From contig QKAU01000006.1 in the NCBI GenBank assembly GCA_003246265.1, forward strand, positions 124,001 through 188,000: a stretch of 64,000 bases of DNA. The letters run 5' to 3'. This document shows, piece after piece, positions 1 through 64,000 of this stretch (its first letter is position 1; every line of letters starts with the position of its first letter). The DNA comes from Kiritimatiellales bacterium. GTDB lineage: Bacteria; Verrucomicrobiota; Kiritimatiellia; Kiritimatiellales; Pontiellaceae. The translations under genes and the position numbers were made by a program. The notes beneath the pieces were generated by a model. It made no database searches and was not told where the DNA came from. It saw nothing but the letters and a program-made list of their open reading frames with translations.

Positions 1-1073
<1,073 letters not shown>

Positions 1074-1199
1074 GCAATTACCTCTATTCGTTTATTCGGA
1101 TTTAAGAATATAGACGCGGAATCTAGCGAAGCCCCCCGCCCAATTCGATCAAAATGTTTTAAAATCTGGCGGATCCGGGGGTCGATGCTTGACCCTGCC

Positions 1200-1230
1200 T
1201 TCCCCGGCAACCTACTCTCGCCCACTTCGG
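1200..1230 (-). rRNA. Possible 3' fragment of a 5S rRNA gene (remnant)
   Basis: Read leftwards, the stretch contains GUGGGCGAGAGUAGGUUGCC followed by GGGG. This resembles the 3' part of bacterial 5S rRNA: the loop E motif GCGAGAGUAGG followed by the terminal-helix strand that usually reads like GCCGGG or GCCAGG. The rest of a 5S gene is absent, because the bases upstream on the same strand belong to the start of the divergent HAD gene. It is therefore a remnant, or a chance or co-opted leader element, and not a working rRNA. No 16S or 23S sequence is nearby. Confidence 0.4.
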
Positions 1231-1240
1231 AAACGACGCC

Positions 1241-2149
1241 ATGAAAGAATTCTCGAAAGACGACCTGCTCAACTTCCTTCCCCGGTTCCGAACCTTCGTC
1301 GGCATCGATTCCGATGGCTGCGTCTTCGATACCATGGAGATCAAGCAGAAGGATTTCTTCCACCCGAACATCATCCGCCACTGGGGGCTGGAAGCCATCG
1401 AACCGCAGGTGCGTGCCGCCGCCGAATTCACCTACCTCTACTCCACCTACCGCGGCCTCAACCGCTTCCTCGGCCTCTGCAAGACCTTCGAGTTGCTCCA
1501 CGACTGGCCCGAGGCGCGCGAAGGCGCAGCCCTGCCCGATCCGGCCGACCTGCGCGCCTACTGCGATTCCGGCCTGCCGCTGAGCAACGCCACCCTCCTG
1601 GCCGAAGCCGGTCGGACCGGAAGCCGCCTCCTGGCCGAGGCGCATGCATGGAGCCTCGCCCTCAACGACGACATCGACCGCAACATGCCCGATCCGCCCC
1701 CCTTCGATGGCGCGGAAGAGGCGCTCCAACTCGTATCCGCCTCGTCCGACGTGATCGTCATCAGCCAGACCCAGGCGGTATCGCTACTCAAGGATTGGTA
1801 CCGCGACGGACTGGACCGCTACGCCGCGGTCATCGCCGGCCCCGAACTGGGGAGCAAGATCGACCATTTCACCATGGCCGCCGTCGACCGCTATCCGCCC
1901 CGAGCCATCCTGATGGTCGGCGACGCCCCGGGCGACCTCGCCACGGCGCAGGCGATCGGCTGCAACTTCTTCCCGATCAACCCCGGCCGCGAGGTGGAGA
2001 GCTGGCGGCGCTTCATCGACGAAGCATACGCCCTGTTTCTCGACGGCGGGTTCGGCCCGGAATACCAGGAGCGTCTCAACCACGAGTTCAAGGCCCTGCT
2101 ACCCGGAACGCCGCCCTGGAAGCGGCAGGGTGAAGACGCATCAACGTAG
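1241..2149 (+). CDS. HAD-superfamily hydrolase
   Basis: A 302-residue cytoplasmic protein with haloacid dehalogenase-fold motifs. Motif I is GIDSDGCVFDT, with nucleophile Asp23 and Asp25. Motif II is the Ser in VISQTQ near residue 175. A lysine lies in GSKIDHF near residue 205. Motif IV is the acidic GDAPGD near residue 231. A helical cap of about 130 residues sits between motifs I and II, as in phosphoglycolate-phosphatase-like members. The substrate cannot be told from sequence. The start is ATG 1241, directly next to the 5S-like remnant on the opposite strand. It lies 15 bases upstream of larB in the same direction, so the two may be cotranscribed. Confidence 0.75.
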   Translation: MKEFSKDDLLNFLPRFRTFVGIDSDGCVFDTMEIKQKDFFHPNIIRHWGLEAIEPQVRAAAEFTYLYSTYRGLNRFLGLCKTFELLHDWPEAREGAALPDPADLRAYCDSGLPLSNATLLAEAGRTGSRLLAEAHAWSLALNDDIDRNMPDPPPFDGAEEALQLVSASSDVIVISQTQAVSLLKDWYRDGLDRYAAVIAGPELGSKIDHFTMAAVDRYPPRAILMVGDAPGDLATAQAIGCNFFPINPGREVESWRRFIDEAYALFLDGGFGPEYQERLNHEFKALLPGTPPWKRQGEDAST

Positions 2150-2164
2150 CAAGTGAGGTTCCCC

Positions 2165-2917
2165 ATGGATGTCGACAAGCTGGTTCACCTGCTCACCCGT
2201 TTCAGGAAGGGCGAAATCGACATGCCCGAGGCACTCGACACGCTTCGCCATCTGCCCTTCGAGGACCTCGGTTTCGCCAAGGTAGACCACCACCGCGCCT
2301 TGCGAACCGGCTATCCCGAGGTGGTCTTCTGCCAGGGCAAGACCTACGAACAGGTGGAGCAGATCTACCGCAGCCTCGAAAAGCACAACGGGAACATCCT
2401 GATGACCCGTGCGGAACCCGCCCTCTTCGGGCGCCTCCATGCCATCGACGAACGCCTGGTCTACAACGAAGCCGGCCGCACCATCAGCCTGGAAATGGAA
2501 CCGAGGGAAAAAAGCGGCAGCGTGCTGGTCATCTCTGCCGGCACCGCCGACATCCCGGTGGCCGAGGAGGCGGCCGTCACGGCATCGATTTCCGGCGCGA
2601 AGGTGGAACGGCTCTACGACTGCGGGGTTGCGGGCATCCACCGCCTCCTGGCCCAGAATGAAAAGATCCGGCGGGCGCGCTGCATCGTGGCGGTGGCCGG
2701 AATGGAGGGAGCGCTCCCCTCGGTGGTCGGCGGCCTCGCCCCCTGCCCCGTGATCGCCGTCCCCACCTCGGTGGGCTATGGATCGCATCTGGACGGCCTC
2801 GCCCCGCTCTTCACCATGCTCAATTCCTGCGCGCCCAACATCGTGGTGGTCAACATCGACAACGGCTTCGGCGCCGGCTTCACGGCCGCGATGGTCAACA
2901 ACGGCCCGGCCGCCTAG
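2165..2917 (+). CDS. larB: Nickel-pincer cofactor biosynthesis protein LarB
   Basis: LarB carboxylates and hydrolyses nicotinic acid adenine dinucleotide, the first step towards the nickel-pincer nucleotide of lactate racemase and related enzymes. The C-terminal half is PurE-like: VLVISAGTADIPVAEEA, then YDCGVAGIHRLL, VAGMEGALPSVVGGL, PTSVGYGSHLDG and a terminal NIDNGFGAG segment. ATG 2165 is preferred over the in-frame GTG at 2153 because GTGAGG before it looks like a ribosome-binding site. The length of 250 aa is normal. larC and larE are not in the window. The gene ends tail to tail with the next one, the two stops overlapping in CTAG. Confidence 0.9.
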   Translation: MDVDKLVHLLTRFRKGEIDMPEALDTLRHLPFEDLGFAKVDHHRALRTGYPEVVFCQGKTYEQVEQIYRSLEKHNGNILMTRAEPALFGRLHAIDERLVYNEAGRTISLEMEPREKSGSVLVISAGTADIPVAEEAAVTASISGAKVERLYDCGVAGIHRLLAQNEKIRRARCIVAVAGMEGALPSVVGGLAPCPVIAVPTSVGYGSHLDGLAPLFTMLNSCAPNIVVVNIDNGFGAGFTAAMVNNGPAA

Positions 2918-4146
2918 GGCTCCCCGGCAGTATCCCCGGCCAGCCGACGCAGCTCCGGCAGCAGCACCCGCCCCTTTTCGCTGGGCCGGTGCTGGTCGTC
3001 GAAGAGCAGGCTGTAGGCGAAGAGGGCGAAGCCGCGGCACCCCGACTGCCGCACGGTCTCCAACTGCTGCAGGATCTCGTCGGCGGTGTTCTTGCAGTTG
3101 ATGCCCACGACCACCGACGAGCGGAATCCCCTGCGGCCCGCGGCCCGCCGCATCTCCTTGAGATAGCCGTCGAACGAGCGCGTGCCGTAGTTCATCTGCA
3201 CCACCCAGTCGACCAGTCGCGTGCGCACCCAGCCGCCGGAATCCTGGTAGGCCGAATACCTGCCCACAACCGGATTGCCCAGCACGCTGGCCGAAAGCAG
3301 GCAGCCATCGGGTTTGGCAAGCTGCATCGTATAGGAGAGGTCGCGCACCACGCGGGTTACGGAATCGCACCGGAAGGCGGCCACCTGCGCCTTGCCGACC
3401 TCCCACCCGTGCTTTTCGTAGAGTTGCGCCAGCGACTCCGGATCATAGGAGAAGTCGGAATGCCTCATCAGCTCCTCCTCCGATGCGGCGGGATAGCGCT
3501 GCGCAGCCACGAGGTGGTAGTCGTGCGGATAGCGGATGTAGTCGAGGTGGAGACCATCGATGTCGTAGCGGCAGAGGTCGGCCGCCACGCCGCGCAGATG
3601 GGCGCGCACCTCGGGTAGCACGGGATTGAGAAAGGCGTACCATCCGGCGGTCGGCAGCATCTTGCATCCAAGCGAATCGACCATGAACCAGTCCGGGTGC
3701 GCCGTCCACAGCTGGCCGGCGCGGGCCGGTGGATCGTGGGTGCCCTTCCATCCCGGCAGGACATTCATGTAGGCATGCAGACGGACCCCGCGCGCATGGG
3801 CGCACTCGATGGCCAGTTGCAGCGGATCCCACCCGGGGTCGGTCCCCAGCGTCTCGACCTTCCCGCCCGAGAGCTCGAAGGCCCAGGGCTCGCGGTCGCT
3901 GCGGTAGAAGGCCGTCCCGTTGCCGCGGATCTGGAAGAAGCAGTCGGTGAACCCGGCATCGGCCACGTTGCCGATGATGCGCCGCACATCCTCGGGCGTC
4001 GAATAGTCGAAGCGCGTCACCCAGATGCACCGCACCTGGGGCGTGGCGGGCGCGGACGCGCGCAGCCGCCACAATGCCGCCACGACCGTCGTTGCGGCCG
4101 CCAGCAGGGTAAGTAAAACCACGAACCGTTTAAAGGGTGCCTGCAT
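2914..4146 (-). CDS. GHL10-type family 10-like glycosylhydrolase, exported
   Basis: A 410-residue protein starting with a positively charged stretch and a hydrophobic segment (VVLLTLLAAATTVVAALW), so it is probably exported or membrane-anchored. The body matches the GHL10/DUF187 (YngK-like) TIM-barrel pattern: RCIWVTRFDYSTPEDVRRII at the start, then FFQIRGNGTAFYRS, LHAYMNVLPGWKG, GLHLDYIRYPH and WVVQMNYGTR. DYIRYP is a hallmark of the family and probably holds an active-site acid. Members are presumed to hydrolyse cell-wall or environmental glycans, but few have been characterised. It is transcribed alone, and its stop codon overlaps that of larB. Confidence 0.75.
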   Translation of the reverse strand: MQAPFKRFVVLLTLLAAATTVVAALWRLRASAPATPQVRCIWVTRFDYSTPEDVRRIIGNVADAGFTDCFFQIRGNGTAFYRSDREPWAFELSGGKVETLGTDPGWDPLQLAIECAHARGVRLHAYMNVLPGWKGTHDPPARAGQLWTAHPDWFMVDSLGCKMLPTAGWYAFLNPVLPEVRAHLRGVAADLCRYDIDGLHLDYIRYPHDYHLVAAQRYPAASEEELMRHSDFSYDPESLAQLYEKHGWEVGKAQVAAFRCDSVTRVVRDLSYTMQLAKPDGCLLSASVLGNPVVGRYSAYQDSGGWVRTRLVDWVVQMNYGTRSFDGYLKEMRRAAGRRGFRSSVVVGINCKNTADEILQQLETVRQSGCRGFALFAYSLLFDDQHRPSEKGRVLLPELRRLAGDTAGEP

Positions 4147-4229
4147 CGCGCATAGATTCCGGACTTTGGAAATTTACACTCCCGTCCCCCATGTTCTAAT
4201 GTTTTGTTCCGATTACATGAAGGGAATTT

Positions 4230-4940
4230 ATGAAGTATAAGCGCATTCTCCTGAAGATCAGCGGCGAAGCCCTCCAAAACAAGCAGAAAGGCCTCAACCA
4301 TGATCCCGCCATCCTCTCCATGGTGGCGGAACAGTTCAAGAGGATGCTCGACCTCGGCGCCGAAATCGCCGTCGTGGTGGGTGGCGGAAACATCTTCCGC
4401 GGCCTCGCCGGTGCGCACACCGGCACCGACCGGACAACCGGCGACTACATGGGCATGCTCGCCACCGTCATCAATTCCATGGCCATCCAGAATGCCTTGG
4501 AGAACGAAGGGATCCAGACCCGCGTCATGACCGCCATCGCCATGCCCGCCATCGCCGAACCCTTCATCCGCCGCAAGGCGATCCGCCACCTCGAAAAGGG
4601 CCGGGTCGTCATCTTCGGCGCCGGCACCGGAAACCCCTACTTCACGACCGACAGCGCCGCCGCCCTGCGCGCCTCCGAGATCGGCGCGGACGTCCTGATG
4701 AAGGCCACCAAGGTTGACGGCATCTACAGCGAGGATCCCATGGCCAACCCCAAGGCCGAACGCTATGCCCAGATCACCTACCAGGATGCCCTGTCGCAGC
4801 AGCTCAAAGTGATGGATGCCGCCGCCTTTTCGCTCTGCATGGAGAACGACATCCCCATCGTCGTCTTCGACTTTTTCAAGAAAAACGGAATGGTGGACGT
4901 GTTCACCGGGAAGAACGCCGGGACGCTGGTCACCCACTAA
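4230..4940 (+). CDS. pyrH: Uridylate kinase
   Basis: Phosphorylates UMP to UDP in pyrimidine nucleotide synthesis. It has the amino-acid-kinase fold. The N-terminus KRILLKISGEAL carries the phosphate-binding lysine. VVVGGGNIFRG and DYMGMLATVIN follow, then the FGAGTGNPYFTTD loop and the LMKATKVDGIYSEDP segment typical of bacterial hexameric UMP kinases. At 236 aa it is full length. A GAAGGGA ribosome-binding site precedes the start. It lies 16 bases upstream of frr, the usual pyrH-frr arrangement. Confidence 0.96.
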   Translation: MKYKRILLKISGEALQNKQKGLNHDPAILSMVAEQFKRMLDLGAEIAVVVGGGNIFRGLAGAHTGTDRTTGDYMGMLATVINSMAIQNALENEGIQTRVMTAIAMPAIAEPFIRRKAIRHLEKGRVVIFGAGTGNPYFTTDSAAALRASEIGADVLMKATKVDGIYSEDPMANPKAERYAQITYQDALSQQLKVMDAAAFSLCMENDIPIVVFDFFKKNGMVDVFTGKNAGTLVTH

Positions 4941-4956
4941 CGCGCAGGAGGAAGCA

Positions 4957-5514
4957 ATGATCGACGATATTCTACTGGAAACCGATGACAAGATGGACAA
5001 GGCCGTGCAGTTCCTGCAGCAGGAGCTCAGCGGACTGCGCACCGGCAAGGCGAACCCCGCCCTGGTGGAACACATCACGGTGGACTACTACGGATCCCCC
5101 ACCCGCCTGCGCGACATCGCCAACATCTCCACCCCGGAACCGCGCCTGATCGTCATCAACCCCTTCGACCCCTCGTCGCTCGGCCTGATCGAAAAGGCGA
5201 TCGTCGTCGCCAATATCGGCATCACGCCGATGAACGACGGGCGGCTCATCCGCGTGCCCATCCCGGAGCTCTCCGAGGAGCGCCGCAAGGAGATGGTCAA
5301 GATGGCCGGACGCGTCACCGAGGAGCAACGCGTATCGATCCGCAACATCCGCCGCGATGCCAATGAACAGGTCAAGGGCCTGCAGAAGAGCGGCGATGCG
5401 ACCGAAGACGAACGCGACGCCGCCCTCGGCGACATCCAGAAGGCCACGGACGAGCGCATCAAGAAGATGGATGCCATGCTTGCGGCCAAGGAGAAGGAGA
5501 TCATGGCCGTCTAG
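4957..5514 (+). CDS. frr: Ribosome recycling factor
   Basis: Splits post-termination ribosomes together with EF-G. It is 185 aa long, the usual size. The N-terminal helix has MDKAVQFLQQELSGLRTGKA. The beta-rich head domain includes VDYYGSPTRLRDIANIS and RLIVINPFD. The long C-terminal helices contain EERRKEMVKMAGRVTEEQRV. The start ATG 4957 follows a GCAGGAGGAAG ribosome-binding site. It follows pyrH, and 74 bases separate it from coaC. Confidence 0.95.
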   Translation: MIDDILLETDDKMDKAVQFLQQELSGLRTGKANPALVEHITVDYYGSPTRLRDIANISTPEPRLIVINPFDPSSLGLIEKAIVVANIGITPMNDGRLIRVPIPELSEERRKEMVKMAGRVTEEQRVSIRNIRRDANEQVKGLQKSGDATEDERDAALGDIQKATDERIKKMDAMLAAKEKEIMAV

Positions 5515-5588
5515 ATCCGGCCGTGCATCCCTTCGCACCGATTCCGCCGGGAGGATTCCCGGACAGCCAACACGAACCAGGGGGCACC

Positions 5589-6143
5589 ATGAAACCGAAA
5601 GTGCTCATCGGCATCACCGGCGGCATTGCCGCCTACAAGACGGCGGACATCGTCAGCCAGCTTGTCCAAGCCAACTGCGAGGTGCGCGTGGTCATGACCG
5701 AGGCGGCGACCCGGTTCGTCGCCCCGCTCACCTTCGCGGCCCTCACGCAGCAGAAGGTGCTCACCTCGATCTTTCCCGACAGCTCGTCGGGCGGCATGGA
5801 CGTGATCTACCCCCACCTCTACCCCGCCAGCGAAGCCGATGCATTCGTCGTGGTGCCCGCCACCGCCGATGCCATTGCGAAGCTGGCCCACGGTTTCGGG
5901 GACGACATCGTCTGCTGCAGCGCCCTCTCGCTGAAGGCCGATTGCAAGCGGATCTACTGCCCGGCCATGAACGCCCAGATGTGGGCGCAGGAGGTCGTCA
6001 CCGACAATGCCAAGCGGCTGCTGCACCTGGGATGGCACCAGATCGGCCCGGAAAAGGGCCGCCTTGCCTGCGGCACCCACGGCTATGGCCGCATGAGCGC
6101 CCCCACCGTGATCACGCAGGTGATCCTCAACTCGATCCTGTAG
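5589..6143 (+). CDS. coaC: Phosphopantothenoylcysteine decarboxylase (stand-alone CoaC)
   Basis: FMN enzyme that decarboxylates 4'-phosphopantothenoylcysteine in coenzyme A synthesis. Domain features in order: GITGGIAAYK phosphate-binding loop (residues 8-17), PHLYPASEADA with catalytic His76, the CPAMNAQMW motif (PxMNxxMW) and a C-terminal CGTHGYGRM substrate clamp. It stops at 184 aa, so it is only the CoaC half of the usual bifunctional CoaBC (Dfp) protein. The CoaB half is the next gene, 77 bases on in the same direction. Start ATG 5589. Confidence 0.9.
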   Translation: MKPKVLIGITGGIAAYKTADIVSQLVQANCEVRVVMTEAATRFVAPLTFAALTQQKVLTSIFPDSSSGGMDVIYPHLYPASEADAFVVVPATADAIAKLAHGFGDDIVCCSALSLKADCKRIYCPAMNAQMWAQEVVTDNAKRLLHLGWHQIGPEKGRLACGTHGYGRMSAPTVITQVILNSIL

Positions 6144-6220
6144 CCGAACATGCGGCGGGATCGGGGATGGGGATGCCCTGCACCACCCCTGCAACCCATC
6201 CTTCGCCGCACCTTCTTCCC

Positions 6221-6865
6221 ATGGGCAAGCGCATCCTCATCCTCTCCGGACCGACGCACGAGTACTTCGATACCGTGCGCTACATCGGCAACGCCAGCAG
6301 CGGCCTGATGGGCAAGGCGCTGGCCGAGGCGGCGTTGGCGCGCGGCTACACCGTGGAATTCGTGACCGGCCCCGTCGCCCCGGCCAACCTGCCGGATCTC
6401 GGCAGGCAGGGGACCCTGCATCCTGTAACGGGCGCCGACGAGATGCTGGCCAAGGCCTTGAAGCTCTTCCCATCCGTCGACGCCGCCCTCTTCGCCGCGG
6501 CCGTGGCCGACTACGCCCCCGCGGAACGCAGGGTCGGCAAGATGCCCAAGTCGGACGCCGAATGGACCCTGCGGCTGCGCCCCACCCCCGACATCGCCAG
6601 GACGCTCTGCGAGGGCAAGCGGCCCAACCAGCAGGCCATCGGATTCGCCCTGCAGACCGAGGAGGGGGACGCCAACGCCCGCCGGAAGCTGGAGGGCAAG
6701 GCCCTCGACGGGATCGTCCTCAACACCCCCGCAAGCCTCGGCGCCCCCGACGGCACCTTCAGCTATCTGGCCAGGGGAACGGAGGAGTTCGAGGAATGGG
6801 GCCGCATTCCCAAGACGGAATGTGCCCGGCGCATCCTCGCCAGGCTGGAGCGCGGCCCGGCCTGA
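6221..6865 (+). CDS. coaB: Phosphopantothenate-cysteine ligase (stand-alone CoaB)
   Basis: Joins cysteine to 4'-phosphopantothenate using a nucleotide triphosphate, the step before CoaC. The N-terminus MGKRILILSGPTHEYFDTVR, followed by YIGNASSG, matches the ligase motif GPTxExxDxVRxxxNxSSG. DAALFAAAVADYAP and the IGFALQTE segment are further matches. It is 214 aa long, as expected for an isolated CoaB domain. The start is ATG 6221. The same frame stays open far upstream across frr and coaC, but that part is non-coding shadow. No clear Shine-Dalgarno sequence precedes it. Confidence 0.85.
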   Translation: MGKRILILSGPTHEYFDTVRYIGNASSGLMGKALAEAALARGYTVEFVTGPVAPANLPDLGRQGTLHPVTGADEMLAKALKLFPSVDAALFAAAVADYAPAERRVGKMPKSDAEWTLRLRPTPDIARTLCEGKRPNQQAIGFALQTEEGDANARRKLEGKALDGIVLNTPASLGAPDGTFSYLARGTEEFEEWGRIPKTECARRILARLERGPA

Positions 6866-6901
6866 GACCGCCAGGCATGGGCCACCGGACCGCCCGCACC
6901 C

Positions 6902-7918
6902 CTAGGCTTGGATCCTGAGGACGGCCCCGGACGAGGTATTGTACTTTCCGCCGCGGAAGGCGCAGAAGAGATACTCGGGCCGGCCGTCGCGCATCAGCAG
7001 TTGCGGCCGCTCGAACCGTCCTTCGCGGTCCAATCCGTTCGGGGACTCGTCGAAGTAGCGGTGCGAATTCCAGAAGGCCACCTGCGGGCTGGACCAGTGG
7101 ATGCCGTCCTCCGATTCGAAATAGAGTCCGTATTCGTGGTTCCAGTAGCCCATGTCGCGCATGACCATCTTGAAGGTGTCGCCCTCGATCCAGATGTAGG
7201 CGTCCTCGCTCTGGGCATTCTTGCCGCAATGGCGGAGGTTGATCATCGGGCCGCTGCCCTGTTTGATCCACGGCCCATCCAGGCTCGTCGCCACGGCCAG
7301 TCCGTATTGCCGGTTGGTGCGGCAGCCGTCCCCGTGTTCGAGATCATACTCCCAATCGGCAATCGACCAGCTCTTGTAGTAGAGCCACAGCTCGCCGTTG
7401 GGATGCTGCAGGAAGGCTGGATTGGTGGTGCACATGGAGTTCCACGCGGCCGGGTCGGGATCGGGCTCAATGATCGGGGTGTCGGTCCGCTCCCACGGAC
7501 CGTACAGCGAATCGGAGACCGCCATGCCGGTCCGCTTGGTATAGACGGTGCCATCGGAGGTGCCCATGTAGAAGAGGACATATTTTCCGCCCACCTCGTG
7601 GATGGTCGGATTGTGGCAGGTGGTGGCGTCCCACCAGTCGCCGCCGCGCGGCGCCACGGCCACGTCGACGGTCTCGTAGGGACCGGCCGGAGCGTCCGCC
7701 ACCGCATGGGCGATTTCGCAGCATTTGATCCAACCCTCGTGTCCGGCCTCGTTCTTCCATCGGGAATAGAAGAGGTGCACCTTGCCGTCGGGCCCATGGA
7801 TGGGGGAGCAGCACCACACATTGTAGTCGGGATCCTCCAGAACCCGCCCCACCCCGGTCAGGCCGGCGCAGAACCTGGAAATGACCAGCGGATTTTCGCT
7901 TGCCGTGATCGTCTTCAT
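6902..7918 (-). CDS. Five-bladed beta-propeller glycoside hydrolase, paralogue A
   Basis: A 338-residue protein with no signal peptide, so probably cytoplasmic. The repeated blade-like segments look like the GH43/GH32/GH117 fold: SPIHGPDGKVHLFYSRW, CHNPTIHEVGGKYVLFYMG, GMAVSDSLYGPWERT, TNPAFLQHPNGELWLYYKSW, SEDAYIWIEGDTFKMVMRDM and YFESEDGIHWSS. I cannot fix the CAZy family by eye; GH117-like or another GH43-related family is most likely. The start overlaps the stop of the upstream GH94 gene in an ATGA (7915-7918), so the two are translationally coupled. A close paralogue lies across the divergent promoter region at 10562-11587. Confidence 0.7.
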   Translation of the reverse strand: MKTITASENPLVISRFCAGLTGVGRVLEDPDYNVWCCSPIHGPDGKVHLFYSRWKNEAGHEGWIKCCEIAHAVADAPAGPYETVDVAVAPRGGDWWDATTCHNPTIHEVGGKYVLFYMGTSDGTVYTKRTGMAVSDSLYGPWERTDTPIIEPDPDPAAWNSMCTTNPAFLQHPNGELWLYYKSWSIADWEYDLEHGDGCRTNRQYGLAVATSLDGPWIKQGSGPMINLRHCGKNAQSEDAYIWIEGDTFKMVMRDMGYWNHEYGLYFESEDGIHWSSPQVAFWNSHRYFDESPNGLDREGRFERPQLLMRDGRPEYLFCAFRGGKYNTSSGAVLRIQA

Positions 7919-10347
7919 TCTTTCCCTCCGAGGACGACTTCGACCTCGACCTCTTCGCCGACCGAAGCGGTATCGATTACCTGTCCTTGAATCGCTGCAC
8001 CGTTGACCTTCACCGACGCAACCCCTTTCACCACCTGGTTGGGATTGGATACCCGGATGCGGTAGGTCGCGCCACGGTACTTGCGCAACACCGAATAGGA
8101 TGCCCAATCGGCGGGAATGCACGGATCGATCTCCAGCCCCTTCAGCGTCGGGCGCACCCCCAGCAGGTATTGGGTGCCGACCAGGTCCATCCAGGCCGCC
8201 GTTCCAGTAACCTGGGTGACGTTGGCCCACCCGCAACGCTTGTTTTCCGGGCCGATGATGTTGGAGACGTAGGCGTACGGTTCCGCTTCGTAGCGCTCCA
8301 GGCCGATCTTCTGCAGCGCCTTGTGGGGAATCATGTCGCCGAAGATCTTCCATGCATCCTTCGAACGTCCCAGCTTGGCCAGGGCGATGATCGCCCAGGC
8401 GTTGGCCTGGCAGAAGACGGCGCCGTTCTCCCCGCAGCCCGGATTGTAGCCGGTAAAGGGGTCGGGATCGTGCGGATAGGTCTTGAAGCCGGGGTAGACG
8501 AGGCGCAGTCCGAAATCGGTCTCGGTATACCTGATGGCGTTGTCCATGCCCTGGTTGTTCTGCTCGTCGGTACCGACGCCCGCCCATACGGACCACGACT
8601 GCGGATTGATGAAGATCTTCCCGTACACCGCCCCCTTCGTGCCGACGATGTCGCCCTCGTCGGTGAATCCGCGCCGCCAGTATTCCCCGTCCCACGCGTG
8701 GGTTTCGAGGTTCTTGACCATGCGGTCCAGGCAACCCTGCAGCCAGTCGATGTCGGATGGCGGCTTGCCAGCCGCCCTGGCGATCTCGATGAGCTGGCGG
8801 AGCACGATGACGTACTGCTGGCCGCAGAAGATCGATTCGCCCTTGCCGGCGCGGGAGAAGCGCAGGATGATGTCGTTCCAGTCGCCGTGGAAGGTCAGCG
8901 GGAAGCCCTTGGCGCCGAGGTTGTTCTCGGTGAACTCGATGCCGCGCAGCAGGTGGGTCCAGACGGTGTCGCCGCCAAAGGGGGTCCAGTTGTCCTTTTC
9001 GGAGAGCCACGGCACCTGCTTTTCGAGCAGGCCGTAGTCGCCCGTTTCGGCCAGGATCGCGTAGGCCACCATCGGCATCCAGAGGTGGTCGTCGGCATGC
9101 TTGGTGGCGCCGCGCGACATGGCGGGCCCGTCCTCCGGATAGCAGGTATGCAGGGCGTGCCCATCCTCGAACTGCTGCGAAAGGAGGTAGAGGAAGACCG
9201 TTTCGGCCCAGGCGGGGTCGCGGTAGGCGATGCCGACCATGTCGGTGGCGGTATCGCGGTAGCCGATCCCCCGGTAGCCCGGCGAATGCCAGCTGATCGA
9301 CCGCGAATAGCGCCCGTTGTGCACGGTCTGGATCGGGCTCCAGGTATTGATCTGCCGCTCGACCGCCTTGTCGGGGATGCTGCAGTCGAACTTGCCGAGG
9401 TGGTTCTCCCACCAGGCGGTGAGCTTGGCGAACTGGGCGTCGATCGCAGGTAGGCTGCGGAAGGTTTCAAGATCCTTCCTGATGGCGGCGAGGGTCTCCA
9501 CATGCTTGATCAGACCGCCCGGCGCCACGCCGAGCGTGAAGACCACGCGGTCTTTTCCGCCGGGTTCGAGCACCACCTTCACCTGACCTGCGGCGCACGG
9601 ATGGCCGCACTCGATGGTGTCGTTGCCGCAGTGGCCCCGCTCAACGCCAACGGGATTCTGCTCCCAGCGGTAGGGACCGAGGAACTTTTCGCGGTCGCCC
9701 GACCAGCTGGCCATCCTGCGGTCGGCGGCGAGCCAGATCAGCGGCACGTCTTCCACAAAGGGCTGCGGCGTGTGCTGGTAGCGGTAGATGATCGCGTCGA
9801 GCTCCTCGTCGTAGAAGGTGGTGACCTGCGACTGGATGTAGTAGCCGTAGAAGAGGTCGGTGGTCCATTCCAGCTGGGCCAGGTCGGCATAGGCGAACAG
9901 GTCGAGTTCCCTCCTCTTTTCCGAGCGGTTCTCGACCTCCAGTTCGTAGCAGAGCGCGTCGGTATCCGTGGCGCAGAAAAGCTTCAGCGAAGCCTTCACG
10001 CCGTTCTTTTCCCCGACGAAGCGGGACCAGCCGGGGTGGTGTTCGGCATGCCATGCATCGAGCGCGGTTTCCGATGGGCGGAAGGTGGGCGACCAGTGCG
10101 ATCCATCCTTCTCCCGGATGTAGGTGTAGAAGCCGGGACCATCCATGGGAACATTCTGGTACCGGTAGTGCGTCATGCGATAGGTGATCGGGCTCTTCCA
10201 CCAGGCCAGTCCCCCACCCGCCTGCGAAACGAACGCATGGAGGCGGCCATTGGAGAGGTAGTTGATCCACGGAGTGGGGAGGTCGGGACGGTCGATGTGG
10301 ATCGAGCGATCCCCGTCGTTGAACCGGTATACGTCTTTGCTGCCCAT
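7915..10347 (-). CDS. GH94-type glycoside phosphorylase (cellobiose/chitobiose phosphorylase-like)
   Basis: An 810-residue cytoplasmic enzyme that should cleave a beta-linked disaccharide with phosphate to give a sugar 1-phosphate. The N-terminal beta-sandwich starts FNDGDRSIHIDRPDLPTPW, and the (alpha/alpha)6 barrel follows. The catalytic acid is the first Asp of GDWND near residue 490. ENGAVFCQANAW matches the GH94 substrate-site pattern. CYPEDGPAMSRG and the SYSVLRKYRGATYRI C-terminal segment also fit. The start is MGSKDV at 10347, preceded by GAAGGAAG. The in-frame upstream extension to 10467 crosses the palindrome at 10411-10428 and is unlikely to be translated. It is the first gene of a two-gene operon with paralogue A. 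Confidence 0.85.
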   Translation of the reverse strand: MGSKDVYRFNDGDRSIHIDRPDLPTPWINYLSNGRLHAFVSQAGGGLAWWKSPITYRMTHYRYQNVPMDGPGFYTYIREKDGSHWSPTFRPSETALDAWHAEHHPGWSRFVGEKNGVKASLKLFCATDTDALCYELEVENRSEKRRELDLFAYADLAQLEWTTDLFYGYYIQSQVTTFYDEELDAIIYRYQHTPQPFVEDVPLIWLAADRRMASWSGDREKFLGPYRWEQNPVGVERGHCGNDTIECGHPCAAGQVKVVLEPGGKDRVVFTLGVAPGGLIKHVETLAAIRKDLETFRSLPAIDAQFAKLTAWWENHLGKFDCSIPDKAVERQINTWSPIQTVHNGRYSRSISWHSPGYRGIGYRDTATDMVGIAYRDPAWAETVFLYLLSQQFEDGHALHTCYPEDGPAMSRGATKHADDHLWMPMVAYAILAETGDYGLLEKQVPWLSEKDNWTPFGGDTVWTHLLRGIEFTENNLGAKGFPLTFHGDWNDIILRFSRAGKGESIFCGQQYVIVLRQLIEIARAAGKPPSDIDWLQGCLDRMVKNLETHAWDGEYWRRGFTDEGDIVGTKGAVYGKIFINPQSWSVWAGVGTDEQNNQGMDNAIRYTETDFGLRLVYPGFKTYPHDPDPFTGYNPGCGENGAVFCQANAWAIIALAKLGRSKDAWKIFGDMIPHKALQKIGLERYEAEPYAYVSNIIGPENKRCGWANVTQVTGTAAWMDLVGTQYLLGVRPTLKGLEIDPCIPADWASYSVLRKYRGATYRIRVSNPNQVVKGVASVKVNGAAIQGQVIDTASVGEEVEVEVVLGGKE

Positions 10348-10410
10348 GGTCTTGATTCTTCCTTCGATAAAATGACTCGACAAGCCTGCGGAGCCTGCCC
10401 ATATTGCGCC

Positions 10411-10428
10411 GATGTTAATGTAAACATC
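10411..10428. promoter_or_regulatory. Perfect inverted repeat, candidate operator in divergent region
   Basis: GATGTT, six central bases, then AACATC: a perfect two-fold repeat 64 bases upstream of the GH94 start and about 134 upstream of the divergent glycosidase. The symmetric sequence resembles sites of dimeric sugar-responsive repressors, but the regulator family cannot be told and none is encoded in the window. Confidence 0.45.
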
Positions 10429-10561
10429 TAGGGGCCTTTTATGCAGGATGGTCCGCTCGATGTCCACCCATTTGTTGATCTTTCAGTTTCCAGCCGAAGT
10501 GCGAACCAGATCGAAGGCCGTGCGCCGCCAACCGGTGCCCGGCAGACCCCAGGAGAACCCC

Positions 10562-11587
10562 ATGAGAATGAGCCTTACCGAACCCACCCCCTCCGCCTTT
10601 GAACAGCGGCTGAAGCCCGTCGGACGCATCCTCGAGGAGCCCGACTACAACGTATGGGGTTGCTCCCCCATCTACGGGCCCGACGGCAAGGTCCATGTCT
10701 TCCATTCCCGCTGGAAGAACGAGGCGAAGCACCAGGGATGGATCACCTGCTGCGAGATCGCCCACGCCGTGGGCGACCGTCCGGAGGGTCCCTTCAAGAC
10801 CGTCGATGTGGCCGTGGCGCCGCGCGGCGGCGACTGGTGGGACGCCATGACTTGCCATAATCCGACCATCCACCAGGTGGGCGGCAAATATGTCCTCTTC
10901 TACATGGGCACCTCCGATGGCACCGTCTACACCAAGCGGATCGGCATGGCGGTCTCCGACTCCCTTTACGGCCCGTGGAAACGGACCGACGCCCCGATCA
11001 TCGAGCCCGATCCCGATCCGGACGCGTGGAACTCGATCTGCACCACGAATCCGGCCTTCGTCCAGCATCCCAACGGCGAGCTGTGGCTCTACTACAAGTC
11101 GTGGCGCATCACGGACTGGGAGAAGGATCTCGCTCAGGGACTGCGCGAAGCGACTGCCGACGTCGGCAAGTTCACCAACCGGCAGTATGGCCTGGCCGTG
11201 GCCACTTCCCTCGACGGCCCGTGGGAAAAGGTCGGCGACGGCCCGATCATCGACCTGAGCCACCTGGGCGAAAACGCCCAGAGCGAGGACGCCTACATCT
11301 GGATCGAAGACGGCAGGTTCAGGATGATCATGCGCGATATGGGCTACTGGAACCACGAATACGGCCTGATGTTCGAGTCCGACGACGGCATCCGCTGGGA
11401 CATGCCTACCGTCGCCTTCTACGCAGGGCGCAAATACATCAAGGAGCCGGTGCTGGGCATCGAGCGCGAAGGCCGGTTCGAACGCACGCAGGTCCTGCTC
11501 AAGGACGGCCATCCGACCCATGTCTTCTTCGCCATGGTCGGTGGACGCTATGGCACCTCGTCGGGCGTGGTGCTCAAGGTGGATTGA
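10562..11587 (+). CDS. Five-bladed beta-propeller glycoside hydrolase, paralogue B
   Basis: A 341-residue protein closely related to paralogue A throughout: GCSPIYGPDGKVHVFHSRW, CHNPTIHQVGGKYVLFYMG and EDAYIWIEDGRFRMIMRDMG line up blade for blade. It has no signal peptide. The start is ATG 10562, preceded by a CAGGAG ribosome-binding site. An in-frame GTG at 10448 would add an unrelated leader and is rejected. The main difference is an insertion of about ten residues near AQGLREATADVGKF where paralogue A has a shorter loop. The family is uncertain (GH43/GH117-like). It is transcribed away from GH94, towards GH2, GH16 and GH29. Confidence 0.7.
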   Translation: MRMSLTEPTPSAFEQRLKPVGRILEEPDYNVWGCSPIYGPDGKVHVFHSRWKNEAKHQGWITCCEIAHAVGDRPEGPFKTVDVAVAPRGGDWWDAMTCHNPTIHQVGGKYVLFYMGTSDGTVYTKRIGMAVSDSLYGPWKRTDAPIIEPDPDPDAWNSICTTNPAFVQHPNGELWLYYKSWRITDWEKDLAQGLREATADVGKFTNRQYGLAVATSLDGPWEKVGDGPIIDLSHLGENAQSEDAYIWIEDGRFRMIMRDMGYWNHEYGLMFESDDGIRWDMPTVAFYAGRKYIKEPVLGIEREGRFERTQVLLKDGHPTHVFFAMVGGRYGTSSGVVLKVD

Positions 11588-11606
11588 TCGGTTTTGAAAA
11601 TCGCAG

Positions 11607-11637
11607 GGCGCGGGACAGGTTGGGCTTGTTCCGCGCC
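11607..11637 (+). other. Intercistronic hairpin between glycosidase B and GH2
   Basis: GGCGCGGGACA (11607-11617) pairs with TGTTCCGCGCC (11627-11637), eleven pairs including one G-U, with a nine-base loop. No T-tract follows, so it is more likely an mRNA-processing or stabilising hairpin than a strong terminator. Confidence 0.45.
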
Positions 11638-11660
11638 GTCGTCTAGTCAACCATCCCCCC

Positions 11661-14126
11661 ATGCGCGAAACCTTTTCCATGAACCCCGGGTGGCGCTTCC
11701 TCCAGGAAGATCTGGAGGAGCGGAACTTCGAGAGCATCCACAGCCGCTTCTACAAGGCGCCCGAATGGATCAAGGCGGGCAACCACGGCCTTTCCAAGGT
11801 GGGTTGCCCCGACCAGGCGTGGCAGGTGGTCGACCTGCCACACGACTTCCTCCAGGAGAACCCCTTCGATCCCGCGGCCGAGGTGGGCCACGGCTCGATC
11901 GCCAAGGGGGTCGGCTGGTACCGGAAGACCTTCTTCCTGCCCAAGTCGGACGAGGGGCGGCGCATCCATTTCGAGTTCGACGGCATCTTCCGGGATGCCT
12001 CCGTATGGATGAACGGCCACTTCGTCCACCGCCACCTGAGCGGCTACACCAGCTTTTCATGCGACGTCTCCGAAGTGTGCAACTACGGCGCGAACAACGC
12101 CATCGCCGTGCGCTGCGATGCCCGGCTTCCGGAGCTCTGGTCCTACGAAGGCGGCGGCATTTACCGCGACGTGCGCATGGTCAAGACCGACCCGGTCCGC
12201 GTCGCCTGGTGCGGCACCTTCGTCCGTACGGAGGGCGACCGGGTGCTCGTCGAAACCACGGTCCGCAACGACCGCATGGCACCGGTGGACTGCGTCGTGC
12301 AGTCGGTGGTGATCAACGCCGGGGACCACGCCGAGGCTTCCATCCAGACCCCGCTCCGCATTGCGACGGAGGCCGCGGCAACCGGACTCCATTCGGTGGA
12401 GGTGCCCGGCGCGCAACGCTGGAGCCCCGGCCAACCCTGCCGCTACACCCTGCTCACCTGCATCCGCGTCGACGGGGAAATCGTCGACGAATACCGCACC
12501 GTCTTCGGCTTCAGGGAGGTGCGGTTCGACCCGGAAAGGGGGTTCTTCATCAATGGGGAGCCGTTGAAGATCCGGGGAGTCTGCAACCACCAGGACCACG
12601 CCGGCGTCGGCACGGCCATTCCGGATGCGCTCCAGGAGTGGCGCCTCGTGCAGATGAAAAGGATGGGGGCCAATGCGCTGCGTACCGCCCACAACCCGCC
12701 GACCCCCGCCCTGCTCGATATCTGCGACCGGCTCGGTATCATGGTCATGGACGAAGCGCGCCTGACCGGCTCATCGCCCGAACTTCTCGCGCAGCTCGAG
12801 GACCTGGTGCGACGCGACCGCAACCACCCGTGTGTCATCCTCTGGTCGCTCGGCAACGAGGAGATGAACGTGCAGGCCAACGCCGTCGGCGTCCGGCAGC
12901 TGCGCCGCATGCAGAGCCTTGTCCACCGGCTCGATCCCGGGCGTCCGGCGGTCTATTCGATGAACTGCGACTGGCTGGAGATCGCCGCGGTCCACGACGC
13001 GCTGGGATTCCGGCTCGATCTGTTCGGCGGCAACTATGTCTTCACGGGCCATGGCGTCGACGAATCCCAATACGACCGCTTCCACGAACGGTATCCCGAC
13101 TGGCCGATCATCGGCAGTGAAACCGGCGGGTCGTTCGCGACGCGCGGGCTCTACGACGTGGAATACCACGATGGCCGGCCGATCGAGCTGAACGACTTCG
13201 GCCATGGCGGCATCTGCTGGACGGACGACCACCTCGCGGGCACGGCCTCGGCCTACAACAACGGGCTGACGCCCTGGGGCTCAACCATCGACGCCACGTG
13301 GAAGGCGTGCGCCGACCGCGACTTCATGGCCGGTACGTTCCTCTGGACCGGCTTCGACTACCGCGGCGAGACCTATCCCTATGCCTGGCCGGCGGTCGTC
13401 ACCCGCTTCGGCCTGATGGACCTGTGCGGCTTCCCGAAGGATGCCTGGTTCTACTACAAGGCCTGGTGGAATCCGGAACCGCTCCTCCATCTTTTCCCGC
13501 ACTGGAACTGGATCGGCAAGGAGGGGCGGCCCGTGAAGGTCCGGGCCTACACCAACTGCGCGGAAGTGGAACTGAGGCTGAACGGCGAACTGCTCGGGCG
13601 CAAGGCGGTAGCGCGCAACGGCTATTTCGAAACCTTCGTCCCCTACCGGCCGGGGCGGATCGAGGCCGTCGGCTTCGACGCCGCCGGGGTCGAAATCCTC
13701 CGGACCGCCAACGAAACCACGGGCGCGCCGGCGGCGCTCCGCCTGGCCGCCGAAGCCGATGGCACCTTCGTGGTCCGGGCGGAAATCATCGACGCCCAGG
13801 GACGGCTGGTGCCGACCGCCGGCAACCGCATCCGGTTTTCGGTCCAGGGCGATGCGCAGATCCTGGGAACCGGCAATGGGAATCCAACGTGCCACGAAGC
13901 GTCGAAGGGCCCCGCATGCACCGCGTTCTTCGGATTGTGCCAGGTGCTGGTGCAGATGACGCGGGAGGGCGGCTGCGCCTTCCTCCGTGCGGAGTCCGAC
14001 GGACTCGAGCCCTGCTCCCTCGAACTTGTTTCCCGCAGCCGGATGAAGCTTCCGGAAATACCGGGCATCCTGGAACGGGTGGAGGCGATCGTCGCCGACG
14101 CCAACCCCGTGGACGGGATACTCTAG
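11661..14126 (+). CDS. GH2 family glycosidase, beta-galactosidase-like
   Basis: An 821-residue retaining glycosidase without a signal peptide. Order of domains: sugar-binding jelly roll (about 1-175, with DLPHDF and GVGWYRKTFFLP), immunoglobulin-like domain (about 178-285), TIM barrel (about 290-600) and C-terminal beta domains, one with the DUF4982/Ig-like pattern (WNWIGKEGRPVKVRAYTNC). The acid/base is Glu400 in WSLGNEE and the nucleophile is Glu487 in IGSETGG. RGVCNHQDHAG is the usual segment after the barrel start. The start is ATG 11661, though a second Met seven residues in is possible. It is probably a beta-galactosidase, but GH2 specificity varies. Confidence 0.88.
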   Translation: MRETFSMNPGWRFLQEDLEERNFESIHSRFYKAPEWIKAGNHGLSKVGCPDQAWQVVDLPHDFLQENPFDPAAEVGHGSIAKGVGWYRKTFFLPKSDEGRRIHFEFDGIFRDASVWMNGHFVHRHLSGYTSFSCDVSEVCNYGANNAIAVRCDARLPELWSYEGGGIYRDVRMVKTDPVRVAWCGTFVRTEGDRVLVETTVRNDRMAPVDCVVQSVVINAGDHAEASIQTPLRIATEAAATGLHSVEVPGAQRWSPGQPCRYTLLTCIRVDGEIVDEYRTVFGFREVRFDPERGFFINGEPLKIRGVCNHQDHAGVGTAIPDALQEWRLVQMKRMGANALRTAHNPPTPALLDICDRLGIMVMDEARLTGSSPELLAQLEDLVRRDRNHPCVILWSLGNEEMNVQANAVGVRQLRRMQSLVHRLDPGRPAVYSMNCDWLEIAAVHDALGFRLDLFGGNYVFTGHGVDESQYDRFHERYPDWPIIGSETGGSFATRGLYDVEYHDGRPIELNDFGHGGICWTDDHLAGTASAYNNGLTPWGSTIDATWKACADRDFMAGTFLWTGFDYRGETYPYAWPAVVTRFGLMDLCGFPKDAWFYYKAWWNPEPLLHLFPHWNWIGKEGRPVKVRAYTNCAEVELRLNGELLGRKAVARNGYFETFVPYRPGRIEAVGFDAAGVEILRTANETTGAPAALRLAAEADGTFVVRAEIIDAQGRLVPTAGNRIRFSVQGDAQILGTGNGNPTCHEASKGPACTAFFGLCQVLVQMTREGGCAFLRAESDGLEPCSLELVSRSRMKLPEIPGILERVEAIVADANPVDGIL

Positions 14127-14173
14127 CCGAAAGTCGTGTACCACCGGACCTCCATAACGCGTATAGGGAATGC

Positions 14174-15208
14174 ATGAAAGCTATTCTACCGATCCTGCTG
14201 GCCAGCCTGTTGCTCCCGGCCTGGGGCGACCCGCCCCCGCCGCCCGAAGGATTCAGGTGGACGCTCCACCCGGACTATAGCGACGAATTCGAGGGCGACA
14301 CGCTGGACACGTCGAAATGGCATGACCGCCACCCTCGATGGGAAGGACGGCCGCCCGCCAGGTTCATGCCCCAGAACGTTTCCGTGAAGGACGGTCTTCT
14401 GCGGCTGGCCAACGGCATGCTCGACGAGCCGCAGGGCGAATTCACCATCGGCGGGGCCGCCGTGGTGTCGAAGAAGACCGAAGCCTACTTCGGCTACTAC
14501 GAATGCCGCCTTAAGGCCTCGGGCATCTCGATGTCGTCCACCTTCTGGATGAGCAACCCCGGCAACCACTATCCCGGCGTCGGCCGGGTATCGCAGGAAC
14601 TGGACATTCTCGAAACCGTCGGCGGAGCAAAGAAGAACCCGGCCTATGCGAACTACATGAACTCCAACACCCATGTCTGGCACAATCGCGACAGCCGCAA
14701 GGCGGGCAACAAGGCGAAGCTGCCCGGCAGGGCCGACGAGGACTTCAACGTGTATGGAGCGTGGTGGGTCGATGCCAACACCGTCCATTTCTATCTCAAC
14801 AACCAGCATGTCGGCACCGTGGAGTTCGACACCACGCTCATCCCGCACCCCTTCGAACACCCGATGCACATCAACATGGTGACGGAAACCTACGACTGGG
14901 AGATCCCGCCAACCCCGGAAGAGGTGGGCGACGCGTCCCGGAACACCACGCTCATCGACTGGGTGCGTGCCTATACCTTGGCCAAGGATGACGGTTCCCT
15001 GCCCGACTGGCAGTTGAAACGGATCCTGAACGAGTACCGTGAATGGCGTTCAGCCGACGGCAACAGCGCAACGCGGGCCAGGCTGCTGAAGGCCCGGTTC
15101 AACTACGTCGAGCTGGAAAAGGAGGACGGACAGACCGTAAAGGTGCTCACCCGGCTTCTGTGCAAGGCGGACCAGGAACTGGTGCAAGCCGTCCTGAATT
15201 CGCTGTAG
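14174..15208 (+). CDS. Secreted GH16 endo-glycanase with C-terminal SHD1-like domain
   Basis: A 344-residue protein with a cleavable signal peptide (MKAILPILLASLLLPAWG). The GH16 jelly roll spans about 28-270. Its catalytic motif is QELDILE, with Glu142 (nucleophile), Asp144 and Glu147 (acid/base). The DEFEGDTLDTSKW start and YGAWWVDANTVHFYLN segment match marine agarase, porphyranase and carrageenase branches. Residues about 287-343 (REWRSADG, VELEKEDGQTVKVL, KADQELV) look like an SHD1 domain, a module often found on secreted PVC-group proteins. It is the only clearly exported enzyme of the cluster. The start ATG 14174 lies 47 bases after GH2. Confidence 0.85.
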   Translation: MKAILPILLASLLLPAWGDPPPPPEGFRWTLHPDYSDEFEGDTLDTSKWHDRHPRWEGRPPARFMPQNVSVKDGLLRLANGMLDEPQGEFTIGGAAVVSKKTEAYFGYYECRLKASGISMSSTFWMSNPGNHYPGVGRVSQELDILETVGGAKKNPAYANYMNSNTHVWHNRDSRKAGNKAKLPGRADEDFNVYGAWWVDANTVHFYLNNQHVGTVEFDTTLIPHPFEHPMHINMVTETYDWEIPPTPEEVGDASRNTTLIDWVRAYTLAKDDGSLPDWQLKRILNEYREWRSADGNSATRARLLKARFNYVELEKEDGQTVKVLTRLLCKADQELVQAVLNSL

Positions 15209-15316
15209 ATTGCTCCTTGAAATCGCGGATTCGTTACAAAACCGCTAAAGGTGCAACGTTCACCCATCGCCCTGCGCTCCGCCATCCCCCATCGTTTTGG
15301 CTTTTAGGAGACCCCC

Positions 15317-16342
15317 ATGGCAGATCCGATACCCGACCAGAACAACATCCGCATCGTCGACAACGGCGGCCCCGGCGAACAGCGGCTCTCCATCCCGCAG
15401 TTGCAGGAGTTCCAGCAGTGGAAGTACGGCATGTTCATCCACTGGGGCATGTCGACTTTCGATGGCAAGGAGCTGAGCGCCTGCGAGCCGATCGGGACCT
15501 ACGCCCCCACCGACCTCGACGTGGACGAGTGGGTTTCCGTGGCGCGCGATGCCGGCATGCGCTATGCCGTGCTGACCGCCAAGCACGTGGCCGGACATGC
15601 GCTGTGGCCCAGTGCTTTCGGTGAGTATTCCGTCAAGAACAGCGCCGATACGACCGACGTGGTCGGCGCCTACGTCGACGCCTGCCGGGCCAAGGGGCTC
15701 AAGGCGGGCCTCTACTACTGCGCATGGGACAACACCAACCTCTTCGGCATGCAGGTCACCAAGGACTGGAAGGAATACGCGCTGGGGATGACGACCACCA
15801 ACGACGCCTTCCGCGCCTTCATGTGGAGCCAGATCGACGAGCTCCTCGACACCTACGACCCCGACTACCTCTGGGTCGACATGCCCAAGGTGCTTCCGCT
15901 CGACAAGCGCATCGAACTCTACGAACACGTCGCCGCGCGCCGGCCGAAAATCCTCTTCGCCTACAACCACTCCTGCCAGAACGGCACCACCTTCGACCAC
16001 ACCTTCGCATGGCCCTCCGACATCATGACCATGGAACGCAACATCCCCAACGCCTACAACGGCCACGCCAGGCAGGACTACTTCGCCTGGAAGGAGATTC
16101 TGGGCAGGCGATACTATATTCCCGGCGAAACCAACGACACCATCGGCCGCGAATGGTTCTACCAGGAAAACGATGCCGTCCGCAACGACAAGGACCTGCT
16201 CGGAATGTACATGGCCACGACCGGCAGGGGCGTCAACTTCCTGCTCAACTGCCCGCCCGACCGGCGTGGACGCATGCCCCGCCGTTGGATCGACGCCCTC
16301 ATGCGCCTGCGCAGGAATATCGACCTCGTCGGGCTCGACTAG
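15317..16342 (+). CDS. GH29 alpha-L-fucosidase-like glycosidase
   Basis: A 341-residue TIM-barrel protein without a signal peptide. The N-terminal [16 protein letters not shown] is the GH29 signature (FGxFIHWG). Next comes [15 protein letters not shown] (tAKHHdGF.lW pattern) and [11 protein letters not shown], where Asp188 fits the GH29 nucleophile position. It lacks the C-terminal beta-sandwich of many fucosidases, and the second His of the usual KHH is Val. In porphyran systems GH29 enzymes can act as alpha-L-galactosidases, so the true sugar may be L-galactose instead of L-fucose. A TAGGAG ribosome-binding site precedes ATG 15317. It is the last gene of the glycan cluster. Confidence 0.82.
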
Positions 16343-16667
16343 CGCGAGGCCGTTTTGGCTTGCCGTTGCCGGCAAAATGGCGGCGATGCGCACCGCAGGC
16401 ATCCTGCCTGCCTTGAACCACGAATTAAACGAAACACCTGTGATCCTGGACATCCTGTTATCCCGCCCACGTTTCCTCCCTCCTCGGAGGAGGGAGGAAA
16501 ACCAAAGCAAGCGGAGCCTATGCGGCATAACTGAAACTGACCGTTGACTGGTTTAGAAACCGAGTCCACTTCTACCCTGGTTCCGCCCATTCACGCGCAC
16601 GGCGGGCTTGTACCGGTCTCAACCGGGCTCGAGGGCGGGCTTGAAAGTTCGCCATCAACGGACCACC
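16343..16667. repeat. Gene-free stretch with stacked inverted repeats
   Basis: No credible gene is seen in these 325 bases. Three inverted repeats lie in a row. GCCGTTTTG and CAAAATGGC (about 16350-16384, one mismatch) could end GH29 transcription. GCAGGC-ATCCT-GCCTGC occupies 16395-16411. A 29-base near-perfect palindrome lies at 16472-16500, with 14-base arms around one G; one arm is pyrimidine-rich and the other purine-rich. Between them, AACCACGAATTAAACGAAAC has the look of dispersed intergenic repeats of PVC-type genomes, but a single copy in the window cannot prove it. Confidence 0.5.
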
Positions 16668-17146
16668 ATGGTGTCCATGAACATCCACATCGGAGTACTG
16701 GGCCCGCACAGCGTCGATGACGACGGGTACACGCTCGGCATGGCGGTTGGCCGCCACATCGCCGAATCGGGCGCGATCCTTTTCTGTGGCGGGTTGGACG
16801 GCATGATGCGCGCGGCGGCGGAAGGTGCCAAGCGCGCCGGTGGCCGAACGGTCGGCATCCTGCCGGGCACCGACAAGGCGTCCGCCAACGAGTTCATCGA
16901 CATCGCCATTCCCACGGGCCTCGAAGCCTACCGCAACGCCCTGCTCGTGCGCTCATGCGATGCGGTGATCGCCGTGCATGGCGCCTATGGCACGCTGTCG
17001 GAAATCGCCTTCGCCCTGCGACTGAAGGTTCCGGTCGTAGGGCTGCGCACGTGGTCGATCAGCCGGAATGGGCGTGCGGATCCGGGAATCCATGCGGCGC
17101 AAAGCGCCGAAGAGGCGGTGCGCCTCGCCCTGCAATTGGCGAAACG

Positions 17147-17150
<4 letters not shown>
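16668..17150 (+). CDS. LOG-family (TIGR00725-like) nucleotide-binding protein
   Basis: A 160-residue Rossmann-fold protein. HIGVLGPHS starts the fold. The Gly-rich [21 protein letters not shown] and GILPG follow, then [27 protein letters not shown], which matches the PGGxGTxxE motif of LOG proteins with HGAYGTLSE in its place. LOG enzymes release cytokinin-type bases from nucleotides, but this shorter branch has no assigned role. The start is ATG 16668. Its stop overlaps the convergent clpB stop within CTAG. Confidence 0.75.
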
Positions 17151-19723
<2,573 letters not shown>

Positions 19724-19983
19724 GCTATCCTCCTCAACGGAATCTTCGGCCCCGGGTTGCGCATGGCCCAAACGGACCCGGGGAATCCGCGCAATCCACC
19801 GATGGCTTTGAGCGCACCAATGCACCGATCATGCCAGCCGGGTACCCCCCGCTTTTTCGGAAAAACCAACACAGGCGGCCCCCGCCACCGTGCCATATCG
19901 CGCGACCGATGCGACACCTTGGCCCAGCCACCGGTTGTCCGAAAATGGTTTTACGGCGGACTGAAAGCGTGTAGAAGAGCGCG

Positions 19984-21024
19984 ATGCAAATCCTTGAATC
20001 CCTGATCGGAACCCAGATTGGCCTCGTGTGCGCATTCCTGGCGACCGCGCTGCTGGTCGTGGTGTCCGGCATCCGGCTGAGCATCTACGGCGACGCGCTG
20101 GGCGACCGCACGGGTCTGGGCAGCGGCCTGATCGGGCTTGTCTTTCTCGCGGGCGTCACCAGCCTGCCGGAACTGGTGGTATCGCTTACCTCGGTGATCC
20201 AGGCGACCGACCCTGCGCAGGGCGCCGACCTCTCGGTTGGAAACATGCTGGGATCGAACGTCTTCAACCTGCTGATCCTTGCGCTGATGGCCCTGCTCTT
20301 CCCCCGCCGCTTCGATCCCAAGACCCTCACCGATCCCCAGACCGATTCGACCCTCTACGGACTCGTCATGCTGGCCATCTTCGGCATCGCCTTCGCGACC
20401 GCCGACCTCGACGTTCCCCGGGTACCCCTGCTGGGTTGTTCCTGGCCCGTGCTTGCCCTACCCGCAACCTACGGCCTTATCCTGCGTCGCGAGCACCGCC
20501 AGCAGAAACTGGAGACGAAGGAGCAGCTGCCCACCGAAACCAGGCTGGCGCAACTGCCCGCACTCCACTTCTATTCGGTCCTCGCGCTCCTCTGCGGATT
20601 GATCGTGGGCGGGGGCATCCTGCTCTCGATCCTCGGCGCGCGCATGTCGCTCCCTCCCGAGCAGGGCGGTTTCGGGCTCGAGGCCACCCTGATCGGCACC
20701 CTCTTCCTTGCCGTATCCACCAGCCTGCCCGAGCTGGTGATCTCGTTCTCCAGCGTCCGCCTCGGCTTCCTGGAAATGTCGGTGGGAAATGTCCTGGGCA
20801 GCAACATGTTCAACCTGCTCATCATCTTCGTGGCCGACGTCGCCCTGCACGGCTACAGTATCCTGCGCCAGGCATCGTCCAAGCACTGGACCAGCGTGGG
20901 CCTGATCCTGCTGCTGACCCTGCTTGCGGGCCTGCTGCTGCGCACCCGCAGCCGCACCCAATCGGTCCCGCTCGCCGCGGCCATGATGCTTATCTACCTC
21001 GCCGCCATGGCTTTCCTCATGTAG
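19984..21024 (+). CDS. CaCA-family sodium/calcium exchanger-like protein
   Basis: A 346-residue inner-membrane antiporter with two homologous halves of about five membrane segments each. Both alpha repeats are visible: GVTSLPELVVSLTS with VGNMLGSNVFNLLILAL (about residues 58-105), and AVSTSLPELVISFSS with VGNVLGSNMFNLLIIF (about 240-282). The two halves are joined by a hydrophilic loop (RREHRQQKLETKEQ). It probably exports calcium in exchange for sodium or protons. It is not linked to its neighbours. Confidence 0.88.
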   Translation: MQILESLIGTQIGLVCAFLATALLVVVSGIRLSIYGDALGDRTGLGSGLIGLVFLAGVTSLPELVVSLTSVIQATDPAQGADLSVGNMLGSNVFNLLILALMALLFPRRFDPKTLTDPQTDSTLYGLVMLAIFGIAFATADLDVPRVPLLGCSWPVLALPATYGLILRREHRQQKLETKEQLPTETRLAQLPALHFYSVLALLCGLIVGGGILLSILGARMSLPPEQGGFGLEATLIGTLFLAVSTSLPELVISFSSVRLGFLEMSVGNVLGSNMFNLLIIFVADVALHGYSILRQASSKHWTSVGLILLLTLLAGLLLRTRSRTQSVPLAAAMMLIYLAAMAFLM

Positions 21025-21097
21025 CTTGTTTTTTTCATTTATTCTGCTTGAACCGAACCCCTCCATTTCCATAATGGCGGCTCCTTTTACGGGAAAT

Positions 21098-21172
21098 GCG
21101 AGCGTAGCTCAGTGGTAGAGCTCTACCTTGCCAAGGTAGATGTCGAGGGTTCGAATCCCTTCGCTCGCTCCA
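21098..21172 (+). tRNA. tRNA-Gly (GCC anticodon)
   Basis: Acceptor strands GCGAGCG and CGCTCGC pair fully. The anticodon stem CTACC/GGTAG encloses TTGCCAA, giving anticodon GCC. The T loop is GGTTCGAATCC. The 3' CCA is encoded in the DNA. A strong terminator follows. Confidence 0.97.
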
Positions 21173-21178
21173 ATTTGC

Positions 21179-21210
21179 AACCCGGCTGCATCCGCATGCC
21201 GGGTTTTTTT
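21179..21210 (+). terminator. Intrinsic terminator after tRNA-Gly
   Basis: CCCGGC (21181-21186) pairs with GCCGGG (21198-21203), followed by seven T residues. Confidence 0.85.
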
Positions 21211-21301
21211 GGCTCTCCATCAAACACCGGTGCATTGGACTGCCGCCCCCGCCGCCGGTTTTCCAAACCACTCCAACGGGTTGGATTTATGCGATTGCCC
21301 G

Positions 21302-21330
21302 TTGACCCCTGTGCGCGAAGTGATTAAGTT
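21302..21330 (+). promoter_or_regulatory. Probable sigma-70-type promoter of ilvC
   Basis: TTGACC (21302-21307), a 17-base spacer, then TAAGTT (21325-21330). Transcription would begin near 21337, right before the leader hairpin. Confidence 0.55.
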
Positions 21331-21339
21331 CCCGTACTT

Positions 21340-21358
21340 TCCGTGCAGCATGCACGGA
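21340..21358 (+). other. Hairpin at the 5' end of the ilvC leader
   Basis: TCCGTGCA, a GCA loop, then TGCACGGA: eight perfect pairs, starting within a few bases of the predicted transcription start. It may protect the 5' end of the mRNA or be a protein-binding site. No T-tract follows, so it is not a terminator. Confidence 0.5.
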
Positions 21359-21386
21359 GTTGCAAGAAACCCTAAGGAGATCAATC

Positions 21387-22484
21387 ATGGCAACTATCGA
21401 CTTCGGCGGCGTCAAGGAAACCGTCGTCACCCGCAAGGAATTCAGCCTCGCCAAGGCCCGCAAGGTACTGAAGAAGGAAACCGTCGCGGTCATCGGCTAC
21501 GGCGTGCAAGGTCCCGCCCAGGCGCTGAACATGAAGGACAACGGCATCAACGTCATCGTGGGCCAGCGCAAGGGCACCTCCTCCTGGAAGCGCGCACTCA
21601 AGGATGGCTGGAAGCCGGGCGTCGACCTGTTCGAGATCGAAGAAGCCGCCGAAAAGGGCACGGTCCTCCAGTTCCTGGTCTCCGATGCCGCCCTCAAGAA
21701 GGTTTGGCCCGTCATCCGTCCCCACCTCAAGGCGGGCGACGCCCTCTACTTCTCGCACGGCTTCGGCATCGTCTACAACGACCTGACCGGCGTGGTTCCC
21801 CCGAAGGATATCGATGTCCTCCTCTGCGCCCCCAAGGGCTCCGGCCTGAACGTCCGCCGCAACTTCCTGAGCGGCGCGGGCATCAACTCGAGCTACGGCG
21901 TCTACCAGGATGCGACCGGCCGCGCCGAAGAGCGCTGCATCGCCCTAGGCATCGCGATCGGCTCCGGCTACCTCTTCCCGACCACCTTCGAGAAGGAGGT
22001 TACCTCCGACCTCTACGGCGAGCGCGGCATCCTGATGGGCGCCCTGGCCGGCGTCATGGAGGCCCAGTACACCGTCCTGCGCAAGAACGGCCACAGCCCC
22101 TCAGAAGCCTTCAACGAAACCGTCGAGGAGCTGACCCAGAGCCTCATCCGCCTGGTCGATGAAAACGGCATGGACTGGATGTTCGCCAACTGCTCGACAA
22201 CCGCGCAGCGCGGCGCACTCGACTGGGCGCCGAAGTTCAAGAAGGCCACCCTGCCCGTATTCAACGACCTCTACAAGGCCGTCAAGACCAAGGACGAGGC
22301 CCGCCGCGTGCTCAAGACCTGCGGTGCCAAGGACTACAAGGAGCGGCTCGACAAGGAGCTGACCGCCCTGCACAACTCCGAAATGTGGCAGGCGGGCGAA
22401 GCCGTCCGTTCGCTGCGTCCGAAGGGCAAGGCGAAGGAGATCACCAAGAGCACCAAAGGCGTTGGCGGCCGCGCCGGCAACTAA
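21387..22484 (+). CDS. ilvC: Ketol-acid reductoisomerase
   Basis: Converts acetolactate or acetohydroxybutyrate to the dihydroxy acids of valine, leucine and isoleucine synthesis, using NAD(P)H and Mg. The nucleotide-binding GYGVQGPAQALNMKDNG lies near residues 38-54. HGFGIVY starts the catalytic region. The metal-binding part of the knotted domain contains DLYGERGILMGALAGVMEAQY, in two stretches, and ENCST-like FANCSTTAQRGALDW. It is 365 aa long, slightly longer than class I enzymes, with an extension ending GKAKEITKSTKGVGG. An AAGGAGA ribosome-binding site precedes ATG 21387. It is monocistronic, with its own promoter and terminator. Confidence 0.94.
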   Translation: MATIDFGGVKETVVTRKEFSLAKARKVLKKETVAVIGYGVQGPAQALNMKDNGINVIVGQRKGTSSWKRALKDGWKPGVDLFEIEEAAEKGTVLQFLVSDAALKKVWPVIRPHLKAGDALYFSHGFGIVYNDLTGVVPPKDIDVLLCAPKGSGLNVRRNFLSGAGINSSYGVYQDATGRAEERCIALGIAIGSGYLFPTTFEKEVTSDLYGERGILMGALAGVMEAQYTVLRKNGHSPSEAFNETVEELTQSLIRLVDENGMDWMFANCSTTAQRGALDWAPKFKKATLPVFNDLYKAVKTKDEARRVLKTCGAKDYKERLDKELTALHNSEMWQAGEAVRSLRPKGKAKEITKSTKGVGGRAGN

Positions 22485-22553
22485 GTGGCAGGGCGTGCTC
22501 TCCGAGCGCGCCGCGGATGGCTGGGAACAGCCGTCCCTACCCGGAAAAACGAA

Positions 22554-22581
22554 AACCCACCGCTCCCGCGGTGGGTTTTTT
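22554..22581 (+). terminator. Intrinsic terminator after ilvC
   Basis: ACCCACCGC and GCGGTGGGT pair around a short loop and are followed by a run of T. It also separates ilvC from the oppositely oriented tRNA-Glu genes. Confidence 0.85.
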
Positions 22582-22622
22582 GCGCAACGGCACCGTTGCA
22601 GGAGCAAGGCGAAATGGAAAAG

Positions 22623-22698
22623 TGGCGACCCCTACGGGGTTCGAACCCGTGTTGCCAGGATGAAAACCTGGAGTCCTAGGCCACTAGACGAAGGGGTC
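22623..22698 (-). tRNA. tRNA-Glu (TTC anticodon), distal copy
   Basis: Reading leftwards the acceptor is GACCCCT/AGGGGTC. The anticodon stem CCAGG/CCTGG encloses TTTTCAT, giving anticodon TTC. The T arm is GGGTTCGAACCCC, and CCA is encoded. It appears identical over all 76 bases to the copy at 22722-22797. Confidence 0.97.
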
Positions 22699-22721
22699 TT
22701 CGTTCGTTTCCGGAGAAAAAG

Positions 22722-22797
22722 TGGCGACCCCTACGGGGTTCGAACCCGTGTTGCCAGGATGAAAACCTGGAGTCCTAGGCCACTAGACGAAGGGGTC
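22722..22797 (-). tRNA. tRNA-Glu (TTC anticodon), promoter-proximal copy
   Basis: Same 76-base sequence as the distal copy, 23 bases away, with an encoded CCA. Both should come from one transcript started at the promoter at 22819-22846. Confidence 0.97.
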
Positions 22798-22818
22798 GTT
22801 TTCCAAAAACGAGCGCGT

Positions 22819-22846
22819 ACATTAGCACACCGGATTGACTGCTCAA
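22819..22846 (-). promoter_or_regulatory. Promoter of the tRNA-Glu pair
   Basis: Read leftwards: TTGAGC (22846-22841), a 16-base spacer, TAATGT (22824-22819). Transcription would start about 15 bases before the first tRNA. It abuts the region that must also hold the rightward thi promoter. Confidence 0.6.
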
Positions 22847-22913
22847 TCCTAATTTAATGTTTTTTGAAAAGAGGGATTCCTCCCCTTCCCGCTTTACTTT
22901 GGCCGGTGTGGCA

Positions 22914-23019
22914 GGCACGCTCAGAACCATGCAACCCGGGGTGCCTTTCCGCCAAGGAAAGTGCTGAGATCATACCCGTTGAACCTGATCCGGATCATGC
23001 CGGCGCAAGGGAGCGTGCC
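22914..23019 (+). ncRNA. TPP riboswitch (THI element)
   Basis: The closing stem P1 is GGCACGCTC (22914-22922) with GAGCGTGCC (23011-23019), nine perfect pairs. Inside are the conserved aptamer blocks: CGGGGTGCC, GTGCTGAGATCATACCCG and GAACCTGATCCGGATCATGC, then CGGCGCAAGGGA. It controls the thiS-thiG-thiH operon that follows and senses thiamine pyrophosphate. Confidence 0.96.
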
Positions 23020-23028
23020 CGCCAGCAG

Positions 23029-23059
23029 ACGCTCCGGAAGCCGATCCGGGGCGTTTTTT
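23029..23059 (+). terminator. Riboswitch-controlled terminator
   Basis: ACGCTCCGGA (23029-23038) pairs with TCCGGGGCGT (23045-23054), followed by TTTTT. Its 5' bases ACGCTC (23029-23034) can instead pair with GAGCGT (23011-23016), the 3' strand of P1, forming an antiterminator. Ligand-bound P1 therefore frees the terminator, so thiamine pyrophosphate should switch the operon off. Confidence 0.88.
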
Positions 23060-23073
23060 GTTGGGAGGATGGA

Positions 23074-23274
23074 ATGCAGCTGACCGTCAACGGCGAAGCG
23101 CACGAACATGCGGGCAGCGGAACGCTCGACGCCCTGCTCGATGAGCTGGGGGCCAACAAGGCCCATGCCGCCGCCATGGTCAACGGCGACGTGGTCCCAT
23201 CGACCGAATGGGCGGCCATAAATCTGCGGGAAGGCGATGTGGTGGAACTGCTGGTTTTCGTGGGAGGTGGCTAG
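23074..23274 (+). CDS. thiS: Sulfur carrier protein ThiS
   Basis: A 66-residue ubiquitin-like carrier whose C-terminal glycine receives sulfur as a thiocarboxylate for thiazole formation. [12 protein letters not shown] starts the fold, ALLDELG and [12 protein letters not shown] follow, and it ends FVGGG, giving the needed terminal Gly-Gly. ATG 23074 follows GGGAGGATGG and lies just after the riboswitch terminator. An in-frame upstream extension runs through the riboswitch and is not coding. Its stop overlaps the thiG start. No adenylating partner ThiF is encoded here. Confidence 0.92.
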
Positions 23275-24056
23275 TGGACGATCCCTTGGTGATTGGTGGA
23301 CATGCGTTCGGTTCCCGCCTCTTCCTGGGTACGGGAAAGTTTGCCAGCACGCGGACGATGGTCGAAGCCGTCAAGGCTTCCCGCACCGAACTGGTGACGG
23401 TGGCGTTGCGGCGCTTCAACCGCGAACAGGCGGAAGACGATCTGTTCGGCCCGCTTTCCGAGCTCAAGAATGTCCGGCTCATGCCCAACACCTCCGGCGC
23501 GATGAACGCCAGGGAAGCCATCCGGGCGGCGATGCTCGGCCGGGAACTGAGCAAAAGCCCGTTCGTGAAGCTGGAGATCCACCCCAACCCGCACCACCTG
23601 CTCCCGGATCCGATCGAGACCTACGAAGCCGCCATCGAACTGGCCCGGCAAGGGTTTCTCGTCCTGCCCTACATCCCTGCCGACCCGGTGCTGGCGAAAC
23701 GGCTGGAAGACGTCGGCTGCTCCGCCGTCATGCCACTCGGTGCGGCGATCGGAACCGGCAAGGGCCTCGCCACGGCTGAAATGATCAAGATCATCGTCCG
23801 CGACACCAATGTCCCGGTCATCGTGGACGCCGGACTGCGCTCGCCCTCCGACGCCGCCTGCGCCTTGGAGATGGGCTGCTCCGCCGTTCTCGTGAATTCC
23901 GCGATAGCCGCCGCCGAACAACCCGCCGCCATGGCCGCCGCCTTCAAAACGGGGGTCGAGGCCGGCCGCGCCGCCCGCCTCGCCGGCCTGATGCCCACAT
24001 CCGAAATCGCCCAGGCCAGCAGCCCCCTAACCAGCTTCCTTTCCGCCAATGACTAA
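23274..24056 (+). CDS. thiG: Thiazole synthase ThiG
   Basis: A TIM-barrel enzyme that builds the thiazole phosphate from deoxyxylulose 5-phosphate, ThiS thiocarboxylate and dehydroglycine. [12 protein letters not shown] is the N-terminal signature. [20 protein letters not shown] carries the Schiff-base lysine (FVKLE). [27 protein letters not shown] and [17 protein letters not shown] complete the family pattern. The start is GTG 23274, sharing one base with the thiS stop (TAGTG); upstream in-frame codons are shadow of thiS. It is 260 aa long. The end overlaps thiH by 8 bases. Confidence 0.94.
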
Positions 24057-25185
24057 ACCACTTCCCGACTGGCTTGATCCCGAGCGGTGGATCGCTTTAT
24101 CGCAGTGCGTGGACAAGGCCGCGATCCATGCGGCGATCCTCTCGGAGAACCCAGCGGAACGCGAACTGGCCCTGATGCTCTCCCCGGGCGCAGGCGAATT
24201 CCTGGAGCTGATGGCGCGCAGGGCGCAGGCGATCACCCGCCGCCATTTCGGCCGGACGATCTCGCTCTACACCCCGCTCTACCTCTCCAACTTCTGCAAC
24301 GGCGGATGCCTCTACTGCGGCATCGCCGCCGACCGCCGCGCCAAGCGCGCCGTGCTCGACGAGGCCCAGCTGCGCCACGAGATGGAAGCGATCAAGAAAA
24401 TGCACCTGGAAGAGCTGGTGCTGCTCACCGGCGAACGGATGCCGGAAGCCGACCTCCCCTACCTGCGCGAGTGCATCGCCATCGCGGCCGAATACATCCA
24501 CAACGTCAACATCGAGGTCTTCCCGATGGAGGAGCAGGAGTACCGCCAGCTGGCCGATGCCGGCTGCACGGGCGTGACGCTCTACCAGGAAACCTACGAC
24601 CAGGCCGCCTACGAACGGCTGCACCGCTGGGGCGACAAGCGCGACTTCTTCAAACGGCTCGACGCCCCCGACCGCGCGCTCCGCGGCGGCCTGCGCACCA
24701 TCGGCATCGGCGCCCTGCTCGGCCTCTCCGACCCCCGCTTCGATATCCTCTGCGTCTACCGCCATGCCAAGCACCTGCTGAAAAACTACTGGCAGGCGGG
24801 CGTTTCGATCTCCTTCCCGCGCATCCGCCCGCAGATGGGCGGTTTCCAGCCCGACCACCCGGTCGATGAGAAAATGCTGGCGCAGTTCATCTTTGCGTTG
24901 AAGATCTGCCTGCCCGAAACCCCGCTCGTGCTTTCGACGCGGGAATCGCCGCGCGTACGCGACGGCATGGCGGGCCTGGGCATCTCGAAGATGAGCGTCG
25001 CCAGCAAGACCACCGTCGGCGGCTACAGCGAAGACACGGAGGAGTCCACCGAACAATTCGAGATTTCCGACGAGCGCGGCATCCCCGAATTCTGTGCCAT
25101 GCTCCGGTCCAAGGGGCTGGAGCCGGTCTTCAAGAACTGGGACGCCACCTACCGCGATCCGGCGCACTACGCTGCCAACCGTTAG
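24049..25185 (+). CDS. thiH: 2-iminoacetate synthase ThiH
   Basis: A radical-SAM enzyme that cleaves tyrosine to dehydroglycine (2-iminoacetate) for ThiG, the oxygen-independent route used in place of ThiO. The 4Fe-4S motif CNGGCLYCG lies near residues 83-91 in [50 protein letters not shown] and LYQETYDQ are typical. The C-terminus has [14 protein letters not shown]. It is 378 aa long. It overlaps thiG by 8 bases, so thiSGH is one translationally coupled operon under the TPP riboswitch. Confidence 0.94.
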
Positions 25186-25397
25186 GTGGCTTTGTAGAAC
25201 GTCATTGAATCGGACTTGGAGCAGCCGCCCGCGCAGCCGGTTTTGCAGGGGAGTTCGACCTTCAGGATTTTTCCCTTCTGCACGAGCATGTCGAGCATGG
25301 GGTGCAGCGCGCTGGAATCGATCTCCAGCGCCAGCGCGATCTCCTGGACGGAAAGCGCCCCGCGTTCCTTGAGCAATTTGACGATTCCGCTAAGCAT
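25182..25397 (-). CDS. FeoC-like small protein
   Basis: A 71-residue protein. The first 45 residues form a winged-helix-like fold (MLSGIVKLLKERGALSVQEI, then ALEIDSSALHPMLDMLVQKG). The tail has three cysteines spaced CKTGCAGGC (Cys51, Cys55, Cys59), as in FeoC proteins that can bind an iron-sulfur cluster. FeoC modulates the ferrous transporter FeoB. The ATG at 25397 overlaps the feoB stop by 8 bases, as expected for the last gene of a feoABC operon. Its end overlaps the convergent thiH stop by four bases. Confidence 0.8.
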   Translation of the reverse strand: MLSGIVKLLKERGALSVQEIALALEIDSSALHPMLDMLVQKGKILKVELPCKTGCAGGCSKSDSMTFYKAT

Positions 25398-27687
25398 TCC
25401 GCCCCGCGTTTTTACCTCCGGCAATGCGCAGGCCGATAAAGAAGAAAACCAGGATGCCGATGCACAGTCCGATCCATCCAGCGGAAGCGCCAGGATTGAC
25501 GGTGAAGGTCGCGAGCTGGAAGTAGAAGGTGGAGACCGTCCATGCCAAAACGGTGAGATAGGCGATGGCGAAAACCATCCAGTGCACGCCGATTTCGCGG
25601 GCGATGGCGGCAAGCGCGGCGACGCAGGGGCAGTAGATGAGGATGAAGAGCAGATAGGCGAAGGCCGACTTGGAGGCGTGTTCCCCGAAGTGGCCGACCA
25701 TCGTGGCATAGGCCGAACCGTCGGCCTCGTCCACTTCCTTGAGAGCGGTCGATAGCCCAAGCGGATCCTTCAATCGGTCGAAAAATCCCTCGAAGCCGGC
25801 GGGGATGGTGCCGAAGGCGTCGATGATGCCCTGCCAGAAATCGAAGGATTTTCCGGCGGTTTCGGATTCGACGGCCGCATCCGCATCCAGCTGGGAGTAG
25901 ATGGAGTCCAGCGTTCCCACGACCGCCTCCTTGGCGAAGATGCCCGTGAAGAGCCCGACCGTCGCCGGCCAGTTTTCGTTGTCGATGCCCATCGGACGGA
26001 ATACCGGCGTAACCGCGCGGCTCATGGCGCTGAGCATGGAATCCTTGGAATCGTTGTGGCCGAACGAGCCGTCGGTGCCGAGCGAATTGAGGAAGCCGAG
26101 CACCGCGACGATCAGCAGGATCACCTTCCCCGCCTTGATGAGGAAGGATTTCAGGCGGTGCCAGGTGTGGTACATGACGCCGCTGAAGGTCGGCAGGTGG
26201 TAGGGCGGCAGCTCCATGACGAAGCTGGTCACCTCGCCGCGCAGCAGCGTGCGCTTGAAAAGCAGCCCGGTCATGATGGCGAGGCCGATGCCGATCAGGT
26301 AGATGCCGAAGATGACCAGCCCGCCGTTCTGCGGGAAGAACGCGGCGGCAAAGAGGGTGTAGACCGGCAGGCGCGCGCCGCACGACATGAAGGGGTTCAT
26401 CAGGATGGCGAGGATGCGGTCGCTGCGGCTTTCAAGCGTGCGCGTAGCCATGATGCCCGGCACGTTGCAGCCGAAGCCGACGAGCATCGGGATGAAGGCC
26501 TTGCCGGGCAGTCCGATGGTGCGCAGGAAGTGGTCCATCACGAAGGCCGCGCGCGACATGTAGCCGGAATCCTCCAGGAACGACAGGCAGAGGAAGATGA
26601 AGAAGATCGGCGGGATGAAGGTCGAAACGGTCTGGATGCCGCCGCCGATCCCCTCCGCCAGGATCGCCACCGCCCAGTCCGGGAAATGCAGCGTTCCGAG
26701 CAGGTGGCCGAAACCATCGACGAAAATGGTGCCGCAGAGCCCGTCGAAAAAGTCGATGAACGGTCCGCCGACGTTGATTGTGAGCGCAAAGACGAGATAC
26801 ATGATCCCGAAAAAAACGGGGAAGCCGAGGAATCGGTTGAGCACGATCTTGTCGACGGCGTCGGAAAAGGATTTGCGAGCCATGTCGCTCCCGGCGGTGA
26901 CATCGCGCGCCAGGCCGTGGATGAAGCCGTAGCGGCCGTCGGCGATGATCATGTCGGTATCCTCGCCGACGATGCGCTCGACCTTTTTCAGCTCGGCATG
27001 CAGATCCGGAAGCATCGCCTTGTCCGGACCCAGGACCGCCATCGCCAGGTGGTCCTTTTCCAGCAGTTTGATCGCCAGCCAGCGGGCGGAGACCTTTTTG
27101 CTAAGCGCCACGTCGCCCAGGCTGACCTCCAGCGACCGGATCACCTTTTCGATCTCCGGCTCGTAGGCGACGCGCGTTCCCGGCTTGTGGTGGGTCTGGC
27201 TGATGAGGTCGATTGCCTCGCGCAGCTCGTCGATGCCAGTCTTGCGCGACGCCACGACCGGAACCACCGGACAGCCCAGGTGCCTGGCGAGATGGTCGAC
27301 CTGGATGCGCAGCCCGCGCTGCTTGGCCATGTCCATCATGTTGAGCGCCACCACGACCGGCACGTCCATTTCAAGCAGCTGGGTGGTGAGGTAGAGGTTG
27401 CGCTCCAGGTTGGAGGCGTCGATGACATTGACGACCACGTCGGGCGTATCGAATAGGATGTGCTTGCGCGCCACCTCCTCGTCGGGCGAGAGCGCGGAGA
27501 AGGAGTAGATCCCCGGCAGGTCGGTCACCTCCACCTCGTTCCCGCCATGGACATAGCCGCCCATGACGCGCTCGACGGTGACGCCCGGCCAGTTTCCGAC
27601 CTGCTGGCGCGCGCCGGTCAGGGCGTTGAACACGGTTGTTTTGCCGCAGTTGGGGTTTCCGGCAAGGGCGATCTTCAGGGTCTTCAT
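25390..27687 (-). CDS. feoB: Ferrous iron transporter FeoB
   Basis: A 765-residue inner-membrane Fe(II) transporter with an N-terminal G domain. GNPNCGKT is the G1 motif (residues 10-17), DLPGIYS is G3 and NMMD is G4. The FeoB cytosolic helical domain follows, then about eight or more membrane segments with paired gate motifs, such as GFGCNVPGIMATRT and FAKEAVVGTL. The start is MKTLKIALAG at 27687; the open frame further upstream overlaps feoA and the porin and is shadow. It is coupled to feoA by a 4-base overlap. Confidence 0.95.
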   Translation of the reverse strand: MKTLKIALAGNPNCGKTTVFNALTGARQQVGNWPGVTVERVMGGYVHGGNEVEVTDLPGIYSFSALSPDEEVARKHILFDTPDVVVNVIDASNLERNLYLTTQLLEMDVPVVVALNMMDMAKQRGLRIQVDHLARHLGCPVVPVVASRKTGIDELREAIDLISQTHHKPGTRVAYEPEIEKVIRSLEVSLGDVALSKKVSARWLAIKLLEKDHLAMAVLGPDKAMLPDLHAELKKVERIVGEDTDMIIADGRYGFIHGLARDVTAGSDMARKSFSDAVDKIVLNRFLGFPVFFGIMYLVFALTINVGGPFIDFFDGLCGTIFVDGFGHLLGTLHFPDWAVAILAEGIGGGIQTVSTFIPPIFFIFLCLSFLEDSGYMSRAAFVMDHFLRTIGLPGKAFIPMLVGFGCNVPGIMATRTLESRSDRILAILMNPFMSCGARLPVYTLFAAAFFPQNGGLVIFGIYLIGIGLAIMTGLLFKRTLLRGEVTSFVMELPPYHLPTFSGVMYHTWHRLKSFLIKAGKVILLIVAVLGFLNSLGTDGSFGHNDSKDSMLSAMSRAVTPVFRPMGIDNENWPATVGLFTGIFAKEAVVGTLDSIYSQLDADAAVESETAGKSFDFWQGIIDAFGTIPAGFEGFFDRLKDPLGLSTALKEVDEADGSAYATMVGHFGEHASKSAFAYLLFILIYCPCVAALAAIAREIGVHWMVFAIAYLTVLAWTVSTFYFQLATFTVNPGASAGWIGLCIGILVFFFIGLRIAGGKNAGRNA

Positions 27688-27911
27688 TGCTTCTCCACAT
27701 CCAGCGCATCGGCTTCGTTGCTGCGCAGAACCAGCCGCGATCCCTTCACCTCGATCTCGATCGGTCCGCCGAACGGCGCCTTGCGCACCACCGAAAACAC
27801 CGCATTGCGCGTCAATCCCATGCGCAGCAGCTTTTGCCGGTAGGCCGGATCCGAAGAAGTGAATCCCGCCACCAAGCCGCTTTCGCCCACCTTCAATTCC
27901 TTCAGCTTCAT
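27684..27911 (-). CDS. feoA: FeoA ferrous iron transport accessory protein
   Basis: A 75-residue cytosolic SH3-like protein that assists FeoB. MKLKELKVGESGLVAGF, then YRQKLLRMGLTRNAVFSVV and GGPIEIEVKGSRLVLR are the standard FeoA segments. It overlaps feoB by 4 bases and starts 23 bases after the porin gene. Confidence 0.92.
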   Translation of the reverse strand: MKLKELKVGESGLVAGFTSSDPAYRQKLLRMGLTRNAVFSVVRKAPFGGPIEIEVKGSRLVLRSNEADALDVEKQ

Positions 27912-27934
27912 TTAAGACCTCTCGAACCCATCGC

Positions 27935-29014
27935 CTAGAATGCCAAGGCCAGCTGGACCGTCGCGAGGTCGCCCCGCGCCCCGTCGTCCAGCTTCTCGGC
28001 GTGCAAATATTCGACCGCCACCGTGGCGTTTTCGTGGAAAGCATAGGAAACGACCGCCCCGGCCGCTTCGCCGGGGAACTTGTCGCCGAACGCAAGGACC
28101 GCGCCGTCGAACGTGGCATAGAGGTCGTTGCTGGCCTCGTACTTCAAACCGAAAACCACCCTCTCGCCCAGCTTCACCGATCCCTCGAGGTTGAAGGCCG
28201 CCGGAACGTAGCGGCCACCGGCGATGTCGTATCCCTCCAGCGCGGAGACGTATTCGGCGTTGAAGGTGCAGCGGCCCAGGTAGAAATTGGCAAAGGCCCC
28301 GGCGGCGCTGTCCTTATCGTAGCCCGGCAGGTTGGCCAGCTCCTCGCCCACCTTTTCAAAGGTCCAGCTTTCCATCAGGTCGGACAGCCAATAGGCGCCG
28401 AACTTGACCGTTTCATGCGGAAAAAACGTGATTCCCGCATGGAAATCGGAAAGCGTCGAATCGCCGTCCTCGCCCGGCGGTACGCCCTTTTTCACCGAGC
28501 CGTTGAAGGTTCCGGCATTCAGGTCGACCCAGCCGTTGCCATAGCCGACCATCGCCCCGGTCTTGTTCATTTCCGCGAGTTCCAGCGTCAGCGGATCGGA
28601 AACAAAGGCGGTCTCGAAGTTCCCGACGGGCTGGTAGAAGCGCCCGCCGACGAAATAGAAGGCGGTCGATTCGGCCGACCCGACCGCAACGTAGGCTTCG
28701 TCGAGATTATCGGTTTCCCGCGAATACTGCTCCCACAGCAATCCGACGTGGCCAGAGAGCCATTCGGCCAGCGACGCCTCGAGATCGAACGCCGCCGTCG
28801 CCAGCAGCAAGTCGCTTTCGCTCTCCCCGCCGGTGCTGGCGGCAAAGCCCTCCACTTCGAGCAACACGCCGTATTCGAGGCTTTGCAGCACGTTGGTGGT
28901 CCAGCCGGACACCTGTTCGTGGCCGCGCGGCCGCTCCGGCTTTTCCGCCCGCGCGCAACACGCCGCCAGCAGAACCAGACCGCAAACCTTCCACGCTGGT
29001 GAAACACCCGCCAT
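27935..29014 (-). CDS. LbtU-family siderophore-porin-like outer membrane protein
   Basis: A 359-residue exported beta-barrel candidate. A signal peptide (VCGLVLLAACCARA) is followed by alternating beta-strand segments. EVEGFAASTGGESESDLLLA, then DEAYVAVGS, FYFVGGRFYQPVGNFET, FHAGITFFPHETVKFGAYW and a terminal aromatic strand ending LALAF fit outer-membrane porins. LbtU-type porins take up siderophore iron in Legionella. Placement right upstream of feoAB agrees with an iron role, though many anaerobes use such porins for other solutes. Start ATG 29014. Confidence 0.65.
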   Translation of the reverse strand: MAGVSPAWKVCGLVLLAACCARAEKPERPRGHEQVSGWTTNVLQSLEYGVLLEVEGFAASTGGESESDLLLATAAFDLEASLAEWLSGHVGLLWEQYSRETDNLDEAYVAVGSAESTAFYFVGGRFYQPVGNFETAFVSDPLTLELAEMNKTGAMVGYGNGWVDLNAGTFNGSVKKGVPPGEDGDSTLSDFHAGITFFPHETVKFGAYWLSDLMESWTFEKVGEELANLPGYDKDSAAGAFANFYLGRCTFNAEYVSALEGYDIAGGRYVPAAFNLEGSVKLGERVVFGLKYEASNDLYATFDGAVLAFGDKFPGEAAGAVVSYAFHENATVAVEYLHAEKLDDGARGDLATVQLALAF

Positions 29015-29016
29015 TC

Positions 29017-29208
29017 CTACACCCTCAGGCACTGCTGGCCGCTTTCGACGACGTAGCGGTACTGCTTCCCGCAATGGATGATCACTTCCTTCTGGCCCTT
29101 CTTGAGGATCTTGAAATCGATCCGCATCTCGCCGAAGCCGTCGTGCTCGACGAGCATGTTGTAGAGCGCATTGATCCGCTTTTTCACATCTTCGTGGCAA
29201 TCCGCCAT
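29017..29208 (-). CDS. Small conserved-looking protein at head of iron operon
   Basis: A 63-residue cytoplasmic protein of unknown function with two parts. A helical N-terminus (MADCHEDVKKRINALYNML) is followed by a beta-rich half (MRIDFKILKKGQKEVIIHCG, then KQYRYVVESG). The start is ATG 29208 with AGGTGG upstream; an in-frame GTG at 29217 is less likely. It ends two bases before the porin start, so it should be cotranscribed with the porin and feoABC. Its coding is supported by that tight spacing and a usable ribosome-binding site. It has Cys4 and Cys near the end (GQQCLRV), which may bind metal. Confidence 0.6.
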   Translation of the reverse strand: MADCHEDVKKRINALYNMLVEHDGFGEMRIDFKILKKGQKEVIIHCGKQYRYVVESGQQCLRV

Positions 29209-29235
29209 GCAAACCACCTGCTTAAATTGCGCGCA

Positions 29236-29263
29236 AATTTAGATGGTATCTCAACTGCGTCAA
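29236..29263 (-). promoter_or_regulatory. Candidate promoter of the iron operon
   Basis: Read leftwards: TTGACG (29263-29258), a 16-base spacer, TAAATT (29241-29236), about 28 bases before the small-protein start. I could not identify a clear Fur or DtxR box here. Confidence 0.45.
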
Positions 29264-29408
29264 CCCTAAACGGCAATTTTTTGGCTTAACTAACATTTTT
29301 GCCGTACCCCGCGCACCCAGGTCGCCGCCTGTGATCCACATAAAGAAATCTCCGCCCAATTCCCGGGCCATGTCCGCTGTGCTATTTCCATCAGCTGGGA
29401 CATGAAGT

Positions 29409-29440
29409 TAAAAAAAAAGCCGCCCAAAAAAGGGCGGCTT
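29409..29440 (-). terminator. Intrinsic terminator after nifJ
   Basis: Read leftwards, AGCCGCCC and GGGCGGCT pair around a six-T loop, followed by a run of T. It ends the nifJ transcript. Confidence 0.92.
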
Positions 29441-29464
29441 CCCTGTCGCTTGATCGAAACCGAA

Positions 29465-32400
29465 CTACATCAGCGGACCGACCTGCTTCATGAAGTCCCA
29501 GCGCTTCTTCGCGTCCTTCTCGGCGAGCTGGAAGAGGCTTTCCGCTTCCTTCGGCGCGGTCTTCAGCAACGCCGTGTAGCGGCGCTCGTTGCGGATGAAA
29601 GCCTGGAAGTCGCCCTTCGGCTCGCGGGCATCCCACGTAAACTTCTGGCCCTCCTCCGCAGCGGGATTGAAGCGGTAGAGCGGCCAGTAGCCACATTCCA
29701 CGGCGTTCTTGGCGATCGTCTGGGTCTTCATCATGTCGATGCCGTGCGCAATGCAAGGGGCATAGGCGATGATGATGGACGGACCGTTGAAGGCCACCGC
29801 TTCCTGGATCGCCTTCTGCGTCTGGACGCGGTTGGCACCCATGGAGATCTGCGCCACGTAGACCGTGCCGTAGCTCATGCACATGAACCCGAGGTTCTTC
29901 TTGCCGGCGCGCATGCCGCCGGTGGCGAACTTCGCCACGGCACCGATCGGGGTTGACTTGGACGCCTGGCCGCCGGTGTTCGAATAGACCTCGGTGTCGA
30001 GCACGAGGATGTTGACGTTCTTGCCGGACGCCACCACGTGGTCGAGACCGCCGTAGCCGATATCGTAGGCCCAGCCGTCGCCGCCAAAGATCCAGACCGC
30101 CTTGTCGACGAAGTAGTCCTGCAGTTCCATGATCTTGCGGACCACGGGGGCCGCCTCGGCCGAGGCTTCAGCAAGGGCGCCGGGCAGGAGCATCTTGACG
30201 GCATTCTGGGCAGCGACCGCTTCGTCGGACAGGACATTGTCCTTGCAGATGTCGACGGCCTTGCCCAGCGCGGCGGCCAGGTCGGCATTGGTGCCGATTT
30301 CCAGCAGTTTCGCCACCGCGTTGCGGAGCAGCGCGCGGTTGTTGTCCACGGCCAGGCGGAAGCCCATCCCGTATTCGGCATTATCCTCGAAGAGCGAGTT
30401 CGCCCACGAAGGTCCGCGCCCGTCCTTGTTGGTGCAGTACGGAACGGTCGGGAAGGTGCCGCCGTAGATCGACGAGCAGCCCGTGGCGTTGGCGGTGATC
30501 ATGTGCTCCCCGCAGACGAGCGTCACCAGCTTGACGTAGGGCGTTTCGCCGCACCCCGCGCACGCCCCGGAGAACTCGAAGAGCGGCTTCTTCATCTGGA
30601 TACCCTTGACGGTATCGACGTTCACGCCGTCGAGGACGTTGTCGGGCAGGTTTTCGAAGAAGGTGGTGTTTTCCACTTCCCCATGGGCACGCTCTTCATC
30701 CAGCGTGGTGAATTCCAGCGCCTTGGTCTTGGCCGGGCAGGTTTCGACACAGACGCCGCAACCGGTGCAGTCTTCGATGTAGACCTGGATCTTGTAGTGC
30801 AGATCCTTGTCGTTCTTGGTCTTCGATTCGACCGTGACGAAGGTCTGGGGGGCGGAGGCCAGCTCCTTGGGCTCGATCTGCTTCGCGCGGATCACCGCGT
30901 GCGGGCAGGCCATGATGCACTGGTTGCACTGGATGCAGTTATCCTTCACCCAGCGCGGTACGCGCGGACCGATGCAGCGCTTCTCAAGCTTGGAGGTGCC
31001 GGTCGGCAGCGTCCCGTCGAAGGTCAGCTTGGAGACCGGGATGGTGTCGCCCTTCTGCATCATGGTCGGGAGGATCACGTCGCGCTCGAAATCCGTCGCG
31101 TTGGCCGGAATGAGGTCGGGCAGCACGTAGGACTTCGTGATGGCGGAGGGCACCTCGACCTTCTCGATGGCCGCGACCGCGGCATCGATGGCCTTCCAGT
31201 TCATCTCGACGATGTCCATGCCCTTCTTCTCGAAGGTCTTCTTGGCGTAGTCCTTGATGAGCTGGATGGCTTCGTCTTCGGGCAGGACGCCGGAGAGCTT
31301 GAAGTAGACCGTCTGCATCACGGTGTTGATGCGGAAGCCGAGACCCACCTCGAGCGCGATCTTCAACGCGTTGACATTGTAGAAGTTGATCTTGCGGTCG
31401 ATGATGATCTGCTGCTCCTCCTTCGTGAGGTGGTTGAACACCTCCGCGGTCGGGATTTCGGAGTTGAGCACGAAGGTTCCGCCTTCGGCCAGGGCTCCGA
31501 GCATGTCGTAGCGGCCGATGTAGGAGACGTTGTGGCAGGCCACGTAGCCAGCGTGCTGGATGAGGTAGGGATAGTTGACCGCGCTATCGCCGAAACGCAG
31601 GTGCGACGTGGTCACGCCACCCGACTTCTTCGAGTCGTACACGAAATAGGCCTGCGCGGTCATGTCGGTATTGTCGCCGATGATCTTGATGGTGTTCTTG
31701 CAGGCACCGACCGTGCCGTCGGAACCGAAGCCCCAGAAGATGGACGACTTGACGTCCGCCGGCTCGATGTTGAACTCGCCGCCGACCGGGATGGAGAGCT
31801 TGGTGACGTCGTCGTTGATGCCGACGGTGAACCCGTGCCACCCGCCGTTGTCGAGGTGGTCGTAGACGGCCTTGACCATGCGGGGCATGAACTCCTTGGA
31901 GGAGAGTCCATAGCGGCCGCCGATGATCTTGCAGCCCCGGCCCTCGAGCGCGGCGACCACGTCGAGATAGAGCGGCTCGCCGATAGCGCCCGGTTCCTTG
32001 GTGCGGTCGAGCACGACGACCTTCTTCGCCGTTTCGGGGATGCAGGAGGCGAAGGCCTTGGCGGAGAAGGGACGGTAGAGGCGGACCTTGACGAGACCGA
32101 GCTTCGCGCCCTGCGCGTTCATCTTCTCGATGGTCTGTTCGATGGTGTCGCATGCCGACCCCATGGCGACGCACACCTTATCGGCATCCGGCGCACCGAC
32201 ATAGTCGAAGAGATTGTATTTGCGGCCGAACTTGGCGGCGAACTTGTCCATGTACTCCTGGACGATTTCCGGAATCGCGTCATAGTACTTGTTGGAGGTT
32301 TCGCGACCCTGGAAGTAGACGTCCGGATTCTGCGCGGCGACCTTGAGGGTGGGGTTTTCCGGCTTCAGGGCGCGGGCGCGGAAGCGCTCGATGTATTCGA

Positions 32401-32989
32401 CCTCGACCAGGTCGCGGAGATCTTCATAGGCGATGTTCTCGACCTTCTGCAGCTCGTGCGACGTGCGGAAGCCGTCGAAGAAGTTAAGGAAGGGGATCTG
32501 GGCCTTGAGGGTGGAGAGGTGGGCGATGGTCGCCATGTCCAGCGTCTCCTGGATGGAGTTTCCGCAGGTCATGGCCCAGCCCGTATTGCGGACGGACATG
32601 ACGTCGGAATGGTCGCCGAAAATGGAGAGCGACTGCGCCGCGAGGGAGCGGGCCGAGACGTGGAATACGGTCGGGAGCATTTCGCCGGCGATCTTGTACA
32701 TGTTGGGGATCATCAGCAGCAGGCCCTGCGACGCAGTGAAGGTCGTCGTGAGCGCACCGGCGCTCAGGGAGCCATGGACCGCGCCGGCCGCGCCGGCTTC
32801 GGACTGCATCTCAACCACGTCGACGGTTTTACCGAAGAGGTTCTTCTTGCCACTCGCGGCCCACTCGTCCGAATATTCCCCCATGTTCGAGGAAGGCGTG
32901 ATCGGATAGATGGCCGCGATGTCGGAAAACGCGTACGCGATGTGCGCAGCAGCGGTGTTGCCGTCAATGGTCACCATTTTCTTGCTCAT
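29465..32989 (-). CDS. nifJ: Pyruvate:ferredoxin (flavodoxin) oxidoreductase
   Basis: Oxidises pyruvate with CoA to acetyl-CoA and CO2, passing electrons to ferredoxin; a core enzyme of anaerobic fermentation. A single 1174-residue chain contains all domains. The N-terminal thiamine-enzyme domain has YPITPSSNMGEY. The transketolase-C-like domain follows. Two 4Fe-4S motifs are CIQCNQCIMACP near residue 680 and CTGCGVCVETCP near 743. The TPP-binding domain starts at CAGCGETPY near 810 and includes FGGDGWAYDIGYGGLDHV. The start is MSKKMVTIDG at 32989, with an AAGGAGA ribosome-binding site. It is monocistronic. Confidence 0.96.
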   Translation of the reverse strand: MSKKMVTIDGNTAAAHIAYAFSDIAAIYPITPSSNMGEYSDEWAASGKKNLFGKTVDVVEMQSEAGAAGAVHGSLSAGALTTTFTASQGLLLMIPNMYKIAGEMLPTVFHVSARSLAAQSLSIFGDHSDVMSVRNTGWAMTCGNSIQETLDMATIAHLSTLKAQIPFLNFFDGFRTSHELQKVENIAYEDLRDLVEVEYIERFRARALKPENPTLKVAAQNPDVYFQGRETSNKYYDAIPEIVQEYMDKFAAKFGRKYNLFDYVGAPDADKVCVAMGSACDTIEQTIEKMNAQGAKLGLVKVRLYRPFSAKAFASCIPETAKKVVVLDRTKEPGAIGEPLYLDVVAALEGRGCKIIGGRYGLSSKEFMPRMVKAVYDHLDNGGWHGFTVGINDDVTKLSIPVGGEFNIEPADVKSSIFWGFGSDGTVGACKNTIKIIGDNTDMTAQAYFVYDSKKSGGVTTSHLRFGDSAVNYPYLIQHAGYVACHNVSYIGRYDMLGALAEGGTFVLNSEIPTAEVFNHLTKEEQQIIIDRKINFYNVNALKIALEVGLGFRINTVMQTVYFKLSGVLPEDEAIQLIKDYAKKTFEKKGMDIVEMNWKAIDAAVAAIEKVEVPSAITKSYVLPDLIPANATDFERDVILPTMMQKGDTIPVSKLTFDGTLPTGTSKLEKRCIGPRVPRWVKDNCIQCNQCIMACPHAVIRAKQIEPKELASAPQTFVTVESKTKNDKDLHYKIQVYIEDCTGCGVCVETCPAKTKALEFTTLDEERAHGEVENTTFFENLPDNVLDGVNVDTVKGIQMKKPLFEFSGACAGCGETPYVKLVTLVCGEHMITANATGCSSIYGGTFPTVPYCTNKDGRGPSWANSLFEDNAEYGMGFRLAVDNNRALLRNAVAKLLEIGTNADLAAALGKAVDICKDNVLSDEAVAAQNAVKMLLPGALAEASAEAAPVVRKIMELQDYFVDKAVWIFGGDGWAYDIGYGGLDHVVASGKNVNILVLDTEVYSNTGGQASKSTPIGAVAKFATGGMRAGKKNLGFMCMSYGTVYVAQISMGANRVQTQKAIQEAVAFNGPSIIIAYAPCIAHGIDMMKTQTIAKNAVECGYWPLYRFNPAAEEGQKFTWDAREPKGDFQAFIRNERRYTALLKTAPKEAESLFQLAEKDAKKRWDFMKQVGPLM

Positions 32990-33155
32990 GTGAATTTCTC
33001 CTTGGTTAACATCCCATACATCAAAAAATACGCAAAAGAGCGGTATTTTAAAAATTTCCCACCGGGGTCGCCCCGCAAAAAGCGCACATATTCCCACAAG
33101 TCGTCCGGATTGGAAGTTTTTTTGCCCTGTTTTTTACGGTTTGGAAAGCGAAACA

Positions 33156-33180
33156 CCTATTGGAACTGGGTTCCAATAGG
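33156..33180. repeat. Perfect inverted repeat between nifJ and PEGA gene
   Basis: CCTATTGGAAC and GTTCCAATAGG are perfect 11-base arms around TGG. A second GC-rich hairpin, GGCCCC-TTGC-GGGGCC, lies at about 33201-33216. Together they could end the PEGA-gene transcript, or the first could be a regulatory site for nifJ. Neither has a strong T-tract in the leftward direction. Confidence 0.55.
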
Positions 33181-33235
33181 CGCTTTTAACGAAACAGGCC
33201 CCTTGCGGGGCCCGAGGAGGAGAGAAATGCATTGG

Positions 33236-34579
33236 CTAAAAGGACGAAGGGGTATTCAGCAAGGGGTCGCTTACCGTGACGTTCCTTGCCGATTCATCCT
33301 TCGCCAATGCAAAGACTACATTGTCGGCCGAGTCGGGCGCGACAGTAACAATTTTCGTTTTAAAGCCATCCAGGTGCAACTCGAAGGTCCGCTCGCCGCG
33401 GACCTGCTGCTGGAGGGGCGTCTTGCCGATCAGCTCGGCACCGCCAGGCCGGTAGACGAGGGCCCCTGACGGCTCGCTGTCGATGACGACCGTCTTTTCC
33501 CGGTCGGATGCGCGCTCCATGGTGACGGTAACCTCCCGGCTGGACTGGGGGGAGAGCATGAAGGGGCGGGTGGCAAAACCATCCAGCTGCATTTCCAGGG
33601 CCGTGTCCTTTTCAACGAGGATTTCCACCGGCGTCTTGCCGATCAGCTCCACCCCGCCCGAACGGTAGAGGGAGGCGTTGCCCGGATTGCTCCGGACCGT
33701 CACGAAGGGCTTCGGCTTCAGCGCCACGCTCACCTGTCGCGGCGAGTCGGGGAGCAGGGTAATGGTGGATGGATAAAAGCGGTCCGCCCGCAGTTCGAGC
33801 TCCGTATCCTCCTTGACCATCTGGCGGAAGGGGGTCTTGCCCAGCACCACGCCGCGGTGGACCACCTCCGCGCCTTCGGGGTCGCTGAGAACGATGATGA
33901 TCGGTTCGCGCTCCATCTCCACCATCAGCGGGCTATGCGTGCCTTCGTCGACGGTGAACTGCCGGGGATAGTACCCCTCCTTGCGCAATTCGTAGACGCT
34001 CTTCGCGGAAGCGGGCACGGCCAAGGGCGTGGTTCCAACGCGGCTGCCATCGGAGGCGAAGATCTCGGCGTTCTTAGGGGTGCTCACGATCGTGACCGTG
34101 TCGCCGCGATCCAGATCGATCACCACATTGCCTTCCGGATCCTCCGGGATGGTGAACAGCTGGGCGGCATAGCCCGGCGCCCGCACTTCGAATGTCCGGT
34201 AGGGCTTGCCGTAGTCCAAGACGTAGGGTGTCTGGCCGACCCGGCCGACGCCTTCGACATAGAGCTCCGCCCCTTCGGGCTTGCTGAGCAGCAGCACCTT
34301 TTCGCGCCGGCGCAGTTCCACTTTCATGCTTTCCGGATCGATCGGCGAGAGCACGACGGTCTTCGAAAAATAGCCATCCTTCCGTACCACCACCTCCTTG
34401 GTGTTGGCCACCAGGTTTATCCTGACCGGAGTGGTACCGATCAGCTCGTCGCTATCCTTATAGTAGACCCGGGCGCCCGGAGGCGTACTCGACACCGTTA
34501 CCGGCGCACAACCCGTAAGGCCGAGCAGCGCGACCAAGGCCAGGAAGATCGTCGATCTGATCATGGTTCCGATTCTCAT
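33236..34579 (-). CDS. Lipoprotein with six PEGA repeats
   Basis: A 447-residue envelope protein. The signal peptide ends in a lipobox (LTGC, Cys24). The rest is six tandem PEGA-type beta modules of about 70 residues, each starting with a strand, then S.P.GA and a GxTP turn: VSSTPPGARVYY, LLSKPEGAELYV, VSTPKNAEIFA, LSDPEGAEVVH, RSNPGNASLYR and DSEPSGALVYR. The PEGA domain is found in surface proteins and is thought to bind other proteins or the cell wall. The C-terminus lacks any further domain. It stands alone between phoH (divergent) and nifJ. Confidence 0.82.
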   Translation of the reverse strand: MRIGTMIRSTIFLALVALLGLTGCAPVTVSSTPPGARVYYKDSDELIGTTPVRINLVANTKEVVVRKDGYFSKTVVLSPIDPESMKVELRRREKVLLLSKPEGAELYVEGVGRVGQTPYVLDYGKPYRTFEVRAPGYAAQLFTIPEDPEGNVVIDLDRGDTVTIVSTPKNAEIFASDGSRVGTTPLAVPASAKSVYELRKEGYYPRQFTVDEGTHSPLMVEMEREPIIIVLSDPEGAEVVHRGVVLGKTPFRQMVKEDTELELRADRFYPSTITLLPDSPRQVSVALKPKPFVTVRSNPGNASLYRSGGVELIGKTPVEILVEKDTALEMQLDGFATRPFMLSPQSSREVTVTMERASDREKTVVIDSEPSGALVYRPGGAELIGKTPLQQQVRGERTFELHLDGFKTKIVTVAPDSADNVVFALAKDESARNVTVSDPLLNTPSSF

Positions 34580-34844
34580 GTTGCATACCCCTTGCAGTTC
34601 AAGTTATCCGTTTGAAACGACTGTCCAGCCAGTTAGCAAGTTCCATTCCAACCACGGTCAAAGTTGGTTCCCCATGGGAGGTTTCCGGTCGGGGATATGT
34701 TCGGGAATACCAGTTGACGCATCCCATAAAATCACCTTAACTCCGCTCGATGAAGAGAAATACGGCGTTTGCACCGCATCCCGGAACGCATAGCGCACGT
34801 CCGCCCCATCGAGGACGGACCCATTCCCGGATCCTTCCCTCCGC

Positions 34845-35795
34845 ATGAACCAGACCGTTATCCATTTCGAAAATGCCAGCGAAGCCCGCGAACTGGGCGG
34901 CGTGCTCGACGGCTTGGCCGACCGCATCGAACGGGAGCAGCACCTCTCGCTCGTGATGCGCGACATGGCCATCGCCATCCAGGGCCCCGACGAAGGACAG
35001 GCGCTCTTCGCCGGCTTCCTGCAAGACCTCAGGACCGCCCGCAACCGCACCCGTCTTGATCTCCAGGCGGCCACCTATGCCTATGAGGCGCTGCTGCGGG
35101 GCGAGGAAAAGGTGTTCGAACGGCTGGCCCGGATCCGCATCGATGTCAGCCCCCGCAAGCCCGCCATCTTCCCACGCACCCTCGGGCAGCAGATCTACAT
35201 CGACGCCATGCTGGGCAACTCCGTCACCTTCGGCATCGGCCCCGCCGGCACCGGCAAGACCTATCTGGCCATGGCCATGGCGGTTTCCGCCCTCCTGAAG
35301 GACGACATCAGCCGCATCATCCTGACCCGCCCCGCCATCGAGGCCGGAGAAAACCTCGGGTTCCTGCCCGGCGACTACCAGCAGAAGGTGGCCCCCTACC
35401 TGCGCCCCCTCTACGACGCGCTCTACGACATGCTCCCTGCCGAGACCATCGAATCCTACCTTGAGCGCGGCGTGATCGAGGTCGCCCCTCTCGCCTATAT
35501 GCGTGGCCGCACCCTAAACCACGCCTTCGTCATCCTGGACGAGGCCCAGAACACGACCCCCCAGCAGATGCTCATGTTCCTCACGCGGCTCGGCTTCGAC
35601 TCCAAATGCGCCGTGACCGGCGACCTGACTCAGATCGACCTGCCTGGAGGCAGCATCTCCGGACTGGCCGAAGCGCGATCGATCCTCGGGAACATCCCTG
35701 GTCTGGGGATCGTGGAACTCAACGAGCGCGACGTGGTGCGCCATCCGCTCGTGCAGAAAGTCATCGAAGCCTATCAGGTATCGCGGCCAGCCTAG
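34845..35795 (+). CDS. phoH: PhoH-family ATPase
   Basis: A 316-residue P-loop ATPase of the PhoH/helicase-like group, probably involved in RNA metabolism. A KH-like N-terminal region ([20 protein letters not shown]) precedes the ATPase. Walker A is GPAGTGKT near residue 132. [17 protein letters not shown] follows, Walker B is [15 protein letters not shown] and [10 protein letters not shown] is motif III. The order phoH, pgpH, ybeY is a widely conserved operon. 21 bases separate it from pgpH. Confidence 0.92.
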
Positions 35796-35816
35796 GCCGC
35801 CCAACAGGGTCCCGAC

Positions 35817-38105
35817 ATGAAACCAAAGACGTCCAAAAAGAAATCCGCCGGCATTGCCGCACGCAAGATCGAGGAGAAGAGGCGGCTCGACCTGCCCTAC
35901 AAGGCGGTCGGGCTGGGCCTGCTGCTCTGGCTGCTGGTCACCTGGCTCTTCTTCGGGCGCGGCATCGCCCCCCAGATCAATATCGTCGAGGGGGAAACGG
36001 TTCCGGCCACCGTCGAGGCGCTGGTCGACTTCCAATGTGAAAACCTGCGCGAAACCGACCTCGCGCGCAAGCAGGAGGCCAACAAGGTACCTCCGGTGTT
36101 CTCCATCGACCCCACTGCCGCCCAGCGCGCCACCAAGAAGATCCAGGCGCTCTTCGATCGTCTGGCCGGGATTGCCGCCGCCGGGGCCGAGGAGCGCGGG
36201 GAGAAGATCGCCTCGCTGGACGACCTCCTGATCGGGTCCAACGTCGATACGGCCCAGTTCATCGCCGCCTTTCCCACCAATGATATCGCCCAGGCCAAGA
36301 CCGTGATCGTCCAGGGCATCCGCCAGGTCATGGGCGCGGGAATCATGTCGGACGGATACCGTGAAAACCTCTCGAACGAGTCTCCGGAGCGCCGCCTCTC
36401 CATCCTCCCCGGCGCGAACGCCCCCGAGCGGAGCATCTCGCTGGCCGAGATCTATTCGCGGCGAACGGCTGTCTGGGCCATTGCCGAAAAGATCGGCAAT
36501 CCCGACCAGCGCAAGGTTGTCGAAACGCTCCTCTACTCGGTCATCGAAGACAACATGGCGTACGACAAGACCTACACGGAATCGCTCAAGAAACAGGCGT
36601 CCGACAAGGTGCCTCCCGTCATTCAGCGCTACCCGACCGGAACCATTCTCGTGCGAGCCGGCGAACGGGCCACGCCGCAAACCCTGCTGCTCCTGCAGCA
36701 GCATGCCCAGAAACGGCAGGAACAGCGCGAAGCCGTCGAGCAGCTCCGTGAAATCGTCGGCAACGGCCTGCTGCTGCTGCTTGGATTGGCCGCCACCGCG
36801 GTGGTCCTGCGCGTCGGCAATCCGCAGATGGTTCGGCAGAGCGACAAGCTGCTGCTCCTCGCCGTTCTCTCGCTGTTCACCCTAGGCTCCGCCCGCCTGC
36901 TGACCTACCTCTCGGGCCAATACGCGCTCGTCTCAAGCTCGCTGGCCACCTATCTGGTTCCGCATGCGCTGGCCGTCCTGCTCGCGGGGATCCTGCTGGG
37001 CGGCGGCCCGGCGATCTGCCTCGGATTCTGGACCAGCTACGCCACGGCGGTGCTGTTCGACAAATCCTTTTCCGTCTTCGCCCTCGGCATGCTGATCACC
37101 ATCACCGCCACCTGCACCGCGCGCAACGTGCATCGCCGTTCCAGCCTGTTCCGCGCCGGCCTATGGGTCTGCGCCGTCATGGTGCTGTACGTGCTGGTGG
37201 CTGCCATCCTGAAGAACCAGGCCCTCTCCGTACTCGTAGGGCAGCTGGCCGCCGCCATCGTGTCAGGGATGGTCTCCACCATCCTGGCCCTGCTGCTGAT
37301 CCCGGTCTTCGAGAAGCTCTTCAAGATCACCACCGACATCACCCTGCTCGAGCTCTCCGACATGGGGCATCCGCTGCTGCAGAAGATGGCGATCCAGGCC
37401 CCGGGCACCTACCACCACTCCCTGATGGTCGCCACCCTCGCGCAGAACGCAGCCGAGGCGATCGGAGCCAACTCGCTGCTGGTGCGCGTCTGCGCCTACT
37501 ACCACGACATCGGCAAGCTGGCCAAGCCCGAGTTCTTTACCGAAAACATCCAGCACAAGGAAAACCCCCACGACGAGCTCTCACCGCACATGAGCGCCCT
37601 CGTGATCTCCTCGCACGTCAAGGAAGGCCTCACGCTTGCCCGGCGCCACAGGCTGCCCCAACCCATCATGGACGCCATCGAGCAGCATCACGGCAACGGG
37701 CTCATCTCCTTCTTCTACCACAAGGCCAGGCAGCAGACCGACGGGGAGACTAAAAGTGTCGAGCGTATCAACGAGAGCGACTTCCGCTATGGCGGCGCCC
37801 CCGCGGTCACGCCCGAAATGTCCATCCTCTCCCTGGCCGATGCATCGGAGGCCGCTTCCCGGTCGATCGAAAAGCCCACTCCGCAAAAGATCGCCAACCT
37901 GATCAACGACATCTTCGCCATGAAGATCAAGGATGGGCAGATGGACTATGCACAGTTGACCATGGCGCAGATCAACGCGGTGAGGCAATCCTTCATCTTT
38001 TCATTGTCCAACATGCTCCACGGCCGCATTCCCTACCCGAAGGAGAACGGGTCATCCCCGAAGGCACCGGCCGCGGACGCCCGGCAACCCGCCAAGGACG
38101 CCTAG
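35817..38105 (+). CDS. 7TM-HD domain protein, probable cyclic-di-AMP phosphodiesterase (PgpH-like)
   Basis: A 762-residue membrane protein. The first membrane segment (residues about 30-48) precedes an extracytoplasmic 7TMR-HDED domain of about 240 residues. Seven membrane segments follow (about 310-500), then a cytoplasmic HD domain. The HD metal motif is YYHDIGK (His563, Asp564), with upstream PGTYHHSLMVATLAQNAAE and later EQHHGNGL. PgpH hydrolyses cyclic di-AMP. No di-AMP cyclase is in the window. The operon position between phoH and ybeY is the standard one. The C-terminal tail is hydrophilic and of low complexity. Confidence 0.88.
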   Translation: MKPKTSKKKSAGIAARKIEEKRRLDLPYKAVGLGLLLWLLVTWLFFGRGIAPQINIVEGETVPATVEALVDFQCENLRETDLARKQEANKVPPVFSIDPTAAQRATKKIQALFDRLAGIAAAGAEERGEKIASLDDLLIGSNVDTAQFIAAFPTNDIAQAKTVIVQGIRQVMGAGIMSDGYRENLSNESPERRLSILPGANAPERSISLAEIYSRRTAVWAIAEKIGNPDQRKVVETLLYSVIEDNMAYDKTYTESLKKQASDKVPPVIQRYPTGTILVRAGERATPQTLLLLQQHAQKRQEQREAVEQLREIVGNGLLLLLGLAATAVVLRVGNPQMVRQSDKLLLLAVLSLFTLGSARLLTYLSGQYALVSSSLATYLVPHALAVLLAGILLGGGPAICLGFWTSYATAVLFDKSFSVFALGMLITITATCTARNVHRRSSLFRAGLWVCAVMVLYVLVAAILKNQALSVLVGQLAAAIVSGMVSTILALLLIPVFEKLFKITTDITLLELSDMGHPLLQKMAIQAPGTYHHSLMVATLAQNAAEAIGANSLLVRVCAYYHDIGKLAKPEFFTENIQHKENPHDELSPHMSALVISSHVKEGLTLARRHRLPQPIMDAIEQHHGNGLISFFYHKARQQTDGETKSVERINESDFRYGGAPAVTPEMSILSLADASEAASRSIEKPTPQKIANLINDIFAMKIKDGQMDYAQLTMAQINAVRQSFIFSLSNMLHGRIPYPKENGSSPKAPAADARQPAKDA

Positions 38106-38124
38106 CCCGAACGTCGGCGATCCC

Positions 38125-38622
38125 ATGAACTGCATCGTCCTCAACCAGCAGAAGAACCATCCCCTCCTGGCCAGGAATCTCCGCAGGCTGGTCGACTGGC
38201 TCGCCATGCGGCTGGAGGAGCGCATGGCTCCAGAGAAGTGGGAAGAAGTGTGCCTGCTGCTCGTCGACGATACCGGCATCGTTCAGACCAACCGGGAATA
38301 TTTCGGCAAGGACCGCCCTACCGACGTCATCAGCTTCCGCTACGATCCCATCCCCGGCGAAGACGAGGCTTGGAGCGGCGACCTGATCGTCAATGTCGAC
38401 CGGGCCATGGGGGAAGGACGCCGGCGGGGCAGTCCCGACCGCGAGCTGGCGCTCTACATCGCCCATGGGTTCGACCATCTGTCTGGGGCCGACGACAACA
38501 CCCCGGAGGAACGACGGCGCATGCGTGCGACGGAAACCGCATGGCTCCGCCAGGCCGGGAAGGAAGGCGCCCTACGCCCCCTTTTCAAGAGCGGATCTAC
38601 GGTTGGGGAGCAACGATCTTGA
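38125..38622 (+). CDS. ybeY: Endoribonuclease YbeY with altered metal site
   Basis: An rRNA-maturation and ribosome quality-control RNase, 165 aa. NREYFGKDRPTDVISFRYDP matches the family, including the conserved RPTDVLSF block, as does GDLIVNVDRA. The zinc motif, usually HGxLHLxGYDH, here reads HGFDHLSGADD: His114 and His118 are present but the third ligand position, 124, is Asp. Asp can bind zinc, so activity may be kept. Its last 26 bases overlap the 3' end of the convergent PPC-domain gene. Third gene of phoH-pgpH-ybeY. Confidence 0.86.
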   Translation: MNCIVLNQQKNHPLLARNLRRLVDWLAMRLEERMAPEKWEEVCLLLVDDTGIVQTNREYFGKDRPTDVISFRYDPIPGEDEAWSGDLIVNVDRAMGEGRRRGSPDRELALYIAHGFDHLSGADDNTPEERRRMRATETAWLRQAGKEGALRPLFKSGSTVGEQRS

Positions 38623-40903
38623 TGGGGATCGCGGGCATCGTGCAACGCTTCGCTTCCGAATCCCCCCGTTCCCGGGCAAGCGCGTAGACCACGAGCGTCG
38701 CCGTGTCGCCCGGCTTCAGCGGCTCTCCAGCTTTTATGCTAATCTGGCCGAAGCCGTAATGCGGCTGGCTGCGCGCCCCCTCGGGTTTTTGCTTTGGTCG
38801 GGTGAACCAGCCCTTTTCCAGCACCAACCCTTCAGGAGGCGCATCGAGTTCGAGTTTGCCATTCTGCACCCCGGGTTGGAGGCGACCGGAAAAATCGACC
38901 TTGACCGCTGCCCCCAACGGCACTTCAACCACGCCCGAAGCGGGCAGTTTTGCCGCCAGCACGACCAGGGGCTCCTCCTCCAGCGGGGCCAGTACCAGCT
39001 CCTGCGCCGGAACGAGATGCCGGTTAAGGAATGCCTGCATCTGGTCGTCCACGGGAACCACGGCATGCGCCACCCGCTCGCCACCGATCGTTGCAACACC
39101 CACCACCTTGGGACATAGCAGCCTTCCTTCAATTGATGCCGGTGCAGTGATGGTGAACCTTGCCGCATCCCCGCCTGCGGGTACGGATGCCTTGCTCATG
39201 GTGAACCCCTCGGGCAGATCCTCCACCTCCATCGCGATTTCGCCGGCAAAGCCATCGATCCGGGTAGCGCGCACGGTGAAGGCGGCGCTCCCGCCGGGGG
39301 CGATCTGCAATCCGGAGGGTTCCATCCGCAACGCAAAGTCGGGCGTGGCTTCGCTGATCCGCAACCGATAGCCGAAATCCTCGCCGCCCTTCGACTGGGC
39401 ATCGGCGATTTCAAGATAGTAGGTCCCGGACTCGGGAAGCTCCTGCAGCAGGTAGGAGTCGGCATGATGGGTCACCAGCCCGGCCCCGAGATAGAGGTGG
39501 GAGCTGTCCATCTGCACGTAATCGTCGTTGCGCACCGGTTGCCCGAGTCCGGGACCGGTAAGGGTAATGACGGAATCCAGGGGGGAGTTGAGCCGACGCG
39601 CGGAGACTTCGATGGAAACCGCACTTCCCTTTTCACCTTCAAATGCAAACAGGTCGCGGTCCCCCACCCGCTGGACGCGACCGTTGACCACCACGGGCCG
39701 CTGGATGGACATGGCATGGCCAGGATCGTCGTTGGGCTCCTTCTCGAACACTTCGTCCAGCGTTCCGATGGCAAAAGGCATCTGGTTGGAGCGATAGCCA
39801 TCCTTGTTCACGGAGATCTTGCGAACCTCCTGCCCGTCGGCAGGCAGTTTCCCAGCCAGCCGGTTGCGTGGAAGGTTCCGGCCGGAGAGCCTTACGTCCA
39901 CCTCCGCCCCCTGCCGCGCGCCCAGCGGGAAGATGCTGGTGATGAAGGGCAGCTCGCCGATGGCGATGCGATAGATGAAGTCCTCCCGACCGCGATAGAT
40001 GGAGTCGCGGATCGCCAGCGTGTAGGTGCCGTTCTGCGGCACATCGAAGAAGAGGACCGGATCGGGATTGAACATGAAGTCGTCCTGGTAGGCCACTTCG
40101 CGTCCCTCTTCGTCGTAGATCGATACCACCGCCTGGAACCATCCTGGGACCGCATCGGCCAGATAGGGAATGATGCGGCGGGCGCCGACATCCACCACCA
40201 GGGCGTCGCCCATGCCGGCCTTGAAGCGGAAATGGTCTATATCCCCCGGATCCATGTTGCCGTTGATGATCGCTGGCAGGACCACTTCCTGGACGGCGGA
40301 CCCCATGTGGTCGTCGTTGGGTTCCTTCTCAAGCACCTCTTCCAGCAGGTTGACATCGAAGTTGATGGGGTTCGACATGCCGGCCGGAGTGCAGATCCGA
40401 AGTTCCCGCTCGCCCGGCGCCGCATCGGGAAGAATCCTGATCCGCACCATCAGCCGCTCCGCAATCTGCGGATTGAACTGCTCCTTCTCGTTCTGGCGGT
40501 AGTTCTTCCGGACCGACTGCATGTCGAACGGATCGACCCCCTCGGGCACATCGGCCACCGCGATCTTCCGCTTGACCCGGGCCAGCTGCTTGAGCAGGCG
40601 TTCGCGCTTGTCCGCATCGGTGGTGTCTGCGAGTTCCTCGGTGAAGTTGTCCTTGCTTCGGACGAACTGCTGCAGCTGGCGCGGTTCATAGCGAACGCTG
40701 TACTTCTCGATCGCCACCTCCACTCCCCCGCCCGTGACGATGGCGTTGGTGGCGCCTTCGAGGAACTGTCCGCCCACCCTGGCGACGAACTCGGTGCCCT
40801 GCCGCCCCCCGGCAGGATAGCAGTAGCCGATATGGGGAACCTCGGCCGATGCGAAGGCTGCCGCGGCGGTCCAGACGGACAGCATGCATGGAACTATCCT
40901 CAT
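38597..40903 (-). CDS. Exported PPC-domain protein of the DUF1549/DUF1501 trio
   Basis: A 768-residue secreted protein with a signal peptide (MLSVWTAAAAFASA). It contains repeated beta-sandwich modules. Two pre-peptidase-C-like (PPC) units start LEKEPNDDHMGSA and FEKEPNDDPGHAM and end with PQNGTYTLAIRD and PESGTYYLEIAD. IPT/Ig-like units (YPAGGRQGTEFVARVGG, then FPLGARQGAEVDVRLSG) alternate with them. Proteins of this layout occur beside DUF1549 and DUF1501 genes in Planctomycetes and Verrucomicrobia; their role is unknown. Its start overlaps the DUF1501 stop in ATGA. The 3' end overlaps ybeY. Confidence 0.78.
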   Translation of the reverse strand: MRIVPCMLSVWTAAAAFASAEVPHIGYCYPAGGRQGTEFVARVGGQFLEGATNAIVTGGGVEVAIEKYSVRYEPRQLQQFVRSKDNFTEELADTTDADKRERLLKQLARVKRKIAVADVPEGVDPFDMQSVRKNYRQNEKEQFNPQIAERLMVRIRILPDAAPGERELRICTPAGMSNPINFDVNLLEEVLEKEPNDDHMGSAVQEVVLPAIINGNMDPGDIDHFRFKAGMGDALVVDVGARRIIPYLADAVPGWFQAVVSIYDEEGREVAYQDDFMFNPDPVLFFDVPQNGTYTLAIRDSIYRGREDFIYRIAIGELPFITSIFPLGARQGAEVDVRLSGRNLPRNRLAGKLPADGQEVRKISVNKDGYRSNQMPFAIGTLDEVFEKEPNDDPGHAMSIQRPVVVNGRVQRVGDRDLFAFEGEKGSAVSIEVSARRLNSPLDSVITLTGPGLGQPVRNDDYVQMDSSHLYLGAGLVTHHADSYLLQELPESGTYYLEIADAQSKGGEDFGYRLRISEATPDFALRMEPSGLQIAPGGSAAFTVRATRIDGFAGEIAMEVEDLPEGFTMSKASVPAGGDAARFTITAPASIEGRLLCPKVVGVATIGGERVAHAVVPVDDQMQAFLNRHLVPAQELVLAPLEEEPLVVLAAKLPASGVVEVPLGAAVKVDFSGRLQPGVQNGKLELDAPPEGLVLEKGWFTRPKQKPEGARSQPHYGFGQISIKAGEPLKPGDTATLVVYALARERGDSEAKRCTMPAIPIKIVAPQP

Positions 40904-42237
40904 GCCATGATCTCCCGAAGCCGGCCACCCAGGGTGATGCCGTCTTCCTCGGTAGGGCAGACGCGGACATCGAGCCCCTGCGGGTGCGGCAGGCGGGCAT
41001 GCGTATCGATGCCGAGCTGTTCATAGATGCTGCCGATCAGGTCCCATGGATAGACGGGCCGTTCGGCCACTTCCATCCCTTTCCCGTCCGATGCCCCGAC
41101 CACGTGGCCTCCGGCGAAACCGCCGCCGGCCAGGACGTGGCAGAAGCATTTGCCGAAATGGTTTCGTCCGCCGTTCCAAGGGGCCTCCCACTGCACCTGG
41201 GGCGTGCGTCCGAATTCGCCGCCCCACCACACGATAGTGCTCTCCAGCAGTCCGCGGTCTCCCAGGTCCTGAAGGAGCGCGGAAAACCCGCGGTCCATTT
41301 CGGTCAACTTGCTATTCATGATCTCGAAATGCTTCTTGTGCGTATCCCATCCATTGTAGTTGATGGTGACATAGGGCACCCCAGCCTCGACCAGCCGGCG
41401 TGCAACCAGGCAGGACGCACCGAATTCGCTGCGCCCGTAGCGGTCGCGCAGCACGTCGCTTTCGGTTTTCACGTCGAACACCTTCCCGGCATCGCCGAGC
41501 AGCAGTTCGTAGGCCTGTTCTTCGCAGCTGTCCATGAGCGCGAACTCGGGGTTGCCCTTCATCTTTTCACCGAAGGTTTCCAGCGCATGGAGCAGCTTGC
41601 GGCGGCTCCGCTGGCGCTCCTCGCCCATGCCCGGCTGCACGATCCCTTCAACCGCGAAGACCGGTGCGGCGGGGTTTCCTCCGGTCGCGAAAGGCTTGTA
41701 GCGCAACCCCATGAACCCCGACTCCGAGAAGCGGCCCTGCGGCCGGGTCAGCACGATGTAGGGCGGCAGCAACCCCTTGTAGCCGGCATCGTAGCCCTTG
41801 AAATGCGACACCACCGCCCCGGCGCAGGGGTAGACGTCGCTCGTACCCGCCGGCCGGCCGGTCTGGGTGATGTAGGAGGCGGTTTCGTGGCCGTTGTTGC
41901 CGTGGGTCATGCTGCGGATGATGGAGTACTGGTCGGCCTGCTTCGCCAAGAGCGGAAGGCGTTCGCAGATGCGGATGCCGGATACGTTGGTCTCGATCGG
42001 CGAGACGTAGGGACCGCAGTAGTCGTGCCCGGCATCGGGCTTCGGATCGAACGTGTCGAGATGGGCCGGTCCGCCCCACATCCAGATCTGGATGACCGAC
42101 TTCGCCCCCGCCACCCTCGCCGCCCGTACGGACGGGGGCGTGCCCAGTAGCAGGGTTGCCGAACCTGCGGCCCCGCTGGCCATCGCATCGCGCCGGGTCA
42201 ATCGAGAACCGGGCCCGCTCGGTTTTTTGTTGTTCAT
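40900..42237 (-). CDS. DUF1501 protein with twin-arginine signal
   Basis: A 445-residue protein of the DUF1501 family, related in fold to sulfatases and alkaline phosphatases, with no proven activity. It has a Tat signal (SRLTRRDAMASGAAGSATLL), so it is folded before export. VIQIWMWGGPAHLDTFDPKP is the family start. IRSMTHGNNGHETA, PYVTINYNGWDTHKKHFEIM and WWGGEFGRTPQVQ follow, all of them conserved DUF1501 blocks with metal-like His and Asp. It lies 18 bases after DUF1549 and overlaps the PPC gene by four bases, so the trio is one operon. Confidence 0.85.
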   Translation of the reverse strand: MNNKKPSGPGSRLTRRDAMASGAAGSATLLLGTPPSVRAARVAGAKSVIQIWMWGGPAHLDTFDPKPDAGHDYCGPYVSPIETNVSGIRICERLPLLAKQADQYSIIRSMTHGNNGHETASYITQTGRPAGTSDVYPCAGAVVSHFKGYDAGYKGLLPPYIVLTRPQGRFSESGFMGLRYKPFATGGNPAAPVFAVEGIVQPGMGEERQRSRRKLLHALETFGEKMKGNPEFALMDSCEEQAYELLLGDAGKVFDVKTESDVLRDRYGRSEFGASCLVARRLVEAGVPYVTINYNGWDTHKKHFEIMNSKLTEMDRGFSALLQDLGDRGLLESTIVWWGGEFGRTPQVQWEAPWNGGRNHFGKCFCHVLAGGGFAGGHVVGASDGKGMEVAERPVYPWDLIGSIYEQLGIDTHARLPHPQGLDVRVCPTEEDGITLGGRLREIMA

Positions 42238-42255
42238 GATGCTCTCCTTGTCCCG

Positions 42256-43860
42256 TCAGTGCCTGTAGATGAACTCCTTGGTGTTCAGCAAGGCCCAGAT
42301 GATGTCGATCGTGGCATCCCATCGGCTGCCGGTGGCGGTGATATGGCTGACGGCGACCTGCCGCTCTTCGGGGGTGGGATACCGGGAGAGGATTGCCAGA
42401 TAGAGGTTATCCAGGGCCTCGTCCAGGGGGAGCCAGGATGCCGGAGGCGGTTCCTTCCCCTTCTTTGCACGGCGCTCGTCCGGTACGGCCATGCCCATCA
42501 GGCTTCTGTTCTGCGACAGCTTCTGCACGATATGCGTGGAGTTGAGCATATGGAGCTTCTGCGCGGCGGAAGGGTCGTTGCTGCGCTCCGACTCGAATCC
42601 CGTGTCTCGCGGCGGCCGACCGAATAGTTCTAGGAAGGGGCTCGTGATGCTGCCGTCGGCCAGCGTGATCGACCGCTGGTTCTCGGGGATGAAGGTGAAG
42701 GGCTCGGGGATGGCGCTGGAGTACGATTCGGTGGTCCCGGTGATCTGGCAGATGGCATCGATCAGCACCTCCGCATCGAGCCTGCGGACATGGTAGTGGG
42801 AAAAGTTGGCCTGGTCCGAGAGGTTGCCTTCATTGTGTATGGATGAAAGCTGGTAGGTCCTGGAATTGAGGATGATCCGGTAGACATGGCGCAGGTCGAA
42901 CCCGCTTTCGACCAGCTCGCGGGCTAGGAAGTCGAGCAATTGCTGGTTCTGCGGCGGATTGTCGGGCCGGATGTCGTCCGGCTCGTGGACCAGCCCCCGC
43001 CCCATCAGCCAGTACCAGATGCGGTTGACGATGTTCTGCGCAAAGACGTTGCTGCCCACCAGCCAGTCGGCAAAGAGTTCCCGGCCGTCCTGGCCGGGCC
43101 GGATCGCGGCAAGCTGCCCTCCGGGGAAGACCGGCTGTACCGGCTGGCCGGTCGCGGGATCCATGAACTGCCGCGCAGGATCGGAATAGACGATCTCCTC
43201 CTTCCATTCGGCCGTACCCTTGTAGGCGACGCCGCCGAAGAACGCTGCCACACCCTCCAGCTGGCCGCGGTCCCAATTCTCGGTCCGCATGCCCATGAAG
43301 GTGAGGGCGACGATGCTGGCGATCGACTCCGGCGTACGGTTCGGCATGGCCCGGTAGAAATTGACCTGCGGAACCCGGAAGTTGCTCCCGCTGGCCGTAA
43401 GCAGCTCGCGCGCAAACCGGTCGTAGGGCATGTTTTCGTCCACCGCGGTCCGGACCCAGCGATGGTATGCCTGCACGGCATTCGGCCACAGCTTGCTGGG
43501 AAATTCCGCCTTCACGCGCAGCAGGTCGCACCACTTCAACGCCCAATAGTCGGAAAATTCCTCGCGTTCGAACAGTTGTTCGATCAATTCCCCGCGGCGG
43601 TTCGCGCTGTTCCGCGAGAGAAAGGCGCGGGTCTCCACGGCAGAGGGCAGCGTTCCGGTCATGTCGAGATAAACGCGCCGGAGGAAGACCTCGTCCGTGC
43701 AGGGGTCCGAGGCGGGTATTCCGAGCTCGTCGAGTTTCGCGAACACGAGCTTGTCGATCTTCGCGCTGGCGCGATCAACCGTAGCAAAGGCCGTGCCTGC
43801 CGCAGCAAGCATGCCTGCCGCCACCGCAACCCGCCATTCAATCCTGCTCCAACCGCACAT
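42256..43860 (-). CDS. Exported DUF1549/DUF1553 protein
   Basis: A 534-residue protein. A signal peptide (WRVAVAAGMLAAAGTAFATV) precedes the DUF1549 domain (VFLRRVYLDMTGTLPSAVET, then WALKWCDLLRVKAEFPSK). Next is DUF1553 (SNVFAQNIVNRIWYWLMGRG), followed by DLRHVYRIILNSRTYQLSS and LYLAILSRYPTPEERQ. The start is ATG 43860 (MCGWSRIEW) with GAGGT upstream; the frame further up is not supported. Many homologues carry a cytochrome c domain at the N-terminus; this one does not. Role unknown. Confidence 0.85.
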   Translation of the reverse strand: MCGWSRIEWRVAVAAGMLAAAGTAFATVDRASAKIDKLVFAKLDELGIPASDPCTDEVFLRRVYLDMTGTLPSAVETRAFLSRNSANRRGELIEQLFEREEFSDYWALKWCDLLRVKAEFPSKLWPNAVQAYHRWVRTAVDENMPYDRFARELLTASGSNFRVPQVNFYRAMPNRTPESIASIVALTFMGMRTENWDRGQLEGVAAFFGGVAYKGTAEWKEEIVYSDPARQFMDPATGQPVQPVFPGGQLAAIRPGQDGRELFADWLVGSNVFAQNIVNRIWYWLMGRGLVHEPDDIRPDNPPQNQQLLDFLARELVESGFDLRHVYRIILNSRTYQLSSIHNEGNLSDQANFSHYHVRRLDAEVLIDAICQITGTTESYSSAIPEPFTFIPENQRSITLADGSITSPFLELFGRPPRDTGFESERSNDPSAAQKLHMLNSTHIVQKLSQNRSLMGMAVPDERRAKKGKEPPPASWLPLDEALDNLYLAILSRYPTPEERQVAVSHITATGSRWDATIDIIWALLNTKEFIYRH

Positions 43861-43981
43861 CACGTCGGACCTCGCTTCGGGCCGGGCCGGCTTCGCCGGA
43901 TCACCGCCTGCCCACGGATGAAACGTCCCGACCTGTCCGCCGTGGACAGGGAACGAAGCCGTATTTATACCTTTGGACCAT

Positions 43982-44015
43982 AAAAAAACCAATGCCCGGA
44001 CACGCCGGACATTGG
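43982..44015 (-). terminator. Intrinsic terminator after the 54-aa gene
   Basis: Read leftwards, CCAATGTCCGG and CCGGGCATTGG pair with one mismatch around a five-base loop and are followed by seven T. It separates the unknown 44-46 kb cluster from the DUF1549 trio. Confidence 0.88.
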
Positions 44016-44040
44016 TCGTCACAGGGAAAGTCGATCCGGC

Positions 44041-44205
44041 CTAGAGCGCGCCTTGCAGCGCCTCGACGGCGCGGGCGATCGCATCCTTGGCCTCTACGGC
44101 TTCCTTCGCACTCTTGATGATCTTCTCGTAGTCCGCGATGGGCATCTGAACCGCGATGGCGTTGCCACTGCCATCGTAGAAGATCTGTACGTTGTCCTTT
44201 TCCAT
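44041..44205 (-). CDS. 54-residue protein, Phd-like C-terminal module
   Basis: Small gene below usual length cut-offs. ATG 44205 is preceded by AAGGAGC at good spacing, the frame ends in TAG, and a strong terminator follows 25 bases on. The protein starts MEKDNVQIFYDGSGNAIAVQ and continues MPIADYEKIIKSAKEAVEAK, ending in a predicted helix. The strand-then-DYE-helix pattern recalls the second half of Phd/YefM antitoxins, but no toxin gene is adjacent and the N-terminal half of that fold is missing. A related QMPxxxY stretch is found in the protein at 45373-46065. Function unknown. Confidence 0.6.
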   Translation of the reverse strand: MEKDNVQIFYDGSGNAIAVQMPIADYEKIIKSAKEAVEAKDAIARAVEALQGAL

Positions 44206-44235
44206 CACATGCTCCTTGGTTCTATTGTTTTTTTC

Positions 44236-45357
44236 CTATTTCAGTTTATTCAGCAAATCGAGATGGCCGGCGAGCCAGTCGGAATCCTTCGCCGCCTTCT
44301 TGGCCGGTGCGTCTACCGCCTTGGGTGCAGGCTGCTTCTGTTCGGGAGCCTTGGCCTCTTCTTCAACATCCAGGTCCAGGGCGACCTCAACCATGGGTTC
44401 CCGGACCATCACTCCTCCCTCGCCCCCGGCATCTATCGATCCCGAATCGTAGAGCTTGGAATCGAACTCCTGCCAGTTCATGGGATCGCCGGAGAGCTCT
44501 TCGTCGGCCATATCGAGATCGACTTCTGCGACGGGCTCGCCGCTCTTGTCGATCTCAAGGGGGAAGAACTCCTCTTCGCGGGTCTTGCGCATGGCGACTT
44601 CACGCTTGGGCGCAGGGGCTTCCACGACCGGGACGGGCGCTACGGCCGCGATGGCCGGTGCCGCTGCGGCAGGCATTTCATCGGATTCGTCGTCGAGCGC
44701 TTCCGCCGGCATTTCAATCACCAGTTTCCCGGCCGCTTCCTGCCGGTCCGTGTCCGCCACCATCTCGGCCCGGACCTGGGCAAAGGCCGGCACGGTTGTT
44801 GGATTATGGCCGATGCCAAAGCGGCAGAGCACGGTCCAAAGCACGCCAATGATTACGCCGGCCAGAACGAAAGGAAAGACGACGGCATTGAGCAGGACAC
44901 CCGTACCCGCGCCGGAAACCACGCTGTTGATCACCACATCGAACACCAGCAGGGCCGCGATGATGAAGACAAAGGGAGCCTGGCCCTTTTTGAAGAAGGC
45001 CAGCCGCACCTTTGCCGTGGCATTGCCGACCGCCAGGGCACCGAAGGCGCCGCAGGTCGCTCCCGACGTCGTGATTTCGGCCATGTTGACCCCCTCCATG
45101 CCGCGCACCCCCTGGAAGGCCAGGAAGCCCCCGGCCACGTAGGAGAGTGCCACGACGAGCGGCTGAAGCCCCAGCAGGGTTGCCGCCCAGAGGATCGAAA
45201 CCACGTTCAGCACCACGAAGGCACTCCACATAGGCGCGTTTTCAACCGGACCAATCGATCCGCGGCTCGCGGCGATCCACACGCCCAGGTTGGCCGCCAC
45301 AAGGACCGCACCGGCGGCCAGCACCATCGCCAGATGTCTATTTGCACTGTTTTTCAT
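44236..45357 (-). CDS. Membrane protein with long acidic cytoplasmic tail
   Basis: A 373-residue protein of unknown function. Four to five hydrophobic segments lie in the first 185 residues: about 9-31, 43-82 as a pair, 122-142 and 150-182. The remaining 190 residues are hydrophilic, rich in Ala, Pro and Glu, and strongly acidic (EEEFFPLEIDKSGEPVAEVD, MADEELSGDPMNW, VEVALDLDVEEEAK), ending with an amphipathic SDWLAGHLDLLNKLK. The tail has the look of a docking or scaffolding region. It starts 15 bases after the 230-aa gene and ends about 30 before the 54-aa gene, so the three form one operon. Confidence 0.7.
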   Translation of the reverse strand: MKNSANRHLAMVLAAGAVLVAANLGVWIAASRGSIGPVENAPMWSAFVVLNVVSILWAATLLGLQPLVVALSYVAGGFLAFQGVRGMEGVNMAEITTSGATCGAFGALAVGNATAKVRLAFFKKGQAPFVFIIAALLVFDVVINSVVSGAGTGVLLNAVVFPFVLAGVIIGVLWTVLCRFGIGHNPTTVPAFAQVRAEMVADTDRQEAAGKLVIEMPAEALDDESDEMPAAAAPAIAAVAPVPVVEAPAPKREVAMRKTREEEFFPLEIDKSGEPVAEVDLDMADEELSGDPMNWQEFDSKLYDSGSIDAGGEGGVMVREPMVEVALDLDVEEEAKAPEQKQPAPKAVDAPAKKAAKDSDWLAGHLDLLNKLK

Positions 45358-45372
45358 CTTCCGCTCCCTTCC

Positions 45373-46065
45373 CTAGTTCGTGGCCATGCCGACTTCCGCG
45401 AAGGCCTTGGCCAGTACGCCGAGCATCGTGTTGTTCAAATCGTCGACCTGTACGCTGACCAGGCTCCTGCGGCTGGAAAGCACCCTGGGAACTTCGCAGA
45501 AATCCAGGGACTTCAGGCACTCGGTGTAGCGGGGATCCAGCGAAATCCGCAAATGTCCCTCGCTCAGGTCCACAAATGCGAATTCTTCCCATTCATCGTA
45601 GTTCCACAGGCTGCATACGCCATCCTTCATGGTCACACGCACCGTGCCGCCACAGCTGTCGTTCAGGCAGGTGTAGTACTGCTTGAAAACGTTGAACAGG
45701 CGGCCCGATTCATCGAGCTTGTTGAAATGCTGCGCAATATCCTTCTTGATCGGTGGAACATCGAACCCTTCGGCCTTGGTGCGCTCAGCGGCCGGCTTGC
45801 TTTCGGACCTGGGTTCGGGCGCAGGCGCGGCGGCAGGTTTTGCCGGCGAAGCCTTCGGAGTCTCCTTTCTGGCTGGCTGCGCGGTGGCCACGGGTACTTC
45901 CGTGCCTGCGCTTCCATCCAGGACGCGCAGGAGCTTGGAAACCACGGAATCGCGCAAAGCCTCGAGGCGCTGGCGCTCCTCTACCTTCTCCATCAGCTGC
46001 AGGTATTCCCCGTACGGCATCTGGAGCTTCCCATTGCTCTTCGATATCAGATATGTGTTGCTCAT
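45373..46065 (-). CDS. 230-residue protein of unknown function, two domains joined by a Pro/Ala linker
   Basis: First gene of a three-gene operon. The N-terminal 55 residues (LQMPYGEYLQLMEKVEERQR) form a strand plus helix like the module of the 54-aa protein. A low-complexity Lys/Pro/Ala linker covers about 58-103. The C-terminal domain (about 105-230) is mixed alpha/beta, with RLFNVFKQYYTCLNDSCGGT, MKDGVCSLWNYDEWEEFAFV and SLVSVQVDDLNNTMLGVLAK. CLNDSC could bind a metal or form a disulfide. It has no signal peptide, so it is cytoplasmic. The start is ATG 46065; 19 upstream in-frame residues are rejected. Confidence 0.65.
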   Translation of the reverse strand: MSNTYLISKSNGKLQMPYGEYLQLMEKVEERQRLEALRDSVVSKLLRVLDGSAGTEVPVATAQPARKETPKASPAKPAAAPAPEPRSESKPAAERTKAEGFDVPPIKKDIAQHFNKLDESGRLFNVFKQYYTCLNDSCGGTVRVTMKDGVCSLWNYDEWEEFAFVDLSEGHLRISLDPRYTECLKSLDFCEVPRVLSSRRSLVSVQVDDLNNTMLGVLAKAFAEVGMATN

Positions 46066-46269
46066 GTTCGTATCCCTAACCTTCTTTGTCTGTCGATGGC
46101 TTCTAGCACGCCACCCTCTCAAGCATCCTTTGTGCCACAGCTGACGGGCCTCCGAAAATTACACCTCGCCAGGCACGGATTCTTAACGCGCCCCAAATAC
46201 AGGCATGCATCGTGCTTGATCTACGAGACACAACCGGATCGTTAGGGGTTCGGAAACGTGGAGGCTACA
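46066..46269. promoter_or_regulatory. Divergent intergenic region of the unknown cluster
   Basis: About 200 bases separate the leftward three-gene operon from the rightward exported-protein gene. Both must be started from here. I see no clear consensus promoter or operator. A GGAGG ribosome-binding site lies at 46260-46264 for the rightward gene. Confidence 0.4.
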
Positions 46270-47403
46270 ATGATGAAAAACCATGTAAACAGACTGGTCG
46301 GCCTGATCCTGGTGGCGAGTGCCACCTGCCAGCCGACCCTACATGCGCGCGACATCAACTACTGGCGGGGCGACGAATCGGGGGCGAACTGGAACGATCC
46401 CTACAAATGGAAGCTCAAGCATCCCCCTGCGGGTGACGAGGCGGCCCATTTCCGGGAACGCAACAGTCTAGTCAACATCAACAACAACATCTATCTCAAC
46501 AACGGCATGCACCTCTATGGCGAGGAGCTCTGCCTGCGCGGCAACGGCACCATCAACCTGCCCAGCGCCGTCCCCCACGAACGAACCGTCAACGTGCCTG
46601 CTTCGGCGGACGGGCAATCGACGCTCGTCCTGGCGGACAACCTGTCGCTGAACGGCCGGCTATCCCTCGCGGCCAAGGGCTTCGGCACCGCGGACTGCAC
46701 GGGCATCCTGGTGCTCAAGGACCGGGCAACCATTACCGGCGCGCTCTGCATCGGCAACGCGGGCCGGGGCAACGGGCAGGTCGTCATCCAGGACAATGCC
46801 ACCTATCGTGTAACCGATCTGGAGTTGTCCACCGACGCCCTGAAGGGCGGCTCGGCGGTCATCAGCGTATCAGGTGGCACGCTGCGCATTGAAACCAAGG
46901 AAAATCCCTTCGAGGTGTTCCTGGCCGATGCCAGCCGCAAAATCGTCCTCGGCGACGCCGGCACCCTGCGCATCGAATCCAGCCTGCCCACGGCCGTGAA
47001 GCAGCAGATGATCAAGCAGATGATCGTCAACAAACGCCTGGTCGCAGCCCCGGGATTCCGGCTCACGCCCCCCGTCATCAACGAAAAGATGCTGGTCGCC
47101 ATCGCGGAAGACAGCAGCAGTCCTTCCAGCTACGATTCGGAAGAGGCGCTGCTCGCCGCGATCGGCAACCCCACCATGCAAATCGCCAGCATCCAGAAGC
47201 CCGCGCTGGCAAACGGCACGATGGTACGCATTTCCGCCATGGCCCCTGCGCCGGACGCGGCTCCCCAGCCGGCCACCACCGCATCCATTCCCGCGATCTC
47301 CGAAACATCCCAGGGCGGCACCAGGCTGGCCGGGTATGTGGTCTTCCTGGGTACGGCGTTGCTGGCGCTGCGCCGCATGCCCGATGCGGAAACCGCGGGA
47401 TAG
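46270..47403 (+). CDS. Exported beta-rich protein with C-terminal membrane tail
   Basis: A 377-residue secreted protein. The start is ATG 46270 with GGAGG nine bases upstream; an in-frame GTG at 46258 is less likely. A signal peptide (RLVGLILVASATCQPTLHA) is followed by INYWRGDESGANWNDPYKWK, a start seen in autotransporter-like beta-helix proteins of PVC bacteria. Short glycine-rich strands follow (LVLKDRATITGALCIGNAG, VVIQDNATYRV, ISVSGGTLRIE). The C-terminus is a hydrophobic helix then arginines (LAGYVVFLGTALLALRRMP), like a PEP-CTERM-style sorting tail but without the PEP motif. Probably surface-displayed. Function unknown. Confidence 0.65.
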   Translation: MMKNHVNRLVGLILVASATCQPTLHARDINYWRGDESGANWNDPYKWKLKHPPAGDEAAHFRERNSLVNINNNIYLNNGMHLYGEELCLRGNGTINLPSAVPHERTVNVPASADGQSTLVLADNLSLNGRLSLAAKGFGTADCTGILVLKDRATITGALCIGNAGRGNGQVVIQDNATYRVTDLELSTDALKGGSAVISVSGGTLRIETKENPFEVFLADASRKIVLGDAGTLRIESSLPTAVKQQMIKQMIVNKRLVAAPGFRLTPPVINEKMLVAIAEDSSSPSSYDSEEALLAAIGNPTMQIASIQKPALANGTMVRISAMAPAPDAAPQPATTASIPAISETSQGGTRLAGYVVFLGTALLALRRMPDAETAG

Positions 47404-47430
47404 GATCTCCACGCTGCACGCGAACTCCGG

Positions 47431-47467
47431 CGGCATGCGGAGAACCCCGCATGCCGCTTTTGCTTTT
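47431..47467 (+). terminator. Intrinsic terminator after exported-protein gene
   Basis: CGGCATGCGG (47431-47440) and CCGCATGCCG (47447-47456) pair perfectly, followed by CTTTTGCTTTT. The T-tract is interrupted but the stem is strong. Confidence 0.8.
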
Positions 47468-47546
47468 GCGATCATGGCCCTGCCGCAGGCGCTTTCTTTG
47501 GCATGTTAGATGCTTTATTCCGCAGTAATAAAACCGACCGCGAGGC

Positions 47547-50500
47547 ATGTTTATGAGTGATATCCGGATCCATGGTCTTCCTCTTCGCCGGTGGATTGCG
47601 CCCGTCCTGCTGGCCACCACCTCCACCCTGCCGCACCCCTGCGCTGCGCAACCCGCCCTCGCCGCCGTCGTACCGGTCGAAATGAGCTGGCCGGCCTATG
47701 TGCTCATCGGGGGCTTGCTGATCTTTTCAACCATTCTCCTCTTCGTGATCCAGCAGCGCTACCGCATAGCCAGCCGGGCCCTCAAGGATGTTACCACGGA
47801 ACTTGGTTCCACGCGCCATCGTCTGGTCGAGACCGGACAGGAGCTGGAACAGGCCAAGAACGAGCTCAAGGCAACGGCAAGCCGGTACCAGGGCATCCTG
47901 TTCGATGCCGAAGTCGGCATCTTCCAGATGGATCTCGACGGAAAATGTACCTATATCAACACCGCCCTGCAGAACCTCTCCGGCCTCTATCCGAAGAAGG
48001 CGTTCAAGGAAGGACTGCAAACCGCCATCCATCCCGAGGACCGTGCGCGCTTCGACGAGGCATGGAGCGTGTTTGCGAAAGGATCCGATCCGTTTGAACT
48101 GACCTTCCGGTTCCACCACGGCAAGGGCGCCGATGTCCACGTCGCCTGCCGGGCCGGACGAATTCTCAATGCGAAGAAGGAGGTCGAAAGCTACATCGGA
48201 TGGATTGGCGACGTCTCCGCATTCCATGGTGAAAAACGGGCGCAACAGGCCATCACCCATCGCTACGAGCATTTCGTGGCGCAGACGGTCGAGGGCTTCT
48301 ACCAGCTTTCCGCCACCACGCCGATCCCCCTCTCCGCCTCGCCGGCCAAAATGGCTGAAAACATCATGGCCTCCATGGTTCTGTCCGATTGCAACGATAC
48401 CTTCTCCGCCATGTACGGCGCCATCCCCTCCGACCTGGCCGGAAAGACCATCGGGGAGTTGAAGGGGGGATGCGGACCGTTCGGCAACGCCGAATCCGTA
48501 AAGGCTTTCGTGGAATCGGAATACAAACTGATCGATTGTGAAACCACTCGGCAGGATGGAAGTGGAAACCACGTCAACCTGCTCAACCATGCCGTAGGTC
48601 TCGTCGAGGACAATAAGCTGGTGGCCATTTGGGGATCGCAGCTCAATATCAGCCAGCAAAAGCGCGAGCGCGCCGAGCTCTCCAGCCAGGTCCATTTCAT
48701 GCAGCGCATCCTCAACACCCTGCCGGCCGATGTCCACGTCAAGGACACCCGTTGCCGCTACCTCTATGCGAGCAAAAAGCTGGCCGACCGCACCGGCATT
48801 CCCCAGGCCGACTGGATCGGCAAGACCATATTCGAAGTGCTGCCGGCCACCCCGCGCGACCACGACCACAACGCCATTGAAACGATGAAGTCCGGCAAGC
48901 TCAACCGCACGGAGCGCGCCTACGAAGCACGGGGCAAGGCGGGTTGGATGGAAACGATCCAGATCCCGATGGTGTCGGACAAGGGGCTGGTCGAGGGCGT
49001 GATCGGGCTTTCGCTGGAGATTTCCGACCGCAAGAAGAAGGAAGAGGAGATCCGCCAGCAGGCCCGCCAGCTCGAATCGATGCTCAAGGAGCGCACCGAG
49101 GAACTGCGCACCTCGGAGAACGAGTGCAGCAAGACCGCCTCCACCCTTTCGGACACCCTCCGCAAGCTGCGGATTGCCGAAGCGCAACAGTCGGCACGCG
49201 AACAAGCGTTCCAGGAGCAGCTCGCGGAGCGCAAACGCATCGAGGAAACCCTGCGCCGGAGCGAGGAGAGCCTGCTCGAAAAGCAGAAATTGTTGGAAGG
49301 GTCGCTCTCCCAGCGGCTCGACGAACTGGCCCGGGAAACCGACAAGCGCAAGAAATGGGAAGAGCTGCTCGCCATCAAGGAGGACGAGCTGCGCAAAATC
49401 GAGGACCATGTTTCGGGCCTCCAGGAAGTGCTCGACCAGGAAACCGCCCTCAAGCGCCAGGCCGAAGCCAACCTCGAAGCCAACCGGATGGAACTCGAGA
49501 AGTACCGCCGCGAAGCGCATTCGCTGTCGGAAGGGCGCGAAAAGGAGCTGGCCGCGTTGGAAGCGAAGCACGATAAGGCGTTCAAGGGCGAATCCGATGC
49601 CAGGACCAGGGCCGAAGAACGGCTGAAGAATGCCGAGGGGCAGTTGCACCAGGCCCAGGAGAAGATCCGCAAGCTCACGGAGCGCCACGCCTTCGAACTC
49701 GAGCAGGAGGTGGCCGAACGCAAGGCCGCCGCCGAAAAGCTGATCCAAAACATGGAAGAACTGGACAGCCTCAAGCAGCAGTTCAACGAGCGGATCGAGA
49801 CGGAAACCAAAACGATCAAGAACGAGTTGGCCCAGCGGCAGATCCGCGAGAAGGCGGTACGCCAGCACGAAAAGGAACTGGAAAAGCGCATCAAGGAACT
49901 GGAAGAGGTCCTCCAGGCGAAAACCCGCGAATATGCCGATCAGATCCAGGCGCGCGAAGGCGCCGAACTGCACAGCAGGCAGGTCGAGCAGCGTCTCGAG
50001 CTGATGGGTCGCCGGCAGCAGGAACTGGTTGCGCGGGAAACCCAGAAGCTCAACCTCAGCATCGCGGAGATCCGCCTGCAGGAGGTCAAGCTCCGCAAGC
50101 AGGTCGGCGAACTCCAGGAACAGAAGGAATCGCTGGAGGAAACCCTGCAGCAGCGCGACGGCGAACTGGCGAAGGTCACCCGCGAGCATGGCAAGGTCGA
50201 GTCCTCCCTGGCCGAGGCGCAGGCCGAGCTCAAGCGGGTCGCCAGCGACCACTCCCAGCTCCTCGCCCGCGAAACCCAGACGCTCCGCCGGCAGATCGAC
50301 GCGCTGCACGCCAGCGAGAACGGCCTCAAGGGGCAGATCGAGACCCTGAACAAGGAGAAGCAGGAATTGGAGGGCAGCCTCAAGAACCGCAGCACCGACC
50401 TCTCCAAGGCCGCCACCGAATACCGCAAGGTGGTCGACGCCTACAAGGCGCTGCAGGATCGGCTGAAGCAACACGTCGAAGAACAGGATGCCGCCATTGC

Positions 50501-51737
50501 CCGCAAGACGGATTCCCTGCGCAAGGAGATCGGCCAACTGGACGAAACCGGCAAGGTGCTGCGCGCCAAGGAGGCCGAACTGTCCGTTAGGATTGACGAG
50601 CAGCAAACCGCGATCGGCAAGCTGACCGACAACCTGAAGGCCGAAACCGCCAAGCGCGAGGCAAGGGAAAAGGATCTCGCCCGGTTGCAGTCCGAACTTG
50701 AATTCGCCCAGAGCAGCGCCGAAAAGCAGCTACGCGACAAGAGCCGCGAACTCGAAATGCAGCTCCGCGAATACCGGCAGGCCGAGGAGGGTCTGAAGCA
50801 GCAGCTGTCCAAGGCGGAACAGACGCTCAAGCAGCAGACGGCCGCGATGGAAACGCTGCGCCTCGAACGCGAGCACGCCATCAAGAAGACGGTCGAAGTC
50901 GACCGCATCGTCGACACGCTCAAGAAGGACCACCAGGCGGAACTCAAGAAGACCCTCGCCGAAATGCGCGAAACCAGCCGCATGAATTCCGCGCTGGTCG
51001 ACGAATTGAACGACGCCATCCAGGAGGCGCTCAACCCGGTCATCAAGACCACGCTGATCATGGAAAAGGCCGAGAACCTCAGCGCCGAGCAGCGCCGGAA
51101 CCTCGACAACGTCAACCACAACTGCAGGACACTGGTCGACACGATGAACTACCGCAGCGAACTCACCCACCTCGCCGACGGCGACGGGGCCCTGCAGAAG
51201 GACGACTGCGACCTCCACCAGCTCATGGCCGGCATCGACAAGCAGTTCGGCCACCGGGCCGAAACCAAGAAGCTCTTCTTCGCCGTCAGCTTTGCCCAGT
51301 ACCAGGCGGCGAACAACGTGCCGAAACTGGTCCAGACGGACGAGCGCAAGCTGCGCAAGATCCTTTCGATCCTCGTGGGCTACGCCGTTGAACAGACCGA
51401 CAAGGGCCGGCTGGGCCTGCACGCCACGCGCAAGCCGGACTCCGGCAACGGCATTGCCGTAGCGTTCGAACTCGCCTACACGCCGCGGGACGCGCGGGAC
51501 CGGCTGCTCGACTCGATCTTCCAGTCCGGTGATGCCGAGGGCACGGTCGACCTGAAGTACGGCCTGACGCTGGCGCGGCGCTACATCCGCATGATGGACG
51601 GCGAAGTGGCCCTCGAATACCGCGACAAGGGCGTGACGGCCATCGTACTTCAGTTTCCTTTCCGGAAGGCGGGCGGCGGCACCGGCGCGGCCGGGCAGGA
51701 TGGAGCGGTCGACGAGAAGAAGGCCGGCGCGGCCTAG
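47547..51737 (+). CDS. Giant PAS / coiled-coil / degenerate histidine-kinase-like membrane protein
   Basis: A 1396-residue protein. A signal-like N-terminus is followed by one membrane segment (about 48-68). Three PAS-like domains cover about 110-500, each with a PAS-type start such as GIFQMDLDGKCTYIN or VHVKDTRCRYLYASK. Residues about 500-1140 are an almost unbroken coiled coil rich in Glu, Lys, Gln and Arg. The C-terminus is laid out like HisKA plus HATPase. The H-box region reads SALVDELNDAIQEALNP, with no phosphorylatable His. The N-box reads TDERKLRKILSILVGYAVEQ, without the key Asn, and only a weak YGLTLARRYI replaces the G2 box. It is probably a sensor-like scaffold and not a kinase. 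No response regulator is nearby. Confidence 0.75.
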   Translation: MFMSDIRIHGLPLRRWIAPVLLATTSTLPHPCAAQPALAAVVPVEMSWPAYVLIGGLLIFSTILLFVIQQRYRIASRALKDVTTELGSTRHRLVETGQELEQAKNELKATASRYQGILFDAEVGIFQMDLDGKCTYINTALQNLSGLYPKKAFKEGLQTAIHPEDRARFDEAWSVFAKGSDPFELTFRFHHGKGADVHVACRAGRILNAKKEVESYIGWIGDVSAFHGEKRAQQAITHRYEHFVAQTVEGFYQLSATTPIPLSASPAKMAENIMASMVLSDCNDTFSAMYGAIPSDLAGKTIGELKGGCGPFGNAESVKAFVESEYKLIDCETTRQDGSGNHVNLLNHAVGLVEDNKLVAIWGSQLNISQQKRERAELSSQVHFMQRILNTLPADVHVKDTRCRYLYASKKLADRTGIPQADWIGKTIFEVLPATPRDHDHNAIETMKSGKLNRTERAYEARGKAGWMETIQIPMVSDKGLVEGVIGLSLEISDRKKKEEEIRQQARQLESMLKERTEELRTSENECSKTASTLSDTLRKLRIAEAQQSAREQAFQEQLAERKRIEETLRRSEESLLEKQKLLEGSLSQRLDELARETDKRKKWEELLAIKEDELRKIEDHVSGLQEVLDQETALKRQAEANLEANRMELEKYRREAHSLSEGREKELAALEAKHDKAFKGESDARTRAEERLKNAEGQLHQAQEKIRKLTERHAFELEQEVAERKAAAEKLIQNMEELDSLKQQFNERIETETKTIKNELAQRQIREKAVRQHEKELEKRIKELEEVLQAKTREYADQIQAREGAELHSRQVEQRLELMGRRQQELVARETQKLNLSIAEIRLQEVKLRKQVGELQEQKESLEETLQQRDGELAKVTREHGKVESSLAEAQAELKRVASDHSQLLARETQTLRRQIDALHASENGLKGQIETLNKEKQELEGSLKNRSTDLSKAATEYRKVVDAYKALQDRLKQHVEEQDAAIARKTDSLRKEIGQLDETGKVLRAKEAELSVRIDEQQTAIGKLTDNLKAETAKREAREKDLARLQSELEFAQSSAEKQLRDKSRELEMQLREYRQAEEGLKQQLSKAEQTLKQQTAAMETLRLEREHAIKKTVEVDRIVDTLKKDHQAELKKTLAEMRETSRMNSALVDELNDAIQEALNPVIKTTLIMEKAENLSAEQRRNLDNVNHNCRTLVDTMNYRSELTHLADGDGALQKDDCDLHQLMAGIDKQFGHRAETKKLFFAVSFAQYQAANNVPKLVQTDERKLRKILSILVGYAVEQTDKGRLGLHATRKPDSGNGIAVAFELAYTPRDARDRLLDSIFQSGDAEGTVDLKYGLTLARRYIRMMDGEVALEYRDKGVTAIVLQFPFRKAGGGTGAAGQDGAVDEKKAGAA

Positions 51738-51783
51738 GGCGACCGACCTTGACAGGCAGGGCACACCCCCATAGTTTCAAGGC

Positions 51784-52761
51784 ATGAAAATGCCTATCGT
51801 TCCCACGGCCCTCCTGTTCGCGGCCTCGGCCGCTGCCGCCCCGCTACCCGAAACATGGGCCTATCTCATGAAGGGTGAAGAACGCCTCTTTCCGGCCGGC
51901 GCCCCCTTCACCGACATCGCCTGCTTCAGCGCCTCGGTCGATGGCGATGGGCACCTGGCGGGCGGCCATGCCGCCCCGCCCCCCCTGGCCGGCGCCCGCC
52001 CGGGAACCCGCTATCACCTCGTGGTCACCATCCCGTGGAACACCACCCTGGCCCACATCTACCTCGACCCCTCCCTACCCTTCCGCAACCGCATCATTGC
52101 GGACATCGTGGAGCGCTCGGCACGCTTCGACGGCGTTCAGCTCGATTTCGAGAGCATCGCCAAGGAGGACGGCACCGCCTACCTCAATTTCCTTGCCGCC
52201 GTCAGGAAGGCACTGCCGCGCGGCAAACGGTTCAGCGTCGCCGTCATGGCGCGCTGGGAGGAACACAAGCTGAAGAATCCGCAGGATGCCTTCGACTACC
52301 CCTTCATCGGCATGATCGCCGATCGCGTGGTCGTCATGGCCTACGACGAGCATTTCAGCGGTGGCGTAGCCGGTCCCATCGCGTCGTTGCCGTGGTGCAG
52401 GGAGATCTACCGCTACGCGCTCAAGACCATCCCCCGCGAAAAGCTGGTCATGGGTGTTCCGCTCTACGGCCGCGGATGGCAATCCCCCAGCCTGGCCAAG
52501 GCCTACAAGAACCGCGAGGTGGTCGACGAGCTGCTGTCGAAGGGCATCCGGTCGGCGTGGGACCGCGAGGCCGGCGGCGCCTATTCGTTCACCGAAACGG
52601 TCACGGTGCAGGTCCACTACGAGACCACGCAGTCACTGGGGGCCAAGCTCGATCTCTATTCCTCGGAACCGATCCAGGGCGTGGCGTTCTGGAGGATCGG
52701 CCAGGAACCGGACGGATTCTGGCGGCAGCTCAACCCCGCCAGGCAAGGAGGAACGCGATGA
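51784..52761 (+). CDS. Exported GH18-type glycosidase
   Basis: A 325-residue TIM-barrel protein with a signal peptide (MKMPIVPTALLFAASAAAA). The GH18 catalytic motif is DGVQLDFE, with Glu123 as acid. Position 119 is Gln where classical chitinases have Asp, as in the spore-cortex and peptidoglycan-type branch (DGVNIDFE). VVVMAYDEHF and VMGVPLYGRGW are further GH18 blocks. Its target is more likely peptidoglycan or another N-acetylglucosamine polymer than chitin. It overlaps the next small gene by four bases (ATGA). Confidence 0.82.
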   Translation: MKMPIVPTALLFAASAAAAPLPETWAYLMKGEERLFPAGAPFTDIACFSASVDGDGHLAGGHAAPPPLAGARPGTRYHLVVTIPWNTTLAHIYLDPSLPFRNRIIADIVERSARFDGVQLDFESIAKEDGTAYLNFLAAVRKALPRGKRFSVAVMARWEEHKLKNPQDAFDYPFIGMIADRVVVMAYDEHFSGGVAGPIASLPWCREIYRYALKTIPREKLVMGVPLYGRGWQSPSLAKAYKNREVVDELLSKGIRSAWDREAGGAYSFTETVTVQVHYETTQSLGAKLDLYSSEPIQGVAFWRIGQEPDGFWRQLNPARQGGTR

Positions 52762-52946
52762 GAATGGAACACATGATTCGAGCGATTGCCGGCACGTTTA
52801 TCCTGGCATCGCTAGCCCTCGCCCACTGGGTCGATCCCCGCTGGCTATGGTTCACCGTCTTTGTCGGCGCCAACCTGCTCCAGTCGGCCTTCACCAAGTG
52901 GTGCCTGATGGAAAAGCTGCTCGCGAAGCTGGGTGTGAAGCCTTGA
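52758..52946 (+). CDS. DUF2892-type small inner-membrane protein
   Basis: A 62-residue protein with two membrane segments: IRAIAGTFILASLALAHWV, then WLWFTVFVGANLLQSAF. It ends TKWCLMEKLLAKLGVKP, the usual DUF2892/YgaP membrane-region tail (C.(M/L)xKLLxKLGVK). These proteins often sit beside rhodanese or stress genes; the role is unknown. ATG 52758 overlaps the GH18 stop, so it is translationally coupled. A GC-rich hairpin at 52960-52985 follows, without a T-tract. Confidence 0.82.
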   Translation: MRMEHMIRAIAGTFILASLALAHWVDPRWLWFTVFVGANLLQSAFTKWCLMEKLLAKLGVKP

Positions 52947-53002
52947 AGGAGGCGGAGCCGGGCGCGATCCCTCGGAGCCGCGCCCGAACTGTTCCCCGCC
53001 GG

Positions 53003-53518
53003 CTACGCTTCCAGCTCCTTCTGCAGCTCGGCATCGGCCTTAAGTACTTCCTTGGCCATGCTCTTCTTGTAGGCGGCCAGCTTGCGGCGCAGGTCGGCAT
53101 CGGAGAGTGCCAGGATCTGCACCGCGAGGATCGCGGCGTTGATCGCCCCGGCCTTGCCGATCGCCACGGTCGCCACCGGCACGCCCTTGGGCATCTGCAC
53201 CGTTGAAAGCAGCGAGTCCATGCCGTCCAGGGCCCAGCCCTTCACCGGAATCCCGATGACCGGCAGCGTCGTATGCCCGGCCAGTACGCCGCACAGGTGC
53301 GCCGCGCCGCCCGCGGCGCCGATGATGACCTTGTAGCCGTTCTTCGCCGCGCTTTCGGCAAAAGCGGATGCCTCGTGCGGGGTGCGGTGAGCGGACATCA
53401 CCTTGACGGTCGAGGCGACGCCGAACTCCTTCAGGGTATTGACCGTGTATTCCAGCACCGGCCAGTCGGTCTTGCTGCCCATCACGATGGCGACAGCGGG
53501 GTTGCTTCTTGAAGCCAT
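53003..53518 (-). CDS. purE: N5-carboxyaminoimidazole ribonucleotide mutase
   Basis: Class I PurE converts N5-CAIR to CAIR in purine synthesis. [16 protein letters not shown] starts the fold, [11 protein letters not shown] carries the catalytic-site His, and [20 protein letters not shown] and [20 protein letters not shown] complete it. It is 171 aa long. It lies 35 bases after purD in the same operon. Confidence 0.95.
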
Positions 53519-53553
53519 GGTTCGTTCTCCTATGTTAAGATCCGTTGCGGCGG

Positions 53554-54834
53554 CTACTGCCCGAGGCGCTTCAGCTCCCGGTGGGCGATGTCGTTGCGGT
53601 AGAAGGCGTCCTTGTAGCTGATCGTCTCGACCGCGATGTAGGCCTTGGCAAGGGCGTCGGGCAGGTCGCTCCCCAGCGAAGTGATACCCAGCACGCGGCC
53701 GCCCGCCGTCACCACCCGCCCGCCGTCGAGCGCCGTCCCGGCATGGAAGACGATCGTATCGTCGACGGCGTTGGCCTTGTCGAGGTTCTCGATCTCGTTC
53801 CCCTTCTCATAGTCGCCGGGATAGCCGCCGGCCACCATCACGACGCATACGCTGTGCTCGGCCTTCCATCGCACCAGCTCATCGGAAAGGTTCCCGTCGA
53901 TCACGGCCTGGATGGCCGGAAGCATGTCGCCGTCCCAGCGGGCCAGGACCGCCTGGGTTTCGGGATCGCCAAAGCGGCAGTTGAACTCGACGACGCTCGG
54001 CTGGTCGTCCTTGATCATCAGTCCGGCGTAGAGGACGCCCTTGTAGGTGATGCCGCGCTTGCGCAGCTCGGCGAGGGTACGGCCGTACACCTCCTCCTTC
54101 ACCTTCCTCCAGACGGCGTCGGTGACGACCGAGGCGGGGGAATAGGCCCCCATGCCGCCGGTGTTCGGGCCGCGGTCCTTCTCGAAGATCCGCTTGTGGT
54201 CCTGCGACGACGCCAGCATGACGACATGCTCCCCGTCGATCAGCGCCAGGATCGATGCCTCCTCGCCTTCAAGGAAATCCTCGATGACGACCCGGTTCCC
54301 GGCATCGCCGAATGCGCTGCCTTCCAGGGCATCGCGGATGGCCGCCTCCGCCTGTCCGACCGTTTCGGCGACCGTGACCCCTTTCCCCGCGGCCAGGCCG
54401 TCGGCCTTGACCACGATGGGGGCACCGTGTTCGCGGATGTAGGCGCAGGCCAGCTCGGGATCGGTAAAGGTGGCATAGGCGGAGGTCGGCACGCCGCCGG
54501 CGATCATGACCTCCTTGGCGAACTGCTTGCTGCCCTCCAGCTCGGCCGCCGCCTTGCATGGGCCGAATACCCGAATGCCCGCATCCTCGAGCACGTCGGC
54601 CAGGCCGGCACAGAGCGGCGCTTCGGGCCCGATCACCACCAGGTCGGGGCGGTTCGCGAGGCACCATTCGCCGATGCCGGCGAGATCGGTTGCGCCATAG
54701 TTCAGGTTGGTTCCGAGCTGGGCCGTGCCCGCGTTGCCCGGCGTGCAGAAGATTTCAGGTTCGGCGCTGTCGTGCTTCAGTTTCCAGGCCAGGGCGTGCT
54801 CGCGGCCCCCGTTGCCCACCACCAATATCTTCAT
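53554..54834 (-). CDS. purD: Phosphoribosylamine-glycine ligase
   Basis: ATP-grasp enzyme that joins glycine to phosphoribosylamine in purine synthesis. [19 protein letters not shown] is the N-terminal signature. [20 protein letters not shown], then [38 protein letters not shown] and the central [15 protein letters not shown] loop follow. [20 protein letters not shown] and [14 protein letters not shown] end the ATP-grasp part. It is 426 aa long. The start is MKILVV at 54834; the upstream frame is rejected. First gene of purD-purE. Confidence 0.95.
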
Positions 54835-54927
54835 GCTCAGCTCCCTCGCGGTTTGAAATTCGCGGGGAACATACCCAACGGGCGGGAGCCATGCAAGACG
54901 CACGGTTCCCAAACCCGGCCTGCACCG

Positions 54928-55926
54928 TCATTCCGCCGGGGTCCCGGCCCCATCCTCCTCCGCCGGCGCCGCAGGCGGCTCCTTGGCCTTGACCAGCTGG
55001 TCGCGGCTGACGAGGAAGTCGTTGGCGTCGTTGTCGGAAACCACGTAGGTCCAACCGAAGAGCTTTCCGGGCGCATCGCCCGAGAAATGGACATAGCGGC
55101 CATGTTCGGCCGGCCCTCCCACTTCGACGACATAGGTCAGGTTGGTGGTCGAAGCCGTAAAGAGTGTCGCATTGGTAAAGCCCAGGTCGGCGTCGGAAAG
55201 GTTCGGATCGGCCACGCCGGTGCACTCGAGCCGCTGCAGCGCGGAACGTATCCGGCTCGCTTCGGACGGCTGAAGCTCTTCGGACTCACGGTCCAGTCCG
55301 GCCAGCGTCCATTCCGTTCCGTCGACCTTCAGCTCGATGCCGCCCGCCTTGACCGCGACAATCTCCGCTGGGGAAACATCGAGGAGCTTCCTGTCCAGCC
55401 ATTCTACGGCCTCCTCTGAAAAGGGGCGGAAGTCGTAGTCGACCAGGTAGATTTCGGCGCCGCCGTTGCGCCGAACGAAGTGCTGGTTGGCCCATCCGGC
55501 GGTGTCCGACGCCTCGCGCCGCGCACCCACCTCCACCCGGGCCACCTCCTTGCCGGTACTTTCGAGCACGATCGACCGGGCATCGTCGAAACCGAATTCC
55601 GAGGCATCGACGTGGGCGGAGCGCACCGGTTTCCCGAGTTCGACCCTGGCCGCGGACCGAAGCGCTTCGGCCAGTTTCGAGAAGTCGGCTGGATACCCAT
55701 AGAGGGAGTCAACCCGCCAGATCCCCTCGCGCTTCGCCAGCGCAACGGTGTTGGAACCCGCCGCGACCGACAGGCCGTCGAGCGCGTTCAGTTCCACGCC
55801 CTGCAGCAAGGTTGTTTCCCCGGCCGGGGCCGGATGCCGCTTCGCGGCACCCTGCCGCTGGATCAGGGCGACTCCGCCTAGCAACAGCAGGACCACCATC
55901 ATGGCCATCAGTTTCTTCGCATTCAT
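54928..55926 (-). CDS. DUF4340 membrane-anchored protein
   Basis: A 332-residue protein with one N-terminal membrane segment (LMAMMVVLLLLGGVALI) and a large outside domain. It carries DUF4340-like repeats: ALAKREGIWRVDSLYGYPAD, WANQHFVRRNGGAEIYLVD, LLDVSPAEIVAVKAGG and WTLAGLDRES. The tail is acidic and rich in Ala and Pro. DUF4340 proteins usually follow Gld-type ABC exporters, as here: it is the last gene after ATPase, permease and Gldg protein. The start is MNAKKLM at 55926, 19 bases after the Gldg-family stop. Role unknown, perhaps an exporter subunit. Confidence 0.8.
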   Translation of the reverse strand: MNAKKLMAMMVVLLLLGGVALIQRQGAAKRHPAPAGETTLLQGVELNALDGLSVAAGSNTVALAKREGIWRVDSLYGYPADFSKLAEALRSAARVELGKPVRSAHVDASEFGFDDARSIVLESTGKEVARVEVGARREASDTAGWANQHFVRRNGGAEIYLVDYDFRPFSEEAVEWLDRKLLDVSPAEIVAVKAGGIELKVDGTEWTLAGLDRESEELQPSEASRIRSALQRLECTGVADPNLSDADLGFTNATLFTASTTNLTYVVEVGGPAEHGRYVHFSGDAPGKLFGWTYVVSDNDANDFLVSRDQLVKAKEPPAAPAEEDGAGTPAE

Positions 55927-55945
55927 AGCATTCTCCTTGAGGGAT

Positions 55946-57769
55946 TCAACGGGTTCGGCGGATCCAAAGGCCGCGGCCGATGCCGAAGGCGGCGACAACC
56001 AGCGGGACCGCGAGGATGTTGAGAAACTTCAGCCGCACGCCGAGCCGCTCGATGTCGCTGCGCAGGTTCTTGCGAACCTCCTTGAGCGATTGCTGGGTCT
56101 GGAAGACCTCCTCGCGAAACGTCTTCACTTCCGACTCCTGCTCCGGACTCAGGAAGACCTGCTGCCCGTCGTCGCGGGCCTGCTGGAGCTGTTCGAGCCG
56201 CGCCTGGGTGGCCTGCAGCTTTTCGTTGAGCCGCTGCTCCTCGGCCTGCCATCTGAAGGCGGCCTCCTTCTCCAGTTCGATCACCCGCTCGAACGGGCGG
56301 TCGAAGGCGCTGCGGCTGCGCAGCCCGATCAGCGCATCGCTGCCGCACAGCTGCTCGACCAGGTTGAGCGCGAAGGCAAGGTTGTCGTTGCGCGGCTGGA
56401 CCACCGTCTGGCCGAAGAGGTTCATGCTCTCGGTGGCGTAGCGGTCGGCAATCATGTCCACGTCGGCCACCAGCACCACAATGCCGGTCTTCACGCCCAG
56501 CTTGAGGCCCTCCTCCCGCTCGGGAAAGGCGGTTGGAAAGAGGCCGGAAAGACGCACCGCCATGGTTTGCCGCCGGCGGCTGTCGGGGATGTCGATCTTG
56601 CCCGAACGGACCGCGAAGCTGCCGACGGTGAAGCCATCCTCCGAGGTGAAGAGCAGGTCGGTCCGCTCCAGCCCATTGGTGGCCGCCCCTTCAAAGGCGC
56701 CGCCGAAGGGGAGCATGATCTCGGAGAGCGAACCGGTCGCCACGTCTTCGCGGCTGATGTTCGGTTCGCGTAGCGACATCCATGCGGCGTTGCGCATCGC
56801 CCTTCCCTGTCCGTCCGAAAGCAGGCTGGCCACCGATTCGTCGGCCGCCAAGTCGGCGGTCTGCGCCAGTCCCCACGCGGCGGCGAGGCGGTTCAGGTCC
56901 GACGCCTCCGGCGGCGGCGGCATGCCCATTTGCATCATCTGCGGATTGGCGCTCTCCCGCGCGGCCAGGCACAGCGGGTCGGTGAAGGCCAGCAGGCGGC
57001 CGCCGCGCAGCACGAACTGGTCGATCGCGTAGAGCAGTTCCTCCGAAACGCCCGCCGGATGGATGAGCACGAGCACATCGATGTCCGAGGGAATCTCCGT
57101 GGCGTCCATGGCGATCTCCTCCGTCTCGTACTGCCGCTGGATTTCGGAGACGACCGCCCACTGGCGGCTCCCACCACCCATACCCATGTAGGGGTTTCCG
57201 CCGCCGTTGACAGGCAGTGCGCTCAGCAGGCCGACCTTCGCACTCTTTTCCGACGAGACCTCGGAGACCGTGCGCGTCAGCATGTACTCCAGCCGCGGCT
57301 CGCTCTCCTGCGAAAGCAGCGGAATCGCCGCCTCGCGGTTGCCCGACACGGCGACGATGCCGAAGTAGATGCCCCCGCCCATGCCGAACATGTCGAGCGA
57401 TTGCGGCTGGAGCCCATAGCGCTGCGCCCACTCCTCCTCGTCGGAATCGGGTTCGGGGTCGTATTCCTCGACCACCAGGTAGCCGCCGGCGCGCGATTCG
57501 TACTCCTTCAGCAGGTCGCGCACGCGGGCCGCGAAATTCTTCATCGGAGCCGGCACCTGTTCGTTGCCTTTGGAGAAGTAGAACTTGAGCGTCACGTCGC
57601 GGTCCAGCCCACCCAGCAGTTGCTTGGTGCCCTCGGATAGGGTGTAGAGGCGGTCCTCCGTCACATCCATCCGCGCCCGCACGGGACGTAGCACCGCGTT
57701 CAGGGCGATCAGGATGCCGAGCATCAGCAGCATGCCCGCCACCCCCGTCGTTTTCTTCATCTGTTTCAT
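55946..57769 (-). CDS. Gldg-family (ABC_transp_aux) membrane protein
   Basis: A 607-residue protein with an N-terminal membrane segment (GVAGMLLMLGILIALNAVL) and a C-terminal one (FLNILAVPLVVAAFGIGRGL). Between them is an extracytoplasmic domain of the ABC_transp_aux type: RMDVTEDRLYTLSEGTKQLL, LKFYFSKGN, YLVVEEYDPEPDSDEEEW and DVLVLIHPAGVSEELLYAID. A coiled-coil stretch (about 495-575) precedes the last membrane helix. It is homologous to GldG, a partner of GldA and GldF in Bacteroidetes gliding, but is common in bacteria that do not glide. It lies 7 bases after the permease gene. Confidence 0.85.
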   Translation of the reverse strand: MKQMKKTTGVAGMLLMLGILIALNAVLRPVRARMDVTEDRLYTLSEGTKQLLGGLDRDVTLKFYFSKGNEQVPAPMKNFAARVRDLLKEYESRAGGYLVVEEYDPEPDSDEEEWAQRYGLQPQSLDMFGMGGGIYFGIVAVSGNREAAIPLLSQESEPRLEYMLTRTVSEVSSEKSAKVGLLSALPVNGGGNPYMGMGGGSRQWAVVSEIQRQYETEEIAMDATEIPSDIDVLVLIHPAGVSEELLYAIDQFVLRGGRLLAFTDPLCLAARESANPQMMQMGMPPPPEASDLNRLAAAWGLAQTADLAADESVASLLSDGQGRAMRNAAWMSLREPNISREDVATGSLSEIMLPFGGAFEGAATNGLERTDLLFTSEDGFTVGSFAVRSGKIDIPDSRRRQTMAVRLSGLFPTAFPEREEGLKLGVKTGIVVLVADVDMIADRYATESMNLFGQTVVQPRNDNLAFALNLVEQLCGSDALIGLRSRSAFDRPFERVIELEKEAAFRWQAEEQRLNEKLQATQARLEQLQQARDDGQQVFLSPEQESEVKTFREEVFQTQQSLKEVRKNLRSDIERLGVRLKFLNILAVPLVVAAFGIGRGLWIRRTR

Positions 57770-57776
57770 CGTCCGG

Positions 57777-58523
57777 CTACCTCCCCACTTTGTTCTTGAG
57801 CACGACCTGCGTCGCGAAGAGCATGAAGACCATCACCGACGCGAAGTAGGCAAGGTCGCGCAGGTCGACCACGCCGCGCTGCAGCGTTTCGAAGTGCGGC
57901 ATGAAGCTGAACGAGGCCACCCCGTCCACCAGCCACGCCGGCGCCCAGCGCGACAGCAGGTCGGTGACCGGCGGATAGCCCGCCAGGATCAGGAAGAGGC
58001 CGATGACCACCGCCAGGATGAAGCTGATCACCTGGTTGCGCGTCAGCGCCGAGGTGAACATGCCGGCCGCGACGTAGGCACCGGCCAGCAGGCCGCTGCC
58101 GAGGTAGCCCGACACCACCGCACCCATGTCCGGCGAGCCGAGGTAGGCGGCCGTCGCGGGCACCGTGAAGGTCAGCGCCAGCGCCAGCAGCATGAAGAGC
58201 CACGCGGCCAGGAACTTGCCCAGCAACGCCTGCAGCGGCGTGACGGAGACCGTGAAGAGCAGCTCGATGGTCCCCGAACGGCGCTCCTCCGCCCAAAGGC
58301 GCATGGCGACGGCCGGCACCAGGATCATGTAGAGCCAGGGATGCCAGACGAAGAAGCCGGAGAGGTCGGCCTGACCCGCTTCGTAGAACCTTCCCATCGA
58401 AAAGGTGAAGAAGCCGGCCAGCATCAGGAAGATGATGATGAAGACGTAGGCCACCGGCGAATCGAAGTAGGCGCGCCACTCGCGCTTCGCGACGGCGAGC
58501 ACATGGGATGCGGCTTCGTTCAT
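57777..58523 (-). CDS. ABC-2 type permease (GldF-like)
   Basis: A 248-residue inner-membrane protein with six hydrophobic segments. It begins LAVAKREWRAYFDSPVAYVF, the usual start of this ABC-2 family, with EERRSGTIELLFTVSVTPLQ after the second segment. It is the membrane part of the exporter formed with the ATPase gene, whose stop overlaps its start by one base (TGATG). The end is 7 bases before the Gldg-family start. Start ATG 58523. Confidence 0.9.
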   Translation of the reverse strand: MNEAASHVLAVAKREWRAYFDSPVAYVFIIIFLMLAGFFTFSMGRFYEAGQADLSGFFVWHPWLYMILVPAVAMRLWAEERRSGTIELLFTVSVTPLQALLGKFLAAWLFMLLALALTFTVPATAAYLGSPDMGAVVSGYLGSGLLAGAYVAAGMFTSALTRNQVISFILAVVIGLFLILAGYPPVTDLLSRWAPAWLVDGVASFSFMPHFETLQRGVVDLRDLAYFASVMVFMLFATQVVLKNKVGR

Positions 58524-59461
58524 CAGGCCACCTCCATTTTTTCCGTGTCTTCGGTAATGGTGATCTGCCGGAAGACGTCGTCGAGCCGCCCGTCGTCGAC
58601 CTTGATGTCGGCCACCTTCCAGCGGTGCTCCTGCGCGGCAGCCAGCACGTCGCCGGCGATGGACCTGCCCGCCTTCGGGAAGGCGACGATGCTCCCGTTC
58701 TCCAACGTCTCCACCTTGCCGACGCCGGGAATCCCAGCGAGGGTTTCGGCGATTCCTGCACCCGTGGCGGAGAGGGTGACCGCGTTGTAGCGCGCGCTCC
58801 GGGCCTTGAGCGCGGCGGGCGTGTCGTCGGCCACCACCTTGCCGGCGCTGATGATGATCGCGCGGGTGCAGATGGCCTCCACCTCCTCGAGGACGTGGGT
58901 CGAAAGCATCACGACGCGCTCCCCGGACATGTCGCGGATCATGTCGCGCACGACCTGCTTCTGGTTGGGGTCGAGCCCTTCGGTGGGTTCGTCGAGCAGC
59001 AGGATGTCGGGATCGTGCAGTAGCGCCTGGGCGAGGCAGGTGCGCTGGCGGTAGCCCTTGGACAACGTTTCGATGGTCTGGTTGCGCACCGGCTGCAGGA
59101 AGCATCGCTCCAGCGCGCGGTCGACGCGACTCTCCCGCTCGGCCCCGCTGAATCCGCGCACCTCGGCGAGGAAGCGCAGGAAGGCAGCCACGGTCATGTC
59201 GCCGTAGAGCGGCGTGGTTTCCGGCATGTAGCCGATTCCCTTCTGCGCCGCCACGGGGTTTTCCGCCACGTTGATCCCCTTGACCCATACGCTGCCCGAC
59301 GTCGGCGGCAGGAAGCCCGCCACCATCCGGATCGTGGTCGTCTTCCCCGCGCCGTTCGGCCCGAGGAAACCGAGCACGGTCCCCTTCCGGACTTCGAAGG
59401 AGATGCCGTCCACCGCGCGTCTCCGTCCGAAATCCCTGACCAACCCCTCTGCCTTGATCAT
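58523..59461 (-). CDS. ABC transporter ATP-binding protein (GldA-like)
   Basis: A 312-residue ATPase. Walker A is GPNGAGKTT near residue 36, the signature is LSKGYRQR, Walker B is ILLLDEPTEGLDP and the H-loop is LSTHVLEEVE. The C-terminal 80 residues (VTLSATGAGIAETLAGIPGV) form the extra domain common in Gld-type ATPases. The start is MIKAEGL at 59461 with an AAGGAGAG ribosome-binding site. It heads the operon ATPase-permease-Gldg-DUF4340. Confidence 0.93.
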   Translation of the reverse strand: MIKAEGLVRDFGRRRAVDGISFEVRKGTVLGFLGPNGAGKTTTIRMVAGFLPPTSGSVWVKGINVAENPVAAQKGIGYMPETTPLYGDMTVAAFLRFLAEVRGFSGAERESRVDRALERCFLQPVRNQTIETLSKGYRQRTCLAQALLHDPDILLLDEPTEGLDPNQKQVVRDMIRDMSGERVVMLSTHVLEEVEAICTRAIIISAGKVVADDTPAALKARSARYNAVTLSATGAGIAETLAGIPGVGKVETLENGSIVAFPKAGRSIAGDVLAAAQEHRWKVADIKVDDGRLDDVFRQITITEDTEKMEVA

Positions 59462-59599
59462 CGGTATTGCTCTCCTTATTGCTACGTTCTGCATCCTTTA
59501 TCGGAGGAGGTTTTTCGATCCCCCTCCATCTCCGCGCAAAAAGAGCGGAATGGGATAACGAGACTTCGCAAGGCAGGTCCCGTTCAAACTTTTTCGTTG

Positions 59600-59646
59600 A
59601 AAAAAATGAGCCGGCCCCGCCGAAGGAGACCGGCCCGGACCGGCTA
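59600..59646 (-). terminator. Terminator overlapping the stop of the last sHSP gene
   Basis: Read leftwards, GCCGGTCC (59644-59637) can pair with GGGCCGGC (59617-59610), eight pairs including one G-U, with an inner GC-rich stem and a T-tract after it. It begins in the stop codon of the Hsp20 gene at 59644. Confidence 0.6.
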
Positions 59647-60129
59647 GCGGCCTTCACTGACCGGTATTCTCCGGCGGCCCTCCCTGGCCGCCCCGGTCTT
59701 TGGCAGGGTCAGCGTCAGCAGGCCCCGCGTGAACCGGGCCTTGGCCTTCTCCGCATCGACCTCCGCAGGCAGCGGAATGCTGCGGACAAACCCGCCGTAG
59801 CGGATCTCCGAGACATGGTAGTTCCGCTTGCCGGACGCCTGCTCCTCCTTCCGCTCGCCGCGGATCGTGAGCACGTCCTCCTCGACCGCTACTTGGACAT
59901 CCTTTTCGTCCATGCCCGGCAGTTCCACCTTCACGCGAATCTCGTCGTCGGTTTCGGACAGCTCGAACCCCGCGCTACCGATGGTGCGCCGGCCCATGCG
60001 GCCGACGCCCCGGTAGTAGCTGTCGAACAGCTCGTTGATTTCACGGTGCAGAAGGTCGAAGGGATGTTCGTCCCACTCTGGCGCCTGCCGGACCGTGCGC
60101 TTGCGCCACGGAACCAGTTTATCCATCAT
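59644..60129 (-). CDS. Hsp20/alpha-crystallin small heat-shock protein 3
   Basis: A 161-residue holdase chaperone. The N-terminal arm (VPWRKRTVRQAPEWDEHPFD) is followed by an alpha-crystallin domain from about residue 52: FELSETDDEIRVKVELPGMD, VQVAVEEDVLTIRGERK, GGFVRSIPLPAEVDAEKAKA, and RFTRGLLTLTLPK with the LTLTLPK end. It is the last of three tandem sHSP genes. The start is ATG 60129 or the next codon. Its stop lies inside a terminator hairpin. Confidence 0.92.
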   Translation of the reverse strand: MMDKLVPWRKRTVRQAPEWDEHPFDLLHREINELFDSYYRGVGRMGRRTIGSAGFELSETDDEIRVKVELPGMDEKDVQVAVEEDVLTIRGERKEEQASGKRNYHVSEIRYGGFVRSIPLPAEVDAEKAKARFTRGLLTLTLPKTGAAREGRRRIPVSEGR

Positions 60130-60151
60130 GGTGCTTCACCTCCTTTCCATC

Positions 60152-60553
60152 CTACGCCCCTGCGGTGATCTCGATCCGGCGCGGCTTGGCCTGCTCGGCC
60201 TTGGGCAGCTCGATGTCGAGCACGCCGTTGCGCAACCGGGCGCGGATCTTTTCCCGGTCGATCAGCTGCGGCACGGTGAACCTGCGCCGGAAGACGCCTG
60301 TTCCGTATTCGCCCATCAGCAGCTCCATGCCCTCCTGCCCGCCATCGGCCTGCGTGGCGGTGATCTCCAGCTCGGTGTTGTCCAGCCGGATGTCGATCTG
60401 CTCCTGCGCAACGCCGGGCACGTCGCAGCGGACGAGGATCGCATCCTCCTTCTCGTAGATGTCCGTTGCCGGCACATATGCGTTGCCTTCGCGGGGCGGC
60501 TCGTTGTCGTTGCGCACGGCCTTCTCCATGTCCTTTTCCTGCTTGTCCTTCAT
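60152..60553 (-). CDS. Hsp20/alpha-crystallin small heat-shock protein 2
   Basis: A 133-residue small heat-shock protein with a short acidic N-terminus (MKDKQEKDMEKAVRNDNEPP). The crystallin domain reads VPATDIYEKEDAILVRCDVP, IDIRLDNTELEITATQ, TGVFRRRFTVPQLIDREKIR and RLRNGVLDIELPK. It is shorter at the N-terminus than its neighbours. The start is MKDKQE at 60553, 13 bases after the stop of sHSP 1; the frame upstream overlaps that gene and is rejected. Confidence 0.92.
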   Translation of the reverse strand: MKDKQEKDMEKAVRNDNEPPREGNAYVPATDIYEKEDAILVRCDVPGVAQEQIDIRLDNTELEITATQADGGQEGMELLMGEYGTGVFRRRFTVPQLIDREKIRARLRNGVLDIELPKAEQAKPRRIEITAGA

Positions 60554-60566
60554 CGTGAACACCTCC

Positions 60567-61001
60567 TTAGGAAGCCTTGATTTCAATCCGTTTCGGCTTG
60601 CTGGACTCGTGACGCGGCAGCATGACCTTCAGCACGCCGTCCGCATACTGCGCGGCAACCCGTTCGCTCTCCACGGCGAAGGGCAGTCGCACGGTGCGCA
60701 CGAACCCGCCGGTCTCCCGTTCGCAGCGGTGGCACACGGCGTCGCCCGCCGGCTTGTCGCCCTTGCGCTCGCCCTTGATGGTGAGCTGGTTGTTGACCAC
60801 GCTGATGTCGAGGTCCTCGATCTCCATGCCGGGTAGCTCGGCCGTTACGACCACGCTCTCGGCATTGCCCCAGACGTTCAGTGCCGGGAAGCGCGACAGG
60901 GCGGTCCCGGTTTCGTACCCGTCGAACAGACGGTTCATTTCCCGTTGCAGGGATCGGAGCTCGCCGAACGGGCTCCATGACCTGGTGTTGTTCCAATACA
61001 T
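60567..61001 (-). CDS. Hsp20/alpha-crystallin small heat-shock protein 1
   Basis: A 144-residue small heat-shock protein, first of three. MYWNNTRSWSPFGELRSLQR, then EMNRLFDGYE is the typical N-terminal arm. The crystallin domain has VVVTAELPGMEIEDLDISVV, LTIKGERKGDKPAGDAVCHR, FVRTVRLPFAVESERVAAQY and DGVLKVMLPRHESSKPKRIE. A CHRC pair in the central loop is unusual and could respond to oxidation or metal. The start is ATG 61001 with a GAAAGGAG ribosome-binding site. A near-consensus sigma-54 element lies upstream. Confidence 0.92.
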   Translation of the reverse strand: MYWNNTRSWSPFGELRSLQREMNRLFDGYETGTALSRFPALNVWGNAESVVVTAELPGMEIEDLDISVVNNQLTIKGERKGDKPAGDAVCHRCERETGGFVRTVRLPFAVESERVAAQYADGVLKVMLPRHESSKPKRIEIKAS

Positions 61002-61073
61002 GACCTGCACTCCTTTCGTTCTTTTCTCCGCACCCTTGCGGAGGTTGCATTCCTGTTGACGCCCGCCCTTAAA

Positions 61074-61088
61074 ACAAAAAGCGTGCCA
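61074..61088 (-). promoter_or_regulatory. Sigma-54-like -24/-12 element before the sHSP operon
   Basis: Read leftwards: TGGCACG, four bases, TTGT. The sigma-54 consensus is TGGCACG-N4-TTGC, so only the last base differs. It would give a leader of about 60 bases. A single near match can arise by chance. Confidence 0.35.
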
Positions 61089-61250
61089 CGCACGCACAGG
61101 AACACATTATCCTTTCTCCCAACCATTTACGATTTACACCGCACAGGCGGTGCTGTGAAAATCCGACACAGGCCGTGTCGCGCGTGTGACGTTTTTTCCA
61201 TCGTATCGCCGCGCCGCCCGTGGTAAGCAGGGGGCCTTCAAGGAGACCGC

Positions 61251-61556
61251 ATGCAACAGCAGGAGAACCGGATCACGATCGAATATTGTGCGAAGTGCAA
61301 GTTCATGATGCGCTCGGCGTGGGTCGCGCAGGAGCTGCTCCAGACCTTCGAGGAAGAGCTCGACGAGGCAGCGTTGCGGCCAAGCACCGTGCCGGGCATC
61401 TGGCGCATATACGCCAACGGCCGACAGATATGGGACCGTAAGACCGAGCGCGGCTTGCCGGAACTCAAGGAGCTGAAGCGCCGCGTGCGCGATATCATCG
61501 CCCCCGGCAAGCACCTTGGCCATGCCGAAACCGTGGAACCGAAACCGGAAAGATGA
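61251..61556 (+). CDS. SelT/SelW/SelH (Rdx) family redox protein
   Basis: A 101-residue thioredoxin-like protein. The family motif is CAKC at Cys13-Cys16 in ITIEYCAKCKF, with plain Cys where selenoprotein members have selenocysteine. LLQTFEEELDEAALRPSTVP, IWRIYANGRQIWDRK and FPEL-like GLPELKELKRRVRD segments match Rdx proteins. The exact substrate is unknown. An AAGGAGA ribosome-binding site precedes ATG 61251. The next gene starts 4 bases after its stop, so the two are coupled. Confidence 0.85.
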   Translation: MQQQENRITIEYCAKCKFMMRSAWVAQELLQTFEEELDEAALRPSTVPGIWRIYANGRQIWDRKTERGLPELKELKRRVRDIIAPGKHLGHAETVEPKPER

Positions 61557-61560
61557 ACCG

Positions 61561-61833
61561 ATGAACCAGACAACCTCCATCATCATCCTGGTCGTACTTG
61601 CCCTCGCCCTAGCGGCGCACTACGCCAGCCAGAAGCTGCTGCTGGCCAAGGGCTGGAAGGCCGAAGATCCCCGGCCGCAGATCAAGCGGCTGCTGCTCAA
61701 CGGCGGCATGCTCATGGTCGTTGCCGTTGCCGCGCTCGTCGCAGCGGAAAAGCCCTACGGCCTGCTGGGCATCCTGATCTTCATCGAAGCCGCCGTCTGC
61801 TTCGCCTTCGCCCGCAAGCTGAGCCGCAAATAG
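61561..61833 (+). CDS. Small membrane protein paired with the SelW-like gene
   Basis: A 90-residue protein with three hydrophobic segments: about 6-25 (SIIILVVLALALAAHYA), 48-63 (GGMLMVVAVAALVAAE) and 66-85 (YGLLGILIFIEAAVCFAFA). Not recognised. The start is ATG 61561 (MNQTTS); 15 in-frame upstream residues overlap the SelW-like gene and are rejected. Coupling to a redox protein suggests a shared process, without further evidence. It ends 7 bases before the convergent sir2 stop. Confidence 0.65.
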   Translation: MNQTTSIIILVVLALALAAHYASQKLLLAKGWKAEDPRPQIKRLLLNGGMLMVVAVAALVAAEKPYGLLGILIFIEAAVCFAFARKLSRK

Positions 61834-61840
61834 GAACGGT

Positions 61841-62565
61841 TCAGACGGCCGCCAGCACCGCGCAAAAATCGCCGCGGACCAGCAGTTGCGCCTCGGCGTC
61901 CAGCGGGGTGGGATCGCGGTTTACGACGACGAGGCGCGCGTTCCACGCACGATGGCCCGGCAAGGCGGCGGCCGGATAGACGGCGAGGGACGTGCCCAGC
62001 ACCAGCACCAAATCGGCCTCGCCCATGGCGCGCACCGCGGCGCTCCACTGCTCCTCGGGGAGCATCTCGCCGAAGAAGGTGATGTCCGGCTTGTAGATCC
62101 CCCCGCAGGTGAAGCGGGGGATCGCGCCCTCCAGGATCGCCGGATAGAGCGCCTCCGTCGCCACCTGTCCGCCGCGCACGACAGGTAGCTGCTGTGGATG
62201 AAATCGCCGTGAATGGTGTAGACCGGCGAGGAGCCGGCGCGCTGGTGGTAGTCGTCGACATTCTGGGTCACGACGGCCACCTCCCGGTCCGGCCGCCGCC
62301 AAGCCGCAAGGGCGCGGTGCGCGGCGTTGGATTGCGCGGCGCGCACCTGGGGATGGAAGGTCCGCGCGAAGCCGTAGAAGATGGCAGGATCCCGCCGAAA
62401 GGCGTCGAGATCGAAGACGTTGACGTTCCGTTCGTCGGAATAGATGCCGCTGGCCGAACGGAAGTCGGGAATGCCCGAAACGGTCGACATGCCCGCCCCC
62501 GTCAGGGCCACGATCCGTTTCGCCGCGCCTACCCACGCCGCCAACTGTTCGAGCGGCGCTTCCAT
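61841..62565 (-). pseudogene. Sir2-family NAD-dependent deacylase, broken by a one-base frameshift
   Basis: Two frames together give a complete sirtuin of about 241 residues. The first part starts at ATG 62565 and has ALTGAGMSTVSGIPDFRS (NAD site), TQNVDDYHQRAGS and YTIHGDF with the catalytic His. Near 62170-62178 the frame changes, and the second part continues with EGAIPRFTCGGIYKPDITFF, GEMLP, VLVLGTSLAVYPAAALP and VNRDPTPLD to a stop at 61841. Adding one C after the TGC codon at 62176-62178 joins the two halves. The total of 725 bases is one short of a whole number of codons. It is either a real mutation or a sequencing error. Only two of the four usual zinc cysteines are visible. Confidence 0.85.
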
Positions 62566-62653
62566 GCCGTATCGAATACACGTTCCTCCCCGGAAGGACA
62601 ATGTGGTTCTACCTTCCGCCGATTCCGGACGGCCTGCTCCGCCGGACGGCAGC

Positions 62654-62682
62654 AAAAAAAAGCCCCGGCTGCCGCCGGGGCT
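62654..62682 (-). terminator. Intrinsic terminator after the ribonucleotide reductase
   Basis: Read leftwards, AGCCCCGGC (62682-62674) pairs with GCCGGGGCT (62669-62661), followed by a run of eight T. Confidence 0.92.
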
Positions 62683-62705
62683 TTCCACGTCTTGCCGCGC
62701 TGCGG

Positions 62706-64000
62706 CTAGACGAGTTCGCAGGCACCCCCTGCACAGGCGATTTCGCCCTGCAGGTTGGTGGCATCCTCCACCTCGCGCATCTGGGTGTAGTCGACCGGGC
62801 GGAACTTGGCGATCAGCTCGTTCCAGCGGGTCTCGTCGAGCGCGGTCACGACCTCTTCGTGCGGGGCCTGGGGATAGGCCTTGTCGCCGGAGGCGGCCAG
62901 CATGCTGATGCCGGTGAAGTCGGCGCGGTTTTCCCAGATGTATTCGGCCACGGCGTCCCACTCGTCGTCGCGCACGGTGAGCGTATTGGAGACGTTGTGG
63001 TTCAGGCCGGGGTTGGATTCCGGCCGCGCGGTGCCGGGCACGACCCAGTTCTGCTGGGTGGAGTGGACATGCTTGAGCAGCTCGATGGCCGACATCTCGC
63101 TGCGCAGGATCGCCTCCTCGGGCGCCTCGATGCAGAAGGTAATGACGTCGTCGGTCTTGTTGGCGCTCCAGACCGACTCCTCGCACATGTGCGGGTTGTA
63201 GGCGTTGAAGAAGCGGTAGACCGGATCGGTCTTGTTCGCCTGCACGCGGCGGAAGTAGCGGCGGGCATGGCGCGGATGGATGCCCGAGGCCGTGCCGAGC
63301 AGCAGCGAGGTCGAGCCGGCGGGCTTGACGCAGGTGATGCGGGCGGCGGGCTCGGTGCCGATCTTGAGGGAGATCTCGCGGTTCACCTCGATGGCGTACT
63401 TGGCCATCTTCTGCTGCATGATCGGGTCGAGCGTGTAGGCGGGCGAGTCCATCATCCCGGTGATGGAGACGCCGAGCAGCGCCTCGCGGCGGCAGAGCTT
63501 CTCGGTGACTTCGCCAAGGTACGGGAATTCGGTGAAGCCCGCCTGGCAGGTGCCGATGATGGTGGCCGCGCGCACCGCCTTGCGGAAATCCTCTTCGGAA
63601 TGGATCTTGGCGCCGTTGATCTCGGTGAGGTTGCAGAACTGCCAGCCGGACTCGATGGTGACGTTGCCCTGCTTATCCTTCACTTCCAAGTGCGGGTTCA
63701 GGCCGATCTCGCAACAGGGGTTGCAGCCGTGCGAAAGGGAGTTGGAGAAGTAAAAGCCGGGTTCGCCCCACTCCTTCTGCTTGGCGAAGATGCGGAGGAA
63801 CTGGGCCTTGCTGGTCTCGTTGCGGATCAGCTTGACCGAGTTGTTGGAACGGCCGCGCTGCGGGTTTTCCTGGAACCAGTTGCCGCGCTTGGCGTTCATC
63901 ATCTCGCCGTCGTCCGGCGAAAAGAGGCAGATCGTCGCGCTGCGGCGCACCCCGCCGGCGATCACCGCGTCGGCCGCATGCATCATGAGGTCGTAGCACT
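62706..64000 (-). CDS. Class II (adenosylcobalamin-dependent) ribonucleotide reductase, 5' end beyond window
   Basis: Reduces ribonucleotides to deoxyribonucleotides using B12 to make the thiyl radical, independent of oxygen. The visible C-terminal part of about 430 residues covers much of the ten-stranded barrel. GGVRRSATICLFSPDDGEMM starts it; HGCNPCCEIGLNPH holds the radical-site cysteine region (NPCxE); GVSITGMMDSPAYTLD and CVKPAGSTSLLLGTASGIHP follow. The tail CAGGACELV has the redox cysteine pair. No NrdB-type subunit gene is adjacent. The monomeric RTPR type is likely from CC-type NPCCE and the compact tail, but the N-terminus is not visible. Confidence 0.9.
   Translation of the reverse strand, partial: CYDLMMHAADAVIAGGVRRSATICLFSPDDGEMMNAKRGNWFQENPQRGRSNNSVKLIRNETSKAQFLRIFAKQKEWGEPGFYFSNSLSHGCNPCCEIGLNPHLEVKDKQGNVTIESGWQFCNLTEINGAKIHSEEDFRKAVRAATIIGTCQAGFTEFPYLGEVTEKLCRREALLGVSITGMMDSPAYTLDPIMQQKMAKYAIEVNREISLKIGTEPAARITCVKPAGSTSLLLGTASGIHPRHARRYFRRVQANKTDPVYRFFNAYNPHMCEESVWSANKTDDVITFCIEAPEEAILRSEMSAIELLKHVHSTQQNWVVPGTARPESNPGLNHNVSNTLTVRDDEWDAVAEYIWENRADFTGISMLAASGDKAYPQAPHEEVVTALDETRWNELIAKFRPVDYTQMREVEDATNLQGEIACAGGACELV

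Follow-up and report, generated by a model that had tools for sequence, protein, structure and literature searches.

This locus raises the question of why a short protein module should occur twice in one operon, once as a protein of its own and once at the head of a larger protein, on either side of a gene for a membrane protein. The window (the whole stretch of 64,000 nucleotides that was analysed, from a Kiritimatiellales bacterium) carries three genes, here called A, B and C (Table 1), which are arranged in tandem on the minus strand in the order A-B-C with a 15-base gap between A and B and a 30-base gap between B and C. A three-gene operon had been claimed here by the sequence-only reading, an earlier interpretation made from the DNA letters, and all three reading frames were found at the coordinates claimed, on the minus strand. 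An intrinsic terminator follows C; the scan found one such structure against a mean of 2.3 in shuffles of the region, and the assignment rests on its position and stem length. The listed GTG start of the downstream DUF1549 frame (44022) falls at this terminator, and the true start of the DUF1549 gene is thus very likely later, in a separate transcription unit. The cluster of DUF1549, DUF1501 and PPC genes does not adjoin C in L031 or L034, nor in the 1.1 kb visible of L037; since it is not always next to C, it is not part of the A-B-C unit.

Table 1. Features of the A-B-C locus and of related module copies (window positions, except for the last row, which gives positions in other loci)
Feature	Position	Strand	Remarks
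Gene A	45373..46065	minus	230 aa; module, disordered linker and frataxin-like domain
Module in A, residues 1-52	45910..46065	minus	AlphaFold2 model; homology to C
C-terminal domain of A, residues 104-230	45376..45756	minus	YdhG/YjbR frataxin-like fold by model comparison
Gene B	44236..45357	minus	373 aa; six predicted TM helices and long acidic tail
Tail of B, residues 183-373	44239..44811	minus	mostly disordered; pLDDT < 50 over most
Tail motif FFPLEIDK, residues 264-271 of B	44545..44568	minus	conserved in alignment
C-terminal helix of B, DWLxGHLDLLNKLK, residues 360-373	44239..44280	minus	conserved; candidate docking site
Gene C	44041..44205	minus	54 aa; the module standing alone
Intrinsic terminator	43987..44017	minus	13-pair stem, then T-rich tail, directly after C
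Divergent neighbour W	46270..47403	plus	predicted signal peptide (by eye), conserved body, variable linker, single TM anchor near C-terminus
PAS - coiled coil - HATPase-like neighbour	47547..51737	plus	1396 aa; HATPase match weak
Division-cluster module copies	near 1447-1638 in L060-L065; L161-L164, L166, L171	minus in L063	

The two copies of the module had been recognised by a QMPxxxY strand-helix pattern, which is present as LQMPYGEYLQLMEKVEE from residue 14 of A and as VQMPIADYEKIIKSAKE from residue 19 of C. The homology behind the pattern is real at the level of family profiles, not from the window pair alone. Taken by themselves, the window A and C sequences show no significant similarity: with the C profile, full-length A scores -0.4 bits and its first 60 residues 1.5 bits, values that lie within the shuffle range. 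A profile of the A N-terminus matches all 15 C proteins tested at 15.0-21.8 bits, the best of 1000 shuffled C sequences reaching 7.2, and hhalign comparison of the A and C families gives a probability of 94.7 with an E-value of 5.6e-8; the alignment spans C completely (54 residues) and covers residues 1-49 of A (22% identity). BLASTP with a single C sequence recovers the A N-terminus at E 0.002-0.010 in four of 19 loci, in a single-locus search space. The reverse profile search was negative, the C profile scoring 1.2-9.8 bits against the A proteins, below the shuffle maximum of 11.6; this suggests that the A module, whose sequence is variable among orthologues, is strongly diverged and may bind another partner. 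That the QMPxxxY likeness arose by chance, as the insignificant window pair and the failed C-on-A search could be taken to mean, is nonetheless extremely improbable, and we reject it on the A-profile and hhalign tests, both with shuffles. On these family profiles we regard the homology between the A N-terminus and the whole of C as secure. The AlphaFold2 model of the A module consists of a beta hairpin (strands 5-7 and 14-17) followed by a helix (18-49), and by alignment to A the fold of C is presumably the same. A PDB sequence search with A and C as queries returned nothing significant. One weak module match lies inside a histidine-kinase-like protein (L160, genome G005) and was judged to be chance.

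The earlier suggestion that the pattern recalls the second half of Phd antitoxins is borne out in part of the profile and at low scores. Pfam Phd/YefM matches 13 of the 15 C proteins weakly; the three members with scores given reach 13.4-15.8 bits, far under the cut-off of 29.8, and align to profile positions 32-52 or 32-58 of 74. The Pfam RelB-like family (PF18506) does better, matching 15 of 15 with a best E-value of 5.9e-7; window C scores 26.4 bits against a family cut-off of 27, over positions 3-29 of 62. Neither family matched the three A N-termini tested. The only plasmid match of the module is WP_109067839.1, a 122-residue helix-turn-helix (HTH) protein of an Azospirillum plasmid, encoded by a gene that overlaps a ParE-type toxin gene at the latter's end. 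This type II antitoxin has the same hairpin-then-helix pattern in its N-terminus, residues 3-39 aligning with residues 4-40 of C at 41% identity over 37 residues. Unlike such antitoxins, C lacks a DNA-binding domain as well as a toxin partner: its 54 residues comprise the hairpin-helix part only, with no HTH or RHH family found, and no toxin family was detected in A, B or the six flanking genes scanned. Its gene moreover has a fixed place on the chromosome, in an operon that also encodes a membrane protein, and in A the module occurs a second time, joined to an unrelated domain. Since it lacks both the DNA-binding half and a toxin neighbour, C is not, judging from its sequence and surroundings, an ordinary antitoxin. 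Descent of the module from part of the type II antitoxins, or from an ancestor shared with them, appears to be the best explanation of these matches; the reading that elsewhere it belongs to an antitoxin-like protein, and that here an antitoxin segment has been put to other use, appears well supported.

The operon is lineage-specific and, in the genomes searched, restricted to one marine genus. Gene A was found in 18 of 58 relatives, all 18 being among the 28 genomes of the same genus. Of 43 genomes in the order, 17 carry gene C, every one of them A-bearing. Homologues sharing the module thus exist and occur together, which is the opposite of what would have spoken against the sequence-only reading. 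The sole A-bearing genome without C is G020, where a contig end falls inside A. Gene B is present in 18 of the 28, namely the 17 with C and G026; nine genomes of the genus have none of the three genes, and several of these are small or incomplete. The gene-neighbourhood survey that the earlier interpretation had proposed shows the order A-B-C to be identical in 16 Pontiella-group loci (A being cut by the contig start in one, L038), with gaps of 12-21 bases between A and B and 18-49 bases between B and C; in G003 a contig break within B parts A from C. In G007 gene A is divided over contigs C191 and C143 (L041 and L038) at its repetitive Pro/Glu/Gln-rich linker, probably by an assembly break.

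Profile searches of the phylum (288 genomes for A and B, 194 for C) revealed nothing convincing outside the genus. Matches to C (five genomes) and B (seven) all fall within it, as do seven of the eight genomes matched by A; the eighth, G159, was judged to be at chance level (18 bits). Thirteen loci lie in GTDB 220 contigs titled Pontiella, Pontiellaceae, Kiritimatiellales or, in one case, Verrucomicrobia, and the named matches are to Pontiella and its relatives in the Kiritimatiellota. No locus matched the viral contigs searched, nor did PADLOC defence families give a match; PHROGs gave weak matches to unknown families for A and C. A phage match, to Streptomyces phage Daubenski, had an E-value of 0.03. 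The words "toxin", "rhomboid" and "PEP-CTERM" are absent from the available part of the Pontiella paper (PMC7356697). Relative to the window sequences, C is the best conserved of the three proteins (76-87% identity, against 51-60% for A and 41-61% for B), and it is under purifying selection, with a median pN/pS of 0.115 and a maximum of 0.244 over 120 pairs.

Beyond its module, A is modelled by AlphaFold2 as a disordered linker and a confident domain (residues 108-226). By model comparison this C-terminal domain has the YdhG/YjbR frataxin-like fold. Foldseek places E. coli YjbR first and a Listeria YdhG-like protein next (E 4.3e-3 and 5.9e-3, prob 1.00); in VIA the YdhG-like/DUF1801 and YjbR structures 2oc6, 9t2w and 2fki score Z 8.4-9.8, the YdhG-like 2oc6 and 9t2w reaching 9.8 with an rmsd of 3.0 over 110-111 residues, and CyaY frataxins score 5.0-5.7. 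For B. subtilis YdhG an iron-binding or Fe-S role has been reported, namely that it interacts with IscU-type proteins and stimulates Fe-S formation (PMC10855754). A differs from these proteins in its additional N-terminal module and linker and in three invariant cysteines (Cys138, Cys151 and Cys190, 16 of 16 members). Kinship with DUF1801 by sequence is unsupported: Pfam found no YdhG/YjbR-type family in the 16 A members, and hhalign of A against 21 DUF1801 proteins gave nothing.

B was described beforehand as a membrane protein with a long acidic tail, and the description fits, the 189 residues after residue 184 containing 43 Asp and Glu against 19 Lys and Arg. In the model, six TM helices are predicted with moderate confidence, followed by a disordered tail that ends in a short helix. 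The helical part may weakly resemble the rhomboid family, in that six TM helices are shared and GlpG is the best structural match, occupying 16 of the top 20 rows in VIA (best Z 10.0, 149 residues, 4.0 A); Z values below about 13 are uninformative for helical bundles, and P-type ATPase helices reach Z 9.2 in the same list. Rhomboid identity of B is not established by any of the sequence comparisons. Foldseek returned no significant match, and Pfam did not match rhomboid PF01694 to any of 16 B members. Against 27 rhomboids hhalign gave a probability of 1.4%, and shuffled rhomboid columns scored equally high: in 600 column shuffles, 21.1 was reached by 4 of 300 and 10 of 300, and each set had no fewer than 12 of 300 above the 19.2 of the masked input, so that neither local nor global alignment rose above the shuffles. 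The Ser/His catalytic dyad of rhomboid proteases was not found in the 16 members. The His of the sixth TM helix is absent from 15 of them, the one present (L032) lying outside the recognised rhomboid motifs, and at the best-aligned position for the catalytic Ser, in an alignment that is itself not significant, 15 of 16 members have Ala and window B has Ser. From rhomboids and their pseudoproteases B is further set apart by its acidic tail. Motif registers drawn by eye on TM2, TM4 and TM6 are leads, hhalign setting another register on TM4. A few relatives carry short divergent proteins (L101, L098, L102 and L103) that we take to be rhomboids and that resemble rhombosortases by eye.

The tail of B, which from its charge would be cytosolic, ends in a helix in which L362, H365, D367 and L368 are invariant in 16 of 16 members. 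A natural deletion bears on this helix. In G026, a single draft genome that is 86% complete, B stands alone between the kinase-like gene and DUF1549 (L214, 6141-7067), without A, C or the divergent neighbour W. Its 308 residues retain the TM region along with a version of the FFPLEID motif and stop before the C-terminal helix, of which no remnant was found in other frames nearby. Because the helix is missing where A and C are missing, we consider it a candidate docking site; its loss is consistent with what docking of A or C on it would predict, and could also reflect a broader decay of the tail. The mid-tail motif GGVMVxEP is absent in L031, L032, L034, L038 and L039 despite the presence of A and C, so not every motif of the tail tracks these two genes.

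On the other side of A, the W family (L187-L203 and the window protein) has a strongly conserved TM anchor, GY[IV]xF...LRR or LRP, past an unconserved linker, and no match in Pfam or NCBIfam. W occurs in 17 of the 28 genus genomes, all of them A-bearing. The PAS/HATPase-like gene lies beyond W in 14 of 17 loci examined and also on the second contig of G007; of the other three loci, L038 and L011 end before its position and L036 has other genes there.

A third copy of the module is found in six of the 28 genus genomes, as a protein of 44-45 aa with a C-type module encoded between an ftsL-like gene and ftsI, after rsmH; these gene names are putative, being read from the sequences and the gene order and not database-derived. 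In the remaining 22 genomes no match was found. The profile of this copy compares with C at 96.6% and with A at 3.3%.

How these parts work together can be proposed tentatively, in a form that might well prove right: A, B and C would make up a complex tethered to the membrane, with the module serving A and C for pairing or competition and for docking on the B tail. B would sit in the inner membrane with its disordered acidic tail held out. A would supply a soluble domain of frataxin fold, joined through a flexible linker to the hairpin and long-helix module at the A N-terminus, and the modules of A and C would either pair together or both bind the short helix that ends the B tail. By capping, spacing or competing with A, C would set the number of A domains at the membrane. 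The data establish the operon itself, the strict co-occurrence of A with C, the homology of their modules, the fold of the A domain by model comparison and, in one genome, the lack of the terminal B helix where A and C are missing; the membrane side, the docking and the competition between A and C are the parts of this scheme that we infer. Pairing of A with C, or a docking site common to both, is consistent with their strict co-occurrence and with the helix loss in G026, and the same two observations make a meeting of A and C on the B tail the most economical account.

That A and C strictly co-occur, within a single operon, also stands against the view that the module self-associates only, forming A-A dimers or oligomers and C-C assemblies with no contact between the two, C acting elsewhere. 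The great divergence between the two modules, the conservation of C beside a variable A N-terminus and the dimeric nature of YefM-type antitoxins (as given in the available part of PMC4803016) all fit self-association, which we hold to be unlikely, if a serious contender. Those antitoxin relationships could instead mean that C acts as a small regulator, being the relic of an antitoxin and either controlling its own operon or acting on a toxin encoded elsewhere, as the profile matches and the DNA-binding relative beside ParE would allow. Against this, C covers only part of either profile, has no HTH or other DNA-binding half and is accompanied by no toxin family in A or B; it also occupies a fixed chromosomal site with conserved neighbours, not the patchy spread of a mobile element. 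A regulatory role is accordingly quite improbable.

A further alternative concerns B, which might be a rhomboid-fold pseudoprotease holding the TM anchor of W, with A and C as a cytosolic adaptor. The prevalence of GlpG among the structural matches and the six TM helices agree with this, as do the conserved anchor of W behind its unconserved linker and the distribution of W (17 of 18 A-bearing genomes and none of the other ten of the genus). The empty Foldseek search, the ATPase helices scoring nearly as high in the same list, a rhomboid profile no better than shuffled columns and the general lack of the TM6 His argue against it, and G007 has A-B-C beside the kinase-like gene but no W. We think it rather improbable. 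A still bolder reading, which strikes us as very doubtful, would have an antitoxin piece domesticated as an assembly plug: free C and the A fusion would dock on the B tail, B being a pseudo-rhomboid that keeps hold of the TM anchor in a secreted W, with a third free copy in a subclade between ftsL and ftsI. If it were true, the ftsL-ftsI copy would tie the complex to cell division.

Returning to the proposed membrane-tethered complex of A, B and C, the operon holds under purifying selection a module that has neither toxin nor DNA-binding half and of which this single membrane operon has two copies. Annotation routinely assigns small antitoxin-like proteins to toxin-antitoxin systems, and for C an annotation from profiles alone would mislead. 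If A, C and the B tail do bind one another, this would clearly exemplify the recruitment of an antitoxin segment for docking, and it would give a cultured genus of the PVC superphylum a testable membrane complex of its own.

Follow-up and report, generated by a model that had tools for sequence, protein, structure and literature searches.

The locus described here raises the question of what a giant membrane sensor-like protein does when its kinase-shaped end appears to have lost the residues of a kinase. We analysed a 64,000-nucleotide stretch of a Kiritimatiellales bacterium genome (contig QKAU01000006.1; the window), to which the coordinates in Table 1 refer. The sequence-only reading had proposed a membrane segment, three PAS-like regions, about 640 residues of coiled coil and a C-terminus laid out like HisKA–HATPase, and this layout was recovered in every part: there is one TM helix (~49–68), two PAS regions are found by Pfam and the third by the AlphaFold2 model, a proline-free rod spans 633 residues (497–1129), and the last 267 residues are modelled as DHp+CA by AlphaFold2. 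The signal-peptide-like and TM pattern at the N-terminus is also seen when orthologues are compared and, as the helix is followed by QQRYR, the remainder of the protein is predicted to be cytoplasmic.

Table 1. Features of the giant-gene locus (positions in the window)
Feature	Position	Strand	Basis
Multi-TM protein with acidic tail, 373 aa, conserved, no known family	44236..45357	-	Synteny, profile search
Divergent gene, conserved, ~230 aa, no known family	45373..46065	-	Synteny, profile search
Predicted sigma-54 promoter of the divergent pair, GTGGCACAAAGGATGCTTGA	46119..46138	-	Found in 13/13 genomes
Sigma-54-like promoter of the upstream secreted-protein gene, CAGGCATGCATCGTGCTTGA	46200..46219	+	Sequence comparison
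Upstream gene, conserved, 381 aa: product secreted and rich in repeats, with a hydrophobic segment and basic residues at the C-terminus	46258..47403	+	No Pfam match
Predicted sigma-54 promoter of the giant gene, TTGGCATGTTAGATGCTTTA (GG-N10-GC), 49 nt 5′ of the start codon	47498..47517	+	Orthologue comparison
Giant protein, 1,396 aa: PAS-PAS-PAS-rod-pseudokinase	47547..51737	+	ORF, profile matches, orthologues
N-terminus, residues 1–70: signal-peptide-like segment (ending ..PCAAQ) and TM helix ~49–68, then QQRYR	47547..47756	+	Sequence, orthologues
Three PAS folds, residues ~120–491	47904..49019	+	Pfam, AlphaFold2, PDB matches
Coiled-coil rod, residues 497–1129, 633 aa, 39-residue super-repeat	49035..50933	+	Sequence analysis
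Predicted pseudokinase DHp+CA, residues ~1130–1376: D1156 (His site, most likely register), Y1279 (N-box Asn), Y1311 (G1 Asp)	50934..51674	+	AlphaFold2, PDB matches, motif counts
C-terminal tail AGAA-COOH, conserved	51723..51734	+	Orthologue comparison
Downstream GH18-family protein, conserved (Glyco_hydro_18, 6.1e-26; DGVQLDFE motif kept)	51784..52761	+	Pfam

The AlphaFold2 model of the head, a check that had been suggested from the sequence, has a histidine-kinase DHp+CA fold (pLDDT 84) with neither an H-box His nor an N-box Asn, and its best matches among solved structures are GacS, RetS and DivL, with Z of ~20 to GacS and RetS. Pfam did not find HisKA in the giant protein and placed HATPase_c at 1264–1373 below threshold (22.4 bits; cut-off 26.4), so that neither curated threshold was reached. 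D1156 is the best candidate for the H-box position, since the head aligns without gaps to 13 intact kinases and model residues 1–246 match GacS 267–512 end to end. The constant offset of this superposition puts model residue 27 (D1156) on GacS 293, which we take to be the phosphorylated His of GacS. An earlier register at Q1159, where 14/21 orthologues have Gln and one has His, was replaced by D1156 after the alignment with the 13 kinases. In the favoured register the site is Glu or Asp in 17 of the 21 orthologues and His in none, and the orthologue in G027 has a His three residues off the expected place. The N-box Asn is replaced throughout (Tyr 18, His 3; Y1279 in LVGYAVEQ), the G1-box Asp has become Tyr in 20/21 and Phe in 1/21, and the G2 box, mostly YGLTL, does not fit GxGxG; features that still look active are the F-box Phe, kept in 19/21, and one Gly of the G2 box, kept in 18/21. 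The missing H-box His (in the favoured register) and the substituted N-box Asn, both read from this one gene at the outset, thus hold in all 21 orthologues. The G boxes, called eroded in the sequence-only reading, are indeed altered but not eroded, as the replacements (Glu/Asp, Tyr, Tyr) are conserved, and the domain therefore seems to have been repurposed. By alignment the protein fails as a histidine kinase at the H-box His, the N-box Asn and the G1 and G2 boxes, and with the fold kept, the catalytic motifs lost and the gene conserved it is a predicted pseudo-histidine kinase. Because its catalytic residues have given way to other conserved ones, its role in signalling or organisation probably depends on shape and binding, not on the transfer of phosphate.

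The giant protein is made by Pontiella, a marine anaerobe, and most of its close relatives, with full-length orthologues across the genus (Kiritimatiellota) and divergent ones in the sister family (18 genus and 3 sister-family members, n = 21). In the tree all 21 form one clade (support 100/100) separate from active kinases. The 13 nearest kinases of the head, used as outgroup, score at most 118 bits against 280 for the giant clade; all 13 keep HE[IL]RTP, NLxxNA, D[TS]GxG and GxGLGL, and none falls inside the clade. An alignment placing a His in the H-box and an Asn in the N-box, or homologues with intact kinase motifs and a cognate response regulator, had been named beforehand as evidence against a dead kinase; within the clade the His and Asn motifs never occur together, and the annotated neighbours of the giant gene include no receiver or kinase gene. 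The protein ends in -GAA in 18/18 genus members although the codons vary, and this end might tag the protein for proteolysis or for an adaptor, possibly as a degron.

Turning to the sensor region, Pfam matches PAS_4 (2.1e-21) and PAS (5.1e-17) in two stretches each, and AlphaFold2 places PAS-like folds at ~122–225, 250–367 and 395–491. The middle one is supported by the model together with structural matches that cover two PAS domains (FixL and LOV-HK, over 111–387) and come from a search dominated by PAS1. By domain profile the giant protein is a predicted multi-PAS sensor protein. PAS-region identity is 55–63% in most genus members, conservation on par with the head; PAS3 has many invariant residues among orthologues, and a search of genome contigs with its peptide matched only records named Kiritimatiellales, Pontiella/Pontiellaceae or Verrucomicrobia.

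The rod has no proline over its 633 residues and is exactly this long, without gaps, in eight species at 40–51% identity. The orthologue of Pontiella sulfatireligans F21, a strain in pure culture, has the identical rod length of 633 residues. The repeat of the rod is 39 residues (11 turns), with a hydrophobic period of 3.545 = 39/11, and the rod would be ~94 nm long assuming full helicity; a literature search for a 39-residue coiled-coil precedent gave nothing relevant. Ten genus rods lack proline. Where the length departs from 633 residues, the difference is mostly close to two repeats, with an extra 76–82 aa recurring. In a four-species subclade the rod shows an 81-aa change, which in G007 is offset by the loss of 33 aa, and contains 3–5 prolines, and sister-family members have many prolines, with extra PAS domains in G035; strict phase-locked transmission thus cannot be required everywhere. 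The structural role with mechanical signalling proposed from the sequence is plausible given the exact conserved length, the absence of proline and the regular repeats.

The giant gene is a putative member of a sigma-54 regulon, with a conserved upstream GG-N10-GC and RpoN in the genome. The promoter occurs in 14/16 genus and 3/3 sister-family orthologues, against a background of 0.018 per 350 nt, and three units of the locus carry such promoters. That the motif also stands 5′ of nifH, PilT-type ATPase, secretin, pilin-like and flagellar genes supports its identity. The GH18-family gene has its own sigma-70-type promoter. As almost all genomes have PilT and RpoN, presence and absence is uninformative on a link to type IV pili.

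Building on the fold, the loss and replacement of catalytic residues, the conserved rod length and repeats, the promoter sequence and the synteny, all given directly by the computation, we propose that the giant protein acts by docking and serves a sigma-54 envelope programme as its pseudokinase relay or scaffold, a reading we regard as an even call. Sigma-54 would turn on the giant gene along with the secreted repeat protein and two proteins of no known family, one membrane-bound, and this co-expression makes the building or control of a cell-envelope structure the likely setting. Anchored in the inner membrane and most likely dimeric, the protein would shift conformation or dimer packing at its cytoplasmic PAS domains, the continuous rod, in fixed register, could carry or display the PAS state at a distance, and the head, without phospho-acceptor and nucleotide-binding residues, would be a partner-docking module and not a phosphotransfer enzyme, its partner being either a response regulator, the case for DivL, or, like that of RetS, an active kinase. 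A bolder version, in which register-locked 39-residue repeats transmit the PAS state mechanically over ~94 nm to a nucleotide-free docking switch, rod length evolved mostly in whole repeats and the whole belongs to a Kiritimatiellales-specific envelope structure under sigma-54 control, we consider unlikely.

Several other explanations bear on the same evidence. The rod and head might instead organise proteins at a cell site, much like AglZ/FrzS pseudo-receiver coiled-coil proteins or the scaffold PodJ, with PAS domains that only dimerise and no signal along the rod. The long proline-free repeat rod, quantised lengths suggestive of a spacer and co-regulation with surface genes fit such a scaffold or cytoskeletal tether, and scaffolding of the kinase PleC by PodJ is described (PMC8980812); however, the invariant residues of PAS3 exceed the needs of a mere dimeriser, and the head keeps a whole DHp–CA fold with constrained pocket replacements, leaving this account possible but on the unlikely side. 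A RetS-type inhibitor, whose head would form a heterodimer with a single active histidine kinase of the cell and either block the phosphorylation of that kinase or drain it, appears quite improbable: RetS and GacS are the top structural matches of the head, the action of RetS on GacS takes several routes (PMC5992135) and the genome has 16 HisKA matches above cut-off, but the giant protein lacks the phosphate-taking receiver domains of RetS, and a protein with a rod of 94 nm would need to partner a short kinase.

Unorthodox enzyme activity, kinase or phosphatase, through non-canonical residues would account for the overall fold, the retained F-box Phe and G2 Gly and the displaced His in G027; it is very improbable given the family-wide Tyr or His for the N-box Asn and aromatic residue for the G1 Asp, and DivL shows no autophosphorylation and weak ATP binding (PMC4211667). 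Decay of a former sensor kinase is hardly credible and was rejected: the catalytic motifs are missing and the frame is split in two in G008 and G024, but full-length frames, promoter, synteny, tail and rod length are conserved across the genus, and full-length orthologues in genus and sister family indicate that the gene is not decaying.

For the docking pseudokinase that we favour, the interest lies in a whole clade without any catalytic box, yet with fold, replacement residues, exact-length rod and sigma-54 promoter under selection. It may offer a natural system for asking which function is left to a kinase fold that no longer binds ATP, and whether PAS signals can travel tens of nanometres along a coiled coil. 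To our knowledge, few pseudo-histidine kinase systems are known. The first reading knew of no described system with this layout, which stands for the layout in the literature searched but not for pseudo-histidine kinases as such, which are already known (DivL, PMC4211667; RetS, PMC5992135) and of which the giant protein is a variant. DivL of Caulobacter, which docks a response regulator (PMC4211667), likewise joins PAS to a DHp–CA head without phospho-His. The head matches DivL 4q20 with Z 19.5 over 221 residues (rmsd 4.8); DivL differs in having Tyr at the His site, mostly Glu/Asp in the giant proteins, and in lacking the 633-residue rod, 39-residue repeats and demonstrated sigma-54 setting. 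We also take its ATP-binding boxes to be much less altered. RetS, without kinase activity, regulates another kinase (PMC5992135). RetS/GacS of Pseudomonas are the closest solved folds to the head (7z8n, Z 20.9; 6dk7, Z 19.8), but RetS has receiver domains and a periplasmic sensor and no rod. RetS also has its H-box His, unlike the giant protein. Active PAS and hybrid histidine kinases (e.g. L160, L161 and L165) are the nearest sequence relatives of the head, and differ in that the catalytic motifs are intact in all 13 compared. AglZ/FrzS-type proteins, as we understand them, also join a dead two-component domain to a long coiled coil, but it is a pseudo-receiver and not a pseudokinase, with neither TM nor PAS, and we know of no homology to the giant protein. 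In the PEP-CTERM/PrsK–PrsR regulon, a sigma-54 promoter precedes a secreted protein that carries a hydrophobic and basic segment at its C-terminus (Haft 2006, PMC1569441). PEP-CTERM sorting of the upstream protein was rejected, as it has no PEP motif and no Pfam or NCBIfam match, and PrsK/PrsR do not adjoin; the promoter and secreted-protein arrangement and the surface theme are nevertheless common to both.

From N- to C-terminus, the giant protein comprises a signal-peptide-like segment, one TM helix, three PAS folds, a 633-residue rod of coiled coil (residues 497–1129), a DHp+CA head and a short tail ending in AGAA. Pfam recognized two PAS folds and the AlphaFold2 model showed all three (pLDDT 83), while the head modelled as DHp+CA (AlphaFold2 pLDDT 84, pTM 0.80) with GacS, RetS and DivL as the top solved-structure matches; the layout proposed by the sequence-only reading, a membrane segment, three PAS regions, a long rod and a kinase-like C-terminus, is thus confirmed. 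The open frame antisense to the gene appears to be a side effect of high-GC codon usage.

Another 17 genomes of the genus carry strong head orthologues, the great majority as full-length genes; named relatives of the Pontiella-like window genome (Kiritimatiellota) include Pontiella sulfatireligans F21. Counting the window's own genome (G000), the gene is present in every genus genome at least 92% complete except G015, and divergent orthologues occur in the sister family (G035, G039, G041 and G032). The giant family forms a single, fully supported clade on a long branch apart from other kinases, with a score gap of 280 versus 118 bits. Two genomes carry the gene in two reading frames, broken between PAS2 and PAS3 in G024 (L048) and towards the rod end in G008 (L046), for which either sequencing error or real fission could account.

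Across 21 aligned heads, the phospho-His place (D1156 in the window protein) is occupied by E in 13 and D in four, the remaining four having G, G, R and T. The N-box Asn is replaced by Tyr (18/21) or His (3/21), the G1-box Asp by Tyr (20/21) or Phe (1/21), and the G2 box is mostly YGLTL. In contrast, HE[IL]RTP, NLxxNA, D[TS]GxG and GxGLGL are intact in all 13 of the best-scoring kinases outside the clade, and the motifs are also intact in most alignable kinases of the window's own genome. The kinase end is dead, as had been proposed, but "eroded", the word used for the G boxes, does not fit: given the conserved substitutes, the intact outside kinases and the separate clade, the motifs were replaced rather than merely lost. 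Judging from the alignment, two tyrosines would fill the ATP pocket. Setting the invariant Pro1164 on the H-box Pro places Q1159 at the His position; a gap-free alignment to 13 intact kinases places D1156 there. We prefer the D1156 register because the H-box Pro is still seen there in G032 and G041 (EDLTAPLEP, EDLNGPLVP versus HEIRTPLNA), and because structural alignment pairs model residues 1–246 with GacS 267–512, which, if the offset is constant, puts D1156 at GacS 293, the phosphorylated His of GacS. The family keeps a His in neither register, except for G027 in the Q1159 register.

Eight species (G000, G005, G021, G001, G014, G009, G017 and G027) have exactly 633 residues between PAS3 and the head; their ungapped rod identity to the window protein is 40–51% versus 12–17% out of register. 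Ten genus rods contain zero proline. Self-comparison of the window rod, scored against shuffles preserving hydrophobic positions, peaked at 39 residues (z 8.4), with further peaks at the multiples 78, 117 and 156, and hydrophobic periodicity peaked at 3.545, or 39/11, in three species. In longer rods, insertions of 76–82 aa, each close to two repeat units, occur at three sites. Fully helical, at 0.1485 nm per residue, the rod would span ~94 nm. These regularities have limits: an 81-aa change and 3–5 prolines set apart the rods of G007, G003, G018 and G012, G007 additionally lacking 33 residues elsewhere; G004 carries a further insertion of 18 aa, and the sister-family rods are proline-rich, G035 also having extra PAS domains.

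The protein ends in GAA in 18/18 genus members, and in AGAA in 14 of the 17 aligned members, with differing codons and a variable preceding linker. Since the tmRNA tag of the window's genome ends ALAA, the tail is possibly an ssrA-like degron, other uses of a free C-terminus being the alternative.

Coordinates of features in the window and in related genomes
Feature	Sequence	Position	Strand	Remarks
Giant gene ORF	window	47547-51737	+	codes 1,396 aa
Antisense open frame	window	47727-50606	-	959 aa
GH18 gene promoter region	window	51749-51784		TTGACA-N17-TAGTTT
Gliding/ABC-type cluster	window	54928-59494	-	ABC ATPase, membrane part, ABC_transp_aux, DUF4340; adjoins purD/purE
Sigma-54 promoter cluster	G024:C1	1941969-1984239		within L115-L143
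Sigma-54 promoter cluster	G027:C2	326886-370341		within L115-L143
nifH	G000:C22	79972		L108

Gene order is kept in the genus: genes for a 373-aa TM protein and a ~230-aa protein diverge from those for a 381-aa secreted protein, the giant protein and a GH18 protein. A sigma-54 promoter (GG-N10-GC) precedes the giant gene in 14/16 genus and 3/3 sister-family genomes scanned (0.018 expected per 350 nt). The divergent pair has one in 13/13, and the same kind of pattern precedes the secreted-protein gene in 9/14. For a few of these cases a start codon downstream of the annotated one had to be used. RpoN is present, and the motif is trustworthy here because it also precedes nifH and genes for a PilT-type ATPase, secretin, pilin-like proteins and flagella in the same genomes; genome-wide, bare GG-N10-GC counts exceed the reversed-pattern control by only a modest margin. 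Exterior structures are commonly under sigma-54 control (PMC3162934), and in Proteobacteria such a site accompanies PEP-CTERM surface genes (PMC1569441); a profile search gave no PEP-CTERM match for the upstream secreted protein. The GH18 promoter, the single site of its pattern in the window, ends 6 nt before the ATG, and most orthologous loci have kept it, an arrangement suggestive of a leaderless mRNA. The gliding/ABC-type cluster is an ordinary Gld-like transporter layout.

Elsewhere in the Pontiella relatives, seven to eight sigma-54 promoters cluster in each of G024 and G027, several preceding flgB, flgD, flgG-like, fliO-like and flhA genes, with a second rpoN copy nearby; Pontiella is described as non-motile (PMC7356697). 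The window organism likely fixes nitrogen, given its nifH behind a sigma-54 promoter; fixation is reported for Pontiella agarivorans (PMC10880615). A small conserved protein of ~72–107 aa (FHELLDWQIxxYRxAV...) repeatedly lies downstream of sigma-54-type promoters across several genomes (L112, L129, L130 and L132). The same promoter type precedes a single-domain response regulator in G024 (L121), a possible lead to a partner of the giant protein.

Most likely, the giant protein is a membrane-anchored pseudokinase acting by shape and docking. The earlier interpretation, a structural or scaffolding role in which signals move mechanically, is partly supported, its underlying observation being confirmed and extended. 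There are three readings of how such a protein would act: it could be a pure scaffold, it could control another kinase, as RetS does (PMC5992135), or it could dock a response regulator. For the last, DivL offers the precedent of a pseudokinase head that binds a response regulator although it has neither kinase nor phosphatase activity (PMC4211667).
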